Of a stretch of 64,000 nucleotides of DNA, positions 1-64,000 are shown piece after piece. Location of the stretch: contig JAHEXY010000002.1 in NCBI GenBank assembly GCA_023251875.1, forward strand, positions 1-64,000, written 5' to 3'. A model generated the notes under the pieces. The model searched no databases and was not told the DNA's origin. It saw only the letters and a list, made by a program, of their open reading frames with translations. The translations under genes and the position numbers were made by a program. Numbering within the stretch: position 1 is the first letter of the stretch; the number at the start of each line of letters is the position of its first letter. The DNA is from Bacteroidota bacterium (lineage in GTDB: Bacteria; Bacteroidota; Bacteroidia; JAHEXY01).

Positions 1-49
1 CTTTTTGCTTGATTGACTCGTAGTCAAATTTCTTTTCGGTTGATTCCAT
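1..49 (-). CDS. N-terminal fragment of a gene leaving the window, possibly a transposase
   Basis: Sixteen codons are visible, starting MESTEKKFDYESIKQK, and the frame stays open to the window edge. The FDYE motif close to the start occurs in many IS256-type transposases. In related genomes ftsY is often followed by rimO, and this start does not look like RimO, which fits an insertion at this site. The start is the first ATG in an AT-rich region without a Shine-Dalgarno sequence, as usual for the phylum. Function cannot be confirmed from such a short piece. Confidence 0.35.
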   Translation of the reverse strand, partial: MESTEKKFDYESIKQK

Positions 50-117
50 TTTACTGTGTGTTTAAGGTTTATTAATTTAATAAATTTTCCTTTTGACACA
101 GTTTACTTTACACTCTC
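1..117 (-). mobile_element. Probable terminus of an IS256-like insertion sequence (partial)
   Basis: The window edge holds the 5' end of a minus-strand ORF (ATG at 47-49) whose first residues, with FDYE a few residues in, recall IS256-family transposases. About 45-65 bp upstream, near 92-117, the minus strand reads GAGAGTGTAAAGTAAACTGT followed by GTCAAAAGG. This resembles terminal inverted repeats I remember for IS256 elements of Bacteroidota. The other end and the target duplication lie outside or cannot be seen, so the boundary at about 117 is an estimate. The identification is inference from 16 residues and one putative terminal repeat. Confidence 0.45.
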
Positions 118-132
118 TTCTTTTCTACTTGA

Positions 133-277
133 ACCGCTACGCGGTATAACTATTAACTGTTGTATTCGTATTTCTACAATAATACAAGGCCTATGGCGTA
201 TTTTAAATTGACTGCCCGTAGGGCATAAAGTTTTGTAGAAGCGTTTATCGTTTTGTATTATATTACCTCGTAGAGGT
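133..277. repeat. Cluster of four short hairpins with GTA/TAC/TAT loops and different stems
   Basis: Four small palindromes lie in 145 bp: ACCGC-TAC-GCGGT (133-145), GCC-TAT-GGC (189-197), TGCCC-GTA-GGGCA (213-225) and ACCTC-GTA-GAGGT (265-277). The stems differ but each is self-complementary, and the three-base loop is almost constant. The centres are 54, 26 and 52 bp apart, roughly multiples of 26. Between them are partly complementary TTTCTACAA and TTTTGTAGAA strings. No ORF crosses the region. Such compensated stems suggest a structural repeat (REP-like); no function can be assigned. Confidence 0.6.
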
Positions 278-302
278 TTAAGCGAAAAATAAAAATCTCC
301 TC

Positions 303-551
303 TTATCCTTTATATCTGTAATCTTCATACCTTCCTAATACTTCTTCAATATGAATTACTTCATCTGCCTTATCAAAAATAATGGTATCTCCATCTGAAA
401 TATAAGCTTTACCACAAGGTTTTCTTAAAAATGAAAACAGCTTTTTCGGAGTAATAATTACTCTTCCATCAACTAACCATACTGTTAATTTACTTTTATC
501 TAAATCAACTTTTTTTATTTCGGGTTTAATGCCCACTATACCTTGTTTCAT
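303..551 (-). CDS. DUF2442 domain protein
   Basis: This 82-residue protein has the DUF2442 pattern: an N-terminal beta strand with a DGR motif (LTVWLVDGRVIITP, about residues 21-34), a middle FSFLRK segment, and a C-terminal acidic-aliphatic stretch (ADEVIHIEEVLGRY). DUF2442 proteins are small and often lie beside DUF4160 proteins in toxin-antitoxin-like pairs; their biochemical role is not established. Here the upstream neighbour on the same strand is a decayed ORF (643-783) that fits the C-terminus of DUF4160, so the pair is probably broken. The ATG lies at the end of a 94-bp dispersed repeat (547-640), which has a second copy near 44.9 kb, suggesting the cassette came in with repeated DNA. 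No Shine-Dalgarno sequence is seen. Confidence 0.65.
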   Translation of the reverse strand: MKQGIVGIKPEIKKVDLDKSKLTVWLVDGRVIITPKKLFSFLRKPCGKAYISDGDTIIFDKADEVIHIEEVLGRYEDYRYKG

Positions 552-640
552 ATGTACATTATTTGTTTTAAAAAAGTCATATGGAATACGCCATTCAACG
601 TTTATCAGCGTTTGTGCACGTTCAGTGCATGGCTATTTCA
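547..640 (-). repeat. About 94-bp dispersed repeat, copy A
   Basis: Read on the minus strand this runs from TGAAATAGCCATGCAC through TTGAATGGCGTAT to AAATAATGTACATATGAA. A close second copy lies on the plus strand at 44887-44980. The two match almost base for base at both ends and in the middle, with a variable stretch of about 25 bases and one or two small indels. It contains a near-palindrome around GGCGTAT. In this copy the last bases are the start codon of the DUF2442 gene. Confidence 0.8.
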
Positions 641-642
641 TA

Positions 643-783
643 TTATTTTAATTTAAGTTGTAAAGATTTAATCTTTCCATTCTTTCTGTACGTTTCAATG
701 TGATTTAAAATCAGATCTTTATTTTTCTCTATCAGTTTTACCGACAAATTTAACTCTTCTTTACATGAAATTGTTTTCCCGGT
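643..783 (-). pseudogene. C-terminal remnant of a small gene, possibly DUF4160
   Basis: A 46-codon open stretch ends in TAA at 643-645 and is closed upstream by an in-frame TAA at 784-786, with no start codon near its 5' end. Its translation contains KLIEKNKDLILNHIETYRKN followed by a basic tail. The pattern of a KL(I/V)E helix, a second helix and then a GK-rich end matches the C-terminus of DUF4160 proteins as I remember them. DUF4160 genes commonly precede DUF2442 genes, and the intact DUF2442 gene follows here. The family call is inference; that it is a fragment is seen directly. Confidence 0.4.
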
Positions 784-807
784 TTAAAATCTGTGGAAAT
801 CATACCA

Positions 808-828
808 ATCCGCGTCATCCGCGTTCTA
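808..828. repeat. Short phrase repeat (CGCGGATGACGCGGAT type) at the ftsY 3' end
   Basis: The minus strand reads AACGCGGATGACGCGGAT immediately after the ftsY stop codon. A related string, AACGCTGATGACGCGGATGA, occurs at 45046-45065 just upstream of a TPR/phosphatase gene. Strings of this kind recur between genes of many Bacteroidota, from general knowledge. No function is known to me. Confidence 0.5.
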
Positions 829-1788
829 TTAATTTCCAAACAAAGAATCAACAAATTCAATTCTATTAAATACTTGCAGGTCTTCCATCTTCTCTCCTAC
901 CCCAATATATTTTACAGGAATTTTAAATTGATCAGAAATACCAATTACAACACCTCCTTTTGCAGTTCCATCTAATTTTGTAAGGGCTAATGCATTTACA
1001 TCAGTAGCTAAAGTAAATTGTTTGGCTTGTTCAATGGCGTTTTGTCCGGTTGAGGCATCAAGCACCAATAGTACTTCATGCGGTGCTTCAGGAATTAATT
1101 TTTTCATTACACGGCTTACTTTCGAAAGCTCATTCATCAAGCCTACTTTATTATGCAAACGACCTGCCGTATCTATAATTACAACATCTGCTTTACTTGC
1201 AACTCCCGAAGAAAGTGTATCAAATGCTACAGAAGCAGGATCAGCTCCCATACCTTGGCTTACAATAGGCACATCAGCACGTTTGGCCCAAACAATTAAT
1301 TGATCAACTGCTGCAGCTCTAAAAGTATCTGCCGCACCAATTACCACACTCTTGCCTGCTTTTTTAAATTGATGTGCTAATTTTCCAATGGTAGTTGTTT
1401 TACCCACTCCATTTACACCCACCACCATAATTACATAGGGCCGGCCATTTAAATTGGGTAATGAAAATTCGGTTTGATCTTGAGAGTTATTTTCTTTTAA
1501 GAGCGTAACAATTTCTTCTTTTAATATGCCATTGAGTTGATCTGTTCCTACATATTTATCTCTAGCAACACGTTCTTCTATCCGTTTAATAATTTTTAGT
1601 GTAGTTTCAACACCAACATCAGAAGTAATAAGCACTTCTTCTAAATTATCCAATACTTCATCATCAACTTTACTTTTTCCAACAACGGCTTTGGTAATTT
1701 TTGTAAAAAAACTATCCTTGGTTTTTGCTAAGCCCTGATCTAAACTCTCTTTTTTTTCTTTCGAAAATAATTTTCCTAACCAGCTCAT
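829..1788 (-). CDS. ftsY: Signal recognition particle receptor FtsY
   Basis: FtsY is the membrane-associated GTPase that receives the SRP-ribosome complex and passes nascent membrane proteins to SecYEG. The 319-residue protein has the SRP-GTPase NG domain: helical N domain (about 25-100), G1 loop GVNGVGKT (124-131), the insertion-box motif DTFRAAAVDQL (154-164), G3 DTAGR (206-210) and G4 TKLDG (270-274). The acidic N-terminal A domain of proteobacterial FtsY is absent, leaving only a short basic-amphipathic start (MSWLGKLFSKEKK), normal for Bacteroidota. It lies downstream of DUF4295 and rpmG on the same strand. The 151-bp gap to DUF4295 contains a GTT/AAC-rich inverted repeat that could act as terminator or processing site. 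Confidence 0.97.
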   Translation of the reverse strand: MSWLGKLFSKEKKESLDQGLAKTKDSFFTKITKAVVGKSKVDDEVLDNLEEVLITSDVGVETTLKIIKRIEERVARDKYVGTDQLNGILKEEIVTLLKENNSQDQTEFSLPNLNGRPYVIMVVGVNGVGKTTTIGKLAHQFKKAGKSVVIGAADTFRAAAVDQLIVWAKRADVPIVSQGMGADPASVAFDTLSSGVASKADVVIIDTAGRLHNKVGLMNELSKVSRVMKKLIPEAPHEVLLVLDASTGQNAIEQAKQFTLATDVNALALTKLDGTAKGGVVIGISDQFKIPVKYIGVGEKMEDLQVFNRIEFVDSLFGN

Positions 1789-1794
1789 AATTTC

Positions 1795-1877
1795 GTTGTT
1801 TGTTGTCAGTTATTCGTTGTTAGTATTGATTAGCAATAGATTTTGCGCACAATCAACAACAGACAACTAACAATTAA
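1795..1877. repeat. Inverted repeat of GTTGTTAGT/ACTAACAAC phrases
   Basis: GTTGTCAGTTATTCGTTGTT on one side and CAACAACAGACAACTAACAA on the other can form an imperfect long stem around an AT-rich loop. A similar structure lies upstream of ribBA (4643-4724), and a fragment is at about 9498-9513. It belongs to the family of intergenic phrase repeats seen through the window. Confidence 0.6.
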
Positions 1878-1939
1878 ATTAAAAAAGCTTCAATCTTATG
1901 CAGACCAAAGCTCTTCAATAAATTTTTGTAAGAAAAAAA

Positions 1940-2098
1940 TTATTTTTTCTCTTTAAAGAAATCTTCAATATGATCTTTGTGAACAATTTCTTCTTTAAAA
2001 GAATACGCTCCTGATTTAGGAGATTTTACCATTTTAATCACTTTAGTAAAGTCTTTACCTTTTCCTGTTTTGAGTGTTGCAACTACCTTCTTTGCCAT
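1940..2098 (-). CDS. DUF4295 family small basic protein, probable ribosome component
   Basis: This 52-residue lysine-rich protein starts MAKKVVATLKTGKGKDFTKV and contains KMVKSPKSGAYSFKEEIV, the signature of DUF4295, a family restricted to Bacteroidota and relatives. These genes lie between rpmG and ftsY, as here. From memory, a protein of this type was identified as a new large-subunit protein (bL38) in a Flavobacterium ribosome structure; I am not certain of the match. A ribosomal role is supported by its size, charge and neighbour rpmG, 60 bp upstream and separated from it by a REP-like hairpin. The start is the ATG that gives the family's usual length. Confidence 0.85.
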   Translation of the reverse strand: MAKKVVATLKTGKGKDFTKVIKMVKSPKSGAYSFKEEIVHKDHIEDFFKEKK

Positions 2099-2121
2099 AG
2101 TAATAAATTTTAATTCCTTTT

Positions 2122-2155
2122 ACCTCCCTCTCCTTCGGAGAGGGTTGGGGAGAGG
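2122..2155. repeat. REP-like CCCTCTCC...GGAGAGGG palindrome, copy 1
   Basis: The stem CCCTCTCC (2126-2133) and GGAGAGGG (2137-2144) closes a three-base TTC loop and is followed by TTGGGGAGAGG. It sits between rpmG and the DUF4295 gene. Further copies lie at about 11939, 20742, 21586, 33289 and 44335. Confidence 0.85.
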
Positions 2156-2158
2156 TTA

Positions 2159-2341
2159 TTATTTAATCTCTTTGTGTAACGTTACTTTTTTAAGAATAGG
2201 ATTATACTTTTTAAGTTCAACGCGATCAGGCGTATTTTTTCTATTCTTTGTGGTAATGTATCTCGACATACCAGGCTGTCCGCTGGTTTTATGCTCAGTG
2301 CATTCAAGAATTACTTGAATTCTGCTACCTTTCTTTGCCAT
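2159..2341 (-). CDS. rpmG: 50S ribosomal protein L33
   Basis: bL33 is a small protein of the large ribosomal subunit. The 60-residue sequence starts [18 protein letters not shown] and contains [24 protein letters not shown], the family core. It has one cysteine and lacks the paired CxxC motifs, so it is the zinc-free form. In most Bacteroidota rpmB (L28) lies directly upstream; it is not present here, since the next gene upstream is divergent. That places rpmG first in its transcript, and a TAAATTTG box at 2382-2389 on the minus strand could be its promoter. Confidence 0.95.
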
Positions 2342-2381
2342 TGTGTAAAATTTTTCTAATTATTATTTCAATAACGGGCTG

Positions 2382-2389
2382 CAAATTTA
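2382..2389 (-). promoter_or_regulatory. Possible -7 box for rpmG-DUF4295-ftsY
   Basis: The minus strand reads TAAATTTG, matching the TAnnTTTG -7 consensus of Bacteroidota sigma(ABfr), about 41 bp upstream of the rpmG start. No clear TTG -33 box is seen at 19-21 bp spacing, so support is moderate. Confidence 0.4.
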
Positions 2390-2502
2390 AGGAATATTCA
2401 TATATTAACCTAATTGAAAGCCTAAAATTCAAAATTTTAGATTCTTTATAAAATAATTCGTATTATGTTGCGGTTGATTAACTAATTATAGATCAGTTGA
2501 AA

Positions 2503-2904
2503 ATGGCAAAAAAGAAAGAAAAAATACAAAAAGAGAAAATACAGCTCGAATATGAAGTAAAAGTATCCCCCAAGATGCTATATAACCGTTTAAGTACACC
2601 TAGTGGGCTTTCAGAATGGTTTTGTGACGATGTAAATATTCGTCTCAGTATTTATTCATTTAAGTGGGACAACAATGTTCAACAGGCAAAATTAATAAGC
2701 AAAAAAGAAGAAAAATTTATTCGCTTTCAATGGCTTGAAGAACCCGATGACACTTATTTTGAATTTCGTATTGAGATTGATGATCTTACTGGAGACGTTG
2801 CTCTTGTAATTACTGATTTTTGTGATAAAGACGAGAAAAAAGAAACTACCAAACTTTGGAACAGTCAAATTGATGAATTGAGGCGCGTTTTGGGTTCTTT
2901 TTAG
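2503..2904 (+). CDS. START-like domain protein (AHSA1/SRPBCC type)
   Basis: This is a 133-residue cytosolic protein with a lysine-rich start followed by an SRPBCC/START-like fold pattern: LEYEVKVSPKMLYNRLSTPSGLSEWF, a motif typical of the family's first strand and helix (LxxWF), then alternating strands and a C-terminal helix (WNSQIDELRRVLGSF). Such one-domain 'START-like' proteins are near universal in Bacteroidota, but ligand and role are unknown. I start at the ATG at 2503 rather than the TTG two codons upstream. The next gene, an LptF/G-type permease, follows 107 bp downstream on the same strand, as is often seen in the phylum. Confidence 0.75.
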   Translation: MAKKKEKIQKEKIQLEYEVKVSPKMLYNRLSTPSGLSEWFCDDVNIRLSIYSFKWDNNVQQAKLISKKEEKFIRFQWLEEPDDTYFEFRIEIDDLTGDVALVITDFCDKDEKKETTKLWNSQIDELRRVLGSF

Positions 2905-3011
2905 GTTCAATTTTTATTGCTCCCCCATTATTATCAGCTCATTGTAATTACTAATTAGTAATTTTGTTATTTGAACGCATTGCCAATTAAAATAATTGCA
3001 AATTTTCAAAT

Positions 3012-4547
3012 TTGAAAAAACTAGATCTCTTCATTCTAAAATCCTTTATTGGTCCATTTGTTATTACATTTTTTGTTAGCCAGTTTATTCTGGTAATGCA
3101 ATTTCTTTTCGTTTACATTGATGATATAATGGGTAAAGGCCTCGAATGGCATGTTATTGCTCGTTTGCTTTTTTATACATCTCTTAATCTTGTTCCTAAA
3201 GCCTTACCGCTGGCCATTTTACTATCGTCCATTATGACGTTGGGGAGTTTAGGAGAACATTATGAATTAGCTGCAATAAAAGCCTCGGGAATTTCACTGC
3301 AAAGAGTTTCATTGCCCTTATTTATTCTTATTGGAATTATTGGAATTGCTTCATTTTTTTTTTCCAACAACATCTTACCTTATACCAATCTTAAATACGG
3401 AACTTTATTGCATTCCGTACGCCAACAAAAACCGGCCTTTGATATTAAAGAAGGTGTATTTTCTTCTATTATAGAAGGCTATTCTATTAGAATAGGCAAA
3501 AAGCAAGATGATGGATTGTTAAGAAATATTATGGTGTATGACCATACCGATCAAGAAGAAAATTATCGTATTGTATTGGCAGATTCTGGTCGTATGTTTA
3601 TTACGGATAACAATGCATACCTGATTTTAAATTTATATTCGGGCAAAAGTTATGAGGAGCACAATAATAGAACGCAGCCAAATAAAACACAATCGAATAA
3701 AGTACAAATAAAACAGCCCCCTATACCTAATAAGCCTCCTTCACCTCCCGGGTTTTTAAAAGATAGAAAACCTACTCCTATGGTAAATACACATCCCTTA
3801 ACCCGAACCGAATTTAAAGAACGCAGTATCCGATTTAGTCTTTTAGATTTTGCCTTTAGCCAAGCTTCTGAAGATATCTATAAAGACAATTATATGATGA
3901 TGAATGTTTCTCAATTAAAATCAAGTGAAGATACCTTGCAGAAAGAAATGAACGAAAAGGCAAAGGCTTTGTATGATGGACTTATGATGAACTACTATTT
4001 TACTTCTTCAAAAAAATTGTTACCTAAAGATTCTTCTACACAAAAAACAATTGTAATACCTTCAGTTTTATCAAAAGTAGATACCATTAAAGTTGATAGC
4101 ATAAAACTTTATGATACGGCTTTAGAACAAGCTCGCAGAGCCAAGCAACAAGTTATTGCTATTAAAGAAACGATTTCATCGAAAGAAAAATCTGTTGCTA
4201 AATACGAAATTGAGTGGGAGAAAAAATTTACTTTACCCTTTGCTTGTCTTATTCTATTCTTAATTGGCGCCCCCCTTGGTGCTATTATTAGAAAAGGAGG
4301 ACTTGGCGCCCCCGTTTTATTTGCCATTCTCTTTTTCTTGATTTATCACATTATTTCTATTACAGGTGAAAAATTTGCCAGAGAACTGGTAATATCGCCT
4401 TTTATTGGAATTTGGATGTCGCTTTTTATTCTTGCCCCCATTGGAATATTTCTTATACGTAAAGCTACTTCCGACTCTTCCTTGTTTGATATTACAGTCT
4501 ATACACGTTTTTTTAAAAGGTTTAGCAAAAAACAGATTTTCAAATAA
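3012..4547 (+). CDS. LptF/LptG family lipopolysaccharide export permease
   Basis: Members form the membrane part of the Lpt ABC transporter that moves LPS from the inner membrane towards the outer membrane. The 511-residue protein has the YjgP/YjgQ architecture: N-terminal membrane segments starting at about residue 14 (FIGPFVITFFVSQFILVMQF), two more by residue 120, a long periplasmic region (about 125-395), and three C-terminal membrane segments ending RKATSDSSLF. The initiation codon is TTG; translation from it gives MKKLDLFILKSF, the normal family start, so it is preferred. Odd: residues about 215-265 form a proline- and lysine-rich linker (KQPPIPNKPPSPPGF) inserted in the periplasmic beta-jellyroll; I do not recall it from other members. 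Which of LptF or LptG it is cannot be told from this gene alone. Confidence 0.88.
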   Translation: MKKLDLFILKSFIGPFVITFFVSQFILVMQFLFVYIDDIMGKGLEWHVIARLLFYTSLNLVPKALPLAILLSSIMTLGSLGEHYELAAIKASGISLQRVSLPLFILIGIIGIASFFFSNNILPYTNLKYGTLLHSVRQQKPAFDIKEGVFSSIIEGYSIRIGKKQDDGLLRNIMVYDHTDQEENYRIVLADSGRMFITDNNAYLILNLYSGKSYEEHNNRTQPNKTQSNKVQIKQPPIPNKPPSPPGFLKDRKPTPMVNTHPLTRTEFKERSIRFSLLDFAFSQASEDIYKDNYMMMNVSQLKSSEDTLQKEMNEKAKALYDGLMMNYYFTSSKKLLPKDSSTQKTIVIPSVLSKVDTIKVDSIKLYDTALEQARRAKQQVIAIKETISSKEKSVAKYEIEWEKKFTLPFACLILFLIGAPLGAIIRKGGLGAPVLFAILFFLIYHIISITGEKFARELVISPFIGIWMSLFILAPIGIFLIRKATSDSSLFDITVYTRFFKRFSKKQIFK

Positions 4548-4591
4548 AAAATACAGACACGAATTTTACATATTATCATTAAAAAATAGCC

Positions 4592-4609
4592 TTGCTTCAA
4601 CATAAGCAA
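4592..4609 (+). terminator. Weak hairpin after the LptF/G permease gene
   Basis: TTGCTT (4592-4597) and AAGCAA (4604-4609) can pair around a six-base loop, 45 bp after the permease stop and just before the ribBA promoter box. It is followed by only a modest T-rich run, so termination is uncertain. Confidence 0.3.
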
Positions 4610-4625
4610 AGCGGTAATTTTTAAG

Positions 4626-4633
4626 TATCTTTG
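4626..4633 (+). promoter_or_regulatory. -7 promoter box upstream of ribBA
   Basis: TATCTTTG matches the TAnnTTTG consensus well. It lies about 97 bp upstream of the ribBA start, leaving a leader that holds a GTT/AAC inverted repeat. No TTG box at ideal spacing is seen. The leader shows no FMN riboswitch core. Confidence 0.5.
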
Positions 4634-4642
4634 CGGTAAACT

Positions 4643-4724
4643 ACGGTTGTTTGTTACTCGTTATTAATTGTTAGTGAAAAATCCATTCGCATATAATAAC
4701 CAACAACTAACAACTAACAACCAA
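4643..4724. repeat. Inverted repeat of GTTGTTAGT/ACTAACAAC phrases upstream of ribBA
   Basis: GGTTGTTTGTTACTCGTTAT and, 40 bp later, ACCAACAACTAACAACTAAC form an imperfect stem with an AT-rich loop. It is related to the element at 1795-1877. It lies in the ribBA leader, so the structure would be transcribed. Confidence 0.6.
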
Positions 4725-4729
4725 TTCAC

Positions 4730-5935
4730 ATGTTAAATACAATAGAAGAAGCAATAGCCGACATTAAAAATGGAAAGCTAATAATTGTGGTAGATGATGA
4801 AAACCGTGAAAATGAAGGCGATCTGATTACTGCGGCTCGCAATGTAACACCTGAAATTATCAATTTTATGGCCATGCATGGGCGCGGACTTATCTGTGCC
4901 CCCATTACAGAAAGCCGATGTGAAGAACTAGGTTTAACCATGATGGTAAATCAAAATACAGCTTTGCACCAAACGCCTTTTACTGTTTCTATAGATTTAA
5001 TTGGCCATGGCTGTACAACGGGAATATCAGCATCTGACAGAGCTAAAACAGTACAAGCATTAATTAATCCTAATACAAAGGCCTCTGATCTTGGAAGGCC
5101 AGGACATATTTTCCCCTTACGAGCTAGAGATGGAGGAGTGCTTAGAAGAGCAGGGCATACAGAAGCAGTTGTTGACTTTTCTCGATTAGCGGGTTTTGAA
5201 TCAGCAGGTGTATTGGTTGAAATTATTAAAGATGATGGAACCATGGCTCGCCTACCTGATTTATTAGAGTATGCTAAGAAATTTGATTTAAAAATTGTTT
5301 CTATTCAAGATCTTATCTCCTACCGCTTAAAAACAGAAAGTTTAATTGTAAAAGAAGTAAGCGTAAAATTACCAACCACTTGGGGTGATTTTAATTTGGT
5401 TATGTATAACCAACCTTCAACGGGTCAAGAACATTTGGTGTTAACTAAAGGCGAATGGAAAAAAGACGAACCTATTATGGTACGCGTACACTCATCTTGC
5501 CTTACAGGAGATATTTTTGGATCATGTCGTTGCGATTGTGGACCTCAATTGCACAAAGCCATGGAAATGATTGAAAAAGAAGGAAAAGGAGTAATTGTTT
5601 ATATGAATCAAGAAGGCCGCGGTATAGGATTGCTTAATAAATTAAAAGCATATAGTCTTCAAGAACAAGGTTTGGATACTGTAGAAGCCAATGAGAAATT
5701 GGGCTTTAAAATGGATGAAAGAGATTATGGAATTGGAGCGCAAATTTTAAGAAGCTTGAATGTGAGTAAGATGAAATTGCTTTCTAATAATCCTAAAAAA
5801 CGCGCAGGCCTTATGGGATATGGACTTGAAACAGTAGAGGTACTTCCCATTGAAATTAAATCGAATGAGCATAATAAATTTTATCTCGAAACAAAGAGAG
5901 ATAAGATGGGGCATACCTTAAAATTGAATGATTAA
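4730..5935 (+). CDS. ribBA: Bifunctional 3,4-dihydroxy-2-butanone-4-phosphate synthase / GTP cyclohydrolase II
   Basis: RibBA makes both precursors of riboflavin: the RibB half converts ribulose 5-phosphate to dihydroxybutanone phosphate and formate, and the RibA half opens GTP. The 401-residue length is normal for the fusion. The RibB domain (about 1-200) shows [11 protein letters not shown] (22-32), HGRGLI and RxGHTEAxVD motifs. The RibA domain (about 205-395) has the zinc-binding pattern [15 protein letters not shown] (from about 256), NQEGRGIGL and [10 protein letters not shown] with its catalytic arginine and tyrosine region. Both active sites look complete. The gene has its own promoter box and stands alone; the other riboflavin genes are not in the window. 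Confidence 0.97.
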
Positions 5936-5980
5936 AATTACAAGTGGTTACAATCACAAACCTCAATTGATTTATTAAAA

Positions 5981-6580
5981 ATGTTTCTTGTAAAGAATTT
6001 TATTTACACAGATAAGGAAATCATTAATGGTCTTTTAGCCGGCAAGCAAGAAGAAGATCGTTGCCTTACTTATTTGTATAAACAAAATATCAGAAGCATT
6101 ACCAATATGATTAAAGAAAATAATGGTAATGAAGATGAAGCAAAAGATATTTTTCAGGATGCAGTAGTTGTTTTTTATGAACAAGTTAAAACAGGTAAGT
6201 TTCAACTTGAAGCCAAGATTAGCACTTTTTTGTATAGTGTTGCAAAAAATATGTGGCTAAACAAATTGAAACGATCTAAACTTGAAATAGCCTATAGAAA
6301 TACCCAAGATACAGACACTGCAGATGATGTATACGAAGGTGTTTTAGAAAAAGAAAAACAAGAAATTATTCATCATGTTATGAATCAACTTAAGAATGAT
6401 TGCAAACAGGTATTGGTTTATACCATTTATGAAAACAAAGCGATGAAAGAAGTTTGTGATTTAATGGGTTTTCAGAACGAGCAAGTAGCTCGAAATAAAA
6501 AATCAAAATGTTTAAATTATTTAAAAAATATAATACGTAACTCAAGCTCCCTAAACCAACAAATTCAAGAAATATTATGA
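5981..6580 (+). CDS. ECF-type RNA polymerase sigma factor
   Basis: The 199-residue protein has the two-domain layout of sigma-70 family ECF factors. Region 2 covers about residues 20-95, with a DEAKDIFQDAVVVFYEQV helix and FLYSVAKNMWLNKLKR, the -10 recognition part. Region 4 lies at about 125-185 and is a less typical helix-turn-helix (MKEVCDLMGFQNEQVARNKKSKCLNYL). Its stop overlaps the start of the next gene by four bases (ATGA), so the two are co-translated. In ECF systems such a partner is often an anti-sigma factor. The target regulon is unknown; no matching promoter could be recognised. Confidence 0.88.
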   Translation: MFLVKNFIYTDKEIINGLLAGKQEEDRCLTYLYKQNIRSITNMIKENNGNEDEAKDIFQDAVVVFYEQVKTGKFQLEAKISTFLYSVAKNMWLNKLKRSKLEIAYRNTQDTDTADDVYEGVLEKEKQEIIHHVMNQLKNDCKQVLVYTIYENKAMKEVCDLMGFQNEQVARNKKSKCLNYLKNIIRNSSSLNQQIQEIL

Positions 6581-7299
6581 ATGCCCCAAATCCCTCTCAT
6601 TCATTAATTAGAAAATGGCTCCACCAGAGACTTAACACATCTGAAGAAGAAGCTATGAAAACTCTATTGAACGAAAATGATCAATTTACTGAAGAAACAG
6701 CAAATGAAGTGGTAAAAGAATACGGACGAATTGAATTAAAAAACAGATTAAATAAAATACATGTTGAAACAATAAATGAGCCTGATGAAAGATCAGATTC
6801 AGGATGGAATTTAGGATACTGGGCCATAGCAGCTACTATTATTGTTGCAGTACCATTAGGGTATTGGTTTTTTTATACTGCACCTACTCCAGAAAAATTA
6901 TTTGCTCAAAACTTCCAGCCCTATCAAGTAGTGAACACGTTTAGAGGAGAAGAACAGCCTATTGACAAGGGTATGGATTTATATGCCAGCGGAAGATATG
7001 CTGAAGCTATTAAAGCGATGGAAAACGCTCTTGCCAATGATGCTTATAACTTACCTCAATATTATTTTTATTTAGGTATAAGCTGTTTGGCCAATAACAA
7101 TCCTGATAAAGCCATCAACTATCTTCAAAAAACACTTTCTACTGATAATGACTTTATGCAACAAGCCAATTGGTACATTGCCTTAGCTTATCTAAAAAAG
7201 AACGACAAACTACAAGCACAAAAAGTATTACAAGAAATTTCTACTACTCAAGGTGCATTTAAACAACAAGAAGCAATAGCAATATTAAAGTGCCTATAA
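6577..7299 (+). CDS. Membrane-anchored TPR protein, candidate anti-sigma factor
   Basis: The 240-residue protein has a charged cytosolic N-terminal part (1-80) with a short RKWLHQRLNTSEEEAMKTLL helix, one membrane segment (about 84-104, WAIAATIIVAVPLGYWFFY) and a C-terminal part with two to three TPR-like helical pairs (AxGRYAEAIKAMENAL; YFYLGISCLANNNPDKAINYLQKTL). The predicted topology puts the TPRs in the periplasm. It overlaps the sigma-factor gene by ATGA. Gene order and topology fit an anti-sigma factor that holds the ECF sigma at the membrane and senses a periplasmic signal through TPRs, but no zinc-finger or FecR domain is present, so this is inference. Confidence 0.7.
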   Translation: MNAPNPSHSLIRKWLHQRLNTSEEEAMKTLLNENDQFTEETANEVVKEYGRIELKNRLNKIHVETINEPDERSDSGWNLGYWAIAATIIVAVPLGYWFFYTAPTPEKLFAQNFQPYQVVNTFRGEEQPIDKGMDLYASGRYAEAIKAMENALANDAYNLPQYYFYLGISCLANNNPDKAINYLQKTLSTDNDFMQQANWYIALAYLKKNDKLQAQKVLQEISTTQGAFKQQEAIAILKCL

Positions 7300-8495
7300 A
7301 AGTGAACGAAAATCAACCTGTATTATTGAATGGAGAATTTATACTCATCGCAAAAACTTCGTTTGGCCTTGAGAATGTTTTAAAAGATGAATTAATTGCA
7401 CTTGGAGCAAAAGATGTAAAAGCAATAACAAGAGCTGTTACATTTACAGCCAATCAAGAATTATTATACAAAGCCAATCTCTGGCTCAGGACTGCGCTTA
7501 AAATTATTAAGCCCTTTCATCATTTTACTGCTAAAAACGAGCATGAATTATATAAAAAAATTAAGGCTTATGATTGGCAACAGCATCTTTCTGTAAACAC
7601 AACATTTGCCATTGAAACGGTTGTGAACTCCATGTACTTTAACCATTCTCAATTTGTTGCTTTAAAAACAAAAGATGCCATTGTAGATCAGTTTCGGGAA
7701 AGAGAAGGCATGCGTCCTAATGTTGACATACAAAATCCGGATATAAAAATTCATTTACACATTCATGAAGAAGAATGTTCATTAGCTTTAGATAGTTCAG
7801 GCGAAGTATTGTATAAAAGAGGATGGCGTGTAGCACAAAACGATGCTCCTTTAAATGAAGTACTCGCAGCAGGTATGGTTTTACTTTCAGGCTGGGATAA
7901 ACAATCTCCATTTTATGATTTCATGTGTGGGTCAGGAACTTTATTAATTGAAGCCGCTCTTATGGCCAGCAACAGTGCTCCCGGAATTTTGCGCAAGCAT
8001 TATGGCTTTATGAATTGGAAAGATTTTGATAAAACACTTTGGGAAAAAATATACAATGAAGCTTTAGTATTAAAAAGAAGAAAAATAGCGATTCCCATTA
8101 TTGGTTCAGATATGTCGGGGCAAAGTGTTGAAATGGCCAGAAAAAATATTGCGCAAGCCGGTTTAACGGGAATTGTTAAAATTGAAAAAAGACCTTTTGA
8201 AGAAGCGCTTCCTTTAGAAGAAAAGGGAACCATCATTATTAATCCGCCATATGGAGAAAGAATGCGCCCCATGGACATTTTAAGTTTATACCAAAGTATT
8301 GGCGATCATTTAAAGAAAAATTGTGGTGGTCACCAGGCTTGGATATTAAGTTCCAATACAGATGCTCTTAAACATATTGGACTGCGCCCTTCTAGAAAAA
8401 TTACATTGTTTAACGGTTCATTAGAATGCAAATTCCAAAAATTTGAAATGTATGCCGGAACAAAAAAAATTCACAAACTGCAAAACGAAAACTGA
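7290..8495 (+). CDS. RlmL-like 23S rRNA guanine-N2 methyltransferase (THUMP + UPF0020)
   Basis: Enzymes of this type methylate a guanine in 23S rRNA with S-adenosylmethionine. The N-terminal ferredoxin-like and THUMP part (about 10-165) starts LIAKTSFGLENVLKDELIALG. The Rossmann-fold methyltransferase follows, with DFMCGSGTLLIEAAL (SAM loop, about 209-223), GSDMSGQSVEMARKNI and the catalytic NPPYGERM motif (about 319-326). At 401 residues it corresponds to RlmL only, without the RlmK half of the E. coli fusion. The start is uncertain: GTG at 7290 overlaps the previous gene by 10 bases, another GTG lies at 7302, and no ATG is suitable. Confidence 0.9.
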   Translation: MPIKVNENQPVLLNGEFILIAKTSFGLENVLKDELIALGAKDVKAITRAVTFTANQELLYKANLWLRTALKIIKPFHHFTAKNEHELYKKIKAYDWQQHLSVNTTFAIETVVNSMYFNHSQFVALKTKDAIVDQFREREGMRPNVDIQNPDIKIHLHIHEEECSLALDSSGEVLYKRGWRVAQNDAPLNEVLAAGMVLLSGWDKQSPFYDFMCGSGTLLIEAALMASNSAPGILRKHYGFMNWKDFDKTLWEKIYNEALVLKRRKIAIPIIGSDMSGQSVEMARKNIAQAGLTGIVKIEKRPFEEALPLEEKGTIIINPPYGERMRPMDILSLYQSIGDHLKKNCGGHQAWILSSNTDALKHIGLRPSRKITLFNGSLECKFQKFEMYAGTKKIHKLQNEN

Positions 8496-8513
8496 ATAAC
8501 AAGTTTCTAGTTT

Positions 8514-9482
8514 TTATTTGGTCAACTCCAAAATAATATCTTCAACAGCAATATTATCGGCTTCTGCTTTGTAGTTGCGCACAATTCTGTGTCGTAAAAT
8601 GGCTTGACTTACAGCCTGCACATCCACAATATCGGGAGAGTATTTTCCATTAATCATAGCATGACACTTTGCTCCTAACACTAAGTTTTGAGACGCTCTT
8701 GGGCCTGCTCCCCATGATAAATATTCATTTGCCATTTTATGAGCATGCTCTTTTGTAGGTCTTGTTTTTGCAGCTAATTTTACTGCATATTCAATAACAT
8801 TATCGCTCACAGGAATGCGTCTTACTAAATCTTGAAAAAATAAAATTTCTTCTCGATTTAAAATTACTTGCGGTTTATAGCTGTGATCAGATGTTGTATT
8901 TTTTATCACATTTACCTCTTCTGAAAATGAAGGATAATCGAGCCATACATTAAACATAAAACGATCGAGCTGCGCCTCAGGTAGTGGATAGGTTCCTTCT
9001 TGTTCAATTGGATTTTGAGTAGCCAATACAAAAAATGGTTCTTCTAATTCGTAACGTTTTCCGGCTGCGGTAATAGAATGTTCTTGCATGGCTTCGAGCA
9101 ATGCAGATTGTGTTTTAGGTGGGGTTCTATTAATTTCATCAGCCAATATAATATTAGCAAAAATAGGCCCTTTTATAAATTTAAAATGTCTGTCTTCTCC
9201 CAATATTTCAGAACCTATAATATCGGATGGCATCAAATCGGGCGTAAACTGAATACGGCTGTATTTTAATCCCAATACTTGTGACAAGGTATTTACCAAC
9301 AACGTTTTTGCCAAACCGGGAACGCCTACTAACAAACAATGGCCTTTGCAAAAAATAGAGATAAGAACATCTTTAATTACATCATTTTGTCCAACAATAA
9401 CTTTATTAATTTCTTTTGTAAGGGTCGTATATTTTTTTACAAAATCATCAATGGCTTCAACATCGTTTTTATAAGTTGGCAT
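8514..9482 (-). CDS. MoxR family AAA+ ATPase
   Basis: MoxR ATPases act as chaperone-like remodelling factors, often helping to activate metal or von Willebrand-domain proteins. The 322-residue protein has Walker A GVPGLAKTLL (about 54-63), Walker B with ILADEINRTPPKTQ, LLEAMQE, and the sensor region NPIEQEGTYPLPEAQLDRF; the C-terminal lid ends DIILELTK. Many moxR genes are followed by DUF58 and VWA genes; here the downstream gene is convergent rlmL, and the upstream neighbours are a run of peptidyl-prolyl isomerases, an arrangement I recall from other Bacteroidota. The spacing to the SurA homologue upstream is 8 bp, so they are likely one operon. Confidence 0.95.
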   Translation of the reverse strand: MPTYKNDVEAIDDFVKKYTTLTKEINKVIVGQNDVIKDVLISIFCKGHCLLVGVPGLAKTLLVNTLSQVLGLKYSRIQFTPDLMPSDIIGSEILGEDRHFKFIKGPIFANIILADEINRTPPKTQSALLEAMQEHSITAAGKRYELEEPFFVLATQNPIEQEGTYPLPEAQLDRFMFNVWLDYPSFSEEVNVIKNTTSDHSYKPQVILNREEILFFQDLVRRIPVSDNVIEYAVKLAAKTRPTKEHAHKMANEYLSWGAGPRASQNLVLGAKCHAMINGKYSPDIVDVQAVSQAILRHRIVRNYKAEADNIAVEDIILELTK

Positions 9483-9490
9483 ATTTTATT

Positions 9491-10972
9491 TTAATTATGG
9501 GTTGTTAGTTGTGCAGTTTTAGTAATAACCTGAGCATTCCATTTGTGATCGAATGCACAATTTAGATATTCTGTTTTGATATCAACATAAATGGATGGTA
9601 TTTTTTTCTTTATCCATTCATCTATTACGGTTTGTTGTTTTTCTTGAGTGGCTTTATTTTGAATAAATAAATAATCGTCTTTAAGATTGGCTTTGTGAGG
9701 CTCTGATTTTGATTTTAATTTTACCAAACGGTAGGCATCTTTACTTTTGTCGGTTTGCATTTTAACTACAGGAGATACTTGTCCCACACTTAATTTATCA
9801 AGGGCATAAAAAAGAGTAGGATCAATTTGACTCATTTCAAATTTGGTTGTTCCGGTTTGTGGATTAATCATAATACCGCTGTTGTTACGACTTTCAGCAT
9901 CGTCAGAAAATTTCACAGCTGCTTGTTCAAAAGTAAGAGAATCCTTTTTAATAAGAGTGGCGACTGAATCCAATACATTTCTTGCTTTTTCAAGATCGCT
10001 AAGGGATGGCTTGGGCGACATTAAAATATGGCGCACATTTACTTGATCGCCCCTTCTTTCAATTAATTGCATAAAATGATAACCGTATTCCGTTTCTATT
10101 ATTTCAGAAATATCTCCTTCTTTAATTGAAAAAGCTATGGCTTCAAATTCAGGAACAAGATCACCTCTATTTACAAATCCCAGTTCGCCTCCATTTTTAG
10201 ATGAACCCGGATCTTCAGAATAAAGAATAGCCATGGTAGAAAATTTTTCTCCACTCATTATTCTTTGGCGCAATTGCTCCAGTTTATTTTTTACTTCTTT
10301 TTTTTCTGCTTGACTCACTTTAGGGGCTTTAACAATTTCGCTAATCTCAACTTCGGTATTAATAAGTGGAATGCTATCTTTGGGCATATTTCTGTAATAT
10401 GTTTTTACTTCGGCCGGACTTACTTTTACATCTTTGGTAATGGTAGACTGTACTTGTTGAATGAGTAATTGTTCTTTTACCGTTGGGCGAAATTCTTCTT
10501 TTATTTGAAGCATGGATTTTCCATAATATTCTTCCAATTTTTCTTTTGATCCAATTTGATTAACAAAATACCGCAACCTTCTATCTAACTCCGATTCAAC
10601 CTGGTTATCACTAACTGTTAAGCTATCTACTTCTGCTTGAGTAAGCAGTAATTTTTGAAATAATAAATCTTCTAAAATTTTACATTTGGTTTCGGCTGCA
10701 TTAGTAAGCTTTGCTTGTGCTGTATATTGCATGTATTGACTCTCAATATCAGATTTTAAAATGATACTCTTCCCCACTACAGCAGCGACTTCATCAACTA
10801 TTACTTTTTCTTGGGCAAATACTGAATATGAAAATAATAGACGAATGAGTAATGGATAAAAGATAATAGATAATTTATATTTATTAATTTGAAAATTTGA
10901 AAATTTGAAAGTTATAGGATAACCAAACTTTAAACTTTGAACCTTGAACTTTGAACTTTTTCTCATTATCAA
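9491..10972 (-). CDS. SurA-like periplasmic peptidyl-prolyl isomerase/chaperone with a repeat-derived N-terminal extension
   Basis: SurA-type proteins fold outer-membrane proteins in the periplasm. The protein has a SurA_N-like chaperone region (about residues 55-190), a first parvulin domain (about 205-310, with YSEDPGSSKNGGELGFVNRGDLVPEFEAIAF) and a second, more divergent one (about 310-430, VRHILMSPKPS). Its signal peptide core, LSIIFYPLLIRLLFSYSVFAQ, starts only at about residue 34. The residues before it, including KFKVQSLKF, are translated from a TTCAAAGTT-type phrase repeat (10888-10956). There is no Met between the repeat and the signal core, so the repeat is probably translated. The n-region is unusually long but basic. 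Eight bp separate it from moxR; the next PPIase gene is 17 bp upstream. Confidence 0.92.
   Translation of the reverse strand: MIMRKSSKFKVQSLKFGYPITFKFSNFQINKYKLSIIFYPLLIRLLFSYSVFAQEKVIVDEVAAVVGKSIILKSDIESQYMQYTAQAKLTNAAETKCKILEDLLFQKLLLTQAEVDSLTVSDNQVESELDRRLRYFVNQIGSKEKLEEYYGKSMLQIKEEFRPTVKEQLLIQQVQSTITKDVKVSPAEVKTYYRNMPKDSIPLINTEVEISEIVKAPKVSQAEKKEVKNKLEQLRQRIMSGEKFSTMAILYSEDPGSSKNGGELGFVNRGDLVPEFEAIAFSIKEGDISEIIETEYGYHFMQLIERRGDQVNVRHILMSPKPSLSDLEKARNVLDSVATLIKKDSLTFEQAAVKFSDDAESRNNSGIMINPQTGTTKFEMSQIDPTLFYALDKLSVGQVSPVVKMQTDKSKDAYRLVKLKSKSEPHKANLKDDYLFIQNKATQEKQQTVIDEWIKKKIPSIYVDIKTEYLNCAFDHKWNAQVITKTAQLTTHN
10888..10956. repeat. TTTGAAAAT / TTCAAAGTT phrase repeats within the SurA-homologue 5' end
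   Basis: The plus strand shows TTTGAAAA repeated at 10888-10907, then AAACTTTAAACTTTGAACC and TTGAACTTTGAAC to 10956. The two halves are loosely complementary. Related TTTTCAAATTTG is found at 3002-3014. The region is inside the CDS, upstream of the signal peptide core. Confidence 0.7.
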
Positions 10973-10989
10973 ATTATTAATTTATGATT

Positions 10990-11838
10990 TTAATATACCT
11001 GAAACTCTCCATTTGCCAATGCTGTTTTATAGAGAGAATTTTCTAAGCCCTCAATTAATTTTAGCTTTCTTTTATTAATAACAATATTACGGATATTTTC
11101 CGTTTCAAAGTTAAGTGGAGATATGCTATTCTTGACCTTATAATTGTTAACTCTTATTAAATAATGGGCTAGAGAGTCTGTAGCTTCAATAATGGCATCG
11201 TTTTTTGTTAAGCTTTCTTCAACAATTACAGGAATTGTTTTTGTAAGAACATCGAAGGACATCCAATTTTCTTTTTTCAAAGAAAAATCGAGTGCATTGT
11301 TGTATGAAAAATCTTCGAGTGCAAGTCGGTCTTCATCTTTATCAGAGCTTAGCAATTTTTTAGGTTTATCCAATTTAAGTACTGTTTTCTTGAGCTTAAC
11401 GTAAGCCACATCATAAATGTTATCTTTTAAAACAAAATCTTGCTTGTGATCATTATAGTAATGTTCTATCTCATCCATTGAAACTACAGTATCTAAATGT
11501 TGATGTATGTATTCTTTTTCATAAGTAAAAATAATAAGGGAAGTACGGTATTCTTCTAATTGTTTATCAACGTCTTTTTGATCTTTAGTAAGATTTAATT
11601 CTGCTTTTTCAATAAGTAAGTTTTTTCTAATCCAGGCTTGGGTATAATTTTGAACTACCTGTATACTATCAGCCTCACTGGTACCAGGCGGAATCATGCT
11701 CGCAATTTCAGTAGGGTATAAAAATTTATCGCCTATTTTGGCAATGGCTTTTTCTTCTGTTTTTTTTTGAAAGAAGGAACATGAAGATACGGCAATGAAG
11801 AAAACAATAACTAAGAATGGTACACTAAAAGGCTTCAA
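10990..11838 (-). CDS. Exported lipoprotein related to SurA/PpiC chaperones
   Basis: The 282-residue protein starts with a lipoprotein signal, PFLVIVFFIAVSSCSFFQKK, with the lipobox cysteine at residue 20. The mature part resembles the N-terminal helical chaperone region of SurA/PpiD (AKIGDKFLYPTEI, then QAWIRKNLLIEKAELNLTKDQKDVDKQLEEYR) followed by a helical C-terminal region. No clear parvulin catalytic domain is seen, so it may act as a chaperone only. It lies between two PPIase genes on the same strand (17 bp to one, 159 bp to the other), and the three probably act together in periplasmic folding. Confidence 0.75.
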   Translation of the reverse strand: MKPFSVPFLVIVFFIAVSSCSFFQKKTEEKAIAKIGDKFLYPTEIASMIPPGTSEADSIQVVQNYTQAWIRKNLLIEKAELNLTKDQKDVDKQLEEYRTSLIIFTYEKEYIHQHLDTVVSMDEIEHYYNDHKQDFVLKDNIYDVAYVKLKKTVLKLDKPKKLLSSDKDEDRLALEDFSYNNALDFSLKKENWMSFDVLTKTIPVIVEESLTKNDAIIEATDSLAHYLIRVNNYKVKNSISPLNFETENIRNIVINKRKLKLIEGLENSLYKTALANGEFQVY

Positions 11839-11849
11839 TGCTACTGGCG

Positions 11850-11924
11850 TTAAATTGTTAAATGGCTAAATTGTTAAATGGAACATTTTTTTTATTACCT
11901 CAACAATTTAACCATTTAACAGTT
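11850..11924. repeat. AAATTGTTAAATGG inverted phrase repeat
   Basis: TGTTAAATGGCTAAATTGTT (11856-11875) faces AACAATTTAACCATTTAACA (11902-11921), giving a stem of about 20 bp with one G-T pair around a 26-base loop. It lies between two PPIase genes next to a CCCTCTCC element; it could act as a terminator or mRNA stabiliser. Confidence 0.75.
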
Positions 11925-11938
11925 TTTTAGCTTTTATG

Positions 11939-11975
11939 CCCTCACCCTGCCCCTCTCCCTTTGGAGAGGGATAGC
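11939..11975. repeat. REP-like CCCTCTCC...GGAGAGGG palindrome, copy 2
   Basis: CCCTCTCC (11951-11958) and GGAGAGGG (11963-11970) pair around CTTT, with a preceding CCCTCACCCTG. It lies 22 bp from the end of the 650-residue PPIase gene. Confidence 0.85.
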
Positions 11976-11997
11976 TTGGAATTTTTGATAAATTCTA

Positions 11998-13950
11998 TTA
12001 TTGAATAGTGCTCAATACATCTTTTTGTATTGCAACAGCATATTTCTTTTTAAGATCTTCTATCCATTGTTTTTCAAGACTGTCTTGATAGTCGGCAGTA
12101 ACTAAACCTTTAGCTTCTGACAATGATTTTGGTGTTGGCGCAATTTTTTGATTTACCTGAACAAAAACAATTGAATTGCCTTTTTTAATATCGGCAGTAA
12201 TACCAGGCTCCCATTTAATAGAATCAATTAAAGCATCATCACCTCGTAAAAAGGTATCGTGTTTAATTGAAAGGTTGAGTTGAGAGTCTTTATTGATTGC
12301 ATTTAATATATCATCTGATGTTAGCGCTTTTTTAGTTTTGCCATTTAATAATTTTCTCGTAGCCTTATCCACATCGGCATTAGCACATGTGTAAATAGTA
12401 GCTTCTACACGATCTTCCCACATGTATTTGTTTTTATTTTTTTCGTAGTAGTCTTTTAAACCCACTGTATCTTTCACTGCTTTAGACCAAACTTTTTGAT
12501 CGGTTAAATCAAATAACAATATTCCATCTCTGTATTCGCGAAGAAGTGCTTTGTATTCAGGAAAATTATCTTCAAGGTGGCTTTCTTCATAAGCTACTAT
12601 GTTTTGATCAACAAATTGTTTGTATAACTCATTCACCAGAACTTTAAAATCAGCTTTACTTCTCTTGGTTTGATTTTTATCTATAAATTTAGCAAAGTCT
12701 TGTTGTGTATATGTTTTATTACCAATGGTAAACATTGGTTTAGTAAAAGCTTTTGCTTTGTCGGCATTCCATTTTCCGGCAAAAATGGTTGTATCCATTA
12801 CTTTTACAAAATCGTCTGTAGTTTTTGGAAACTCTTTGAAATTATTTTTTTGTTTTACTTTAGCAATTAAAGACTCTCTTCCTTTTGAAGCACGTGAATC
12901 TCTTTCTACCTTAGATTTTAATTCGGCTTTGAGGTCATCAAAAGAGCCTATATCTTTTTTATCAAGTCTTTTAATAATGTGCCAACCATAAGAAGTTTTT
13001 ATTGGCTTTGTATAATCATTATTATTTTGAAGTGAAAAGGCTGAAGTTTCAAATTCGGCAACCATGCGACCTGTACCAAACCAAGGTAATGCGCCTCCTT
13101 TTTTAGCAGAATTTTTATCATCCGAAAACTTATCTGCTAAATCTTCAAATTTTTGCCCTGCTTGAAGATTTTTATAAATTTCATCTATTTTATTTTTAGC
13201 TTTTATAGAATCTTCTGCAGCCATGCCTTTTGGAGCTTTCACCATTATATGTGCCACCTTAATTTGACCTAAAGCTTTTCTTTTATCGTGTACCAATATT
13301 AAATGGTATCCGTATTTTGTACGTACAGGCATAGATACTTGACCATTAGGATTGGTATAAACAGCAGTTTCGAAAGGATAAACCATTTGCATAGCAGTAA
13401 AATAACCCAAGCTGCCTCCATTTTCTTTTGCTGAAGGATCATCGGAATATTGTGCTGCTAATTTTTCAAAGTTTTCGCCTTTTAACAATCGATCCCGAAT
13501 TTTCATTGCTTTAGCATAAGCCTCTAAGGTATCTTTAGGCAAAGCATATTGGTCTACTTTTATAAGAATATGACTAGCGCTTACATCGTATTGAAGTCTA
13601 TCATAGGCTTCTTTTAATAAACTTTCGGTTACTTCTCTATCTGTTAAATAAGGTTGGGCTAGTTGTTTTCTATATCCTTCTAATTCAGTTTTAAATTTAG
13701 AACTGGTATCTAAGCCTAAAGCTTCTGCTTCTCTAACTTTTAACTTAAAATTGACGAATAGGTTCATGTATTCATCTAGATTTTCTTTACTGTGTTCTTT
13801 TTGTGTATTGTTTTTATTATACACGTATTCAAACTCTGATTTGTGTATATCTTGTCCACCAACGGTAAGAAGAACGGGATCATTAGATTGAGCAAATAAG
13901 TTTGATGCTATAAATATTGTAACAAAACCTGTAATCCATTTATTGATCAT
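11998..13950 (-). CDS. Periplasmic peptidyl-prolyl isomerase with two parvulin domains (PpiD/SurA-like)
   Basis: The 650-residue protein has a signal peptide (about 1-20, ending LFAQ), an N-terminal helical chaperone region, and two consecutive parvulin domains. The first (about 125-225) contains SASHILIKVD and YSDDPSAKENGGSLGYF; the second (about 228-335) contains IKVAHIMVKAPKG and FSDDKNSAKKGGALPWF. A long helical C-terminal half follows (about 340-650). It should catalyse proline isomerisation and chaperone secreted or outer-membrane proteins. It is the first gene of the PPIase-moxR series. Nothing in the sequence suggests inactivation. Confidence 0.93.
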   Translation of the reverse strand: MINKWITGFVTIFIASNLFAQSNDPVLLTVGGQDIHKSEFEYVYNKNNTQKEHSKENLDEYMNLFVNFKLKVREAEALGLDTSSKFKTELEGYRKQLAQPYLTDREVTESLLKEAYDRLQYDVSASHILIKVDQYALPKDTLEAYAKAMKIRDRLLKGENFEKLAAQYSDDPSAKENGGSLGYFTAMQMVYPFETAVYTNPNGQVSMPVRTKYGYHLILVHDKRKALGQIKVAHIMVKAPKGMAAEDSIKAKNKIDEIYKNLQAGQKFEDLADKFSDDKNSAKKGGALPWFGTGRMVAEFETSAFSLQNNNDYTKPIKTSYGWHIIKRLDKKDIGSFDDLKAELKSKVERDSRASKGRESLIAKVKQKNNFKEFPKTTDDFVKVMDTTIFAGKWNADKAKAFTKPMFTIGNKTYTQQDFAKFIDKNQTKRSKADFKVLVNELYKQFVDQNIVAYEESHLEDNFPEYKALLREYRDGILLFDLTDQKVWSKAVKDTVGLKDYYEKNKNKYMWEDRVEATIYTCANADVDKATRKLLNGKTKKALTSDDILNAINKDSQLNLSIKHDTFLRGDDALIDSIKWEPGITADIKKGNSIVFVQVNQKIAPTPKSLSEAKGLVTADYQDSLEKQWIEDLKKKYAVAIQKDVLSTIQ

Positions 13951-14104
13951 AAGAAATAATATTTAATTGAGGGCTCAAAATTAAGAAAAAAACACTTGAT
14001 TACCGCCTTGTTATAAAGAAAGAGTATAAAACTAAAAGAATAGATAACATTTTTTAACAAAGTAAGAAGACAGAAGTCGGCAGCACATTGGCCTTCCTTC
14101 TTCC

Positions 14105-14578
14105 TTATTTTTTAGTAAGGCCATCTGTATTTAAAAATCCAACTAAAATAGAAACACAACCTGTTTTAAGATCTTTGGCTTCATCATTTAGTTTTAACAC
14201 AGCTACTTCAATAATTACTTGTTGAGTAGAATTAGCAATAAAATCCCATGTTAAGGAATATCCATGGTCTTGATTGTCATACAATACTTTTCTATTATGA
14301 TCTAAAAGACGCACTCTTACTTTGGTACTATCCAATTCATCTCCGCTGCAAACTAATACTCTATAGTCTTGACCTTCATAAAAGGTTTTGTATAATTCAA
14401 CCGATTCGCCTTCTGAAATTAAAGTTGAATTAATTTGGCCATCATGGATATAGGGTTCCATTTCAGGAATGCACTTCTTTTTTGCAAATGTTTTACATTG
14501 GGCTGAGGCTTGTTGAAAAGACATGAGCAAAGCTATACTAAGAGTAAATAAAAAAAGATGTAATTTCTTCATTCGCAT
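14105..14578 (-). CDS. Exported protein of unknown function
   Basis: I do not recognise this 157-residue protein. It has a clear signal peptide (KKLHLFLFTLSIALLMSFQQASAQ, about 4-27) and a mature part with several strands, two early cysteines (CKTFAKKKC) and a pair of YxxGQDYRVLVCSGD-like strands that suggest a beta-sandwich. It ends VGFLNTDGLTKK without a T9SS sorting domain. It lies 33 bp downstream of the lipoprotein gene on the same strand, so the two may be expressed together. A GGAAG-type phrase repeat follows its stop codon. Confidence 0.7.
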   Translation of the reverse strand: MRMKKLHLFLFTLSIALLMSFQQASAQCKTFAKKKCIPEMEPYIHDGQINSTLISEGESVELYKTFYEGQDYRVLVCSGDELDSTKVRVRLLDHNRKVLYDNQDHGYSLTWDFIANSTQQVIIEVAVLKLNDEAKDLKTGCVSILVGFLNTDGLTKK

Positions 14579-14611
14579 ATATTTTTATCAAATTAAAAAC
14601 TATTTTATTAA

Positions 14612-15514
14612 TTAGGATACTTGAGTATATTTATTTCGTAATTCTTTTACTTTATCACTAATTGCTTTAATATCTTCTGTACTAATGGTAACCTGTGTTG
14701 ATGAGGTTAAAGTAGTTTTATGGATTCCTTTATCTTCTTTAGGGGCACCTGATTGCAATGTTATTTGAACTTTTTCGTAAAGCTTATTTAATTCTGTCAT
14801 ATCTTTTCTAATTTCTGTTAAATCAACACCACTTTCGTCTTGATATACTTCAATTAACTTTAATATATTTTCTAGGGAAATTTTTTGTTCGCCAATTAGG
14901 GACGAAAAATTAGGACTCATGTTTTTTGAGCCATTTGTTTGTGTAGCAATATATAAACCTTCTATCCAACCACCGGAAAGCACAAGCAAAGAAATACCCA
15001 CTCTGTAATTATCTTTTAAGTAGGCATCGGTATTTGACAAACACTCTGAAATAATTTTCAATAATGAATCTTTTTGATTGATATTATCTTGAATGCGGTT
15101 GAGAGCTCCAGCTTCATAAGCATCTGTAATGCCTAAACCATCTGCTAATTTTTTGGAGGCTTCAAAGGCTTTTAAGGTTGCCTGAAACTGGCTAAAAAGG
15201 CTGCAATAGGTTAGATCAGCCGCATATATACCAAGATTTACTGCTTGTTTGTTTGCAGTAGTATATTTTGCAACATTATCGGTAGGATTTAAAACAGATT
15301 CGTCATAAAACAAACCCATTTGGTTCATGAGTGCTACTAACTCAATAGGAGTAGTAAGGGAATAAAATATTTTTTGTTTCTCTAGTTTTTGCGTTTGTTC
15401 CGTTAACTGCTGGTCTTTTGCCTCTTCGTCTTGGCTATTATTACAGCTAGTGCTTACGAACAAAAGGAAAGCGATGCTTAGAAGTGATAATTTTTGATGT
15501 ATGTTTAAATTCAT
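14612..15514 (-). CDS. Predicted lipoprotein of unknown function
   Basis: The 300-residue protein has a lipoprotein signal (LSLLSIAFLLFVSTSC, lipobox cysteine about residue 24) and an all-helical mature part rich in Q, K, E and L. A segment AVNLGIYAADLTYCSLFSQFQATLKAFEASKKLADGLG is reminiscent of helical-bundle lipoproteins found in Bacteroidota, but I cannot name a family. It is co-oriented with the next exported protein. No catalytic motif is visible. Confidence 0.75.
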   Translation of the reverse strand: MNLNIHQKLSLLSIAFLLFVSTSCNNSQDEEAKDQQLTEQTQKLEKQKIFYSLTTPIELVALMNQMGLFYDESVLNPTDNVAKYTTANKQAVNLGIYAADLTYCSLFSQFQATLKAFEASKKLADGLGITDAYEAGALNRIQDNINQKDSLLKIISECLSNTDAYLKDNYRVGISLLVLSGGWIEGLYIATQTNGSKNMSPNFSSLIGEQKISLENILKLIEVYQDESGVDLTEIRKDMTELNKLYEKVQITLQSGAPKEDKGIHKTTLTSSTQVTISTEDIKAISDKVKELRNKYTQVS

Positions 15515-15680
15515 ATTTAGTGCATTGATGAGATTAATAAAACAAAATTAACATTATCTGTTAATAATCAAATAGTCGTACTCAGTTTTATTTAAGTGCT
15601 TTCTAAAAATGGAATTAATTTGTATTCTCTCCCTTAATCCTTCAAAAAAGAAAGAGACAAAATGCTAATTTCAGAAACTC

Positions 15681-18479
15681 TTAATGGGCCTCAAGCCAAT
15701 TTTCTCCAATACCTAATTCCACTTCAAGGGGCACTCTTAATTTTATAGCATCTGTCATTTGTTTTTTTACCAATTGTTTTATTTGTTCCAGTTCTGGTTT
15801 GTATACATCAAAAACCAATTCGTCATGTACTTGCAATACCATTTTTGATTGGTATTGTTTCTTTTTCATTTCATCATGAATACAAATCATTGCCATTTTA
15901 ATAATATCAGCTGCAGATCCTTGAATGGGAGCATTTATCGCATTTCGCTCGGCATATCCTCTTACGGCAGCATTGGCAGAGTTAATATCACTTAAATAGC
16001 GTCTACGCCCCATAATGGTTTCAACATATCCTTGTTTGCGTGCTTTTTCAATATTTTGATCCATGTAAATTTTAATGCGTGGATATTTTTCGAAATATTG
16101 ATCAATAATTTGTTTGGCCTCTGTTCTTGATATGCCTAAGCGTTGTGCTAAGCCAAAAGCAGAAATACCATAAATAATTCCAAAATTTACCATTTTTGCA
16201 TTTCTGCGCATATCCGAACTTACTTCTGTTAAGGCCACATCGTATACTTTAGCTGCGGTTGCAGCATGAATATCTTGTCCCTGACTAAAGGCCTCTATCA
16301 TTCCTTCGTCTTCGCTAAGTGCTGCCATAATTCTCAATTCAACTTGGGAATAATCGGCAGAAAGAATAATATAGTCATTGTTTCTTGCCAAAAATGCTTT
16401 TCTGATTTCCTTTCCTTTATCGGTACGAATGGGAATATTTTGAAGATTAGGATTAATGGAACTTAAACGGCCTGTTGCTGCGATAGCTTGGTTATAGGTA
16501 GTATGAATACGTTCGGTTTTTTTATTTACCAGCTCAGGTAAAGCATCAACATAGGTTGATTTCAGTTTATTGAGTTGGCGGTAATCCAGAATTTTTTGAA
16601 TAATGGGATGTTTATTTACTAAGGTTTGCAACACTTCCTCACCAGTAGCATATTGCCCTGTTTTTGTTTTTTTTGGCTTTTCTTCCACTTTTAATTCTAA
16701 ATACAAGAGATCTCCCAATTGTTTGGGCGAATCTATGTTAATATCTCTTCCGGCAATTTGTTTAATTTCATTTTCAATAGCCTCAATTTCTCTTCCCAAT
16801 TCTATTGATATTTCTTTTAAAACATGAATGTCAAGCCTAACTCCTTCTGCTTCCATAGCAGCTAAAACAGGCACTAAAGGAATTTCAATTTCTTCAAATA
16901 ATTTTTCTGTTCCTGTTTCTTTTAATTGTGGTTGTAATATTTTTTTTAGCTGATAGGTAATATCTGCATCTTCCGCAGCATATTCTTTTATTTTTTCTAT
17001 CGGCACATCACGCATGTTAAGTTGATTCTTCCCTTTTTTACCGATTAATGTTTCGATAGAAACGGGAGAATAATTTAAATAGGTTTCTGCCATTATATCC
17101 ATGTTATGGCGCATATCAGGTTGCAACAAATAATGCGCAAGCATGGTGTCGAATAATTTTCCTTTTACTTCAATACCGTAATTTTTAAGAATGGCCATAT
17201 CGTATTTTATATTTTGGCCAATCTTTATAATATGTTCGGTTTCAAAAACAGGGCGAAACGCTGAAGTAATTTCTTTAGCCTCTTGTTGATCATTAGGAAC
17301 TGGAATATAAAATGCTTTTTCTTTTTCAAAAGAGAATGACATACCCACTAATTCAGAAGTAAGGGTATCCAACCCGGTGGTTTCGGTGTCAAAACAAAAC
17401 TCTGTTTGAGAAAGCAATAATTGAATGAGGTTTTGCCTTTTTTCAGCAGTATCGATCAATTCATATTCATGAGCCGTATTATCTATGGTATTAAAATTTT
17501 TTGCAACAGTTTCTTCTTCAATTGCAGTTGCAAATAAATCTATTTGGGTTGATTGGGAATTTTTCTTTTTTTCTTCTGTTTGTATTGGGGCATCTCCCAA
17601 AACAGTTTCTCCAAATATTCTTTCGGCAAGTCGCCTGAATTCGAGCTCTCCAAAAAGCTGTGTTATTTTTTCTTTATTGGGCTCTTTCACTCTCAAAGCT
17701 TCTTCATCTAAATCAACAGGGGCATCTAAAAGAATAGTTGCCAATCGTTTTGAAAGCAATGCTTGCTCGGCATGGCTCTTAACATTTTCTTGTAATTTTC
17801 CTTTTAACTCATGAGCATTTTGAATAACATTTTCTACACTTCCATATTGTTTGATAAGTATTTTGGCCGTTTTTTCTCCAATGCCCGGCACCCCAGGAAT
17901 GTTATCTACAGCATCTCCCCAAAGGCCCAATACATCTGCTACCTGCATAGGAGTATTGATTTCAAATTTTTCACAAATTTCTTTTATGCCTAATATCTCA
18001 ACACCATTTCCCATGCGTGCAGGTTTGTATAAAAAAATGTGTTCATCAATAAGTTGCCCTAAATCTTTATCTGGCGACATCATATAAACAGAATAACCTT
18101 CTTTCTCGGCCTTTTTTGCTATGGTTCCAATTACATCATCCGCTTCATAACCATCAGCCAACAGAATGGGAATATTAAAACCCTCAATCACTTCTTTGAT
18201 ATAGGGTATCGAAGCGCGAATATCTTCAGGCATGGCTTCTCGGTGCGCTTTGTATTCAGAATATTCGACTTCACGAGAGGTAGTAGTAGGAGCATCAAAT
18301 ACGACAGCAATATGACTGGGTTTTTCTTTATTGAGAATTTCTAGCAATGTATTGGTAAAACCAAAAATAGCAGAAGTATTAAAGCCTTTTGAATTAATAC
18401 GCGGATTTTTACTAAATGCAAAATAAGCACGATAAATTAAAGCAAATGCATCAAGTAAGAAAAGTTTTTTGGTAGACAT
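15681..18479 (-). CDS. polA: DNA polymerase I
   Basis: Pol I fills gaps and removes RNA primers in replication and repair. The 932-residue protein has all three domains: 5' nuclease (about 1-300, FDAPTTTSREVEYSEYKAHR and ADDVIGT), 3'-5' exonuclease (about 345-530) with the intact DTETTGLD metal-binding motif near residue 361, and the polymerase with motif A SADYSQVELRIMA (about 702), the RRNAKMVNFGIIYG O-helix and motif C QVHDELVFD (about 880). The proofreading residues are present, unlike in some Bacillota and Aquificales Pol I proteins. The start ATG follows directly after a promoter region shared with the divergent lipoprotein gene. Confidence 0.98.
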   Translation of the reverse strand: MSTKKLFLLDAFALIYRAYFAFSKNPRINSKGFNTSAIFGFTNTLLEILNKEKPSHIAVVFDAPTTTSREVEYSEYKAHREAMPEDIRASIPYIKEVIEGFNIPILLADGYEADDVIGTIAKKAEKEGYSVYMMSPDKDLGQLIDEHIFLYKPARMGNGVEILGIKEICEKFEINTPMQVADVLGLWGDAVDNIPGVPGIGEKTAKILIKQYGSVENVIQNAHELKGKLQENVKSHAEQALLSKRLATILLDAPVDLDEEALRVKEPNKEKITQLFGELEFRRLAERIFGETVLGDAPIQTEEKKKNSQSTQIDLFATAIEEETVAKNFNTIDNTAHEYELIDTAEKRQNLIQLLLSQTEFCFDTETTGLDTLTSELVGMSFSFEKEKAFYIPVPNDQQEAKEITSAFRPVFETEHIIKIGQNIKYDMAILKNYGIEVKGKLFDTMLAHYLLQPDMRHNMDIMAETYLNYSPVSIETLIGKKGKNQLNMRDVPIEKIKEYAAEDADITYQLKKILQPQLKETGTEKLFEEIEIPLVPVLAAMEAEGVRLDIHVLKEISIELGREIEAIENEIKQIAGRDINIDSPKQLGDLLYLELKVEEKPKKTKTGQYATGEEVLQTLVNKHPIIQKILDYRQLNKLKSTYVDALPELVNKKTERIHTTYNQAIAATGRLSSINPNLQNIPIRTDKGKEIRKAFLARNNDYIILSADYSQVELRIMAALSEDEGMIEAFSQGQDIHAATAAKVYDVALTEVSSDMRRNAKMVNFGIIYGISAFGLAQRLGISRTEAKQIIDQYFEKYPRIKIYMDQNIEKARKQGYVETIMGRRRYLSDINSANAAVRGYAERNAINAPIQGSAADIIKMAMICIHDEMKKKQYQSKMVLQVHDELVFDVYKPELEQIKQLVKKQMTDAIKLRVPLEVELGIGENWLEAH

Positions 18480-18506
18480 AGAATGATTGGGATATTTTTA
18501 TTCGGA

Positions 18507-18523
18507 CAAAGATATTATCTTTG
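18507..18523. promoter_or_regulatory. Back-to-back divergent -7 boxes between polA and a lipoprotein gene
   Basis: CAAAGATA (18507-18514, reading TATCTTTG on the minus strand) and TATCTTTG (18516-18523) are separated by one base, making a perfect 17-bp palindrome. Each half matches the TAnnTTTG -7 consensus and points to a gene: polA 28 bp away on the minus strand and the lipoprotein 56 bp away on the plus strand. Polymerases could not occupy both at once. Confidence 0.55.
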
Positions 18524-18578
18524 TGTTTAATATACCCTTACCCTTAGATTAATAATTAAAACTTAATTTATACCAACC

Positions 18579-18986
18579 ATGAAAAAAATTAAAAATCTAC
18601 TTCTAGTATTAGTGGTAACAACTTTTGCCCTTTCGGGCTGTAAAAAATATGAAGACGGCCCTTCTTTTACACTAAAATCAGCCAAAGCAAGAATGGTAAA
18701 TGATTGGAAATTGGATAAAGTATATTCTATTGATGGAACAACTGATTACACTTTGTTTTTTTCATCTTCTTCATGGGAACTTGATTTAAGTAGTGATTAT
18801 AGCATGACCCAAACTGTAGATGGCGTAACTTATACTGGTACTTGGGCTTTTTCAGATGAAAAAGATTCATTAAAGCTTACTTATTCCGGGAGTACTTTCA
18901 GCGCCTATATTCTTAAACTTGAGAGTAATGATTTATGGTTAAAGGACGATGACGATGATATACAACTTCATTTTATAAGTAAATAG
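18579..18986 (+). CDS. Small lipoprotein with a lipocalin-like domain
   Basis: The 135-residue protein has a lipoprotein signal (NLLLVLVVTTFALSGC, cysteine about residue 21). The mature part has a pattern of short strands, MVNDWKLDKVYSIDG...MTQTVDGVTYTGTWAFSDEKDSLKL, typical of the lipocalin-like/DUF5004 lipoproteins common in Bacteroidota. The ligand is unknown. It is read from a promoter shared with polA and precedes fluC by 70 bp. Confidence 0.75.
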   Translation: MKKIKNLLLVLVVTTFALSGCKKYEDGPSFTLKSAKARMVNDWKLDKVYSIDGTTDYTLFFSSSSWELDLSSDYSMTQTVDGVTYTGTWAFSDEKDSLKLTYSGSTFSAYILKLESNDLWLKDDDDDIQLHFISK

Positions 18987-19056
18987 CTATTTTTAAAGAT
19001 CATACTGATAAACCTTAATTTATTTTTTAGAAGTTGGGGTTTATTATTTTAGAAGA

Positions 19057-19419
19057 ATGATAAATGCATTATTGATATTTTTGGGAGGAGGCTTAGGAAG
19101 TCTGGTTCGTTATGGTGTTTCAAAAAGTGTAATAGCCAATTTTCAAACCCATTTTCCATTAGCAACTTTTCTATCCAATAGCATCAGTTGTATTATTCTT
19201 GCTCTTACCGTTTATTATTTTCAATCGAAATACGCTTTAAGTAACAATTTAAAAATTTTTATTGTAACCGGATTTTGTGGAGGATTTAGCACCTTTTCAA
19301 CTTTTAGTTATGAAACTTTTGAGTTATTTAAAATGGGATATGCTTGGATGGCTGTGGGAAATATATTTATAAGCGTAGTAAGTTGCTTATTGGTAATGTT
19401 TTTTTTGTACAACAAGTAG
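19057..19419 (+). CDS. fluC: Fluoride ion channel FluC (CrcB)
   Basis: Fluc proteins are dual-topology dimeric channels that expel fluoride. The 120-residue sequence has four membrane segments with the family motifs GGGLGSLVRYGVS (10-22), the pore-lining asparagine in ATFLSNSIS (about residue 41) and GFCGGFSTFSTFSYE (about 72-86), including the conserved phenylalanines. No fluoride riboswitch is recognisable in the 70-bp upstream gap. No second fluC copy is seen, so it should form a homodimer. Confidence 0.95.
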   Translation: MINALLIFLGGGLGSLVRYGVSKSVIANFQTHFPLATFLSNSISCIILALTVYYFQSKYALSNNLKIFIVTGFCGGFSTFSTFSYETFELFKMGYAWMAVGNIFISVVSCLLVMFFLYNK

Positions 19420-19423
19420 AGAC

Positions 19424-19486
19424 TAATCATGAATTAGAAATTATGAATGATTTTCTAATTTGTAATTCCTCATTCATAATTAAAAT
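19424..19486. repeat. AATTATGAATGA inverted phrase repeat
   Basis: AATTATGAATGA (about 19440-19451) and TCATTCATAATT (about 19470-19481) form a perfect 12-bp stem around an AT-rich loop, between the convergent fluC and pagL-like genes. It could be a bidirectional terminator, and it belongs to the AT-rich phrase-repeat group. Confidence 0.65.
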
Positions 19487-20727
19487 TGATAGCCCATCCC
19501 CCATTCAATACAATCTGCCTTAGCAAAGTGTGTGCGCAAACTAAGATTGGCAACAAAATGTTTGTTGACATTGTATCGAAATCCAAAACGGTGGTAAAAA
19601 TCTTCCCCCTCATTGTATTTTCTTAAAATATAAATGCCCATTTGTATACTCACTTGTAATCTCCCAATAATGAGAGCTTCATAAATAGTAAGGCCTGCTT
19701 TAAAATTAAGGCTATTGTTCAAAACTCCATTGTAAGTAGTATCAATACCAGCCCTTGGTAAAAGAGACTGGTCATACATCCAATCTGTTCCAATACCCAA
19801 ACGCCTTTTTTTTGTAATTTGATATGCCGCTTCAATGGATAAAGTATAAGCAGGATAAATGGATGATCCAGGAGGATAAACGGCCTTGAGAGAATAAGAG
19901 CCAATTACCAATGCATATATTTTTTTTGAAAGTAATTGTGTTGTTGAATCGGAAGGTATAATTATAGTCTTTTTTTTTCCGAATTGATAATAGGCTCCAA
20001 TACCTATTGAAGGAATATTAATCCCCAGATTTGGCTTTTGAAAATTAGCATTAGAAAAATGTGAAAAACCAATTCCGGTTGAGAGTTTAAATTTTTCGCT
20101 TAGTTTAAAATGAAAATCAAAAAGTATATTGGCTGCTATATTAAATGCAGAGCCCATTGCAATATTTTGCGTGTTCTCTATTCTATCAAAGTGTTTGCTT
20201 AAATAGGCCATGCCTAATGCAATTCTATAATTCCATTCAAAATATTTTGTTTTAATAATAGGCAATTGTAAATAAGGCATAATGGCATTTGCAGTTCCCG
20301 TTACTTCCGGATTGCCAAGATCTGCATATGTATAGGCAATACCCATAGTTGGATAACGATACAATTTATGCCAATATTTTTCTCCTTTAGTAGGAATATT
20401 AAAATCAATTTCAATGATGGGCACATGGGCTTGTAGTTGCCCCATACCCTGACGATGGCTCATAATAAATCCGTACTCTGTTTTTACTCCAATTATTTTT
20501 TCAGCATTTTTTAGTTCAGCAATAGTTTGTGAAAATAAATTTGAGAAAGAAAATATTGAAAATAAAAAAATATTGAAAACTAGTTTTATAACCGTTATAA
20601 AAATTGATTTTTTCGCAACCTCAGCCTGAACTATCCCAAATGAGAGAGGAATCCAAAGGTAATTGTTAGAACTGTCCTTTAGTTTTTTACAATAAAGTAG
20701 AATTTTATTTGAGGATAAATTTTTCAA
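19480..20727 (-). CDS. PagL-like lipid A 3-O-deacylase / acyloxyacyl hydrolase family
   Basis: PagL-type enzymes are outer-membrane beta-barrels that remove an acyl chain from lipid A. The protein carries the family motif GIGFSHFSNANFQKPNLG (about residues 206-223), which holds the catalytic His-x-Ser pair and the NxG signature, followed by INIPSIGIGAYYQFG. Alternating strands run to a terminal aromatic residue (MGYQF), as outer-membrane barrels need. The signal peptide core (VFNIFLFSIFSFSNLFSQ) starts only at about residue 50. The region before it (LWIPLSFGIVQAEVAKK) has no Met and may also come from a translated repeat. Alternatively a non-ATG start closer to the signal is used. At 415 residues it is longer than PagL (about 150) but near the Bacteroidota relatives. 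Confidence 0.82.
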   Translation of the reverse strand: MKNLSSNKILLYCKKLKDSSNNYLWIPLSFGIVQAEVAKKSIFITVIKLVFNIFLFSIFSFSNLFSQTIAELKNAEKIIGVKTEYGFIMSHRQGMGQLQAHVPIIEIDFNIPTKGEKYWHKLYRYPTMGIAYTYADLGNPEVTGTANAIMPYLQLPIIKTKYFEWNYRIALGMAYLSKHFDRIENTQNIAMGSAFNIAANILFDFHFKLSEKFKLSTGIGFSHFSNANFQKPNLGINIPSIGIGAYYQFGKKKTIIIPSDSTTQLLSKKIYALVIGSYSLKAVYPPGSSIYPAYTLSIEAAYQITKKRRLGIGTDWMYDQSLLPRAGIDTTYNGVLNNSLNFKAGLTIYEALIIGRLQVSIQMGIYILRKYNEGEDFYHRFGFRYNVNKHFVANLSLRTHFAKADCIEWGMGYQF

Positions 20728-20741
20728 TCTTGTTTTATAAA

Positions 20742-20786
20742 CCTCACCCCATCCCTCTCCTATAAAAAGGAGAGGGAGAGTTTGGA
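20742..20786. repeat. REP-like CCCTCTCC...GGAGAGGG palindrome, copy 3
   Basis: CCCTCTCC (20753-20760) and GGAGAGGG (20769-20776) pair around TATAAAAA, preceded by ACCTCACCCCAT and followed by AGAGTTTGGAATT. It lies between the divergent pagL-like and mazG genes. Confidence 0.85.
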
Positions 20787-20824
20787 ATTATTGTTAAATT
20801 AGCCTCACAAAGATAATTACAATT

Positions 20825-21598
20825 ATGGATGAAAAACTAAAAGCATTTGAGCGTTTACTTAATATCATGGACGAATTAAGGGCAAAATGCCCTTGGGATA
20901 AGAAGCAAACTATAGAGAGTCTCAGACAGCTTACCATTGAAGAGACCTACGAACTAGCAGATGCTATCTTAGAAAAAGACATGCAAGAACTCAAAAAAGA
21001 ATTGGGTGATATTATGTTACATATTGTATTTTATTCAAAAATTGCATCCGAGAAAAATGAATTTGAAATCACAGATGTATTGAATGGAATTTGCGAAAAA
21101 TTAATTTACCGACATCCTCATATTTTCGGAGACGTAAAAGCAGAAACAGATGAAGATGTAAAACGAAATTGGGAAGCACTTAAACTTAAAGAAGGTAAAA
21201 AATCAATCATGTCCGGAGTTCCAGGATCTTTGCCTGCAATGGTAAAAGCCATGCGAATACAAGAAAAAGCAAAAGCCGTGGGTTTTGAGTGGAAAGAAAA
21301 AGAACCTGTTTGGGATAAAGTGCAAGAAGAATTACAAGAATTAAAAGTTGAGGTTGAAAATAAAGCAGCTCATCATTTAATTGAAGGAGAAATGGGAGAT
21401 ATTTTATTTGCACTGGTAAATTATGCTCGTTTTATTGGTGTAGATCCCGAAATGGCATTAGAAAAAACAAACAAAAAATTTATTAAACGATTTACCTATA
21501 TAGAAGAATCGGCACAAAAAGAAAACAGACAATTGACAGAAATGACATTGGAAGAAATGGATAAATACTGGAATGAAAGTAAGAAACCTCACCCTTAA
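20825..21598 (+). CDS. mazG: Nucleoside triphosphate pyrophosphohydrolase MazG
   Basis: MazG hydrolyses (d)NTPs to monophosphate and pyrophosphate, cleaning the nucleotide pool and modulating the stringent response. The 257-residue protein has two MazG domains: the first with CPWDKKQT (about 22), EETYEL, KELGDIMLHIVFYSKIA and RHPHIFGD, the second with EELQELKVEVE and EGEMGDILFALVNYARF. Both EExx(E/D) metal-binding patterns are present. The last codons (KPHP and TAA) fall in the ACCTCACCCTTAA arm of a REP-like element, so the element probably replaced the original C-terminus. Confidence 0.96.
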   Translation: MDEKLKAFERLLNIMDELRAKCPWDKKQTIESLRQLTIEETYELADAILEKDMQELKKELGDIMLHIVFYSKIASEKNEFEITDVLNGICEKLIYRHPHIFGDVKAETDEDVKRNWEALKLKEGKKSIMSGVPGSLPAMVKAMRIQEKAKAVGFEWKEKEPVWDKVQEELQELKVEVENKAAHHLIEGEMGDILFALVNYARFIGVDPEMALEKTNKKFIKRFTYIEESAQKENRQLTEMTLEEMDKYWNESKKPHP

Positions 21599-21635
21599 TC
21601 CCTCTCCTTTAGGAGAGGGTAGCATTGTTACCTCA
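21586..21635. repeat. REP-like CCCTCTCC...GGAGAGGG palindrome, copy 4, between convergent genes
   Basis: CCCTCTCCT (21600-21608) and AGGAGAGGG (21611-21619) form a tight hairpin with a two-base loop. The left flank ACCTCACCCTTAA includes the mazG stop, and the right flank touches the stop codon of the adhesin C-terminal domain on the other strand. It probably serves as a bidirectional terminator for mazG and the adhesin. Confidence 0.85.
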
Positions 21636-21865
21636 CTAGATTTACATTTCCCTCATAATAATATTGCTTATGCAAAATGCTACTTACATTTATTTTATAA
21701 ATATAAACATCAATCTGAGCTAAATTATTTCCTGTAGCAACTTTTCCATCCCAAGGTTTATTGATATCTGTAGTTTCATAAATTAAAAGCCCCCAACGAT
21801 CAAAAATATCCATTTTATAATCAGCAATGCCCACTCCTTTTCCTGAGAAAGTATCATTTTTTTTT
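21628..21865 (-). CDS. T9SS type B sorting domain of the adhesin, out of frame with it
   Basis: The segment encodes about 75 residues: KKNDTFSGKGVGIADYKMDI, then FDRWGLLIYETTDINKPWDG and a final EGNVNLVR. This is the complete gliding-motility/T9SS type B C-terminal domain (FTPNGDGxNDxF...RWG..WDG...Y.Y). It lacks its own start and signal peptide, and the N-terminal half of its motif (FTPNGDKK) is in the frame of the large upstream ORF. The two frames meet at a run of nine A (minus strand; 21857-21865), and eight A would join them. So this is the displaced C-terminus of the adhesin, whether by mutation, slippage-controlled expression or an assembly error. Confidence 0.85.
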
Positions 21866-24800
21866 ATCGCCATTGGGGGTAAAGGTATTGGGGATAAAAA
21901 ATGCAAATTCTGCATCAATAATAATGGTACTATAGGTTGTATCCATACAACCGTTTTGATCGGTAGCTATTTGCATAACCCTATAGGTTCCCGTATCAGA
22001 ATAAACATGGTAAGGATCACTTAAATTTGATGAATAACCATCTCCAAAGTCCCAATAAATGGATTGCGCATTACTTGACTGATTAAAAAAAGTAACGGTT
22101 GTATTTAAGTCGCTCGTAGTGCTTTGTTGATCAAAAATAAAATTAGAAGTAACTAATATAGGAGAACTATTTACTACAACAGAACCACTGGCTATACAAT
22201 TTCCATCATCAACAATTACAGAATAATTTCCTGCAGACAAGTTAGAAGCTGTTGCATTTGTTTGTGCTGGTATTGTATTCCACAAATAAGAATAGATACC
22301 CGAACCTCCAGTGGCAAGTACGGTTGCAGTTCCATCAAATGAAGCACAATGTTCTTCGGTAGCGCTCAACGTTATCGTTGGCGCAGGAATATTATTTATA
22401 AATACAGAATCAATAATCTGACAATTTCCATCATCAACCATAACATAGTTCCAGCCTGAAGATAAGTTGTTAATACTTGAGTTCGTTTGCGTAATGGTAT
22501 TATTCCAGAGATATGAATAAATTCCGCTTCCTCCAACAACAGAAACAGAAGCTAACCCTACTGCATTGTTGCAACTATCCGGAGTAGATGTTAAAGTTAA
22601 ATGAGGTGTGCTTGATGCATTGATTATTAAGGAAGTTGTAGTTGTACAGCCATTGACATCAATAACTGTTACTGAATAATTTCCGCTTGCTAAATTGCCC
22701 GCTGTTGCTGTTGTTTGTCCATCACTCCATAAATAAATATAGGGAGCTGTACCACCCGTTGCTGTTACTGTTGCTGAGCCATTGTTTTGCCCGCAAGTAG
22801 CATCTATTGTTGTTGTAGCTAATGTTGATGCACCTGTATTATTAATGTTGACTGTTGCTGTTGCAGAACAACCATTGGCATCTGTTACTGTAACAGAAAA
22901 ACTTCCGCTTGCTAAATTGCCTGCTGTTGCTGTTGTTTGTCCATCACTCCATAGATAAGTATAAGGAGAAGTTCCTCCTGTTACCGTTACCGTTGCAGAA
23001 CCATTGCTTTGTCCACAAGTAGCATCAATAGTTGTTGTTGTTGCAGTCGCTCCACCTGTATTATTAATAGTTGCTGTTGCTGTTGCAGAACAGCCATTCG
23101 CATCCGTTAGAGTTACTGTATAAGATCCTGTAGCAAGGTTGGTAGCTGAGCTTGTCGAAGCTCCATTGCTCCACAAATAAGTGTAAGGAGAAGTTCCTCC
23201 TGTTACTGTTACTGTTGCAGATCCATTGCTTTGTCCACAAGTAGCATCAATAGTTGTTGTTATTGCAGTCGCTCCACCTGTATTATTAATAGTTGCTGTT
23301 GCTGTTGCAGAACATCCATTAGCATCCGTAACCGTTATTGTATAAGATCCACTTGCAAGGTTGCTTGCAGTTGTAGTAGTTTGTCCATCACTCCACAAAT
23401 AAGTGTAAGGAGAAGTTCCTCCTGTTACTGTTACTGTTGCAGACCCATTGCTTTGTCCACAGGTGGCATCAACGGTTGTAGTTGTTGCACTTGTACTTCC
23501 ATTATCTAAAATGGTAAGGGTATCATTGGCTGAACATCCATTGGCATCCATAACTATTACAGAATAATTACCTGCTAAAAGATTATTAATACTTGCACTT
23601 GTTTGTGCATTGCTCCATAAATAAGAGTAGGGAGATGTTCCTCCACTGGCACTTGTTGTTGCACTTCCATTGGCTTGCCCGCATGCAGCATCTGTTGTTG
23701 TGCTTGTTAAAGAAATATTGCCTTGATCATTTATTACAATTGTTGAGGAGGCATTGCAATTATTGGCATCGGTTACGGTAAGGGTATAGCTTCCGGCTGC
23801 AAGATTGGTAGCTGAGCTTGTCGAAGCTCCATTGCTCCAAGAATAAGTATAAGGAGAACTTCCTCCACTCACACTTATAGATGCACTGCCATTACTTTGG
23901 CCACATGTTGCATCTATTGAAGTTGGAGTAAGTGTTGGACCTCCATTATTATTAATATTAACAGTTGATGTGCTTACGCAGGAATTTTTATCGGTAACAG
24001 TAAGGGTATAAGATCCTGAACTTACATTGGAAATGGAAGCACTTGTGGCTCCATTGCTCCAAGAATAAGTATAGGGGCTTGTACCTCCGCTTACAGTAAT
24101 ACTGGCTGCTCCATCATTTTGTCCGCAGCTGGCATCGGTTACAGAAGATGTTATTGCCGGTGCAGTAGTACTATTGATAGTTACACTGGAAGTAGCTGTA
24201 CATCCATTGGCATCTGTTACCGTTAAAGAATAAGTTCCCGAAGAAAGTTTAGTGATGGAAGATGTTTTTTTACCATTGCTCCACAAATAGGTGTAAGGTG
24301 ATTTGCCTCCGGAAATAGAAGCTGTAGCGGAACCATTGTTATTGCCACAGCTTGCATCTACAGCGGTAATAGTAATGCTGGGTGCTGCTGTATTATTGAT
24401 GGTTGCACTTGCGGTTGTTGTGCAACCGTTTTTATCGGTAACAGTAACCGTATAAGATCCAGCAGCTACATTGGTAATAGAAGCTGTAGTTTTACCGTTG
24501 CTCCAAGAGTAGGTGTAAGGCGATGTTCCACCTGTAGCTGTTACAGTAGCAGAGCCATTGCTATTGCCACAAGAAGCATCAACAACACTTGTTGTGGCTG
24601 TTGCACCTCCGGTATTATTAATAGTTGCGGTTGCGGTTGTTGTACAGCCATTTTTATCGGTTACCGTTATAGTATAAGATCCAGCTGCAAGGTTGGTAGC
24701 TGAGCTTGTCGAAGCTCCATTGCTCCATGAATAAGTATATGGCGAAGTGCCACCTGTAGCAGTTACTGTTGCCGAACCATTGCTGTTGCCGCAGCTGGCA

Positions 24801-26770
24801 TCTACAGGAGTTGTTGTTAATGTTGGGCCGCTTGAATTATTCACAGTAGCAAAGGCAGTAGCAGTACATCCATTATCATCAGTAACAGTAATAGAATATG
24901 ATCCTGCCGCTAAATTTGAAATAGAAGCTGTAGTTTTTCCATTGCTCCATGAATAGGTATATGGTAAAGTACCGCCACTAATTGCAACACTGGCTGTACC
25001 AGTATTACTTCCACAAGACGCATCAGTTGAACTTGTTGTTAAACTAGGTCCATTATTGCTACTAATAGTCACAGAAGCATTATCCGTACATCCATTTGCA
25101 TCAGTAACAGTAAGAGAATAAGTTCCTGCTGAAAGGTTTGAAATAGAAGCTGTAGTTTTTCCATTGCTCCATGAATAGGTATATGGTGATACGCCCGAAG
25201 AAACAGATGCAGATGCCATTCCATTGTTGTTTCCGCATGATGCATCAATTGGGGAAATACTAACCGAAGGACCATTTGTACTATTTATTGTAGCATTTGC
25301 AGAAACAGTACATCCATTTTTATCCGTAACGGTAAGGGTATACGATCCGGATGATACATTTGTAATGGACGATGTGGTTTTTCCATTGCTCCATGAATAG
25401 GTATAAGGAGAAGTTCCTCCACTTACGTTAGTAGTAGCCGATCCATTAGTATTGCCACAACTGGCATCAGTAGCATTAACAGTAACCGTAGGGCCACTAG
25501 TATTTGAAATCGTTACATTATCTGTAGTTGTACATCCGCTCTTATCTGTAACCGTTAAAGAATAAGTTCCGGCAGCAAGATTTGAAATGGAAGATGTCGT
25601 TTTTCCATTACTCCATGAATAAGTGTATGGAGATGTTCCTCCGCTTACATTCGTAGTAGCCGATCCATTGTTGTCACCACAACTTTCATCATTTCCTGTA
25701 ATAACAACTGTGGGGCCAGCACTGTTGTTAATGGTCACACTAGCATTATCCGTGCAACCATTAGCATCTGTTACAGTAACAGTATAGCTTCCGGCTGCAA
25801 GATTTGAAATAGAAGAAGTAGTTTTTCCATTGCTCCAACTATAGGTATATGGACTTGTACCGCCCGTTACAGTAGCGGAAACTAATCCATCTTTATTTCC
25901 ACAAGATTCGTCTGTTGATGTGAGCGTTGCAGCAATAGGAATGAGCACTTGGCAATTATTATTCATCGAAGATATCCAACTAGCATTAGCATTATTATTA
26001 GGCTGTCCGGGAGTTTCATCTGATGGTGATGAGCCCGAAGTCCAATTGCTTTGTTTTGTGGGATCATCGCTAGATGAATTAGTCATGTATAATACCGTTG
26101 CTGAAACACTAATTCCAAAATAGATTACAGTACTACTTGTATTATTTCCCCAACTTACAGAAAAGTCAGATTTACTAAGATTAGTTGGATCTATTAATTG
26201 AAAAGAGTCATTATCATTTGCCATTGAAATTACGCTCCATAAACCACCTGAAGAAAAACCCGAAGTAGGATAGGATGATGAACTTACATCCGGAGACAAT
26301 TCATTTCTTTCAAAAAGAGTAGAACTTATTGGAATAACATATATGCAATCTTTATTATTATCCGTTTCATCATCAGCCGGAACACTACTATTTTTATCTA
26401 GATCATTATAAATTAAAATGAGTGTACCAATTTTAACATTGGCCCATTGCGCACTTTGACTAAAGCGAACACAACCTGTTGCAATACCGGTACCTGATCC
26501 ATTTGCATGAAAGCCATTATTATCATCAATATACCATCCTCTTAAATCGACTGTGGGAATAGAACTACAAGTTGGCGTTCCTGTTACCAACAATTCAATA
26601 TACTCTTGATTTCCAGAAGGGCCTTGCGAAACTTCATTAATTACTAATTGTGCACTTGCTACATTTATGTGAACACAAAGTAGAGAAAACCACAAAAACC
26701 CCATCCCAAAAAGATGGCCTAAACGGTAATTTAGAAAGGATAAGAACCTTTCGTTTGGTACAACATGCAT
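21854..26770 (-). CDS. Giant SprB-repeat surface adhesin (T9SS substrate, frameshifted before its sorting domain)
   Basis: The 1,638-residue ORF has a signal peptide ending INVASAQ (about residue 41). A lamin-tail domain follows (about 42-180, LVINEVSQGPSGNQEYIELL), then some 17 repeats of about 68 residues of the SprB type (DASCGNxNGSATV...SGGTSPYTYSWSNGKTTSSI...GSYTVTVTDANGCT), the last two divergent. After these comes a PKD domain with YWDFGDGYSSNLSDP...TYRVMQIATD and the start of a T9SS type B domain, FIPNTFTPNGDKKK, where a TGA in the A9 run ends the frame. SprB-type proteins are surface adhesins, in gliding species the moving adhesin. Rejoined with 21628-21856 it would be about 1,713 residues. 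Without its sorting domain the product should not be exported by T9SS. A good promoter is at 26812-26842. Confidence 0.88.
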   Translation of the reverse strand: MHVVPNERFLSFLNYRLGHLFGMGFLWFSLLCVHINVASAQLVINEVSQGPSGNQEYIELLVTGTPTCSSIPTVDLRGWYIDDNNGFHANGSGTGIATGCVRFSQSAQWANVKIGTLILIYNDLDKNSSVPADDETDNNKDCIYVIPISSTLFERNELSPDVSSSSYPTSGFSSGGLWSVISMANDNDSFQLIDPTNLSKSDFSVSWGNNTSSTVIYFGISVSATVLYMTNSSSDDPTKQSNWTSGSSPSDETPGQPNNNANASWISSMNNNCQVLIPIAATLTSTDESCGNKDGLVSATVTGGTSPYTYSWSNGKTTSSISNLAAGSYTVTVTDANGCTDNASVTINNSAGPTVVITGNDESCGDNNGSATTNVSGGTSPYTYSWSNGKTTSSISNLAAGTYSLTVTDKSGCTTTDNVTISNTSGPTVTVNATDASCGNTNGSATTNVSGGTSPYTYSWSNGKTTSSITNVSSGSYTLTVTDKNGCTVSANATINSTNGPSVSISPIDASCGNNNGMASASVSSGVSPYTYSWSNGKTTASISNLSAGTYSLTVTDANGCTDNASVTISSNNGPSLTTSSTDASCGSNTGTASVAISGGTLPYTYSWSNGKTTASISNLAAGSYSITVTDDNGCTATAFATVNNSSGPTLTTTPVDASCGNSNGSATVTATGGTSPYTYSWSNGASTSSATNLAAGSYTITVTDKNGCTTTATATINNTGGATATTSVVDASCGNSNGSATVTATGGTSPYTYSWSNGKTTASITNVAAGSYTVTVTDKNGCTTTASATINNTAAPSITITAVDASCGNNNGSATASISGGKSPYTYLWSNGKKTSSITKLSSGTYSLTVTDANGCTATSSVTINSTTAPAITSSVTDASCGQNDGAASITVSGGTSPYTYSWSNGATSASISNVSSGSYTLTVTDKNSCVSTSTVNINNNGGPTLTPTSIDATCGQSNGSASISVSGGSSPYTYSWSNGASTSSATNLAAGSYTLTVTDANNCNASSTIVINDQGNISLTSTTTDAACGQANGSATTSASGGTSPYSYLWSNAQTSASINNLLAGNYSVIVMDANGCSANDTLTILDNGSTSATTTTVDATCGQSNGSATVTVTGGTSPYTYLWSDGQTTTTASNLASGSYTITVTDANGCSATATATINNTGGATAITTTIDATCGQSNGSATVTVTGGTSPYTYLWSNGASTSSATNLATGSYTVTLTDANGCSATATATINNTGGATATTTTIDATCGQSNGSATVTVTGGTSPYTYLWSDGQTTATAGNLASGSFSVTVTDANGCSATATVNINNTGASTLATTTIDATCGQNNGSATVTATGGTAPYIYLWSDGQTTATAGNLASGNYSVTVIDVNGCTTTTSLIINASSTPHLTLTSTPDSCNNAVGLASVSVVGGSGIYSYLWNNTITQTNSSINNLSSGWNYVMVDDGNCQIIDSVFINNIPAPTITLSATEEHCASFDGTATVLATGGSGIYSYLWNTIPAQTNATASNLSAGNYSVIVDDGNCIASGSVVVNSSPILVTSNFIFDQQSTTSDLNTTVTFFNQSSNAQSIYWDFGDGYSSNLSDPYHVYSDTGTYRVMQIATDQNGCMDTTYSTIIIDAEFAFFIPNTFTPNGDKKK
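23145..23161. repeat. GCTGAGCTTGTCGAAGC core within an adhesin repeat, copy 1
   Basis: This 17-bp string (GCTTCGACAAGCTCAGC on the coding strand) is a frequent core of intergenic repeats in Bacteroidota genomes, as I remember them. Here it encodes ASTSSA in the unit 'NGASTSSATNLA', where most other units read 'NGKTTSSISNLA'. Confidence 0.7.
23811..23827. repeat. GCTGAGCTTGTCGAAGC core within an adhesin repeat, copy 2
   Basis: Identical to the copy at 23145, in the same position of a different repeat unit and the same reading frame. Confidence 0.7.
24699..24715. repeat. GCTGAGCTTGTCGAAGC core within an adhesin repeat, copy 3
   Basis: Identical to the copies at 23145 and 23811, again encoding ASTSSA at the same place of a repeat unit. 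Confidence 0.7.
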
Positions 26771-26811
26771 TGTAGTATCCAGGTTCGATTAAATTAGGGG
26801 TACTTGGTTTG

Positions 26812-26842
26812 CAAAGGTAGGGTTTAATACCCCATTAAGCAA
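26812..26842 (-). promoter_or_regulatory. Promoter of the SprB-like adhesin gene
   Basis: On the minus strand TTG (26840-26842) and TACCTTTG (26812-26819) are 20 bp apart, the classic Bacteroidota -33/-7 arrangement. The start codon is 42 bp beyond the -7 box. Confidence 0.7.
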
Positions 26843-26883
26843 GCCTAAAGATTACTATTCTATTAATTTTATATCTTAGCAAA

Positions 26884-27711
26884 ATGTGGAAAAAATTCCT
26901 ATTTACCAGTACTTTATTTCTATATATAAACTGCATTCATGCAGAAAATAGCATTAATGATACTTCTATTTGCAAACTGCATCTTAAAAGCTATTGCAAA
27001 TCTTATGCTCTTGATGCAAAAGACATTGCCCTTGCTCCTTTTCATTGGAAAGCTTCTCAATGGACATTAGTGGGAGGAACAGCTCTATTAGCGGGTATTG
27101 CATTTACACAAGATGAGAGAATAAATCAATTTACGCTAGATCATAAGAATACCATTGCTACTGCTATGGGCGATTACATTGGAGAACCATGGGGGCATGG
27201 GGAATATGCTGCAGCCATAATGGGGTCTTTGTTTTTATATGGTACATTTTCTCATCAATCAAAATACCAATACATCGCTATGGATGGAGTTAAAACCTTT
27301 ATTCTTGCCGCTATTGTAGTTTCTATTCCTAAATATGCTTTTCAGCGACACAGACCATTTGAAAATAATCCTCCCGATAATTCTATTTTTGCAGGGCCAT
27401 TAGGGGGATTTGTTCATACCTCTTTTCCATCAGGTCACACCACAGAAGCCTTTGCCATGTCTACTTTTTTAGCTTTACAATTTAAACAAACCAAATGGGT
27501 AGCTCCGGTAGTATATTCATTAGCGATACTAACCGCTATGCAACGCGTATATGATAACCGCCATTGGACTTCTGATGTTGTAGTTGGAGCTGCTTTAGGT
27601 TATGGTATTGCAAAAATAATTTGCAATAAGAAAAATTGGGATGTTGCTATTATACCTTCTTTTAATGGCCAAGAAAAACAATTGGGATTTAATATCTCAA
27701 AACAGTTTTAA
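26884..27711 (+). CDS. PAP2-superfamily membrane-associated phosphatase
   Basis: The 275-residue protein has a signal peptide or first membrane helix (about 1-20) and several hydrophobic helices. It carries the three phosphatase motifs: KYAFQRHRPF (about 151-160, KxxxxxxRP), FPSGH (about 180-184) and the RVYDNRHWTSDVVVGA motif (about 219-234) with catalytic histidine and aspartate. All key residues are present. The family dephosphorylates lipid phosphates such as undecaprenyl pyrophosphate or phosphatidylglycerol phosphate; the substrate is not clear here. A TATCTTAG box at 26872-26879 is so close to the ATG that the leader would be very short. Confidence 0.92.
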   Translation: MWKKFLFTSTLFLYINCIHAENSINDTSICKLHLKSYCKSYALDAKDIALAPFHWKASQWTLVGGTALLAGIAFTQDERINQFTLDHKNTIATAMGDYIGEPWGHGEYAAAIMGSLFLYGTFSHQSKYQYIAMDGVKTFILAAIVVSIPKYAFQRHRPFENNPPDNSIFAGPLGGFVHTSFPSGHTTEAFAMSTFLALQFKQTKWVAPVVYSLAILTAMQRVYDNRHWTSDVVVGAALGYGIAKIICNKKNWDVAIIPSFNGQEKQLGFNISKQF

Positions 27712-27905
27712 ACGACCGAATGTAAAATTATTTCATTGATATTTTTTTTATCGTGTTAAAACAATAAATCTTGTTAACAAGCAACTTACAACTTATACTA
27801 AGCTAACACAGGCCTTAATTTGAATAATATATACATCCATTTGTACCCCTTATAAATCAATATTAATTGTTAAATTATTATTTATAATTGCAATTGGAAT
27901 CGCTC

Positions 27906-29273
27906 GTGAACTTAAAAAAAACAATCTTTTTTCTTATCCTATTTTTTTTGTCGTTTATTAAACTAAATGCCCAAAATGAATGCGCTACGATTCTTACTAG
28001 TGAAGAAGAAGAATATTTAAGCGCTGCTAAAGTATTACGACAAGCATTTTATTCTTCGAATAAAACCAATGCTGATATTATTTATATCCCTGTACAAAAT
28101 CATGTGTTTCATTCGTCAAATGGAACAGGAGGGCTTCTTGAAAATGATATTACAACTGTTATAGCCACGCTTAATTATTATTATAAAAATTCTCATATTG
28201 TTTTTTATGAATGCTCCCCAACTGACAATATTAATAGCGATACCTATTATGATTTTGATAATACTCAAGAAAGTTCTGTAGCCTCCTTATATGATATATC
28301 TAATGTTCTAAATATATATTATTGCAACAGTGTTTATTCAAGTGGTACGAGTGTTTGTGGTTACGCTCATTTTCCTTCGAGCACTCCCAAGGATAGAATA
28401 TTTTTAAAAAACAGTTGCGCTACAAATGGCTCAAGTATAGTTCATGAAGTAGGACATTATTTTTCTTTGTATCACACGCATGGCAGTAGCAATAACGGCA
28501 CAACAACAGAATTAGTGAATGGATCAAATTGCTATACTGATGGAGATGAATTATGCGATACTCCTGCCGATCCCAATATAGATGGATTAGTGGATGCCAA
28601 CTGCCAATATACAGGAAACGCCACAGATGCAAATGGAGATTTTTATTCTCCTTTAACGGACAACATTATGAGTTATTCAAGCAAATCATGTAGAGATTCT
28701 TTAACTCCTGATCAATATTCCAGAGCCAATTATAGTGCTATATATGATAGAGCCTATTTAAGTTGTTCTTCCTTGGCTTCCTATTATTGTGGATCATTAG
28801 GCACCGTATGGGCAGTAAAATATTGTGATGCAAATTCAAATAATGGCGCAATTGGAATAACAGTAAGTGGAGGAAAACAGCCTTATCAATACCTTTGGTC
28901 GAATGGAGATACCGTTGAAGATATAAGCAATCTTTCAGGTGGCACCTATATACTTATAATTAGTGATGCTGCAGGATGTATCATTTCTGATACGATAACA
29001 GTTCTATGTTATACATCATCTATTAAAGAAAAAGAAATCAATACTTCTTTTATTCCCTATTGCATAAATGGAAAACTTGAAATAAAATACACCGGAAATT
29101 ATTCTTTTCGAACAAACGTTACGATCGTTGATATTTTAGGAAATGTATTATTTTCAGATCAGGTTTTATTTTCTCCGCAAACAGAAAATGTAATTCCTAT
29201 TGAGAAACTGAATTCAGGAATGTATTGCATTACAATCTCCAATCAAACTTATAAAGTGATTTATGTCAACTGA
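27906..29273 (+). CDS. Secreted M43-type metalloprotease with one SprB repeat and T9SS type A sorting domain
   Basis: This 455-residue protein has a signal peptide (KTIFFLILFFLSFIKLNAQ) and a catalytic domain of the pappalysin/cytophagalysin group. The zinc site is HEVGHYFSLYH (about residue 180), preceded by an IFLKNSC strand and followed by CYTDGDELCDTPADPN and a Met-turn NIMSYSSKSCRDSLTPDQ. The usual glycine of HExxHxxGxxH is serine here. A single SprB-like repeat follows (about 303-355, ISGGKQPYQYLWSNG-like), then a C-terminal T9SS type A domain (about 375-455) ending YKVIYVN. It should be secreted by T9SS and degrade protein. GTG at 27906 is chosen; a TTG six codons upstream is possible. 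Confidence 0.88.
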   Translation: MNLKKTIFFLILFFLSFIKLNAQNECATILTSEEEEYLSAAKVLRQAFYSSNKTNADIIYIPVQNHVFHSSNGTGGLLENDITTVIATLNYYYKNSHIVFYECSPTDNINSDTYYDFDNTQESSVASLYDISNVLNIYYCNSVYSSGTSVCGYAHFPSSTPKDRIFLKNSCATNGSSIVHEVGHYFSLYHTHGSSNNGTTTELVNGSNCYTDGDELCDTPADPNIDGLVDANCQYTGNATDANGDFYSPLTDNIMSYSSKSCRDSLTPDQYSRANYSAIYDRAYLSCSSLASYYCGSLGTVWAVKYCDANSNNGAIGITVSGGKQPYQYLWSNGDTVEDISNLSGGTYILIISDAAGCIISDTITVLCYTSSIKEKEINTSFIPYCINGKLEIKYTGNYSFRTNVTIVDILGNVLFSDQVLFSPQTENVIPIEKLNSGMYCITISNQTYKVIYVN

Positions 29274-29332
29274 TGTGATTTAAACTTTTCCCCTCTCCAA
29301 AATAGAAAAACAAAAAAGCAGCCATTTAAATC

Positions 29333-31237
29333 TTAATCCTCCGCCAAAACAATAATTTTATCGTTTTCTGAAAAAGCAAGTTTATCCGATTTTTTAGGAT
29401 TTACTTTTACCCCGTATGCTTTTTCAGGGTTGCTAGCATCGGCTTGTATTCTATAGCCAATTGCTGTTTCTCCTTTTTTAGCTGCTGATTCAAGCACAGT
29501 ATAAAAATTTACAGCCTCATTTGGCTTAATATAATCGGTAGCAGGTTTTAAATAAATCTCCGATCCTTCTGCTTCAAATAGCCTATCAAATACTTTTTTC
29601 AAATGTTTGTTTTCCGATAATTGAGAAAGCATTAAACTTATCAATTTATCGCTTACAATAAAGTCATCCGCTTTGGTAACTTCTGCTAATTCTCTATTTC
29701 TAATATCAAGCATTTCGCTCACAATACTAAAATCATGATTGCCTTGATCTGCCATGGAACGTAAATGCAATAAAGCAATTAATGTTTTGGCATCTGCTTC
29801 TTGTACTTCCAACTCAGGATAACACAAAATAATGATGTAATCGTAAGACGGAATATTAATACTATTTAATAAAGCTCTTTCATTTATGTTTCCTTTTTTG
29901 AATTCTAATTTCTGCTTTTTAAGTTCTGTATTTAAAGATTTTGCCGCATCTTCAGCTGCAGAAGTTTCTGCAACAATAAGTATTTCTGAACCGGCCGCAA
30001 CATAATTATCCAATTCTTTTACAATAGTAATACCCCTATCGTTCCAACCCATAATTAATGTTTTCTCTTTCTTTATTTCTCTCACCTTAGATTCTGTAAT
30101 GGAATTGGTTGAAATAGAAAACTCTTTCATATTCGAAGCAATTAAACTATCATCATCTTCTGATATAGCAATTACCTGATCTCCTTTTTTTAATACTGTT
30201 TCCATAGGCGGATTAATAGAAACACTGCCATCAGTCGTATGAAACAAACCCATTACAGCTGATTCTTCAAATGCAAAGCAGGCTTCTTTGTATGTTTTAT
30301 TGATTAATGCTCCCTCTTCTTTAAAATAAATTTCTGCTCCATCAAAATCTAACAGTTCGGTATACACAACACTTAAGCCTGATTGTCGGCAGGTTTGCGC
30401 AGTTACCCTTGCAATTAAATCTCCCGACAATACAAGCACAGCCTCATCTCCCCCAACTAACGTTCCCGCTTCTAAATTTGCTTCATCTTTTATTTCTGCA
30501 ACTATATGGTATTTATCTTGCTTGCGATTGGGATTATTGGTGATAGCCATAATCGATTTAATAACATGGGTATCGGCATTGCCTTCTTCAGGTGATAAAA
30601 TAACAATTGATTTGGCCTCATGTGGACTCACTACTTCCAAATCATATAAATCAAGCGGACTTCCTGTACGGCAAATTATTTTAGTATTTTTTGTGTTGGG
30701 AAATTTAGAACGAATTTCATCTTCCATTTCAACTTTATCCTTATCAGCCATAATTACAATTCTTGGTTTTTTCTGGCTTGCATTAGCAATAAGCAATTCA
30801 GATATAATAGAAAATATTTTTGGCGACCAACCCAATATAAGCGTATGATTACTTTCAAGCACTCTTGAACGGCCTTTTCTTAATTCTTCTAAAGTGCCTT
30901 CAATACCCGAAGTAAGGGTACCAATTAAAATACTGATAATAAAAATACCACCCAAGGTTACCGTTAACATAACCGCTCTAATTGGCCAACCTAAATCTCC
31001 CGCTAAATTACCGGCATCAAGTGTACGCATTAAACTTTGCCAAGCAGCCTCTACAAAATTCATTTGGTCCCCATCATCAGGTTTTATTCCTGTTAAAGCA
31101 ATAATTGTTGCAGCAATTGACACAATAAATAGCGATACTAAAGCCAGCCATCCTATAATAGCAACAGTGCCTTTAGACAATGTATTTTCAAAACTATATC
31201 TTAATTTGTCTTTTAAAGAATATCTCTTTGCAGCCAT
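29333..31237 (-). CDS. CASTOR/POLLUX-like ion channel with RCK/TrkA domains
   Basis: The 634-residue protein begins with a short cytosolic part and a membrane segment (about 23-47), a pore-like stretch with FVEAAWQSLMRTLDAGNLAGDLGW and a second membrane segment (about 89-110). The rest is cytosolic: two Rossmann-type RCK regions (about 128-340, HTLILGWSPKIFSIISELL; and about 390-634, KTLIMGWNDRGITIVKEL). This matches bacterial relatives of plant CASTOR/POLLUX and DUF1012 channels, which conduct K+ or Ca2+. The nucleotide-binding GxG motif is degraded to GWSPK and GWNDRG, normal for this family. It is a single-gene transcript. Confidence 0.9.
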   Translation of the reverse strand: MAAKRYSLKDKLRYSFENTLSKGTVAIIGWLALVSLFIVSIAATIIALTGIKPDDGDQMNFVEAAWQSLMRTLDAGNLAGDLGWPIRAVMLTVTLGGIFIISILIGTLTSGIEGTLEELRKGRSRVLESNHTLILGWSPKIFSIISELLIANASQKKPRIVIMADKDKVEMEDEIRSKFPNTKNTKIICRTGSPLDLYDLEVVSPHEAKSIVILSPEEGNADTHVIKSIMAITNNPNRKQDKYHIVAEIKDEANLEAGTLVGGDEAVLVLSGDLIARVTAQTCRQSGLSVVYTELLDFDGAEIYFKEEGALINKTYKEACFAFEESAVMGLFHTTDGSVSINPPMETVLKKGDQVIAISEDDDSLIASNMKEFSISTNSITESKVREIKKEKTLIMGWNDRGITIVKELDNYVAAGSEILIVAETSAAEDAAKSLNTELKKQKLEFKKGNINERALLNSINIPSYDYIIILCYPELEVQEADAKTLIALLHLRSMADQGNHDFSIVSEMLDIRNRELAEVTKADDFIVSDKLISLMLSQLSENKHLKKVFDRLFEAEGSEIYLKPATDYIKPNEAVNFYTVLESAAKKGETAIGYRIQADASNPEKAYGVKVNPKKSDKLAFSENDKIIVLAED

Positions 31238-31312
31238 AATGAATTGATTATTATATGTTAATTCAAGGGGATTGTAAAACTATAGAAAAAAAGCAGAAAG
31301 AGAAAATATCAA

Positions 31313-31320
31313 TATCTTTG
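31313..31320 (+). promoter_or_regulatory. -7 box upstream of the dead small gene
   Basis: TATCTTTG lies 25 bp before the ATG of the pseudogene at 31345. A TTG box at normal spacing is not visible. Confidence 0.4.
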
Positions 31321-31344
31321 TGTTAATCAATGTGAATTTGAAAA

Positions 31345-31617
31345 ATGGAAAGAAGCAACTGTATTAAAAATATTTTATGGGATATTAATATAACCGTTGA
31401 TGAGGCAGAAGAATTATTGCAATTGAAAAAAGATAACATTAAAGGAATTACTGCAGACCATTTATACCTACGTATACTTACAAGTTTTAATTGACATACG
31501 TTATTAAAAATATTGAATAAAGAACAGTTAAAAAACATATTGTCTGATTAATTTTTAAGTAAACTAAAATCTGCCTCCCTCAAAGAAAAATATCGCTATG
31601 CCAGAACATTTTTATAA
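31345..31617 (+). pseudogene. Small gene broken by two in-frame stop codons
   Basis: The frame starting at ATG 31345 reads MERSNCIKNILWDINITVDE..., then ...YLRILTSFN, a TGA at 31492-31494, HTLLKILNKEQLKNILSD, a TAA at 31549-31551, FLSKLKSASLKEKYRYARTFL, and a final TAA at 31615-31617. The segments join as one coherent 90-residue protein if the TGA was TGG (SFNWHTLLKIL). The shape (N-terminal LWDI, middle NWxTLLKIL, end YxYAR) recalls small proteins encoded before AbiEii-like nucleotidyltransferases in Bacteroidota; that link is a weak memory. The promoter-like box upstream is still intact. Confidence 0.65.
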
Positions 31618-31696
31618 AGAATTATCTCATGGAATAAAAAAAATTGCTGAAGATATTATACTTGGAAAAAACAATTCATTATTTTCAATTACTTAA
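31598..31696 (+). pseudogene. Short ORF after the dead gene, likely remnant of its partner
   Basis: A 32-codon ORF (MPEHFYKELSHGIKKIAEDI...) overlaps the 3' end of the pseudogene by 20 bp, the kind of overlap seen in operons, and stops shortly before ridA. It has no recognisable domain and is probably the truncated start of a second gene of the same lost pair. Confidence 0.35.
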
Positions 31697-31701
31697 ATAC
31701 T

Positions 31702-32124
31702 ATGGACAATCAAGAACAAAAAATATATTCGAGCAAAGCGCCAGAGCCTGTGGGCTTATATCCGCATGCACGTAAAGTAGGCAATTTGTTGTTTTTATCA
31801 GGTGTTGGCCCAAGAGAAAAAGGCACTAAAAAAATACCCGGAGTTGAATTAGACGAAAAAGGGACTATAGTTTCTTATGACATAGAAAAACAGTGTCGCA
31901 GTGTTTTTCAAAATGTAAAATATATTTTAGAAGATGCCGGTAGTAGCTGGGAAAAAATTGTAGATGTAACCGTTTTTTTAACCAACATGAAAAACGATTT
32001 TCCTATTTACAACAAACTTTGGGCAGAATATTTTAAAGACAATTTGCCTTGCAGAACTACTCTTGAAATTAATTGCCTACCAACACCTATTGCCATTGAA
32101 TTAAAAGTAATAGCAACTATTTAA
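31702..32124 (+). CDS. RidA family imine/enamine deaminase
   Basis: RidA proteins hydrolyse reactive 2-aminoacrylate-type imines. The 140-residue protein has YSSKAPEPVGLYPHARKVGNLLFLSGVGPRE at the N-terminus, a central VFQNVKYILEDAGSSWEKIVDVTVFLTNM and the C-terminal LPCRTTLEINCLPTPIAIELKVIATI. These include the conserved arginine (CRTT) and the glutamate-equivalent region of the active cleft. The PGVELDEKGTIVSYDIEKQ segment resembles the aminomuconate-deaminase-like branch. It lies one base before the DUF4296 gene; the link is probably incidental. Confidence 0.9.
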   Translation: MDNQEQKIYSSKAPEPVGLYPHARKVGNLLFLSGVGPREKGTKKIPGVELDEKGTIVSYDIEKQCRSVFQNVKYILEDAGSSWEKIVDVTVFLTNMKNDFPIYNKLWAEYFKDNLPCRTTLEINCLPTPIAIELKVIATI

Positions 32125-32125
32125 T

Positions 32126-32500
32126 ATGCCAAGCAACTATTTCTTTGTATTTCTTTTATCATTATTTTTTCTAAACTGCAATACGCAAGAAGAAATTAAA
32201 GTTGTAGTGCCCGATACTATCATAAGCGAAAGTGAAATGGCATTAATACTTGCCGATATTCATTTGGCAGAAGCAAAAACCAAATTTTTAAAACGACAAC
32301 AAGGTACTCAAATTAAAGAAGCCGATGATTTATCATTCAAGGAAAATGTTTTTAAAAACCATCACATCGAAAAAAAACAATTTGAAGAAAGTTTAAATTT
32401 TTATTCACAACATCCTCAACTTTTTGAATTGGTATACGAAAAAACAATTACCACTTTAGAAGAAGGTAAAATAAAAGCAGATACTATTAAAACTCAATAG
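32126..32500 (+). CDS. DUF4296 lipoprotein
   Basis: The 124-residue protein starts with a short lipoprotein signal (YFFVFLLSLFFLNC, cysteine about residue 18) followed by the DUF4296 pattern: PDTIISESEMALILADIHLAEAK at the N-terminus and a second helix pair with FKNHHIEKKQFEESLNFYSQHPQLFELVYEKTI. DUF4296 is a Bacteroidota lipoprotein family of unknown function. It begins one base after the ridA stop, so they are translated from one message. The 223-bp gap after it shows only AT-rich sequence and the ctaA promoter region. Confidence 0.85.
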   Translation: MPSNYFFVFLLSLFFLNCNTQEEIKVVVPDTIISESEMALILADIHLAEAKTKFLKRQQGTQIKEADDLSFKENVFKNHHIEKKQFEESLNFYSQHPQLFELVYEKTITTLEEGKIKADTIKTQ

Positions 32501-32744
32501 TTCGATAAATTTTCATCTGCATTTCAGTAAATATTACGGTTCTTAATTATCTTAAGAAATTCTTCAATCAATAAACCTTAGTATGTATACTTTCAACGAT
32601 TAATAAATACTTCTCAACAAAAAATACAACAAGAAAAATTAAATCACTATAATTTTATCGCATTAAAACAAGTAATCACTCTCACTTTTATTGCGCTAGA
32701 ATAATCTTTAGTAAATTGCAGCCTTGAAAATAATCATGCATACT

Positions 32745-33806
32745 ATGAAAAATAATCCATACCAACCTATTATTATTTGGCTACTCTGTGGCTGTTTTTT
32801 GATTATAGGTATGGTTATCATTGGTGGCATTACTCGTTTAACAGGCTCTGGCTTATCAATGGTTGAATGGAATGTGGTAATGGGTGCTATACCTCCACTT
32901 AATGATCAGCAATGGCAAGAGGCTTTTGATAAGTATAAACATTATCCGGAGTATCTCAATATTAATTATGATTTTTCCATTAGTAATTTTAAACACATCT
33001 TTTTTTGGGAATACCTTCACCGCTTAATTGGACGCTTAATTGGCATTGTATTTATGGTCCCTTTTATTTATTTCTGGATAAAAAAGAAGTTTGATATGCC
33101 TCTGTTATTAAAACTATTTATCATTCTTGTTTTAGGCGGATTTCAAGGTGTACTAGGCTGGTATATGGTACAGAGTGGATTGATTGATAATCCTGATGTG
33201 AGCCATTATAGATTGGCAGCTCATTTAATTTCTGCATTTACAGTATATGCCTATACATTTTGGGTAACATTGGATCTTATTTATCATACCTTTTCTCTCC
33301 TTGGGAGAGGGGTTGGGGGAGAGGTTTCATCTATTCGAAAAGGGGTAATTGCCTTGTTTGCTCTGGTTATTCTTCAAATTATTTATGGAGCTTTTGTTGC
33401 CGGCCTTGATGCCGGAAAACTATACAATACTTTTCCTAAAATGGGAGATGAATGGATTGCACAAAGCGTAACGGCTATGAAACCCTTTTACCTTAATTTT
33501 CTAGAATCGCGTGGCGGAATTCAATTTGTTCATAGATGCATTGCTTATGTAGTATTTACATTTACCATTGTTTTATGGTACAAGAGCCGATCCCTTGCTT
33601 TATCTCCTCAACAAAAATTAGGGTTTAATTTGCTGTTTTTAGCGGTTTGTATACAAGTAACATTGGGTATTTTTACTTTACTGTATTCTGTTCCTATTGT
33701 GCTGGGGGTATTGCATCAGTTAGGAGCACTTGTGTTGTTTACCACTATCATTTATTTGCTTCACCAACTAAAGTTCTCTCCCATACAAAAGGAACATGTG
33801 CTATAA
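32745..33806 (+). CDS. ctaA: Heme A synthase (COX15/CtaA) with an in-frame REP-like insert
   Basis: CtaA oxidises heme O to heme A for cytochrome c oxidase. The protein of about 353 residues has eight membrane segments and the conserved histidines in WEYLHRLIGRLIG, HYRLAAHLISAF, VHRCIAYVVF and LHQLGALVLF, as well as GGITRLTGSGLSMVEW near the N-terminus. Between segments four and five a string reading LLGRGVGGEVSS (about residues 184-195) is encoded by a CCCTCTCC-type element on this strand (33289-33326). It lies in a loop and keeps the frame, so the enzyme is probably active. The ATG at 32745 is used; 32736 is an alternative. The 3' end overlaps the convergent YhhN gene by 59 bp. Confidence 0.94.
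   Translation: MKNNPYQPIIIWLLCGCFLIIGMVIIGGITRLTGSGLSMVEWNVVMGAIPPLNDQQWQEAFDKYKHYPEYLNINYDFSISNFKHIFFWEYLHRLIGRLIGIVFMVPFIYFWIKKKFDMPLLLKLFIILVLGGFQGVLGWYMVQSGLIDNPDVSHYRLAAHLISAFTVYAYTFWVTLDLIYHTFSLLGRGVGGEVSSIRKGVIALFALVILQIIYGAFVAGLDAGKLYNTFPKMGDEWIAQSVTAMKPFYLNFLESRGGIQFVHRCIAYVVFTFTIVLWYKSRSLALSPQQKLGFNLLFLAVCIQVTLGIFTLLYSVPIVLGVLHQLGALVLFTTIIYLLHQLKFSPIQKEHVL
33289..33326. repeat. REP-like CTCTCC...GGAGAG palindrome, copy 5, inside ctaA
   Basis: CTCTCC (33295-33300) pairs with GGAGAG (33304-33309), followed by GGGGTTGGGGGAGAGGTTT, the standard right flank of the element. It is read in frame as part of CtaA. Confidence 0.85.
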
Positions 33807-34542
33807 ATAATTGAGCTGTAAAATACGTTAACCATATGGCCATTGAAGACCAAAGTGGGGCATTATTTCCATCCATCAAAAAATAACCGAAAATACTATC
33901 GGAGGATAGAAAAATAACACAGCCCAATGCTGGAATAAGTCCATTTTTACCTGTTGCATTATATAACCAAACAGAGCTTAAGGCCATTAAACAAACCATA
34001 AAGGCATAAGCAAACGATAAGTATTTGATTAATGCCGGGGCCGCATCGCTTACCAGTATTTTCCATAATAAAACAGATAGAATGGGCCAAACAACCAAGG
34101 TGATTTTTCTAAGTTTTTGCATGGGATAAAATACATGCCGGTTTAGGGTAGCGTACTTTTCACTGATAATATAATTGGAACGTATGTATAAAATATGAGC
34201 GATAGAAAATGGCAAAGCAGAAAGAATAGATTGTGTTTTAATGATACATGTTAAATCAATTAAATAGCTATTGATTAGATCTCCAATAATGGAAAATAGA
34301 AGTCCAGTAGTAATCAGGTTAAATAGAGTTGTACTTAAATCGTTTTTAGAGTTATAGATTTCTTTTTTTTGAATGAGCATGATTACAATTAAACTGAGCA
34401 TTTCAAAAAGATGTATTATCTTCCAATAGCTTTTGTGTGTTACAGTAAAGTAGGGCTGGGTAAAATAAACAATACTTTCAAAAATGATTAAAAACAGGAA
34501 TAGAAATAAAAAAGGTTTTCTCATTTGGGTTCTTTTAAACAA
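33748..34542 (-). CDS. YhhN-family (TMEM86-like) membrane protein
   Basis: The 264-residue protein has about eight hydrophobic segments and the family end pattern VIFLSSDSIFGYFLM...PLWSSMAIWLTYFTAQLFIAH. Related mammalian TMEM86 proteins are lysoplasmalogenases, and bacterial YhhN proteins may act on lysoplasmalogens, though this is rarely tested. The start is the ATG at 34542; MRKPFLFLF (34524) is equally possible. The 3' end overlaps ctaA tail to tail, so the two mRNAs are complementary over 59 bases. Confidence 0.82.
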   Translation of the reverse strand: MFKRTQMRKPFLFLFLFLIIFESIVYFTQPYFTVTHKSYWKIIHLFEMLSLIVIMLIQKKEIYNSKNDLSTTLFNLITTGLLFSIIGDLINSYLIDLTCIIKTQSILSALPFSIAHILYIRSNYIISEKYATLNRHVFYPMQKLRKITLVVWPILSVLLWKILVSDAAPALIKYLSFAYAFMVCLMALSSVWLYNATGKNGLIPALGCVIFLSSDSIFGYFLMDGNNAPLWSSMAIWLTYFTAQLFIAHVPFVWERTLVGEANK

Positions 34543-34574
34543 GGTTTAATTTAGTAAATTAACACGTTTAATTA

Positions 34575-37500
34575 TTGAAATCAATTACATTGAGTAATAA
34601 ATTATTTCAAAATAAAGTTTTTCTTCTCTCATTAGCAATTCTATTAATTGCCCTTTCATTTTTTATTGATAAAAGAAATAATGCAATAAGCCAATTGTCT
34701 TCTACTGCATCTTTACTGGAGAAAGAAATTAAAAAGAAAGAAAATAAACTAGATGCATTAATAAGTGGGTTTGAAAATGAATATACTAAAAGCGTATGTT
34801 GGAACGATCAGTTTGAAAGCGGTATAGATTGGGAAGGACTTTACAAAAAAGAAGGCCTGGCATTATTTATATATCAAAATAATAATTTGTTTTTTTGGTC
34901 GGTAAACGATGTAGAAGTACCCATTTCAATTGTTGATTTATTTGTATCGGATACGGTGTTGCAGCTGAAAAATGCTTGGTATTATATTTCAAAGGAAAAA
35001 GTTTTAAACCAAAACAAACAATCCATTACCATTTTAAAATTAATACTCATTAAGCAAGAGTATTCGTATGAAAATAAATACTTAACCAATCAATTTCATC
35101 CGAGTTTTGGAATTACAGCTAAAATAAAGATAAGCCAAGACTCAACTAATAAAACAACAAGTCCGGTATATTCTACACAACATAAATATTTGTTTTCTAT
35201 AGAAAATAATGGAGATGCAGCTTTTAGTGGACACCAGCCAATTTCAGCAATTTTATTTTGTATAGCACTATTCTTACTTATTTACGCTTTATGGATATTT
35301 TTAAAAAAGAATTTAAAACACCGTTTTAGTACTGAATTTATTTTTATTGGTCATGTTGCACAGCTAATCACAATACGTTATTTAATGTTGCATTACCAGC
35401 TTCCTAATCTATTATATAAAACACCTCTTTTTAATCCGGCTATTTATGCCGATTCTGTTTTTATCCCTTCTCTTGGAGATTTGTTGTTACATGCATTGTT
35501 CATTTTTTATACATGCTATTTGTTTTTCAAACACTTCAATTTATTCAATCTTTTATCCGGCATCAATAATCTAAAAAAAATATGGATCATCAGTTTTGTA
35601 CTACTTCATGCGCTTGTTGCATGTTTTATAGTCTCAATTTATGTAACAAAAAGTTTAGTGCTTAATTCAACTATATCCCTCAATCCCGATAATATTATCA
35701 ACTTCTCAACCTATAGTGTAATTGCGTTAATAACAATTGGGATCTTGACTTTTTCAGTTTTTTTAATGAGTGATAAAATATTGCGCCCCATTACAAGAAT
35801 CATATACAATAAAACTCCACTTATTCTTTTATTTTCGAGCATTGCTATTTGGTTTGTTATTCCTGAACATCACTTTTTTAAAATATCATGCATATTTATC
35901 ATCCTTATTACCATTGCATATATTAAAATTGATCCATACAAATCTTATTCTCTTGCCAAGAGCCTCTTTCTTATTATTTTATTTTCCATACTATTTTCTC
36001 GCATTTTATTTATAACAAATACGCATAAAGAAAAGGAACAGCGATTATATCTAGCACAACAACTTATTATAGAAAGAGATTACCATGCAGAATTTTTATT
36101 TAATGAGATTAATAATTTGCTTGTAAAAGATACTCTCATACATCAGTTTCTCTTGAATCCGGCAGAAAATGCCAATGCAATACAGAAATACATATCAAAA
36201 AAATATTTTAGTGATTATTGGAAAAAGTATGAAGTGCAAATAACTGCTTGTCATACCATAGATACTTTGGTTATACAACCTGATAATATTAAAAAAGGCT
36301 GTTTGGATTATTTTACAGAACAAGCAAAAATATTTGGCACAGCATCTTCTTGCCCTAATCTGTATTTCTTAAATACGGAAAGAGGGAGGATAAGCTATCT
36401 GGGCATTATACCTATTAATATATCCGGATTATCCGTTCTTCCGCATTTGTTTATTGAAATAGATTCTAAATTTATTCCGCAAGGCTTGGGTTATCCTGAA
36501 TTGCTATTGGATTTTGAAACCAAAGGAAAAATAGATAATTCTATTTATTCTTATGCTCGCTATTTTCATGATACCTTATCCAACCATTCAGGAAAATATT
36601 CTTATAATGAATCAATTCCCGATTGGGCTAAAATCAATACTCAAAATAGTTTTTCTTCTCAAAATAACTATAGCCATCTTGTTTTTAAATTGCCCGATTC
36701 ATCTATTATTATGCTAAGTAAAAAAGAAAATACAGTACTTAATTTTATTACTTATTTTTCTTTTACCCTGGTATTCTTTTCGCTTATTCTTTGTATTCTT
36801 TTGGCTATTTATTATTTGCCCAATATTAAGAGCAATTATACACTTGATTTGCAAAGCCGTGTTCAAATTTCAATGAGTGCTGTACTTATTCTTTCTTTGT
36901 TTTTTTTAGGAGGAGGAGCCATTACATACATTACAAGAATTTATAATAATAGAAATACAGATATTTTAACGGAGAAAACACATTCTGTATTGGCTGAATT
37001 AGAACAAAAAATGGGAAAACAAAATTATTTGGCAAACGATCAACAAGAATATTTATCTTATTATTTAGAAAAATTTTCAAACATATTTTTTACAGATATT
37101 AATTTGTACAATCTAAATGGAGATTTAATGGCATCTTCTCGGCCTAAGATTTTTGATGAAGGCCTTACAGGATCTAAAATAAATCCTGATGCATTTCAAA
37201 AGTTGGCTATTGATCATAAAAACTTTTTCATTCATGAAGAAAATATTGGCTCAATGAGATATTTATCTGCATATGTTCAGTTTTTAAATTATAATAATAA
37301 ACCCATTGCCTATTTGAACTTGCCCTACTTTGCCAAACAAACTGAAATGCAAAATGAAGTATTGGGTTTTGTTGTAGCGGTAATTAATGCTATTGTTTTA
37401 CTTATTGTATTCTCAATAATAGTGGCATTATTTATTGCAAACAGGCTTACTAGACCATTGAGTATTCTGCAAGAGAAGATGAAAATGGTTCAATTAGGCA

Positions 37501-38300
37501 AAAGCAATAGTTTTATTGAATGGCATAGAGATGATGAAATTGGCAAACTGGTAAATGCCTATAATAATATGATTACAGAATTAGCAAGAAGTGCTGAATT
37601 GTTAGCAAAATCAGAAAGAGAAAGCGCATGGAAAGAGATGGCTAAGCAAGTGGCGCATGAAATTAAAAATCCGCTTACGCCAATGAAATTAAGTGTGCAA
37701 CAATTGCAAAGGGCATGGAATGATCAATCATCGGATTGGGATGAGCGTATTAAAAGATTTACAACAACTATGATTGAACAAATTGATTCATTATCATCTA
37801 TTGCCACCGCATTTTCAAATTTTGCTAAAATGCCCCTTGCAAATTTAGAAGAGGTTAATCTTTTACAGATTTTAGAAAATACAAGTACCTTGTATAAAAG
37901 CGAAAAAAATATTGAAATTTCCATTGTTACTACCATTAAAGAAAATGCTTTTGTTTATGTAGATAAGGAACAAGTGGCGAGAGTATTTAGTAATCTTATA
38001 AAGAATGGCATTCAGGCAATAGTAGATGAAAGAAGGGGATTTATTAAAATAAATTTATATGAGGAACAAGGCTTTTACGTTGTTTCAATTGAAGATAATG
38101 GAATAGGTATTGCAGAGGACAAACAAACGAAAATATTCGAACCCAATTTTACTACTAAATCAGGGGGGACTGGTTTGGGCTTAGCCATGTCGAAAAATAG
38201 TATTGAAAGCTTTAATGGCACTATTTCCTTTACATCAGTAGTTGGAAAAGGTAGTACATTTTTTGTTTCATTACCTCGGCATACGAATAATCCTTCCTAA
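34575..38300 (+). CDS. Large NtrY-like membrane sensor histidine kinase
   Basis: The 1,241-residue protein has an N-terminal membrane segment (about 13-29) and a periplasmic region. A multi-helix membrane block (about 220-490) follows, then a second extracytoplasmic region with a PAS-like core (about 490-710, 770-900), a final membrane segment (about 930-955), a HAMP domain (ANRLTRPLSILQEKMKM...DDEIGKLVNAYNNMI), the dimerisation helix with VAHEIKNPLTPMKLSVQQL (phosphoaccepting His near 1028) and the ATPase with FSNLIKNGIQAI, DNGIGI and GGTGLGLAM. The ENPLTPM box is typical of NtrY. No response regulator gene is adjacent, so its partner is elsewhere. The start is TTG at 34575; no better start is in frame. 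The multi-helix sensor is unusual. Confidence 0.88.
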   Translation: MKSITLSNKLFQNKVFLLSLAILLIALSFFIDKRNNAISQLSSTASLLEKEIKKKENKLDALISGFENEYTKSVCWNDQFESGIDWEGLYKKEGLALFIYQNNNLFFWSVNDVEVPISIVDLFVSDTVLQLKNAWYYISKEKVLNQNKQSITILKLILIKQEYSYENKYLTNQFHPSFGITAKIKISQDSTNKTTSPVYSTQHKYLFSIENNGDAAFSGHQPISAILFCIALFLLIYALWIFLKKNLKHRFSTEFIFIGHVAQLITIRYLMLHYQLPNLLYKTPLFNPAIYADSVFIPSLGDLLLHALFIFYTCYLFFKHFNLFNLLSGINNLKKIWIISFVLLHALVACFIVSIYVTKSLVLNSTISLNPDNIINFSTYSVIALITIGILTFSVFLMSDKILRPITRIIYNKTPLILLFSSIAIWFVIPEHHFFKISCIFIILITIAYIKIDPYKSYSLAKSLFLIILFSILFSRILFITNTHKEKEQRLYLAQQLIIERDYHAEFLFNEINNLLVKDTLIHQFLLNPAENANAIQKYISKKYFSDYWKKYEVQITACHTIDTLVIQPDNIKKGCLDYFTEQAKIFGTASSCPNLYFLNTERGRISYLGIIPINISGLSVLPHLFIEIDSKFIPQGLGYPELLLDFETKGKIDNSIYSYARYFHDTLSNHSGKYSYNESIPDWAKINTQNSFSSQNNYSHLVFKLPDSSIIMLSKKENTVLNFITYFSFTLVFFSLILCILLAIYYLPNIKSNYTLDLQSRVQISMSAVLILSLFFLGGGAITYITRIYNNRNTDILTEKTHSVLAELEQKMGKQNYLANDQQEYLSYYLEKFSNIFFTDINLYNLNGDLMASSRPKIFDEGLTGSKINPDAFQKLAIDHKNFFIHEENIGSMRYLSAYVQFLNYNNKPIAYLNLPYFAKQTEMQNEVLGFVVAVINAIVLLIVFSIIVALFIANRLTRPLSILQEKMKMVQLGKSNSFIEWHRDDEIGKLVNAYNNMITELARSAELLAKSERESAWKEMAKQVAHEIKNPLTPMKLSVQQLQRAWNDQSSDWDERIKRFTTTMIEQIDSLSSIATAFSNFAKMPLANLEEVNLLQILENTSTLYKSEKNIEISIVTTIKENAFVYVDKEQVARVFSNLIKNGIQAIVDERRGFIKINLYEEQGFYVVSIEDNGIGIAEDKQTKIFEPNFTTKSGGTGLGLAMSKNSIESFNGTISFTSVVGKGSTFFVSLPRHTNNPS

Positions 38301-38306
38301 ACAAAA

Positions 38307-38338
38307 AAACCTCACTGATTTTAAAATCAATGAGGTTT
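38307..38338. terminator. Bidirectional terminator between the kinase and TonB receptor genes
   Basis: AAACCTCACTGATTTT (38307-38322) and AAAATCAATGAGGTTT (38323-38338) form a 16-bp stem with one mismatch, T-rich on one side and A-rich on the other. The genes converge here, so the hairpin can end both transcripts. Confidence 0.8.
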
Positions 38339-38361
38339 GAAATTGTATTCTAAAAATATTT

Positions 38362-40647
38362 TTAAAACTTAAGTGCGTATTGAATAGTAAAGGTTCTAAA
38401 AGGTTGAAAAAATGCAGGACGTTCAGTATACTCAACATTTGTTGCATTGTTTACAATGAGCGAAACTTTTGATGAAGTTGCTATTTGAACTGCAGCCCTA
38501 AAATCCATAATTCCAACACCGGTATTATGCTCTGCTCTATAAGAAGCAACATCGGGAATAACAGATTCAAATACTTTATCAATATTAACCATAAAGCTTG
38601 TGTAGCGATAGCTCATACCTAAGCTAAATATTTTGTATCCCAATTCAACATCAAATTTTCCTTGATGGTGGTAATGGTATTTTAATATTTTATCAGTTTC
38701 TGAAATGGTAGTGTCATTTGGATCAAAATTTAAATCGATTGGATCCATATAGGTGTATCCTCCCATGAAAGCAACATTAATCGGTCCTATTTTTCCATCT
38801 CCAACCAAAGAAATATCTATTCCATTAATACGTGCATTGCCATTATTTTGGGATTGAAATCCTAATTTTCCACCAATGGCGGTAAATGTAAATTCCATCA
38901 TGCTATTATAGGTAGTCCAAAAACCGGCAACATCAAGATATCCTTTCCAATTGAATATTTTCACCCCTTGTTTTACCCCAATTTCTGCACTCCAACCGGT
39001 TTCGGGCAATAAATCATGATTAGGGAATATTTGTATACCTCCGGCATTGGTTTCAATATATTTTTCACTAATGGAGGGATAGCGATAACCTTGTCCGTAT
39101 GAAGCTCTCAAATAGGTATATTCAAATAATTGGTAATTGATTCCGCTTCTTAACATAACCGGCATCATCATAACAGTATCATTAACATAAGGTTTTACAT
39201 AAACAAAGTTTGACAGCGTAGTAGTAGAATCTAATTTAAAATATTCACTTCTTGCTCCAAATGATAAAGTAATTCTATTCCATTTTTTATCTACCTGCCC
39301 GTAAATAGCATAATTGTATTGTTTGTGATCACCAAAAAGAACCGCTTTAACAAAAGTAAAATTTGACATTGCTCCTAATGTCAATACTAATTTTTTATTA
39401 AATTCTTTTTGAAATTGGTACTCAGCATAAATTTGATCGCCCCCAAAACCTTGTTGGGTATTGTTTACATCATAGGTTCTAAAATACCTTGTTCTTAAAC
39501 TATGTTTACATCCATTGGGTGTAAAATAAGTAACAAAGGGATCAAAAGTAGTTTTATAATACGTAAAATCAGATAATGTACCAGCAGCAGGTTTTAATCC
39601 TCCGGAGTCAGAATTGAGCCAATACAACACATTGCCACCTCCGTTTACTTGCGTATTAAAATTAATACCGGCAGAGAGGCCTTCAATTTTTTTAGATCTC
39701 CAACGTGTGTTTACATTAAATCTTGATCGCTTACCAAATGCCCCTTGTATATATCCATCATCATCAAAATAATTACCTCCCGTTATTAAATCTACATTAT
39801 CTAATTTAACGGAGTGCGAAAAACTAATTCCTCTAATTAATTGTAAGGTATCGCCCCACCATTTCATATCTTTATTAGCAGGAGAATCATAATAAGTCAT
39901 GAAAGTTGTGATTTTTGTTTCAGGCTTATCTGTTGGATAAGCGGTACGCATGTGAATTACTCCATTAAGCGCAGAAGAACCAAATAAAGCAGATGATGCT
40001 CCTTTTATTACCTCCACTTGTGAAAGGTTTTCTACAGGAATAAAATTCCATTGAACATCCGAAACGCCTGCAGTAAGCAATGGTAAATCGTCAACTAAAA
40101 CCAACACACGAGACCCTGCTCCATAAGTCCATCCGCTACCACCTCTAATATTGGCACTACCGTCTACTACTTCCACTCCAGGAATTTGATCAATAGCATT
40201 ATCAATTTGAGTAGTATTTTTATTGTTGATCAATGCAGGTTTTAATACCTCCATTGATACGGTTACTTCACCAATGTTTTGTTCAAATTTACCTGCCGAA
40301 ACTACCACTTCGTCAATTACAGCATCTTCAGATGTTAAAGACGCATCTATTTTCATTGTTTCCCCGTCTTTTACATTTACGGTTCTCAAAAATGATTTAT
40401 AACCTAAAAACTTATATTCAAGTTTATGAATTTGACTTGCACTCAATTTTAATTCATAATTGCCATCTAAATCTGTTGAAGTGCCACCATTAGCATCAAC
40501 AAAAATACTTACTCCCGGAAGTGCTTCGTGAGAAACAGCATCTGTAACTTTTCCTTTTACAGTAGCATTTTGAGCATTTAAGATTATTGAAAAAATAAAT
40601 AAGGCAAAAGTTGAAAATATTCTCATAGATTTAATTTTAAGTGTCAT
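38362..40647 (-). CDS. TonB-dependent outer-membrane receptor
   Basis: The 761-residue protein has a signal peptide ending LNAQ (about residue 26). A carboxypeptidase-like beta-sandwich follows (about 28-110, VKGKVTDAVSHEALPGVSIFVDANGGTSTDLDGNYEL), then a plug domain with DEVVVSAG, QIPGVEVVDGSANIRGGSGW, VLVDDLPLLTAG and VEVIKGASSALFGSSALNGVI, and a 22-stranded barrel ending in FTIQYALKF with terminal Phe. The substrate cannot be named: no SusD partner, TonB or siderophore gene is adjacent, and no riboswitch core is seen in the 225-bp upstream gap. An ATG seven codons downstream (MRIFSTF) may be the true start. Confidence 0.94.
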   Translation of the reverse strand: MTLKIKSMRIFSTFALFIFSIILNAQNATVKGKVTDAVSHEALPGVSIFVDANGGTSTDLDGNYELKLSASQIHKLEYKFLGYKSFLRTVNVKDGETMKIDASLTSEDAVIDEVVVSAGKFEQNIGEVTVSMEVLKPALINNKNTTQIDNAIDQIPGVEVVDGSANIRGGSGWTYGAGSRVLVLVDDLPLLTAGVSDVQWNFIPVENLSQVEVIKGASSALFGSSALNGVIHMRTAYPTDKPETKITTFMTYYDSPANKDMKWWGDTLQLIRGISFSHSVKLDNVDLITGGNYFDDDGYIQGAFGKRSRFNVNTRWRSKKIEGLSAGINFNTQVNGGGNVLYWLNSDSGGLKPAAGTLSDFTYYKTTFDPFVTYFTPNGCKHSLRTRYFRTYDVNNTQQGFGGDQIYAEYQFQKEFNKKLVLTLGAMSNFTFVKAVLFGDHKQYNYAIYGQVDKKWNRITLSFGARSEYFKLDSTTTLSNFVYVKPYVNDTVMMMPVMLRSGINYQLFEYTYLRASYGQGYRYPSISEKYIETNAGGIQIFPNHDLLPETGWSAEIGVKQGVKIFNWKGYLDVAGFWTTYNSMMEFTFTAIGGKLGFQSQNNGNARINGIDISLVGDGKIGPINVAFMGGYTYMDPIDLNFDPNDTTISETDKILKYHYHHQGKFDVELGYKIFSLGMSYRYTSFMVNIDKVFESVIPDVASYRAEHNTGVGIMDFRAAVQIATSSKVSLIVNNATNVEYTERPAFFQPFRTFTIQYALKF

Positions 40648-40911
40648 TTTTTATTATTTCTAAAACAATTAGGGCCATTCATTTGCCTCGCAAGATAAAA
40701 AAACTTCAATAAACACTTAGGGAGGAACATTTAATTAATTTTTTAGCAAAAATATTTCTATTAAGTAGCATTCGCAAAGGTCATATTTGTATTTTTATCA
40801 GTTAAATATAAGACAAACATTTTGAGAAAGATTCATATACAACTCATTTAAAGAGTTTTAGTTAACGAATGTTTGTTTTTTAAAATCAGATCGACACCAG
40901 TATCAATACCT

Positions 40912-42036
40912 ATGTTTATGAATGAAAAAAATATCTTAATAAAAAAAATTGCGATTACATTAATCCCTGGTATTGGTACTATTATTGCCAAGAAACTAAT
41001 AGCATACAGTGGTAGTATTGAAGCAATATTTGAAGAGAAAAAAATAAACCTGCAAAAAATACCCGGAGTGGGTGAAATTTTAACCCATGCCATTATAAAA
41101 AACAAAGATGCTGCATTAAAGAGAGCAGAAGATGAATTAAAATTTATTGAAAAGAAAAAAATACAAGCCCTTTTTTATTTAGATAAAGATTATCCTTCTA
41201 GATTGAAACAATGTGATGATGCTCCCATTATTTTATATGCAAAAGGAAATTTTGAGTTTAATACAGAAAAGGTAATCAGTATTGTTGGAACCAGAAATGC
41301 AAGTGAATACGGAAAAAGCATTTGCGAAGAATGGATGAAAGCATTGGCCAAACACAATATTCTTGTAGTTAGTGGACTGGCTTACGGCATTGATATTTGT
41401 GCGCATAAAGCTGCCCTAAAAGAAACCATACAAACAGTTGGGGTTCTTGCTCATGGTTTAGACACCTTGTATCCATCGGCCCATAAACAAACAGCCATTG
41501 CCATGTTAGAAAAAGGAGGAGTACTAACAGAATTTATCAGTGGCACCAAGCCCGATAAAGAGAATTTCCCAAAACGAAACCGAATAATTGCAGGTATGGC
41601 CGATGCTACGTTTGTTGTAGAAGCCGGAATTAAAGGAGGGGCTTTGATTACCGCTGAGCTTGCCCATGGATACAACAGAGATGTATTTGCTTTGCCCGGA
41701 CGTATTGGAGATACGTATTCAGAAGGATGTAACCATTTAATAAAAATAAACAAAGCAGCTCTTGTTACCGGTATAAAAGATATTGAGTATTTAATGGGAT
41801 GGGATTTGCCTCAAAAAAAAGAAAGTAAGAAAATAATTCAATCGCAGCTTTTTAGCAATTTTAGTGTAGAAGAAAAAACCATTGTAGATATTTTAACTGC
41901 AAGTAATAGTATTTCTATTGATGAAATTTGTTTTCGTTCCAATATGCCCATGAGCAAAGTTTCTTTTAATTTGCTTAATCTTGAATTTGGCGGGCATGTT
42001 AAATCACTCCCTGGGAAAGTTTATCAACTTTTATGA
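40912..42036 (+). CDS. dprA: DNA processing protein DprA
   Basis: DprA loads RecA on incoming single-stranded DNA in transformation. The protein has an N-terminal HhH region (LIPGIGTIIAKKLIAYSG) and the Rossmann core: SIVGTRNASEYGK (about 124), VSGLAYGIDICAHKAAL, GLDTLYPSAHK, the FPKRNRIIAGMADATFVVEAGIKGGALITAELA motif and FALPGRIGDTYSEGCNHLI. A C-terminal winged-helix segment (about 320-375) follows. The ATG at 40912 is preferred to the TTG at 40873. DprA alone does not prove natural competence, and no com genes are in the window. Confidence 0.95.
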   Translation: MFMNEKNILIKKIAITLIPGIGTIIAKKLIAYSGSIEAIFEEKKINLQKIPGVGEILTHAIIKNKDAALKRAEDELKFIEKKKIQALFYLDKDYPSRLKQCDDAPIILYAKGNFEFNTEKVISIVGTRNASEYGKSICEEWMKALAKHNILVVSGLAYGIDICAHKAALKETIQTVGVLAHGLDTLYPSAHKQTAIAMLEKGGVLTEFISGTKPDKENFPKRNRIIAGMADATFVVEAGIKGGALITAELAHGYNRDVFALPGRIGDTYSEGCNHLIKINKAALVTGIKDIEYLMGWDLPQKKESKKIIQSQLFSNFSVEEKTIVDILTASNSISIDEICFRSNMPMSKVSFNLLNLEFGGHVKSLPGKVYQLL

Positions 42037-42055
42037 GGATTGGTTTTTGTACTGG

Positions 42056-43456
42056 TTACTTTCCGATACAAAACCGAGAAAAGATAGATTCAAGTAGGTC
42101 GTTTGTGCTAACTTCACCTGTGATCAAACCTAAATGATAAAGCGCAGCTTTAATATCAATGGATAATAAATCCCCTGTGAGCTTAGCATCTAAACCTACT
42201 ACTATTTTATCAAAAGCTTCATTGGCATTTTTTAGGGCTTCATAGTGTCGCATATTGGAAACAATGCCCCCGCTCTCTGTTAATTTTGTATCTCCCATTA
42301 CAGATTGATACATATTCTCTTTTAATACGTTTATGTAGTCTTTTGTTTTGGCAGAAATTAATAAATGATCTTTGGGTAGGCTATCCAATAAATGCTCCAT
42401 GAGGTTATCATGTAATTCATACGCCTTATCTTTTTTGTTGCCTACCACTAAAATTTTTAAACCTGTTTTATCTAATGATTGAATATCTTTTTTTACTTCT
42501 TCTTGGTTAATTTCTGTGATGTCATATACATAAACGAGCAAAGCAGATTGTGCAGCCTTTTCAAATGTTTTTTGCACGCCCATTATTTCTATTGTATCTG
42601 TAGCTTCACGAATTCCTGCGGTATCAATTAATCGAAATAATACGCCATTAATGGTTAGAGTTTCTTCAATGGTATCGCGTGTGGTTCCGGCAATTTCAGA
42701 AACAATGGCTCTTTCTTCATTTAATAAAGCATTGAGCAAAGTTGATTTTCCGGCATTGGGCCTGCCTGCAATAACAGTGCTGATTCCGGTTTTAATTACA
42801 TTTCCCAATTTAAAAGAACTAAGTAATTGAAAAATAAATTTTTGAATATCAATAACCAATTTTTTTAATTCATCGCGTTTTGCAAATTCTACATCTTCTT
42901 CACTAAAATCTAATTCCAGTTCTATCATTGAGGCAAAATGAATTAAATCATCTCGCAATTTTTTTAATTGCGAAACAAATCCTCCTCGCATTTGTTGAAT
43001 GGCCACTTGATGCGATGCTTCAGATTCAGATGCAATTAAATCAGCCACAGCTTCAGCTTGTGATAAATCTAATTTTTTATTTAAAAAAGCGCGTAATGTA
43101 AATTCTCCCGGGTTTGCCATTCGGGCTCCATTCTTGATTAACACTTCTAAGATGAGTTGTTGAATGTAAGGTGAACCGTGGCATGAAAACTCAATGGTAT
43201 CTTCTCCCGTATAAGAATGTGGATTTTTAAAAAGGCTTGCGAGTACTTCATCAACAATTATTTCTTCATCTTTTATAATTCCAAAATGAATGGTGTGCGA
43301 AGCTTGCGCAGAAAGTTTTTTATTTTTTGATTTTGAAGAAAATACTTTATCTCCAATTTCAAATGTTTTGTTTCCGGAAATGCGAATAACAGCTATTGCT
43401 CCTAAGCCTTGTGGTGTGGCAAGCGCACAGATTGTATCATTGTTGTAAAAGTTCAA
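42056..43456 (-). CDS. mnmE: tRNA modification GTPase MnmE
   Basis: MnmE, with MnmG, makes the 5-carboxymethylaminomethyl group of wobble uridines. The 466-residue protein has the tetrahydrofolate-binding N-domain (about 1-120, [15 protein letters not shown]), a helical domain, and the inserted G domain (about 218-380) with GRPNAGKST, the TTRDT switch, DTAGIR and NKKD. The C-terminus CIGK carries the catalytic cysteine. It converges with dprA across 19 bp. The start is the ATG giving [17 protein letters not shown]. Confidence 0.97.
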
Positions 43457-43492
43457 ATGTTATAAGGTTTGAAAGTTTAATGTTTAAATTTA

Positions 43493-43512
43493 ATTTCTCT
43501 GCGTCTCTGTGG
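43493..43512. repeat. Short phrase repeat (CTCTGCGTCTCTGTGGTTAA)
   Basis: A CTCTGCGTCTCTGTGGTTAA string lies immediately downstream of the allantoinase stop on the minus strand. I recall near-identical strings between genes in other Bacteroidota. No role is known. Confidence 0.4.
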
Positions 43513-44874
43513 TTAATTATTTCTCAAAATCACTTTCCCTTTGGGAATAGTTAAATACATGCCTCTGTCGAAAATTCTTTCTCCGCCTAAATAGGTTTGT
43601 TTTACAACTCCTTTTAATTGATGATTGAGATAAGGCGTTATTTTATGCTTATGCTGAATCATAAATTCGGTAACAACAAAACTTAATTCAGGACCCCAAA
43701 CAACTAAATCGGCATCATAGCCTTTTTCTATTTTTCCTTTATGGTTTTCTATTCCTAAAAACTGGGCAATGTTGTACGACATTAATTTATTTACATCAGC
43801 AATGGTAAATCCTTTTTCTTTGGCTTTGGTCCAAAAAGCAGGTAATGCAAATTGCAATCCTGCAATGCCACCCCAGGCCTTTACTAAACTTCCAGAATGT
43901 AATTCTTTTAAATCAGGCGTGGCGGGAGAATGATCAGTGGCAATAAAATCAATTAATCCATCTTTTAATGCTTGCCACAATTTTTCATTGTTTTCTTTTT
44001 CGCGTATGGGTGGAGCGCATTTATAACGCGTATCTGCATCAGGAATGTCTTCCGCATTAAAAAATAAATAATGCTGAGCTGTTTCAACAGTAATAGGCAA
44101 TCCTCTTTTTTTTGCTTCTGCAATTTGTTGTAATGAATTGGCGGAGGAAAGATGAACAATGTGTGTTCTGCATTTTGTTTCTTCACACAAACGAATGAGC
44201 ACTTCAATGGCTTTGTCTTCCCACTCTTTTGGCCTCGATGCTAAATATGATTTATACGAAGTAGGATTTTTTTTCAATTCTTCTATTCCTTCATTTGGTC
44301 CATCTAATTCAGCATGAACTAAAATCAGCGGGCACTCCCTCCCCTTCGGGGAGGGCTGGGGAGGGGTCATTGCCTTTCTCAACTCCTCTTCCTCCACATT
44401 TGGAAATTCATCAATACCTGAATGCGTCATAAAAGCTTTTAATCCCCAAACACCGGCATGCAATAAATTCTCTATTTCGTTCTCATTGTTAGGAATTAAA
44501 CCTCCCCAAAATCCACAATCAACATGTAATTTTCCTTTGCTTGCATTTATTTTTTCTTCTAATGCTGCCACCGTTGTAGTAACCGGACTCGCATTTAGCG
44601 GCATTTCAATTAATGTTGTAATTCCGCTTGCTGCGGCAGCTTTGGTAGCAGTTTCAAAACCTTCCCAGGCAGTACGCCCAGGTTCGTTAATGTGAACATG
44701 GGGGTCAATAAGCCCCGACATTATAACATCGTCTCCAAAATCTTCAAGCTTATAATTCTCATTTTCATATTTGCCAATGATCACATCTTCTATCTTGCCA
44801 TCATAAATTAAAATGGTAGCTTCCTTTAACTCACTAGAAATTAAAACACGCTTGCTATAAATAGATTTTTTCAT
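43513..44874 (-). CDS. allB: Allantoinase (dihydroorotase-like amidohydrolase) with an in-frame REP-like insert
   Basis: Cyclic amidohydrolase of 453 residues with the HxH metal motif GLIDPHVHINEPGR (about 54-67), the carboxylated-lysine region GLKAFMTHSGIDEFPNV (about 142-158), metal histidines in LVHAEL and HIVHLSSA, and DHSPATPDL. ETAQHYLFFNAEDIPDADTRYKCAPPIRE, AWGGIAGLQFALP and KGKIEKGYDADLVV fit AllB better than PyrC. AllB opens allantoin to allantoate in purine use. Between FPNVEEEELRKAM and LILVHAEL the sequence TPPQPSPKGRECP (about 169-181) is encoded by a CCCTCCCC-type REP element. No other ureide genes are nearby, so the substrate is inferred from motifs. Catalytic residues are intact. 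Confidence 0.82.
   Translation of the reverse strand: MKKSIYSKRVLISSELKEATILIYDGKIEDVIIGKYENENYKLEDFGDDVIMSGLIDPHVHINEPGRTAWEGFETATKAAAASGITTLIEMPLNASPVTTTVAALEEKINASKGKLHVDCGFWGGLIPNNENEIENLLHAGVWGLKAFMTHSGIDEFPNVEEEELRKAMTPPQPSPKGRECPLILVHAELDGPNEGIEELKKNPTSYKSYLASRPKEWEDKAIEVLIRLCEETKCRTHIVHLSSANSLQQIAEAKKRGLPITVETAQHYLFFNAEDIPDADTRYKCAPPIREKENNEKLWQALKDGLIDFIATDHSPATPDLKELHSGSLVKAWGGIAGLQFALPAFWTKAKEKGFTIADVNKLMSYNIAQFLGIENHKGKIEKGYDADLVVWGPELSFVVTEFMIQHKHKITPYLNHQLKGVVKQTYLGGERIFDRGMYLTIPKGKVILRNN
44335..44367. repeat. REP-like CCCTCCCC...GGGGAGGG palindrome, copy 6, inside allantoinase
   Basis: CCCTCCCC (44337-44344) and GGGGAGGG (44348-44355) close a TTC loop, followed by CTGGGGAGGGG. 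It is read on the minus strand as PPQPSPKGRE, a peptide that I recall as a recurrent insertion in Bacteroidota proteins. Confidence 0.88.
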
Positions 44875-44886
44875 AATGTAAAGTTA

Positions 44887-44980
44887 TGAAATAGCCATGC
44901 ACAGAACAAGCGTCAAACACGGATGAACATTGAATGGCGTATGCCATAGGACTTTTAAAAACAAATAATGTACATATGAA
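44887..44980 (+). repeat. About 94-bp dispersed repeat, copy B
   Basis: From TGAAATAGCCATGCAC to ATGTACATATGAA this matches copy A (547-640, minus) closely, with a perfect ATGGC-GTAT-GCCAT palindrome in the middle (44933-44946). After the terminal ATG only MNDFE and a stop follow, so no gene is attached here. It lies between the divergent allantoinase and TPR-phosphatase genes. Confidence 0.8.
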
Positions 44981-45052
44981 CGATTTTGAGTAGAAATTAT
45001 AAATGTAAATTGGACTACAAATTTGTATATTTCTAAAAAAAACAGAACGCTG

Positions 45053-47368
45053 ATGACGCGGATGAGTAAGATAAAATATGATTTAGAAAAGATGGAAGTC
45101 GGGAGATGTGAAAGGGAAGCAACTTCTGTCTCCTGTCTTCCATCTTCTGACTTCCTCAAATTTATTTTCTGTTGTTTCTTTATCTCGCTTCATCTCGCTT
45201 CCTATTCTCAACAAAGCAAAATAGATTCTCTTATTACATTAATAAAAAATGATAGAGCGGATACAAATAAAGTAAATCACCTAAATATACTTGGCCGCAC
45301 ATTAATTTTTAGCAAGCCTGATACTGTTATTATTTTGAGTAAGCAAGCTATTGCAATTGCAGAGCTACTTGTAAATAAAAAAAGAGAGGGCATGCAATAT
45401 AATATTAACAGAAGCATTTCTTATGCCTATAATTTATTAGGGACAGCCTATAAGGTAGAAGGAAATTATTTTAATGCGATAGATTATTATTCTAAAGCTC
45501 TTAGTATTGACGAAGAAATAAAAGATAAAATAGGTGAGAGTAAACGTTTAGGTAATATTGGAACTATATATCAAGAGCAAGCTAATTATCCTAAGGCAAT
45601 AGATTATTATTTAAGAGCATTAAAAATAGGAGAGGAATTAAACAATAAAGACGAAATTGCCAGGCATCTTAGTAATATTGGAGGCGCATTTTGGTATAAG
45701 GGAGATACGCATAAGGCAATGGATTATTATTTAAAAGCATTAAAAATAAATGAAGAGGGAGAAGATAAAAACACAATGGCCAATACACTTGGTAATATTG
45801 GTCTCATCTATCAACAACAAGCCAATTATGCTATGGCATTTGATTATTTATTTAAGGCCTTAAAGATAAGTAGAGAAACACAAGATAAAACATCTGTCGC
45901 AAGGCAACTAAACAATATTGCATTAACATTTAATTTGCAAGCAAGAACAACGAGCGATTCTATTAATAAATTAGAGCTGTATAATCAAGCTTTAGATGGA
46001 TATTTTAGTACACTTAAAATTTATCGAGAAATTGGATTTGAAGAAGGAATCGCTTCTTGTCTTCAAAATATTGGGGAGGTATATATGTCTATCGGTAATC
46101 AATTAGAAGCTGAAAAAAATTTAATACAAGCACTTGAAATTGCCGATAGTAATGGATTCTTGAATGTGAAACTACTTTCAGAAGAAACAATCTATAAACT
46201 TTACCATGCAAGAGGGAAATACCAACTAGCCTACCAACATTATAAACAATACTCCCAAACCAAAGACTCTATTTTTAGCATAGAAAAAGTCAAAGACATT
46301 ACCCGCAAAGAAATGAATTATGAATTTGATAAAAAAGAAGCAGCCACCAAAGCCGAAAACGAAAAACAAATAGCTCTTGCTGAAATTGCTAAAAAAAGAA
46401 AACGAATTGTTATTTGGGCCATTATTGCAGGTATAATTTTGCTATCGTTTATTATTGTGGCTGTTGTTCGTTCGTTGCAAATAACACGTAAACAAAAGCT
46501 GGTAATTGAAAAACAAAAAACAATTGTTGATGAACAAAGAAAATTAGTTGAAAAACAAAAACATGCTATTGAGGAAAAGCAAAAAGAAATAATGGACTCT
46601 ATTCATTATGCTAAACATATACAAAAAGCCGTAATGAAGGGAGAAAAACATATTAAAACTCTTTTGAATAGCGAGCATTTCATTTTTTTTAAACCCAAGG
46701 ATATTGTAAGTGGCGATTTTTATTGGCTGAGTAAACGTGAAGATAAAATTTTAATTGCTGTGGCAGATTGCACGGGACATGGTGTTTCCGGTGGTTTTAT
46801 GTCGATGTTTGGGATGTTATTTTTATCTGAAATAGTTGAAAAAAAGGGCTTACTTAATCCGGCTGAAATTTTAACTGAAATGCATAAATCTGTTTTAGCC
46901 TCATTAAACCAAACAGAAGCCGATGTGCAAGATGGAATGGAAATGGTGTTGTGCAGTATTGATATTAAAAACAAAACTTTAGAATTTTCTGGAGCTATGA
47001 GTTCTTTATACTTAATTCAAAATCATAAACTCAAAGAAATAGAAGGTGATTATTTTTCAATTGGAGGCAAATCGTTATTTGGTGGTGATAATAAAGCCAA
47101 GTTTACAAATAAAACTATTTCCTTAGAAAAAGATACTGTATTATATCTTTTTACAGATGGTTATATGGATCAATTTGGAGGAGAAAGAAAAGAGAAATTT
47201 AATTTACCCAGGTTTGAAGAATTACTTTTGTCTATTAATAAAGAAAGCATGGCTTTCCAACAACAAAAATTAAATGACACATTTGAAAATTGGATAAAGC
47301 CATCGGCTAAACAAACAAGGGCCTACTCTCAAACAGATGATGTATTGGTAATGGGGATTAAAATTTAG
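45053..47368 (+). CDS. TPR-SpoIIE sensor phosphatase 1
   Basis: The protein has a signal or anchor segment (FIFCCFFISLHLASYSQQ), six or more TPR repeats in the periplasm (about 50-420, with YDYYxKALxI-type units), a membrane segment (IVIWAIIAGIILLSFIIVAVV), a coiled coil (RKQKLVIEKQKTIVDEQR) and a C-terminal SpoIIE/PP2C domain. That domain shows KPKDIVSGDFYW, DCTGHGVSGGFMSM, DGMEMVLCSID and FTDGYMDQFGG, with the metal-binding Asp residues present. This layout is of a membrane sensor that dephosphorylates a Ser/Thr-phosphorylated regulator (such as an anti-anti-sigma). The N-terminal segment MEVGRCEREATSVSCLPSSD comes from a translated phrase repeat. ATG 45053 is used; 45062 is an alternative. 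Its paralogue follows after 19 bp. Confidence 0.88.
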   Translation: MTRMSKIKYDLEKMEVGRCEREATSVSCLPSSDFLKFIFCCFFISLHLASYSQQSKIDSLITLIKNDRADTNKVNHLNILGRTLIFSKPDTVIILSKQAIAIAELLVNKKREGMQYNINRSISYAYNLLGTAYKVEGNYFNAIDYYSKALSIDEEIKDKIGESKRLGNIGTIYQEQANYPKAIDYYLRALKIGEELNNKDEIARHLSNIGGAFWYKGDTHKAMDYYLKALKINEEGEDKNTMANTLGNIGLIYQQQANYAMAFDYLFKALKISRETQDKTSVARQLNNIALTFNLQARTTSDSINKLELYNQALDGYFSTLKIYREIGFEEGIASCLQNIGEVYMSIGNQLEAEKNLIQALEIADSNGFLNVKLLSEETIYKLYHARGKYQLAYQHYKQYSQTKDSIFSIEKVKDITRKEMNYEFDKKEAATKAENEKQIALAEIAKKRKRIVIWAIIAGIILLSFIIVAVVRSLQITRKQKLVIEKQKTIVDEQRKLVEKQKHAIEEKQKEIMDSIHYAKHIQKAVMKGEKHIKTLLNSEHFIFFKPKDIVSGDFYWLSKREDKILIAVADCTGHGVSGGFMSMFGMLFLSEIVEKKGLLNPAEILTEMHKSVLASLNQTEADVQDGMEMVLCSIDIKNKTLEFSGAMSSLYLIQNHKLKEIEGDYFSIGGKSLFGGDNKAKFTNKTISLEKDTVLYLFTDGYMDQFGGERKEKFNLPRFEELLLSINKESMAFQQQKLNDTFENWIKPSAKQTRAYSQTDDVLVMGIKI
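45089..45146. repeat. GGAAGT/ACTTCC phrase hairpin in the 5' end of TPR-phosphatase 1
   Basis: AAGATGGAAG (45089-45098) pairs with CTTCCATCTT (45137-45146). In the loop GAAGCAACTTC (45116-45126) makes a small inner hairpin. It is inside the ORF, upstream of the signal core. Confidence 0.8.
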
Positions 47369-47387
47369 TAAAAGTATTTTAAATTAA

Positions 47388-49814
47388 ATGATGAAAGGGA
47401 TAAATTACCATAAGGTTATAGGGTTGGAAGTTGGAAGACCGAAGTCAGAAGCTACTTCCGTTTCCCGACTCCCGACTCCCGACTTCTGTCTTCCAACTTC
47501 CAGCTTTCTAAAACGTATTCTCTACTGTTTTTTTATCTCGCTTCATCTTTCATCTTTTTCTCAACAGAATAAAATAGATTCATTACTCACCCTGATAAAA
47601 AAGGATAAAGAGGATACTACCAAAGTAAATCATCTTCTAGATATTGGCGATCGCTTAGTAAAAAGCAGGCCTGATACAGTAATGGTTTTAGCAAACGAGG
47701 CCCTTTTGCTTTCTAAAAATCTTATTGAAAATACCAACGAGGGAGGTGATTTATGGATGATCGCTCAACTAGATAAAGCAAATGCCTTAATTCAAATAGG
47801 CGAAGCGTATTACTACCAAAATAATTATCCTCTTGCTTTGGAGACCTATAAGCATGAACAAAATGAATTAGAAGAAATTGAAGATCTCATTCCTAAAAAT
47901 AAATTACAGAAAGCAAAAAGTACAGAAGCAAAAATTTTACATAAAATAGGCTTGACGTATTATAGCCAAAGCAATTATGCTGATGCATTAGATGCTTACT
48001 CAAATGCATTACTAATAGAAGAACGAATAGAGGATAAAGATCTTATTTCATCTAGTTCAACTCAATGTGGTGTAATCTATAAAGTATTAGGTAATTATTC
48101 AAAAGCGTTGGAATATTATTTAAAGGCTTTAAAAATGGAAGAAGACTTAGGTAACCAAAATGATGTTGCAAGGCTTCTAGGAAATATAGGGGGGGTGTAT
48201 TATCAATCTGCAGATTATACCAAAGCATTGGATTATGTTTTTAGAGCCTTTCAAATTCATGAAAAATTAGGCAACAAACGCCAGTCGGCTTTGTGTTTGG
48301 GCAATATGGGAAATATTTATGCTGAACAAGGAGATTATCAAAACGCATTGGATTATAAATTTAAAGAATTAAAAAAGTATGAAGAATTAGGACAAAAACA
48401 AGGCATAGTAGAAAGTTTAGGTGGTATTGGTTCTATTTATTTGAAACAAGCAGATTACAATAAAGCCTTACAATATTATTTACAATCAGTTGAAAAAGCC
48501 AAGGGCGGAAATAAAGCTGTTCTGGCTCTTGAGCTTGGCGGCTTGGGCTTATCGTATGTAGCATTACACAAAAACCAAGAAGCCGAAACTTGTTTTAGAG
48601 AAGCAATTGTATTGAGTGATAGCCTTGGACTTTTAGATCATAAAATGCAAATTGAAAAAGCTCTTTCTGAACTTTATAGCAAATCCGGAAAAGATAAATT
48701 TGCGTATGAGCACTACAAAATATACGATGAAACAAAAGATTCTCTTTATAGTATTGAAAAAAATAAAGACCTCACCCGAAAAGAACTCAATTATGAATTT
48801 GATAAAACGGAAGCAGCTACTAAAGCTGAACATGAGAAACAAATAGCAGTAGAAGAAGCTTACAAGAAAAAACAATTGATTGTTATTTGGTCGGTAATTG
48901 GAGGTATGTTGTTGCTGGCCATTATTTTGATTGTAATTATTCGTTCCTTAAAAATTACACGTAAACAAAAAGCCGAGATAGAAAAACAAAAAGAAATTTC
49001 GGAGAGTCAAAAAATAATTGTTGAAGAACAAAAATTAGTAATTGAAGGCAAGCAAAAAGAAATAGTGAGTTCAATACATTATGCCAAGCGCATACAAAAA
49101 GCAGTAATTACTTCTCCGGCATACATCAAACAGCATTTAAACAGAGATCATTTTATTTTATTCGAACCCAAGGATATTGTGAGTGGCGATTTTTATTGGG
49201 CATTGCAACACAAAAACAAATTTTATATTGCTACTTCAGATTGTACGGGCCATGGTGTTCCGGGGGCATTTATGAGCTTGCTTAATATTTCGTTTTTAAA
49301 TGAAGCTATTCTCAAACGAGGCATTGTAGAGCCACATGAAATTTTAAATTACATACGAGATGAAATCATTAAAGCACTTAACCAAGAAGAAGCTGAAAGG
49401 GATCAAAAAGATGGTATGGATGCCATTTTATGTTGCTATGATTTTGGGGAAATGAAATTGCATTTTGCCGCTGCTAACAATCCTTTGTGGCTATTGCGCA
49501 ATGGAGAAATAACAGAATACAAAGCGGATAAAATGCCGGTTGGGAAATTCAATGAAGCAATAAAATCATTTACACTTCAAAAAATTGATCTTCAAAAAGA
49601 GGATATTATTTTTACCAGTACTGATGGATACGGAGATCAGTTTGGTGGACCTAATAACAAAAAAATAGGTAAGAAAACATTGAAAAATATTTTAATTGCC
49701 AATAGCACAAAATCCATGCATGAACAAAAGGCAATACTGTTCAAAACCTTTAATGATTGGAAAGAAAATGAAGAACAGATTGATGATGTAAGTGTAATTG
49801 GGCTTAAGATATAG
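47388..49814 (+). CDS. TPR-SpoIIE sensor phosphatase 2
   Basis: A paralogue of the preceding gene: signal core (RILYCFFISLHLSSFSQQ), about seven TPR-like repeats (about 60-450), membrane segment (LIVIWSVIGGMLLLAIILIVII), coiled coil (about 530-560) and SpoIIE/PP2C domain with EPKDIVSGDFYW, DCTGHGVPGAFMSLL, DGMDAILCCYD and STDGYGDQFGG. It keeps the consensus DCTGHGVPGA where paralogue 1 has DCTGHGVSGG. The N-terminal region LEVGRPKSEATSVSRLPTPD is translated from a phrase repeat at the same place as in paralogue 1. No partner STAS or anti-sigma gene is adjacent. Start ATG 47388 or 47391. The 19-bp spacing from the first gene suggests one operon. Confidence 0.88.
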   Translation: MMKGINYHKVIGLEVGRPKSEATSVSRLPTPDFCLPTSSFLKRILYCFFISLHLSSFSQQNKIDSLLTLIKKDKEDTTKVNHLLDIGDRLVKSRPDTVMVLANEALLLSKNLIENTNEGGDLWMIAQLDKANALIQIGEAYYYQNNYPLALETYKHEQNELEEIEDLIPKNKLQKAKSTEAKILHKIGLTYYSQSNYADALDAYSNALLIEERIEDKDLISSSSTQCGVIYKVLGNYSKALEYYLKALKMEEDLGNQNDVARLLGNIGGVYYQSADYTKALDYVFRAFQIHEKLGNKRQSALCLGNMGNIYAEQGDYQNALDYKFKELKKYEELGQKQGIVESLGGIGSIYLKQADYNKALQYYLQSVEKAKGGNKAVLALELGGLGLSYVALHKNQEAETCFREAIVLSDSLGLLDHKMQIEKALSELYSKSGKDKFAYEHYKIYDETKDSLYSIEKNKDLTRKELNYEFDKTEAATKAEHEKQIAVEEAYKKKQLIVIWSVIGGMLLLAIILIVIIRSLKITRKQKAEIEKQKEISESQKIIVEEQKLVIEGKQKEIVSSIHYAKRIQKAVITSPAYIKQHLNRDHFILFEPKDIVSGDFYWALQHKNKFYIATSDCTGHGVPGAFMSLLNISFLNEAILKRGIVEPHEILNYIRDEIIKALNQEEAERDQKDGMDAILCCYDFGEMKLHFAAANNPLWLLRNGEITEYKADKMPVGKFNEAIKSFTLQKIDLQKEDIIFTSTDGYGDQFGGPNNKKIGKKTLKNILIANSTKSMHEQKAILFKTFNDWKENEEQIDDVSVIGLKI
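47425..47502. repeat. GGAAGT/ACTTCC phrase hairpin in the 5' end of TPR-phosphatase 2
   Basis: TGGAAGTTGGAAGA (47425-47438) pairs perfectly with TCTTCCAACTTCCA (47489-47502), with GAAGCTACTTC in the loop. It is longer than the copy in the first paralogue and contains CCCGACT three times. It stays in frame. Confidence 0.85.
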
Positions 49815-49828
49815 CTGGGTAATTGACC

Positions 49829-50104
49829 CTATACCTCATCTGCCATCCCTTTTTCTATAAAATAAACCGGAATATTTATAATGGAATCTATTTTTTTATA
49901 GTCATGAAGGCTTGTGATATATCCAACTTGACATTTATAGTCTTCCATAAATATTTTTAAACTACGCAAATTTGATTTTTGAATATTTTCCGTAAACTTT
50001 ACTTCAATGAAAACTATCTCTTTTTGTGTATTGATAACAAAATCAACCTCCATTTTATCCTTGGTTCTATAAAAATAATAGTCGAAGTAATAGTAATTTT
50101 TCAA
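49829..50104 (-). pseudogene. C-terminal remnant of a DUF4143/AAA_14 ATPase
   Basis: The fragment encodes FDYYFYRTKDKMEVDFVINT, then an IVFIEVKFTENIQKSNLRSLKIF segment, the PD-(D/E)xK-like end of the DUF4143 domain found at the C-terminus of AAA_14 ATPases in Bacteroidota. Full proteins are about 380-420 residues; here about 90 remain, with an in-frame TAG 13 codons before the first usable TTG start. No ATPase part exists upstream, where rluD lies. Thus a deletion removed the 5' part. Confidence 0.7.
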
Positions 50105-50158
50105 AAAAATTATTAGGGTGTCCCAACTCTAAAAACAGGTGCGCCTTTGTGGTAAAAA

Positions 50159-51202
50159 TTACTCCTCCTTTCCCAATCGATGCACAGCATATCCCCTCCA
50201 TTTTTCAATAGCCTCTTTCATATCAGTTGGTAATTCAGAATCAAAAAGCATTTCTTTTTTTGTGGTAGGATGAACAAAGCCCAATGATTTTGCGTGGAGG
50301 CAATGCCGAGGAACTGTTTCAAAACAATTTTCAACAAACTGCTTGTATTTAGTGAAAGTAGTGCCTCTTAAAATTTTATCACCTCCATATGTGTCATCAT
50401 TAAAAATAGGATGACCAATATGTTTAAAATGTACACGAATTTGGTGTGTACGACCGGTTTCTAATTTGCATTCAACCAAAGTAACATAACCAAATCTTTC
50501 AAGCACTTTGTAATGTGTTACAGCATGTTTTCCATAGTCGCCCTCCGGGAAAACACGAAATATTTTTCGGTCTTGCAAGCTTCTTCCAATATTACCTGTA
50601 ATTGTTCCGCTATTTTCCTTAAAATCTCCCCAAACCAAGGCTAAATAAGTTCGTTTTGTAGTGCGATCAAAAAATTGCTTAGCTAGGCTAGTCATGGCTA
50701 ATTCGCTTTTGCCTATAACAATAATACCGGAAGTATTTAAATCAATGCGGTGTACCAAGCCTGGTCTAATATCATCACGGCCTTTGCTTGGCAAATTCTC
50801 AAAATGGTAAAGCAAGGCATTTACAAGTGTTCCAGATTGATGCCCAAGCCCAGGATGTACAATCAAACCAGCTTGTTTATTTACCACAATCAAATCATCG
50901 TCTTCATAAACTATATTTAATGGAATATTTTCAGGTATAAGTTTAAATTCTTTTGGCGGATTAGGTAATACTATGGAAATAACATCATTAGGCTTAATCT
51001 TGTAGCTCGATTTTACTGCCTTATTGTTAACTAAAACACTATTTGCATCGGCAGCAGCCTGGATTCGATTGCGAGAGATATAAGAAAACTTTCCGGAAAG
51101 AAACTTATCTATCCTCATTGTTCCCTGGCCCTTATCTACATTTATTCGATAATGCTCATACAATTCTTGCTCTTCTTCGTGCGGCTCAATTTCGGGTTCC
51201 AT
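50159..51202 (-). CDS. RluD-family 23S rRNA pseudouridine synthase
   Basis: Pseudouridine synthases of this type modify uridines in helix 69 of 23S rRNA. The 347-residue protein has an S4 domain (about 27-85, MRIDKFLSGKFSYISRNRIQ) and the catalytic domain with VVNKQAGLIVHPG, the catalytic VHRIDLNTSGII motif (Asp about residue 155; consensus HRLDxxTSG with L changed to I), and LECKLETGRTHQIRVHF-like motif III. All active-site elements are present. RluD rather than RluC is suggested by the HPGxGHxxGTLVNAL region. It begins after a 183-bp gap from the divergent Xer gene. Confidence 0.92.
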   Translation of the reverse strand: MEPEIEPHEEEQELYEHYRINVDKGQGTMRIDKFLSGKFSYISRNRIQAAADANSVLVNNKAVKSSYKIKPNDVISIVLPNPPKEFKLIPENIPLNIVYEDDDLIVVNKQAGLIVHPGLGHQSGTLVNALLYHFENLPSKGRDDIRPGLVHRIDLNTSGIIVIGKSELAMTSLAKQFFDRTTKRTYLALVWGDFKENSGTITGNIGRSLQDRKIFRVFPEGDYGKHAVTHYKVLERFGYVTLVECKLETGRTHQIRVHFKHIGHPIFNDDTYGGDKILRGTTFTKYKQFVENCFETVPRHCLHAKSLGFVHPTTKKEMLFDSELPTDMKEAIEKWRGYAVHRLGKEE

Positions 51203-51385
51203 AGTTTGTAAAAATTGTTAATAACTTTTGATTAAATGTAACATTTTTGAAAAAAAAACGTATACTGCATGAAACAAATACGTTGATTACAAAGATGGTA
51301 TTATTCTACTCTTGTTGATTTATTTCAATAATAAGCCTGATTAAAATCATTATTAGCTCGTAGGGCTATTACTAAATTAGATTCA

Positions 51386-52282
51386 ATGTTACTCGATCAA
51401 TATATACAATATATAAGCAATCAAAAGAGGTACTCTGCCCATTCTGTTACTGCGTATCATAATGATATTTTACAATTTTGCCAGTTTATTCAAACTACTT
51501 ATAATTCAAATGAATTATCAGAAATTACTTATTCGATGATGCGCTCATGGATTGCACAATTGGTAAATGAACAATATTCTTCAACATCAGTAAATAGAAA
51601 ATTATCTGCAGTTAAATCATTTTACAAATATCTGCTTATTATTAAGCAAATAAAAATTAATCCGGCAACACGCCTTCGTGCTTTAAAAACACCCAAACGA
51701 TTACCCGTTTTTATAGATGAGGATAAAATGCAACTATTATGTAACAGTTTTATTTGCAATAATAGCGACATTGACACTAGTTTTCAGCAAAAGAGAGATC
51801 AATTATTAATTGAAATGTTTTATTTAACAGGTATTCGATTAAGTGAATTGGTAAATATTAAAGCAAATGATATTGATTTTGAAAGAAACGAAATAAAAAT
51901 ACTGGGAAAAAGAAACAAAGAACGAATTGTTCCAATGGTACAATCACTAAAAATCCTAGTTAAAGAATTTATTGATATAAGAAAGCAACAATTTAAAATT
52001 CTCCCCAATCATCTTTTTATTACAAATAAAGGAGAAAAAATATATCCGAAACTTGCTTATAGAATTGTAAATTTTTATCTTGAAAATTCAACAAGCTTAA
52101 AAAAGAAAAGTCCACATGTACTACGCCACACTTTTGCTACACATTTGCTCAATAACGGGGCCGATTTAAATGCAATAAAGGAATTACTAGGTCATGCAAA
52201 CTTATCATCAACACAAGTATACACACACAATTCGATAACACAATTAACAAATATTTATAAACAAGCCCATCCAAGGGCATAA
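51386..52282 (+). CDS. XerC/XerD-type tyrosine recombinase
   Basis: The 298-residue protein has the SAM-like N-terminal DNA-binding domain (about 1-90, YIQYISNQKRYSAHSVTAYHNDI) and a catalytic domain with the conserved R in TGIRLSELVNI (about 149), K in ILGKRNKER, the HxxR box PHVLRHTFATHLL, GHANLSSTQVYTH with H and the nucleophilic tyrosine. It fits the chromosomal-dimer-resolving Xer proteins at dif. Which of the two Xer paralogues it is cannot be told. Genes around it are housekeeping, so an integron or phage origin is unlikely. Confidence 0.94.
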   Translation: MLLDQYIQYISNQKRYSAHSVTAYHNDILQFCQFIQTTYNSNELSEITYSMMRSWIAQLVNEQYSSTSVNRKLSAVKSFYKYLLIIKQIKINPATRLRALKTPKRLPVFIDEDKMQLLCNSFICNNSDIDTSFQQKRDQLLIEMFYLTGIRLSELVNIKANDIDFERNEIKILGKRNKERIVPMVQSLKILVKEFIDIRKQQFKILPNHLFITNKGEKIYPKLAYRIVNFYLENSTSLKKKSPHVLRHTFATHLLNNGADLNAIKELLGHANLSSTQVYTHNSITQLTNIYKQAHPRA

Positions 52283-52293
52283 ATTCTAAGATT

Positions 52294-52599
52294 ATGAGAG
52301 CACAAGTTCATTCTATCGACTTTTCGGCATCTGACCGATTACTTGATTTTGTACAACAAAAAGTAGATAAACTCGATCATTTTTATGACAGAATTGTTGG
52401 CAAAGAAATTTTTTTACGATTGGTGAAATCTCAAGATACAGCCAATAAAGTTGCAGAATTAAAATTAAATATTCCGGGCAAAGAATTGTTTGCAAAAAAA
52501 CAATGCAAAACATTTGAAGAAGCAACCGATAATGCAGTAGAAGCTATACGTAAACAACTTACCAAACACAAAGGAAAAATTCTTAAAAATGCTGCTTAA
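52294..52599 (+). CDS. hpf: Ribosome hibernation-promoting factor (short HPF/RaiA family)
   Basis: HPF/RaiA proteins bind the 30S decoding site in stationary phase and stop translation. The 101-residue sequence has the family's beta-alpha fold: VHSIDFSASDRLLDFVQQKVDKLDHFYDRI, then RLVKSQDTANKVAELKLNIPGKELFAKKQCKTFEEATDNAVEAIRKQLTKHKGK. It is the short form without the C-terminal dimerisation domain of long HPF. It begins 11 bp after the Xer stop. Following it, CCTATA and TATAGG (52621-52637) make a small hairpin that may end this transcript. Confidence 0.95.
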   Translation: MRAQVHSIDFSASDRLLDFVQQKVDKLDHFYDRIVGKEIFLRLVKSQDTANKVAELKLNIPGKELFAKKQCKTFEEATDNAVEAIRKQLTKHKGKILKNAA

Positions 52600-52645
52600 A
52601 TAGCATCACTTCACTTATAGCCTATAAAAATTATAGGTAAATATC

Positions 52646-52677
52646 TTTGTTAAAACAAATAAAACTTTATACATTTG
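52646..52677 (+). promoter_or_regulatory. Strong promoter for the tRNA-tuf operon
   Basis: TTTG (52646-52649) and TACATTTG (52670-52677) are 20 bp apart, the full Bacteroidota consensus. The expected start is about 62 bp before tRNA-Thr. A 9-bp inverted repeat TGCAGACCC/GGGTCTGCA (52676-52700) overlaps the start region. Confidence 0.75.
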
Positions 52678-52738
52678 CAGACCCTAAAAAGGGGTCTGCA
52701 TTTATATTTATTATAACAGACTAAAAATCAACGGGTTT

Positions 52739-52812
52739 GCCGGTGTAGCTCAGTTGGCCAGAGCAGCTGATTTGTAATCAGCTGGTCGGGGGTTCGAATC
52801 CCTCCACCGGCT
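52739..52812 (+). tRNA. tRNA-Thr (anticodon TGT)
   Basis: Acceptor GCCGGTG/CACCGGC, D arm GCTC...GAGC, anticodon arm CTGAT-TTTGTAA-ATCAG giving TGT, T arm with GGTTCGAATC. All stems pair. The CCA end is not encoded. Confidence 0.97.
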
Positions 52813-52834
52813 CAGTTCTTATACAAAGTGCGGA

Positions 52835-52916
52835 GGGGCGATACCAGAGTGGCCAAATGGGGCAGACTGTAAATCTGCTGGTTTTACCTTCGGTGGTTCG
52901 AATCCATCTCGCCCCA
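52835..52916 (+). tRNA. tRNA-Tyr (anticodon GTA)
   Basis: Acceptor GGGGCGA/TCGCCCC, anticodon arm GCAGA-CTGTAAA-TCTGC giving GTA, a long variable arm as normal for bacterial tRNA-Tyr, T arm GGTTCGAATC. 82 nt without CCA. Confidence 0.97.
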
Positions 52917-53003
52917 CTAATTGCCAATTGAATGTTGAGCTAAGGAAAAGTAAAGAAATTTTCTAAACTATCCTTAGCCTAAAAATATAAAGGAACCAAA
53001 TAA

Positions 53004-53076
53004 GCGGGAGTAGCTCAGTTGGTAGAGCATCAGCCTTCCAAGCTGAGGGTCGCGGGTTCGAGTCTCGTCTCCCGCT
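53004..53076 (+). tRNA. tRNA-Gly (anticodon TCC)
   Basis: Acceptor GCGGGAG/CTCCCGC, anticodon arm TCAGC-CTTCCAA-GCTGA giving TCC, T arm GGTTCGAGTC. CCA is not encoded. Confidence 0.97.
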
Positions 53077-53183
53077 CTAAGTGTAAAGTAAAATTGATGC
53101 ATTCATAGTTTTTTTGAAAGTGTCAAGGTTGTTTTTCGCTCAGAGGCAGATGGTAAAAAGTGTCAATTGCCTTACCAGGAAAG

Positions 53184-53256
53184 GCCGATGTAGCTCAGCT
53201 GGTAGAGTGTTTCCTTGGTAAGGAAGAGGTCACGGGTTCAAGTCCCGTCATTGGCT
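53184..53256 (+). tRNA. tRNA-Thr (anticodon GGT)
   Basis: Acceptor GCCGATG/CATTGGC (one G-U pair), anticodon arm TTTCC-TTGGTAA-GGAAG giving GGT, T arm GGTTCAAGTC. The second threonine tRNA of the cluster; together with TGT it covers four of the Thr codons. Confidence 0.96.
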
Positions 53257-53323
53257 CTAAATATTTATAATTTTTATTAACAACCTATTTAAAAAGTTTA
53301 TTTAATCTAAAAAAGAAGCAACC

Positions 53324-54511
53324 ATGGCTAAAGAAAAATTTGAGCGCACCAAGCCTCACGTAAACATCGGTACAATTGGTCACGTTGACCACGGTAAAAC
53401 TACATTAACTGCGGCTATTACAACTGTATTGGCAGGAAAAGGTTTTGCAGAAAAAAGATCTTTCGATTCTATCGATAATGCTCCTGAAGAAAAAGAAAGG
53501 GGTATTACTATCAATACATCTCATGTTGAGTATCAAACAGAAGCTAGACATTATGCTCACGTTGACTGTCCGGGCCATGCTGACTATGTAAAAAACATGG
53601 TTACAGGTGCTGCACAAATGGATGGCGCTATTCTAGTGGTAGCTGCTACTGATGGCCCAATGCCTCAAACAAGAGAACATATTCTTCTTGCTCGTCAGGT
53701 TGGTGTACCTAAACTTGTTGTTTTTATGAACAAAGTTGACATGGTTGATGATGCTGAAATGATTGAACTAGTTGAAATTGAAATCAGAGAATTATTAACA
53801 TTCTATCAATTTGATGGTGCTAATACTCCAATTATAAAAGGTTCTGCTCTTGGTGGATTAAATGGAGATCCAAAATGGGTAGCTACCATTGAAGAATTAA
53901 TGAATGCTGTTGATACATTTATTCCGGTTCCTGTAAGAGAGGTTGAAAAACCATTCTTAATGCCAGTTGAAGATGTATTTTCAATTACTGGTCGTGGTAC
54001 TGTTGCTACTGGTAGAATTGAAACCGGTGTTACCAATGTTGGTGATGAGGTTGAAATTATTGGTATGGGTTCTGACAAAAAGAAATCTATTGTAACTGGC
54101 GTTGAAATGTTCCGTAAACTTCTTGATAGAGGTGAGGCAGGTGATAACGTAGGATTGCTTTTAAGAGGTGTTGAAAAAGATGATATTTGTAGAGGTATGG
54201 TAATTGCTAAGCCTGGATCAATTACTCCTCATACTGAATTCAAAGCTGAAGTTTATATTCTTAAAAAAGAAGAAGGTGGACGTCATACTCCATTTCAAAA
54301 TAAATACCGTCCTCAGTTCTACTTAAGAACAACAGACGTAACTGGAGAAATTGAACTTCCTGCAGGTAGAGAAATGGTAATGCCGGGTGATAACCTTACT
54401 ATTACTGTTAAACTTATTACAACTGTAGCAATGAATAAAGGATTACGTTTTGCTATCCGTGAAGGTGGTAGAACTGTTGGCGCGGGTCAAATTACAGAAA
54501 TTTTAAAATAA
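53324..54511 (+). CDS. tuf: Elongation factor Tu
   Basis: EF-Tu delivers aminoacyl-tRNA to the ribosome. The 395-residue protein has G1 GHVDHGKT (19-26), [12 protein letters not shown] (G3), NKVDM (G4), the switch-I GITINTSH, and complete domains 2 and 3 ending [10 protein letters not shown]. It has the usual length. It lies between tRNA-Thr(GGT) and tRNA-Trp, the standard order in Bacteroidota, and is ended by a strong hairpin. Confidence 0.99.
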
Positions 54512-54520
54512 CAAACATTA

Positions 54521-54556
54521 AAAGTAGGTGTGATATAAATTACACCTACTTTTTTT
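54521..54556 (+). terminator. Intrinsic terminator after tuf
   Basis: AAAGTAGGTGT (54521-54531) pairs with ACACCTACTTT (54542-54552), followed by an uninterrupted T run to 54556. It separates the tRNA-tuf unit from tRNA-Trp-secE. Confidence 0.88.
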
Positions 54557-54570
54557 ATCGAACTTAATTT

Positions 54571-54643
54571 ACGGGTGTAGCTCAATTGGCAGAGTAGTAG
54601 TCTCCAAAACTATTGGTTGTAGGTTCGATTCCTGCCACCCGTG
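54571..54643 (+). tRNA. tRNA-Trp (anticodon CCA)
   Basis: Acceptor ACGGGTG/CACCCGT, anticodon arm GTAGT-CTCCAAA-ACTAT giving CCA (one G-U pair at the end), T arm GGTTCGATTC. It begins 19 bp before secE, as in many bacteria. CCA is not encoded. Confidence 0.97.
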
Positions 54644-54658
54644 CAGAAAAAGAAAAAT

Positions 54659-54883
54659 ATGTCAAAAGTATCAGAATATATAAATGAAGCCTATTCAGAG
54701 CTAGTTACTAAAGTAACTTGGCCAAACTGGAAAGAACTACAAGATAGTGCGGTAATTGTTGCAATTGCTTGTATTATTTTTGCTCTTGTTGTTTTTATGA
54801 TGGACTTTTTTACCGGTGCAAATACAACCCAATATTGGAAAGGTTTGCTAGGTATGTATTATGAATATGTTGTAAAGGGTTAA
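54659..54883 (+). CDS. secE: Preprotein translocase subunit SecE
   Basis: SecE is the small essential clamp of the SecYEG channel. The 74-residue protein is of the short type: an amphipathic helix with YINEAYSELVTKVTWPNWKELQDSA (the conserved W-P-x-W motif) followed by one membrane helix IVAIACIIFALVVFMMDFF. A GTG at 54641 in frame would overlap the tRNA, so the ATG at 54659 is taken. It leads directly into nusG, as in most bacteria. Confidence 0.95.
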   Translation: MSKVSEYINEAYSELVTKVTWPNWKELQDSAVIVAIACIIFALVVFMMDFFTGANTTQYWKGLLGMYYEYVVKG

Positions 54884-54909
54884 ACCTGCTTTAAAATAAA
54901 GAAGAATTA

Positions 54910-55488
54910 ATGGTTATGAGTGAAACAAAGCAAGAAAAGAAAGAGAATGTAAGGCAGTGGTATGTTGTTAAGGCAGTAAGTGGACAGGAGAAGAAGGTAA
55001 AAACATACATTGAAAATGAAATTACCCGACATGGATTGGGTGAATATGTTTCTCAAGTTCTTGTTCCTACTGAAAAAGTGTATCAAATAAAAAATGGAAA
55101 AAAAGTTAGTAGAGAAAAATTTTATTTTCCTGGATATATTGTAATTGAAGCTATTTTGGTTGGAGAAGTGCCTCATGTTATAAAAAGTGTAACAGGTGTA
55201 TTAGGGTTTTTGGGAGAAAAGAGTGGAAAGGGAATGCCTGAGCCCTTAAGACAGTCAGAAGTAAATAGAATATTAGGTAAAGTTGATGAACTTTCTGAAA
55301 CGCAAAGCGAAATGAATGTTCCTTTTATTGTTGGAGAAACGGTGAAAGTTGTGGATGGACCATTTAATAGTTTTACAGGAGTAATTGAAAATATAAATGA
55401 AGAAAAGAAAAAATTGAAAGTAATGGTGAAAATTTTTGGAAGAAAAACTCCATTAGAATTAAGTTATATGCAAGTTGCAAAAGAATAA
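54910..55488 (+). CDS. nusG: Transcription antitermination protein NusG
   Basis: NusG binds RNA polymerase, suppresses pausing and couples transcription to translation or Rho. The NGN domain (about 12-110) has WYVVKAVSGQEKKVKTYIENE and FYFPGYIVIEA, and the C-terminal KOW domain reads VGETVKVVDGPFNSFTGVIENINEEKKKLKVMVKIFGRKTPLELSY. 192 residues from the first ATG; the ATG at 54916 (MSETKQ) is also possible. It precedes rplK by 49 bp. Confidence 0.97.
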   Translation: MVMSETKQEKKENVRQWYVVKAVSGQEKKVKTYIENEITRHGLGEYVSQVLVPTEKVYQIKNGKKVSREKFYFPGYIVIEAILVGEVPHVIKSVTGVLGFLGEKSGKGMPEPLRQSEVNRILGKVDELSETQSEMNVPFIVGETVKVVDGPFNSFTGVIENINEEKKKLKVMVKIFGRKTPLELSYMQVAKE

Positions 55489-55537
55489 AATTAGTAGATA
55501 GATTTTAAATTGTTTGATAAAATAAAACGTTTCAATA

Positions 55538-55960
55538 ATGGCAAAAGTAGTATCAGGTTTAATTAAGTTACAAATAAAAGGTGGTGCAGCAAATCCAGCT
55601 CCTCCAATTGGACCGGCATTAGGTTCAAAAGGTGTAAACATTATGGAATTTTGCAAACAATTTAATGCAAAAACTCAAGATAGGGCAGGCAAAGTATTGC
55701 CTGTAATCATTACCGTGTATAATGATAAATCTTTTGATTTTATTGTTAAAACGCCTCCGGTTGCTATACAATTATTAGAAGTAACAAAACAAAAATTAGG
55801 ATCTGCTGAACCTAATAGAAAAAAAATTGCTAGTGTTACTAAAGAGCAAGTAAGAAAAATTGCACAAGAAAAAATGCCCGATCTTAATTGTTTTACAATT
55901 GAATCCGCCATGTCAATGGTTGAGGGTACGGCAAAAAGTATGGGAATTACAGTAAAATAA
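55538..55960 (+). CDS. rplK: 50S ribosomal protein L11
   Basis: uL11 forms the base of the L7/L12 stalk with 23S rRNA. It has the canonical N-terminus [41 protein letters not shown] and the C-terminal rRNA-binding half ending [15 protein letters not shown]. 140 residues, normal length. rplA follows after 10 bp. Confidence 0.98.
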
Positions 55961-55970
55961 ATTTATAAAA

Positions 55971-56669
55971 ATGGCTACTATTTCTAAAAAAAGAAAACAG
56001 GTTCTTGCTAAGTATGACAAAACAAAATCATACACTATTGCCGAAGCTGCTAAAATTGTAAAAGAAGTTACATTCACCAAGTTTGATTCTTCTGTTGATG
56101 TTGATGTGCGTTTAGGTATCGATCCTAAAAAAGCCAATCAAATGGTAAGAGGTATTGTAACATTGCCTCATGGCTCTGGTAAAGTAACAAGAGTATTGGT
56201 TCTTTGTACTCCTGATAAAGAAAAGGAAGCAAAAGAAGCGGGTGCTGATCACGTAGGATTAGATGAATTTATTGAAAAAATAAAAGGCGGTTGGACAGAT
56301 GTTGATGTTATTATTACAATGCCAAGTGTAATGGCCAAGGTTGGGGCCTTAGGAAAAGTATTAGGTCCACGTGGATTAATGCCAAATCCTAAATCAGGAA
56401 CTGTAACCATGGAAGTTGGTAAAGCTGTTAAAGAAGTAAAAGCCGGTAAAATAGATTTTAAAGTTGACAAAGCAGGTATTGTGCATGCTTCCATTGGTAA
56501 AGTATCATTTTCAAGTGATAAAATTGCCGATAATGCCAATGAATTGCTTCAAACCATTATAAAATTGAAACCTGCTTCTGCAAAAGGGGATTATATTAAA
56601 AGTGTACATCTTTCTAGCACAATGAGTCCATCAATTCAAGTAGATGCTAAAACGGTACATGCTGGCTAA
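55971..56669 (+). CDS. rplA: 50S ribosomal protein L1
   Basis: uL1 forms the mobile L1 stalk at the E site and in many bacteria represses its own operon. The 232 residues include [62 protein letters not shown], and SIGKVSF near the end. No L1-binding mRNA motif could be identified by eye in the short rplK leader. Confidence 0.98.
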
Positions 56670-56687
56670 CATTTAATAAGCACAAAA

Positions 56688-57212
56688 ATGAACAAAGAAG
56701 AAAAAAATGTAATGATTGACGAAATATTAACTGATGTTAATACATTTAGTCATTTATATATTACTGATATTGGTGGTCTAACAGTTGAAGACACTAATAA
56801 ATTAAGAAGATTGTGTTTTGATAAAAACATTAAACTAAAAGTGGTAAAAAATGCTTTATTAAAAAAAGCATTTGAAAAAAGTGGTAACACTACTTTAGGT
56901 GAACTTTCTGATACTTTAGCCGGACCAACAGCCGTTATGTTTTGCGATATATCAAATGTACCTGCAAAAGTAATTGAAACATTCAGAAAAAAATCTCCTA
57001 AGCCTCTATTAAAAGCTGCTTATGTTGAAGAATCAGTTTATAAAGGAGATAACCAAGTTGCTTTTCTAGTTAGTCTTAAGTCTAAGAATGAATTAATTGG
57101 CGATGTGATTGCATTACTTCAATCACCAGCTAAAAATGTTGTTTCTCAACTTAAATCAAGCGGTAGTAAATTGGCAGGAATACTTAAAACTTTGGAAGAA
57201 AGAGGTGCATAA
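56688..57212 (+). CDS. rplJ: 50S ribosomal protein L10
   Basis: uL10 anchors the L7/L12 dimers. The 174 residues have the N-terminal rRNA-binding domain (FSHLYITDIGGLTVEDTNKLRRLCF...LKVVKNALLKKAFE, GPTAVMFC) and a C-terminal helix. The rplJ leader is only 18 bp, so the long L10-binding leader known in E. coli is absent here. Confidence 0.96.
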   Translation: MNKEEKNVMIDEILTDVNTFSHLYITDIGGLTVEDTNKLRRLCFDKNIKLKVVKNALLKKAFEKSGNTTLGELSDTLAGPTAVMFCDISNVPAKVIETFRKKSPKPLLKAAYVEESVYKGDNQVAFLVSLKSKNELIGDVIALLQSPAKNVVSQLKSSGSKLAGILKTLEERGA

Positions 57213-57270
57213 AAAGCTTCCTTATGGAGCCTCTCTTTATATTTAATTAAACATTTTAAACTTTATAACA

Positions 57271-57648
57271 ATGGCGGATTTAAGCGCATTTGCTGAACAA
57301 CTAGTTAGTTTAACAGTAAAAGAAGTTCAAGAATTATCAACAATTTTAAAAGACAAATACGGTATTGAGCCGGCTGCTGCTGCTGTTGCCGTTGCTGCAG
57401 GTGGAGCTGCTGCAGGTGGAGCTGCTGTAGAAGAAAAAACAGAATTTACTGTTGTTCTTAAAAATGCAGGAGCAAACAAACTTAACATCGTTAAATTGGT
57501 GAAAGAGTTAACAGGCTTAGGATTAAAAGAAGCTAAAGATATCGTTGACAAAGCTCCAGCTCCAGTTAAAGAAGGAGTGAATAAAGATCAGGCTCAATCG
57601 TTGAAAAAACAACTTGAAGAAGCTGGTGCAGAAGTTGAGCTTAAGTAA
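57271..57648 (+). CDS. rplL: 50S ribosomal protein L7/L12
   Basis: bL12 is the multi-copy stalk protein that recruits translation GTPases. The 125 residues show an N-terminal dimerisation region ([23 protein letters not shown]), an alanine/glycine-rich hinge ([15 protein letters not shown]) and the C-terminal domain [45 protein letters not shown]. It is followed by a strong hairpin before rpoB. Confidence 0.98.
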
Positions 57649-57671
57649 GCAAAACTACCACACAATTTTTT

Positions 57672-57710
57672 ACGTTTAGTCCCGCCTTTTTTATGGCGGG
57701 ATCTAAGCGT
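57672..57710 (+). terminator. Long hairpin between rplL and rpoB (attenuator or processing site)
   Basis: ACGTTTAG-TCCCGCC (57672-57686) pairs with GGCGGGA-CTAAGCGT (57695-57710) over about 15 bp with one bulge and one G-U pair, loop TTTTTTAT. It lies 24 bp after rplL. The T-run downstream is only moderate, so a partial terminator or RNase site that lowers rpoB relative to rplL, as known in E. coli, is plausible. Confidence 0.75.
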
Positions 57711-57762
57711 TATTTTTATTTATCATTCTTTGGTTTATTCTTTTAACTTAATTTAATTACCT

Positions 57763-60700
57763 ATGCCATCGGCAAAAACTGCAAACTCAAACGAAAGAAT
57801 CAATTTCTCATCCATTCAGTACAAAGTTAGTTATCCCGATTTCCTCGAAATTCAACTTCAATCTTTTCAAGATTTTTTTCAATTAGAAACGAATCCTGAT
57901 AACCGTCACGTTGAAGGACTTTTTAGAGTTTTTAGTGAAAACTTTCCTATATCTGATGCGAGAAACCAATTTGTATTAGAGTTCTTGGACTATTTTATCG
58001 ATCCACCAAGATATTCTCTTGACGAATGTATTGAACGCGGACTTACATACAGCGTTCCATTAAAAGCAAAATTGAAATTATATTGTACCGATCCTGAACA
58101 TGAAGATTTTGAAACCATTGTTCAAGATGTGTATTTGGGTACAATTCCTTATATGTCGCCAAAGGGTACATTTATCATCAATGGAGCAGAAAGGGTTGTG
58201 GTATCACAATTACATCGTTCTCCAGGTGTATTTTTTGGACAAACAAGACATGCCAATGGAACCAAGCTGTACTCAGCTAGGGTTATTCCATTTAAAGGAG
58301 CGTGGATTGAATTTTCTACCGATATCAATAATGTAATGTATGCGTATATCGATCGTAAGAAAAAATTACCTGTTACTACTTTACTTCGTGCTATCGGATT
58401 TGAAAGTGATAAACAAATTCTTGAACTTTTTAATCTTGCTGAAGAAATTGAAGTAAGTAACAGAAAAAAATTAGAAAAGATTATTGGTAGAAAATTAGCT
58501 GCAAGGGTTCTTCGCTCATGGGTTGAAGATTTTGTGGATGAGGATACCGGTGAAGTTGTTTCTATTGAAAGAAATGAAGTAATGATTGATCGTGAAACTT
58601 TAATTGAAGAAGCACAGCTTGATCAAATTATTGAATCAGGATCGAAATCAATTTTATTACACAAAGAAGATATCAATACTTCCGAGTATGCAATTATCTA
58701 TAATACCTTACAAAAAGATCCTTGTAACTCTGAAAAAGAAGCCGTAGAACATATCTACCGCCAATTAAGAAATGCTGAACCACCTGATCAAGAAACGGCA
58801 AGAGGTGTTATTGATAAATTATTCTTCTCAGATAAACGTTATGATCTTGGTGAAGTAGGACGTTTTAGGATCAATAAAAAATTGAATCTTGATACTCCGG
58901 CCGATCAAAAAGTATTGACAAGACCTGATATTATTTCAATTATTAAACACTTAATTGAATTAGTAAATTCTAAAACAGATGTGGATGATATTGACCACTT
59001 AAGTAATAGAAGGGTAAGAACCGTTGGGGAGCAATTATATAGCCAGTTTGGTGTGGGTCTTGCTCGTATGGCACGTACCATTAGAGAAAGAATGAACGTT
59101 AGAGACAATGAAGTATTTACGCCAATTGATTTGATCAATGCTAAAACACTTTCTTCTGTTATCAATTCATTTTTTGGAACCAATGCACTTTCTCAGTTCA
59201 TGGATCAAACCAATCCATTATCTGAAATTACGCATAAAAGAAGATTATCGGCACTCGGGCCTGGTGGTTTATCGAGAGAGCGTGCCGGATTTGAGGTTCG
59301 TGACGTTCACTATACGCACTACGGAAGATTATGTACCATTGAAACTCCGGAAGGACCAAACATTGGTTTGATTTCTTCACTTTGTGTATATGCAAAAATT
59401 AATCGTTTAGGATTTATCGAAACTCCATATAGAATTGTAAATAATGGAAAAGTAGATCTTAAAAAAGGCGTTACTTATTTAACTGCTGAAGAAGAAGAAA
59501 ATAAAACGATTGCGCAAGCCAATGCGCAAATTAACCCTGATGGATCATTTGTTGTTCCAAAAGTAAAAGCTCGTTACGAAGGAGATTTTCCTGAGATTGA
59601 GCCTACAAAATTGGATATGATTGATGTTGCTCCAAATCAAATTGCCTCTATTGCTGCATCGCTTATTCCATTCTTAGAACATGATGATGCTAACCGTGCA
59701 TTGATGGGATCAAACATGATGCGTCAATCTGTGCCGCTTATGCATGCCGAGTCTCCAATTGTTGGAACAGGCATTGAAGGTACTGTGGTTAGAGATTCTC
59801 GCGTTCTTGTTAATGCTGAAGGTGATGGAGTAGTTGAGTATGTTGATGCAAATGAAATAGTAATTCGTTATTCCTATACTGAAGAAGAAAAGTTAGTAAG
59901 TTTTGATAGTGAAGTAAAATCATACAAACTTATTAAGTATAGAAAAACCAATCAAAATACTTGTATCAACCTTAAACCAATTGTTGCCAAAGGTGATAAA
60001 GTTAAGAAAGGTCAAGTGCTTTGCGAAGGTTATGCAACTCAAAAAGGAGAACTTGCTTTAGGTCGAAATCTTAAAGTAGCTTTCATGCCTTGGAAAGGAA
60101 ATAACTTTGAAGATGCTATTGTAATTTCTGAGCGCGTTGTTCGTGATGATGTATTTACATCCATTCATATCGAAGAATATGCTCTCGAAGTTAGAGATAC
60201 AAAAAGAGGACTTGAAGAATTAACGGCTGATATTCCAAACGTAAGTGAAGAAGCTACAAAAGATCTTGATGAAAATGGAATTATTAGAGTAGGTGCTGAA
60301 GTTAAATCAGGTGACATATTAATTGGAAAAATTACTCCTAAAGGAGAAACAGATCCATCTCCTGAAGAAAAATTGTTAAGAGCAATTTTTGGCGACAAAG
60401 CCGGTGATGTTAAAGATGCTTCATTGCGTGTTCCACCTGCATTTAGAGGAATTGTAATTGATAAAAAACTTTTCTCACGTGCTATTAAAGATCGTAAAGC
60501 AAAAGTTGATGAAAAGAGCCTTGTAACTGCACTTGAAGATGAACACCACCAAGAAACGGCTGAACTAAAAGCTAAATTGGTTGACAAACTTTATGTGTTG
60601 GTTAGCGGTAAAAAATCAAACGGTATCTTAAATATCTTTAAAGAAGTTGTAGTTGAAAAAGGAATTAAATTCACGCAAAAAATTCTTGAAAAGATAGATT

Positions 60701-61584
60701 ACGCAAATGTTAATCCAAACGATTGGACAGGCGAAAAAGATAAAGATGATTTAATCAAAAGATTGGTTCATAATTTCCATATCAAACACAATGATAAAGT
60801 TGGGGTATACAAGCGTAAGAAATTTGCTGTAATGGTTGGAGATGAATTACCAACAGGTATTGTTCAATTGGCTAAAGTTTATGTTGCTCAAAAACGCAAA
60901 TTAAAAGTGGGTGATAAAATGGCCGGTCGTCATGGAAATAAGGGTATTGTTGCTCGTATTGTTCGTGATGAAGATATGCCATTCTTAGAAGATGGAACTC
61001 CTGTTGATATAGTTCTTAACCCTCTTGGGGTACCTTCGAGGATGAACTTGGGGCAAATTTATGAAACAGTGCTTGGATGGGCGGGAAAAGAATTAGGCCT
61101 TAAATTCTCTACACCTATTTTTGATGGAGCTACTCTTGATGAAATTAATGAGTATACTGAAAAAGCCGGTGTTCCTAAATTCGGACAAACCTATTTGTAT
61201 GATGGAGGAACAGGAGATCGATTTGACCAAACAGCTACTGTTGGTATAATCTACATGCTTAAACTTCACCACATGGTTGATGATAAAATGCATGCACGTT
61301 CTATCGGACCATACTCACTCATTACACAACAACCTCTTGGTGGTAAAGCACAATTTGGTGGACAGCGTTTTGGAGAGATGGAGGTTTGGGCACTCGAAGC
61401 ATTTGGTGCAGCAAACATTTTGCAAGAAATGTTAACCATTAAATCTGATGACGTAACCGGTAGAGCAAAAGCATATGAGTCTATAGTAAAAGGCGAAGTT
61501 GTTCATCAAACCGGAATCCCTGAATCATTCAATGTATTAATGCATGAATTAAGAGGATTGGCATTAGATATTAGATTAGACTAA
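57763..61584 (+). CDS. rpoB: RNA polymerase beta subunit
   Basis: RpoB of 1,273 residues, a normal length for Bacteroidota. Recognisable parts include the protrusion and lobe regions, the rifampicin region [47 protein letters not shown] (about 470), the [20 protein letters not shown] motif and the [19 protein letters not shown] and [24 protein letters not shown] motifs of the C-terminal half. The residues associated with rifampicin resistance ([18 protein letters not shown]) are of the sensitive type. Rooted in the rplKAJL operon. Confidence 0.99.
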
Positions 61585-61590
61585 AGTGCG

Positions 61591-61638
61591 TTCAACTCCG
61601 CTCAATATGACATTCTGCTCATGCTGAGCGGAGTTGAA
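61591..61638. repeat. TTCAACTCCGCTCA...TGAGCGGAGTTGAA hairpin between rpoB and rpoC
   Basis: A perfect 14-bp inverted repeat (61591-61604 and 61625-61638) with a 20-base loop that contains TATGACATTCTGCTCATGC. It resembles the TCGACTCCGCTCAGCATGAC repeat common between genes of Bacteroidota. It lies 6 bp after the rpoB stop and 49 bp before rpoC. Confidence 0.88.
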
Positions 61639-61687
61639 GCATCTTAAAACTATTAAAATAATAAGTTAATAAATATTCATACACAAC

Positions 61688-64000
61688 ATGGTTAAAAAGG
61701 ACAATAAAACCAAAACTGATTTTAGCCGCATTACTATCACATTAGCTTCTCCTGAAGTTATTTTAGATAGATCAAGCGGTGAAGTGTTGAAACCGGAAAC
61801 AATTAATTACAGAACCTATAAACCAGAAAGAGATGGTTTATTTTGTGAAAGAATTTTTGGGCCGGTTAAAGATTGGGAATGCCATTGCGGTAAATACAAA
61901 AGAATTAGATACAAAGGAATTGTTTGCGATAGATGTGGTGTTGAAGTAACTGAAAAGAAAGTGCGTAGAGAAAGAATGGGGCATATTAACCTCGTTGTTC
62001 CTGTTGCACATATTTGGTATTTCAGATCGCTTCCAAACAAAATTGGTTATCTTCTTGGATTACCTTCTAAAAAATTAGATGCAATTATCTACTATGAAAG
62101 ATATGTTGTAATTAATGCTGGTATCAAAGGGCCTGAAGGTATTAATTATCTTGATTTCTTAACTGAAGAAGAATACTTAGATATTATTGATGCATTACCC
62201 AAAGAAAATCAATTGTTAGATGATAACCATCCTGATAAATTTATTGCAGGTATGGGTGCTGAAGCGCTTAACAAATTGTTGTCACGTATCAATTTAGATG
62301 AGCTTTCTTTTGCATTACGTCATCAAGCCAATACTGAAACGTCTCAACAAAGAAAAAATGAAGCGCTTAAGCGTTTGCAAGTTGTTGAAGCTTTTAGAGA
62401 AGCCAATCGTAGATTAGAAAATAAACCGGAGTGGATGATTATTAAAGTTGTTCCGGTTATCCCACCTGAATTACGTCCACTTGTACCTCTTGATGGAGGT
62501 CGTTTTGCAACATCAGATTTAAATGACCTTTATAGAAGAGTTATAATAAGAAACAATCGTTTAAAACGTTTAATTGAGATTAAAGCTCCCGAAGTAATCT
62601 TGCGTAACGAAAAACGTATGCTACAAGAAGCGGTTGATTCCTTATTTGATAATACACGTAAAGCAAGTGCTGTTAAAACAGAATCAAATCGCCCGCTTAA
62701 ATCACTTTCTGATTCATTGAAAGGAAAACAAGGTCGTTTCCGTCAAAACTTATTAGGAAAACGTGTTGATTATTCTGCTCGTTCAGTAATTGTTGTAGGA
62801 CCAGAAATGAAATTGCATGAATGCGGTCTTCCAAAAGATATGGCTGCTGAGCTTTTTAAACCATTCATCATTCGTAAATTAATCGAAAGAGGAATTGTTA
62901 AAACAGTTAAATCTGCAAAGAAAATTATTGATAGAAGAGATGCCGTTATTTGGGACATCTTAGAAAATATATTAAAAGGACATCCTGTATTATTAAACCG
63001 TGCTCCAACATTGCACCGTTTGGGTATTCAGGCTTTCCAACCAAAATTGATTGAAGGAAAAGCCATTCAACTTCATCCTCTTGTTTGTACTGCATTCAAT
63101 GCTGACTTTGATGGTGACCAAATGGCTGTTCACGTTCCGCTTGGCAATGCTGCAATATTAGAAGCTCAGCTATTAATGCTTGCTTCTCATAATATTCTCA
63201 ATCCTGCAAATGGAGCTCCAATTGCAGTACCTTCACAAGACATGGTACTTGGTCTTTACTACATTACAAAAAGTAAATTAAGCACTAAGGAAGTAAAAGT
63301 AAAAGGAGAAGGAGCCGTATTTTATTCACCAGAAGAAGTAATTGTTGCATACAACGAGAAAAAAGTTGAATTGCATGCTAACATCAGAGTAAAAGTTGAT
63401 GTAAGAGAAAATGGTGTATTGAAAAACAAATTAACAGAAACAACCGTTGGTCGTGTTATCTTTAACCAAGTTGTTCCTAAAGATGCCGGTTATATCAACA
63501 AATTGCTTACTAAAAAAGAATTACGAGATATTATTGGTGAAATTATCAAAACATGTGGGGTGCCTGCATCTGCTAAATTCTTGGATGATATTAAAGATTT
63601 AGGATTTACAATGGCATTTAAAGGAGGTCTTTCATTTAACCTTGGTGATATTATTATCCCTGAACAAAAGAAACCTTTACTTGAAAAAGCCTATACTGAA
63701 GTGGATGAGGTGTTGAGTAATTACAACATGGGATTCATTACCAATAATGAAAGATACAATCAGATTATTGATATTTGGACGCATACGAATTCTCGTTTGA
63801 CTAAAATATTGATGGATCAAATTTCTACTGATAAGCAAGGATTTAATTCTGTATACATGATGCTTGATTCTGGAGCTCGTGGATCTAAAGAACAAATTCG
63901 TCAGCTTTGCGGTATGAGAGGTTTGATGGCTAAACCACAAAAATCAGGTGCAGGTGGTGGAGAAATTATCGAGAATCCAATTCTTTCAAACTTTAAAGAA
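61688..64000 (+). CDS. rpoC: RNA polymerase beta' subunit (5' part; runs off the window)
   Basis: The frame is open for 771 codons to the window end. The start is ATG 61688, giving [33 protein letters not shown]. The clamp zinc site is present ([26 protein letters not shown]), then [23 protein letters not shown], and the catalytic metal loop [14 protein letters not shown] near residue 475. Further on, [22 protein letters not shown] appears (about 720-741). The gene is complete as far as visible. Confidence 0.98.

Follow-up and report, generated by a model that had tools for sequence, protein, structure and literature searches.

Two genes for TPR and SpoIIE-type phosphatase proteins within the window (the whole stretch of DNA that was analysed, 64,000 nucleotides in length) carry a repetitive hairpin in frame ahead of the signal core, raising the question of how such a repeat came to lie at the N-terminus of a protein and whether it is translated. 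The relevant features of the two genes, which we designated g1 and g2, are as follows.

45062..47368, + strand: g1, TPR + SpoIIE-type phosphatase protein, 768 aa from ATG 45062
45041..45065, + strand: leader segment AACAGAACGCTGATGACGCGGATG of g1, common to g1 and C11a (see below) only, by alignment
about 45089..45157, + strand: g1 heptad hairpin, translated as MEVGRCEREATSVSCLPSSDFL
45155..45214, + strand: g1 signal core LKFIFCCFFISLHLASYSQQ, beginning with CTC at the position of the start Met of a homologue
47388..49814, + strand: g2, TPR + SpoIIE-type phosphatase protein, 808 aa
47388..47430, + strand: outer end of the palindromic element in g2, holding the ATG-ATG starts and the codons MMKGINYHKVIG; model match at 47392-47430
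about 47421..47506, + strand: g2 heptad hairpin, translated as LEVGRPKSEATSVSRLPTPDFCLPTSS; three heptads longer than that of g1
47508..47567, + strand: g2 signal core LKRILYCFFISLHLSSFSQQ, beginning with CTA where a native start is presumed to have been lost

The first-pass annotation had described an in-frame hairpin before the signal core in both genes, and the nucleotide sequence and encoded peptides were confirmed as given there. The hairpins are built of purine/pyrimidine 7-bp units, GAAGNNN/CTTCNNN, and the peptides over the hairpin regions are MEVGRCEREATSVSCLPSSD in g1 and LEVGRPKSEATSVSRLPTPD in g2 (ATG at 47388). Predicted RNA energies were -33.9 kcal/mol for g1 (z -4.5 versus shuffles) and -42.1 kcal/mol for g2 (z -7.3 versus shuffles), and the hairpins are not due to chance. 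The g1 ORF is open from TTG 45023 and contains in-frame ATGs at 45053, 45062 and 45092, two of which fall within the leader segment. Similar arrays are a recurrent feature of this genome, where the pattern GAAGNNNGAAG-N1-30-CTTCNNNCTTC yielded 66 matches (33 per strand, nested matches counted) against none in a reversed control. We found 26 arrays in 1.16 Mb of its sequence, compared with an average of 0 in first-order shuffles, the sample having been chosen partly for arrays and being array-enriched as a result. Across the class, 41 of 395 members had at least one match to the pattern and few had many.

Where two paralogues had been counted initially, the genome has four such genes. In addition to g1 and g2, contig C11 carries C11a (start L106:7389) and C11b (start L106:9650 or 9734, the choice being uncertain as the earlier in-frame ATG overlaps the upstream stop at L106:9650), both with the hairpin at the same place. 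The hairpin was absent from three other paralogues in the same genome and from about 27 homologues examined, in keeping with the earlier view that the repeat is a newcomer rather than an old conserved part of the protein. A comparison of related genomes with and without the insert had also been proposed; this produced homologues without the hairpin, but no empty site for the insertion in the TPR genes among class-level relatives.

A gene tree based on the C-terminal part grouped the four carriers as ((g1,C11a),(g2,C11b)), each pair having a support of 1.0 and the group of four one of 0.93. Leader, array and core could be aligned among all four, which have in common a 3-nt loop, GAAG-NNN-CTTC, and an element end (described below) oriented alike. 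The leader motif of g1 was found in just two places within the sequence of this genome that was examined, namely g1 and C11a, and would mark the two genes of the pair as having been duplicated together. Because the tree is one of nested pairs and this leader is common only to g1 and C11a, the data point to one insertion, followed by tandem duplication and then duplication of the pair, as the simplest account. The first-pass annotation had offered both this type of history and two separate insertions; tree and alignment favour the former and not the latter. Two or more insertions at a preferred site in already separate paralogues might be suspected from the 5' cassette, which is more alike among the four (67-82% nucleotide identity within the hairpin) than the following TPR region (46-71%), as recent arrivals might be. 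We nonetheless judge such repeated insertion very improbable, given that the four genes agree in end orientation, loop length and lost start codon, are alignable from leader to core and form nested pairs, whilst gene conversion or a shared cassette history accounts better for the higher 5' similarity. Gene conversion may have contributed to the similarity of the cassette.

A conserved start codon downstream of the repeat was looked for, and codon inspection of g1 and g2 revealed no in-frame ATG, GTG or TTG between the hairpin and the hydrophobic core. If translation runs through the hairpin, indels in multiples of three are expected, and those in the translated segment of the four coding copies were of 3, 18 or 21 nt only by alignment. 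The repeat, which had been called almost certainly translated, is thus most likely translated, judging from four open paralogues without a usable downstream start and from their frame-preserving indels. Alternatively, the hairpin could be an untranslated leader, with translation beginning further downstream, either from a rare codon, the ATT of KFI, or through some unusual mechanism, and with the open frame being coincidental. Chance alone often leaves heptad arrays open (92 of 132 frames, compared with 56 of 132 when shuffled), and at mnmA-, dapF- and rsmD-like genes an in-frame array is followed by an obvious downstream ATG. The four paralogues, however, offer no such codon, an ATT start would delete the sole Lys/Arg ahead of the core, and their indels contrast with the difference of 14 nt between the orthologous intergenic arrays L210 and L213 of the congeneric genomes G005 and G088, so that we consider an untranslated leader unlikely. 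Intergenic arrays in these two genomes change length by whole heptads regardless of frame; in another orthologous pair (L209/L215), one arm has grown by 18 heptads (126 nt).

Codon-position changes among the coding copies were distributed differently along the N-terminus. The signal core and what follows displayed a clear position-3 excess (9, 11 and 30 changes at positions 1, 2 and 3), the hairpin a weak one (11, 8 and 17) and the segment before the hairpin none (9, 7 and 7). Since the excess is weak in the hairpin and absent before it, the hairpin-encoded peptide may be tolerated rather than selected or useful. The 7-nt unit length itself may explain how repeats of this kind become coding, as stops are rare in any frame and length can change by 21 nt without breaking the gene.

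The hairpin was found to be part of a larger palindromic element, in which outer ends of the form TTATAC-N8-GGATAAATT-NN-YGCAT surround a hairpin of 7-bp GAAG/CTTC units. Inverted ends, GGGATAAATTTCCGCAT, were seen in the array flanks of another family (G005/G088). A first end model trained on G005/G088 only gave 12 weak matches in 1.16 Mb of sequence from the genome under study, six of them beside arrays, including those of C11a and g2. We then used a second model, retrained with copies from this genome but with the TPR genes left out, which placed an end directly upstream of the hairpins of C11b (E 3e-5), C11a (E 3.1e-5) and, more weakly, g2 (10.0 bits, versus a maximum of 6.3 in 600 random segments). 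Over the g2 codons concerned (47388..47430), g2 is 79% identical in nucleotide sequence to the high-scoring C11a. The nine best matches of this model in the 1.16 Mb all abut arrays, with seven of the nine sites wholly or partly in the training set. A pattern search for the end also matched at C11:691385-691414 and C11:693727-693756, the places of C11a and C11b. The left end of g1 was too diverged to give a detectable match by the end model alone. A right-hand end in the TPR genes was sought and not retained, as no significant model score was obtained to the right of the arrays in any of the four; the 15-mer AAATTTATTCTCTGC, common to the TPR genes and to a TPM gene after its array, is at most a suggestive relic of it.

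The position of the element end changes the reading of the start codons. The first-pass annotation had placed the repeat between the start codon and the core, whereas the start lies inside the outer end of the longer element in at least C11a, C11b and probably g2; in C11a, for example, the end sequence TTATATGATGTACGGGATAAATTACCACATT reads MMYGINYHI. The first 32-40 codons of the four TPR-phosphatase paralogues, start codon included, correspond to element end plus hairpin. The event looks like capture of a start codon from a leader element and not like insertion between a start and a core that were already in place. Insertion downstream of a native ATG, within a long n-region that already existed, would require the resemblance to the element end to be coincidence or later convergence. 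Some homologues do have longer n-regions (L080, C20a), and the start region of g1 has no element-end score, but the model match extends over the start codons of both C11a and C11b, is also seen in g2, and is echoed by the pattern search; we therefore find insertion into an existing n-region distinctly unlikely.

Copies of the element elsewhere were informative as to its nature. Both terminal inverted repeats are present at L118 in this genome (25 and 27 bits), in G005/G088 and in 11 copies in genome G373. The G373 copies are 153 bp long, near-identical, have the same ends and are dispersed at different places (L301-L311), constituting a recently active family, but they carry a different inner hairpin (CTTCGACAAGCTCAG / CTGAGCTTGTCGAAG). 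Diverged copies are also present in the genome under study, one of which, at C19:168432-168520 (L300:1432-1520), is compact, at 89 bp, and retains both outer ends but hardly any inner hairpin. The element looks mobile and, given the differing hairpin in G373 and its near absence in the C19 copy, its ends are conserved while its inner phrase is exchangeable. The GAAG/CTTC phrase can accordingly be regarded as the replaceable interior of a larger element whose ends are conserved, providing a handle on how these repeats of Bacteroidota move.

In L078, the homologue closest at the N-terminus, ATG-AAA occupies the position at which all four paralogues have AAA preceded by CTC or CTA, and the distance from CTC-AAA to the IDSL motif is 22 residues, equal to that from ATG-AAA in L078. 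Given this replacement at equal IDSL spacing, the native start has probably been lost and replaced by the element-borne one. The argument draws chiefly on one close homologue (L078), with which the usual spacing agrees, a Met being found 22-24 residues before the conserved DSL motif in several homologues without the hairpin; n-regions are longer in L080 and C20a, as mentioned above.

Taken as a whole, these data make it likely that the element landed once, gave the gene a start codon and an n-region, and then passed through two rounds of duplication. A small palindromic, non-autonomous, MITE-like element would have inserted at the beginning of an ancestral TPR-phosphatase gene or immediately ahead of it. 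Afterwards the native ATG-AAA would have been lost, its position now being CTC or CTA plus AAA, with an ATG within the outer end of the element becoming the new start. Since stops are rare in heptad arrays whichever frame is read, the ORF could then continue across the hairpin as far as the signal core, giving an n-region of 32-40 residues. Tandem duplication of the gene, and duplication of the pair as a block, would have produced four paralogues with the same start. From these sequences we infer in which order the events took place, that translation begins at the ATG carried by the element and that the product is exported. One of the G373 copies (L311), which ends 12 nt upstream of the ATG that opens a signal-peptide gene, may by analogy offer a modern picture of the presumed first step.

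The first-pass annotation had also suggested that the n-region of signal peptides is a tolerated landing site for such repeats, which was not borne out by the wider distribution of arrays. Although 81% of the sequence is coding, 20 of the 26 arrays in this genome lie outside long ORFs. The six inside ORFs comprise four in the TPR family, one in a TPM gene and one in a doubtful ORF that is mostly array. When a crude signal-peptide test was applied, genes just downstream of arrays passed at about the rate of genes overall (37%), and hence neither the 26 arrays nor their downstream genes supported the n-region as a preferred site. Separately, arrays were often found no more than 15 nt from both stops between convergent genes (e.g. 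L235, L237, L241, L222 and L258), in a terminator-like, bidirectional arrangement. An array at L119:10321-11004 (C19:220802) forms, in frame, the first ~60 residues (MRKTEDRRREIEDGRRK...) of a 227-aa ORF, and this part of the ORF is possibly a spurious extension.

Arrays located in an n-region without a downstream start amounted to one event with four descendants, as described above, and one in genome G317. In the latter, the whole apparent signal sequence of a DUF5715 gene (L227:2901-3662), MEERRKK...YLLSSLFFLLFVISLSDC, is encoded by heptads, first purine and then pyrimidine, and no start codon follows; the gene represents one further independent case. A TPM-domain gene (L112:7040-7906; C5:17106) was a further candidate, with an in-frame array and, in common with the TPR genes, AAATTATTCTCTGC before the signal core, but was downgraded since a TTG in frame immediately behind the array yields an ordinary signal peptide, MKNKIILC.... 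A more general reading, which we hold to be doubtful, is that the element acts as a portable signal-peptide starter, a landing in a leader giving a gene a new start and n-region. Equally tentative is its molecular rationale, whereby the purine arm would encode a charged n-region, the pyrimidine arm and outer end would supply Leu/Ser/Phe and K-F-I-like stretches, and the ends would carry GTG or ATG starts.

One precedent is the enterobacterial element RU-2, a small palindromic mobile repeat that supplies the start of a predicted signal peptide, the homologues having unrelated signal sequences (Delihas 2007, PMC2759123). Both cases involve a small palindromic mobile repeat that gives a signal-peptide start and is absent from homologues, whereas here element, phylum and gene are different, four paralogues carry the repeat in frame, with their start codon situated within the terminal repeat of the element. 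Rickettsia palindromic elements (RPEs) are found in numerous unrelated genes, at varied positions. By comparison, the present element occupies one gene lineage as an N-terminal extension, with the shared property of a repeat in frame within an otherwise intact gene, here absent from homologues. RPEs are described as palindromic repeats in frame within protein genes (Ogata et al. 2000, as summarized in PMC2759123 and PMC3733652). The GTAG/CGTC REP elements associated with RAYT transposases are short palindromes, mostly intergenic and sometimes intragenic (PMC3733652), unlike the element in the TPR genes, in which an exchangeable hairpin is flanked by outer ends of about 30 nt. A link to Y1/RAYT transposases was rejected, as none of the seven Y1_Tnp genes in the genome had an array within 1.5 kb and no convincing element end was found at these loci (best E 0.13). 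A link to 23S rRNA-IVP ORFs was likewise dropped, the five IVP loci having no arrays nearby. The element resembles prokaryotic MITEs (reviewed in PMC10969869) in being non-coding, with inverted ends and many near-identical copies (153 bp in G373), but differs in that no direct repeat indicative of target-site duplication was visible by eye at the flanks of the 11 G373 copies and no transposase with the same ends was found (seven Y1_Tnp loci checked). Rfam returned no match at gathering, with only sub-threshold microRNA-like hairpin matches, and literature searches found nothing for the heptad strings and only unrelated human and viral papers for the end and inner-hairpin strings. The mechanism is thus like that of the RPE and RU-2 precedents, whilst the element itself was not found in Rfam or in the literature searched. 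Its interest lies in providing a traceable bacterial case in which a mobile palindrome appears to have supplied a start codon and N-terminus that were fixed and carried through two duplications.

A different palindromic repeat, CCCTCCCCGAAGGGGAGGG, was observed on the minus strand of the window at 44335-44367, where it is read in frame as TPPQPSPKGRE within a dihydroorotase-like ORF (43513-44874). A similar repeat, CTCTCC-AAGG-GAGAG, occurred at 12 places in the sequence of this genome that was examined, and is present between C11a and C11b (L106:9669).
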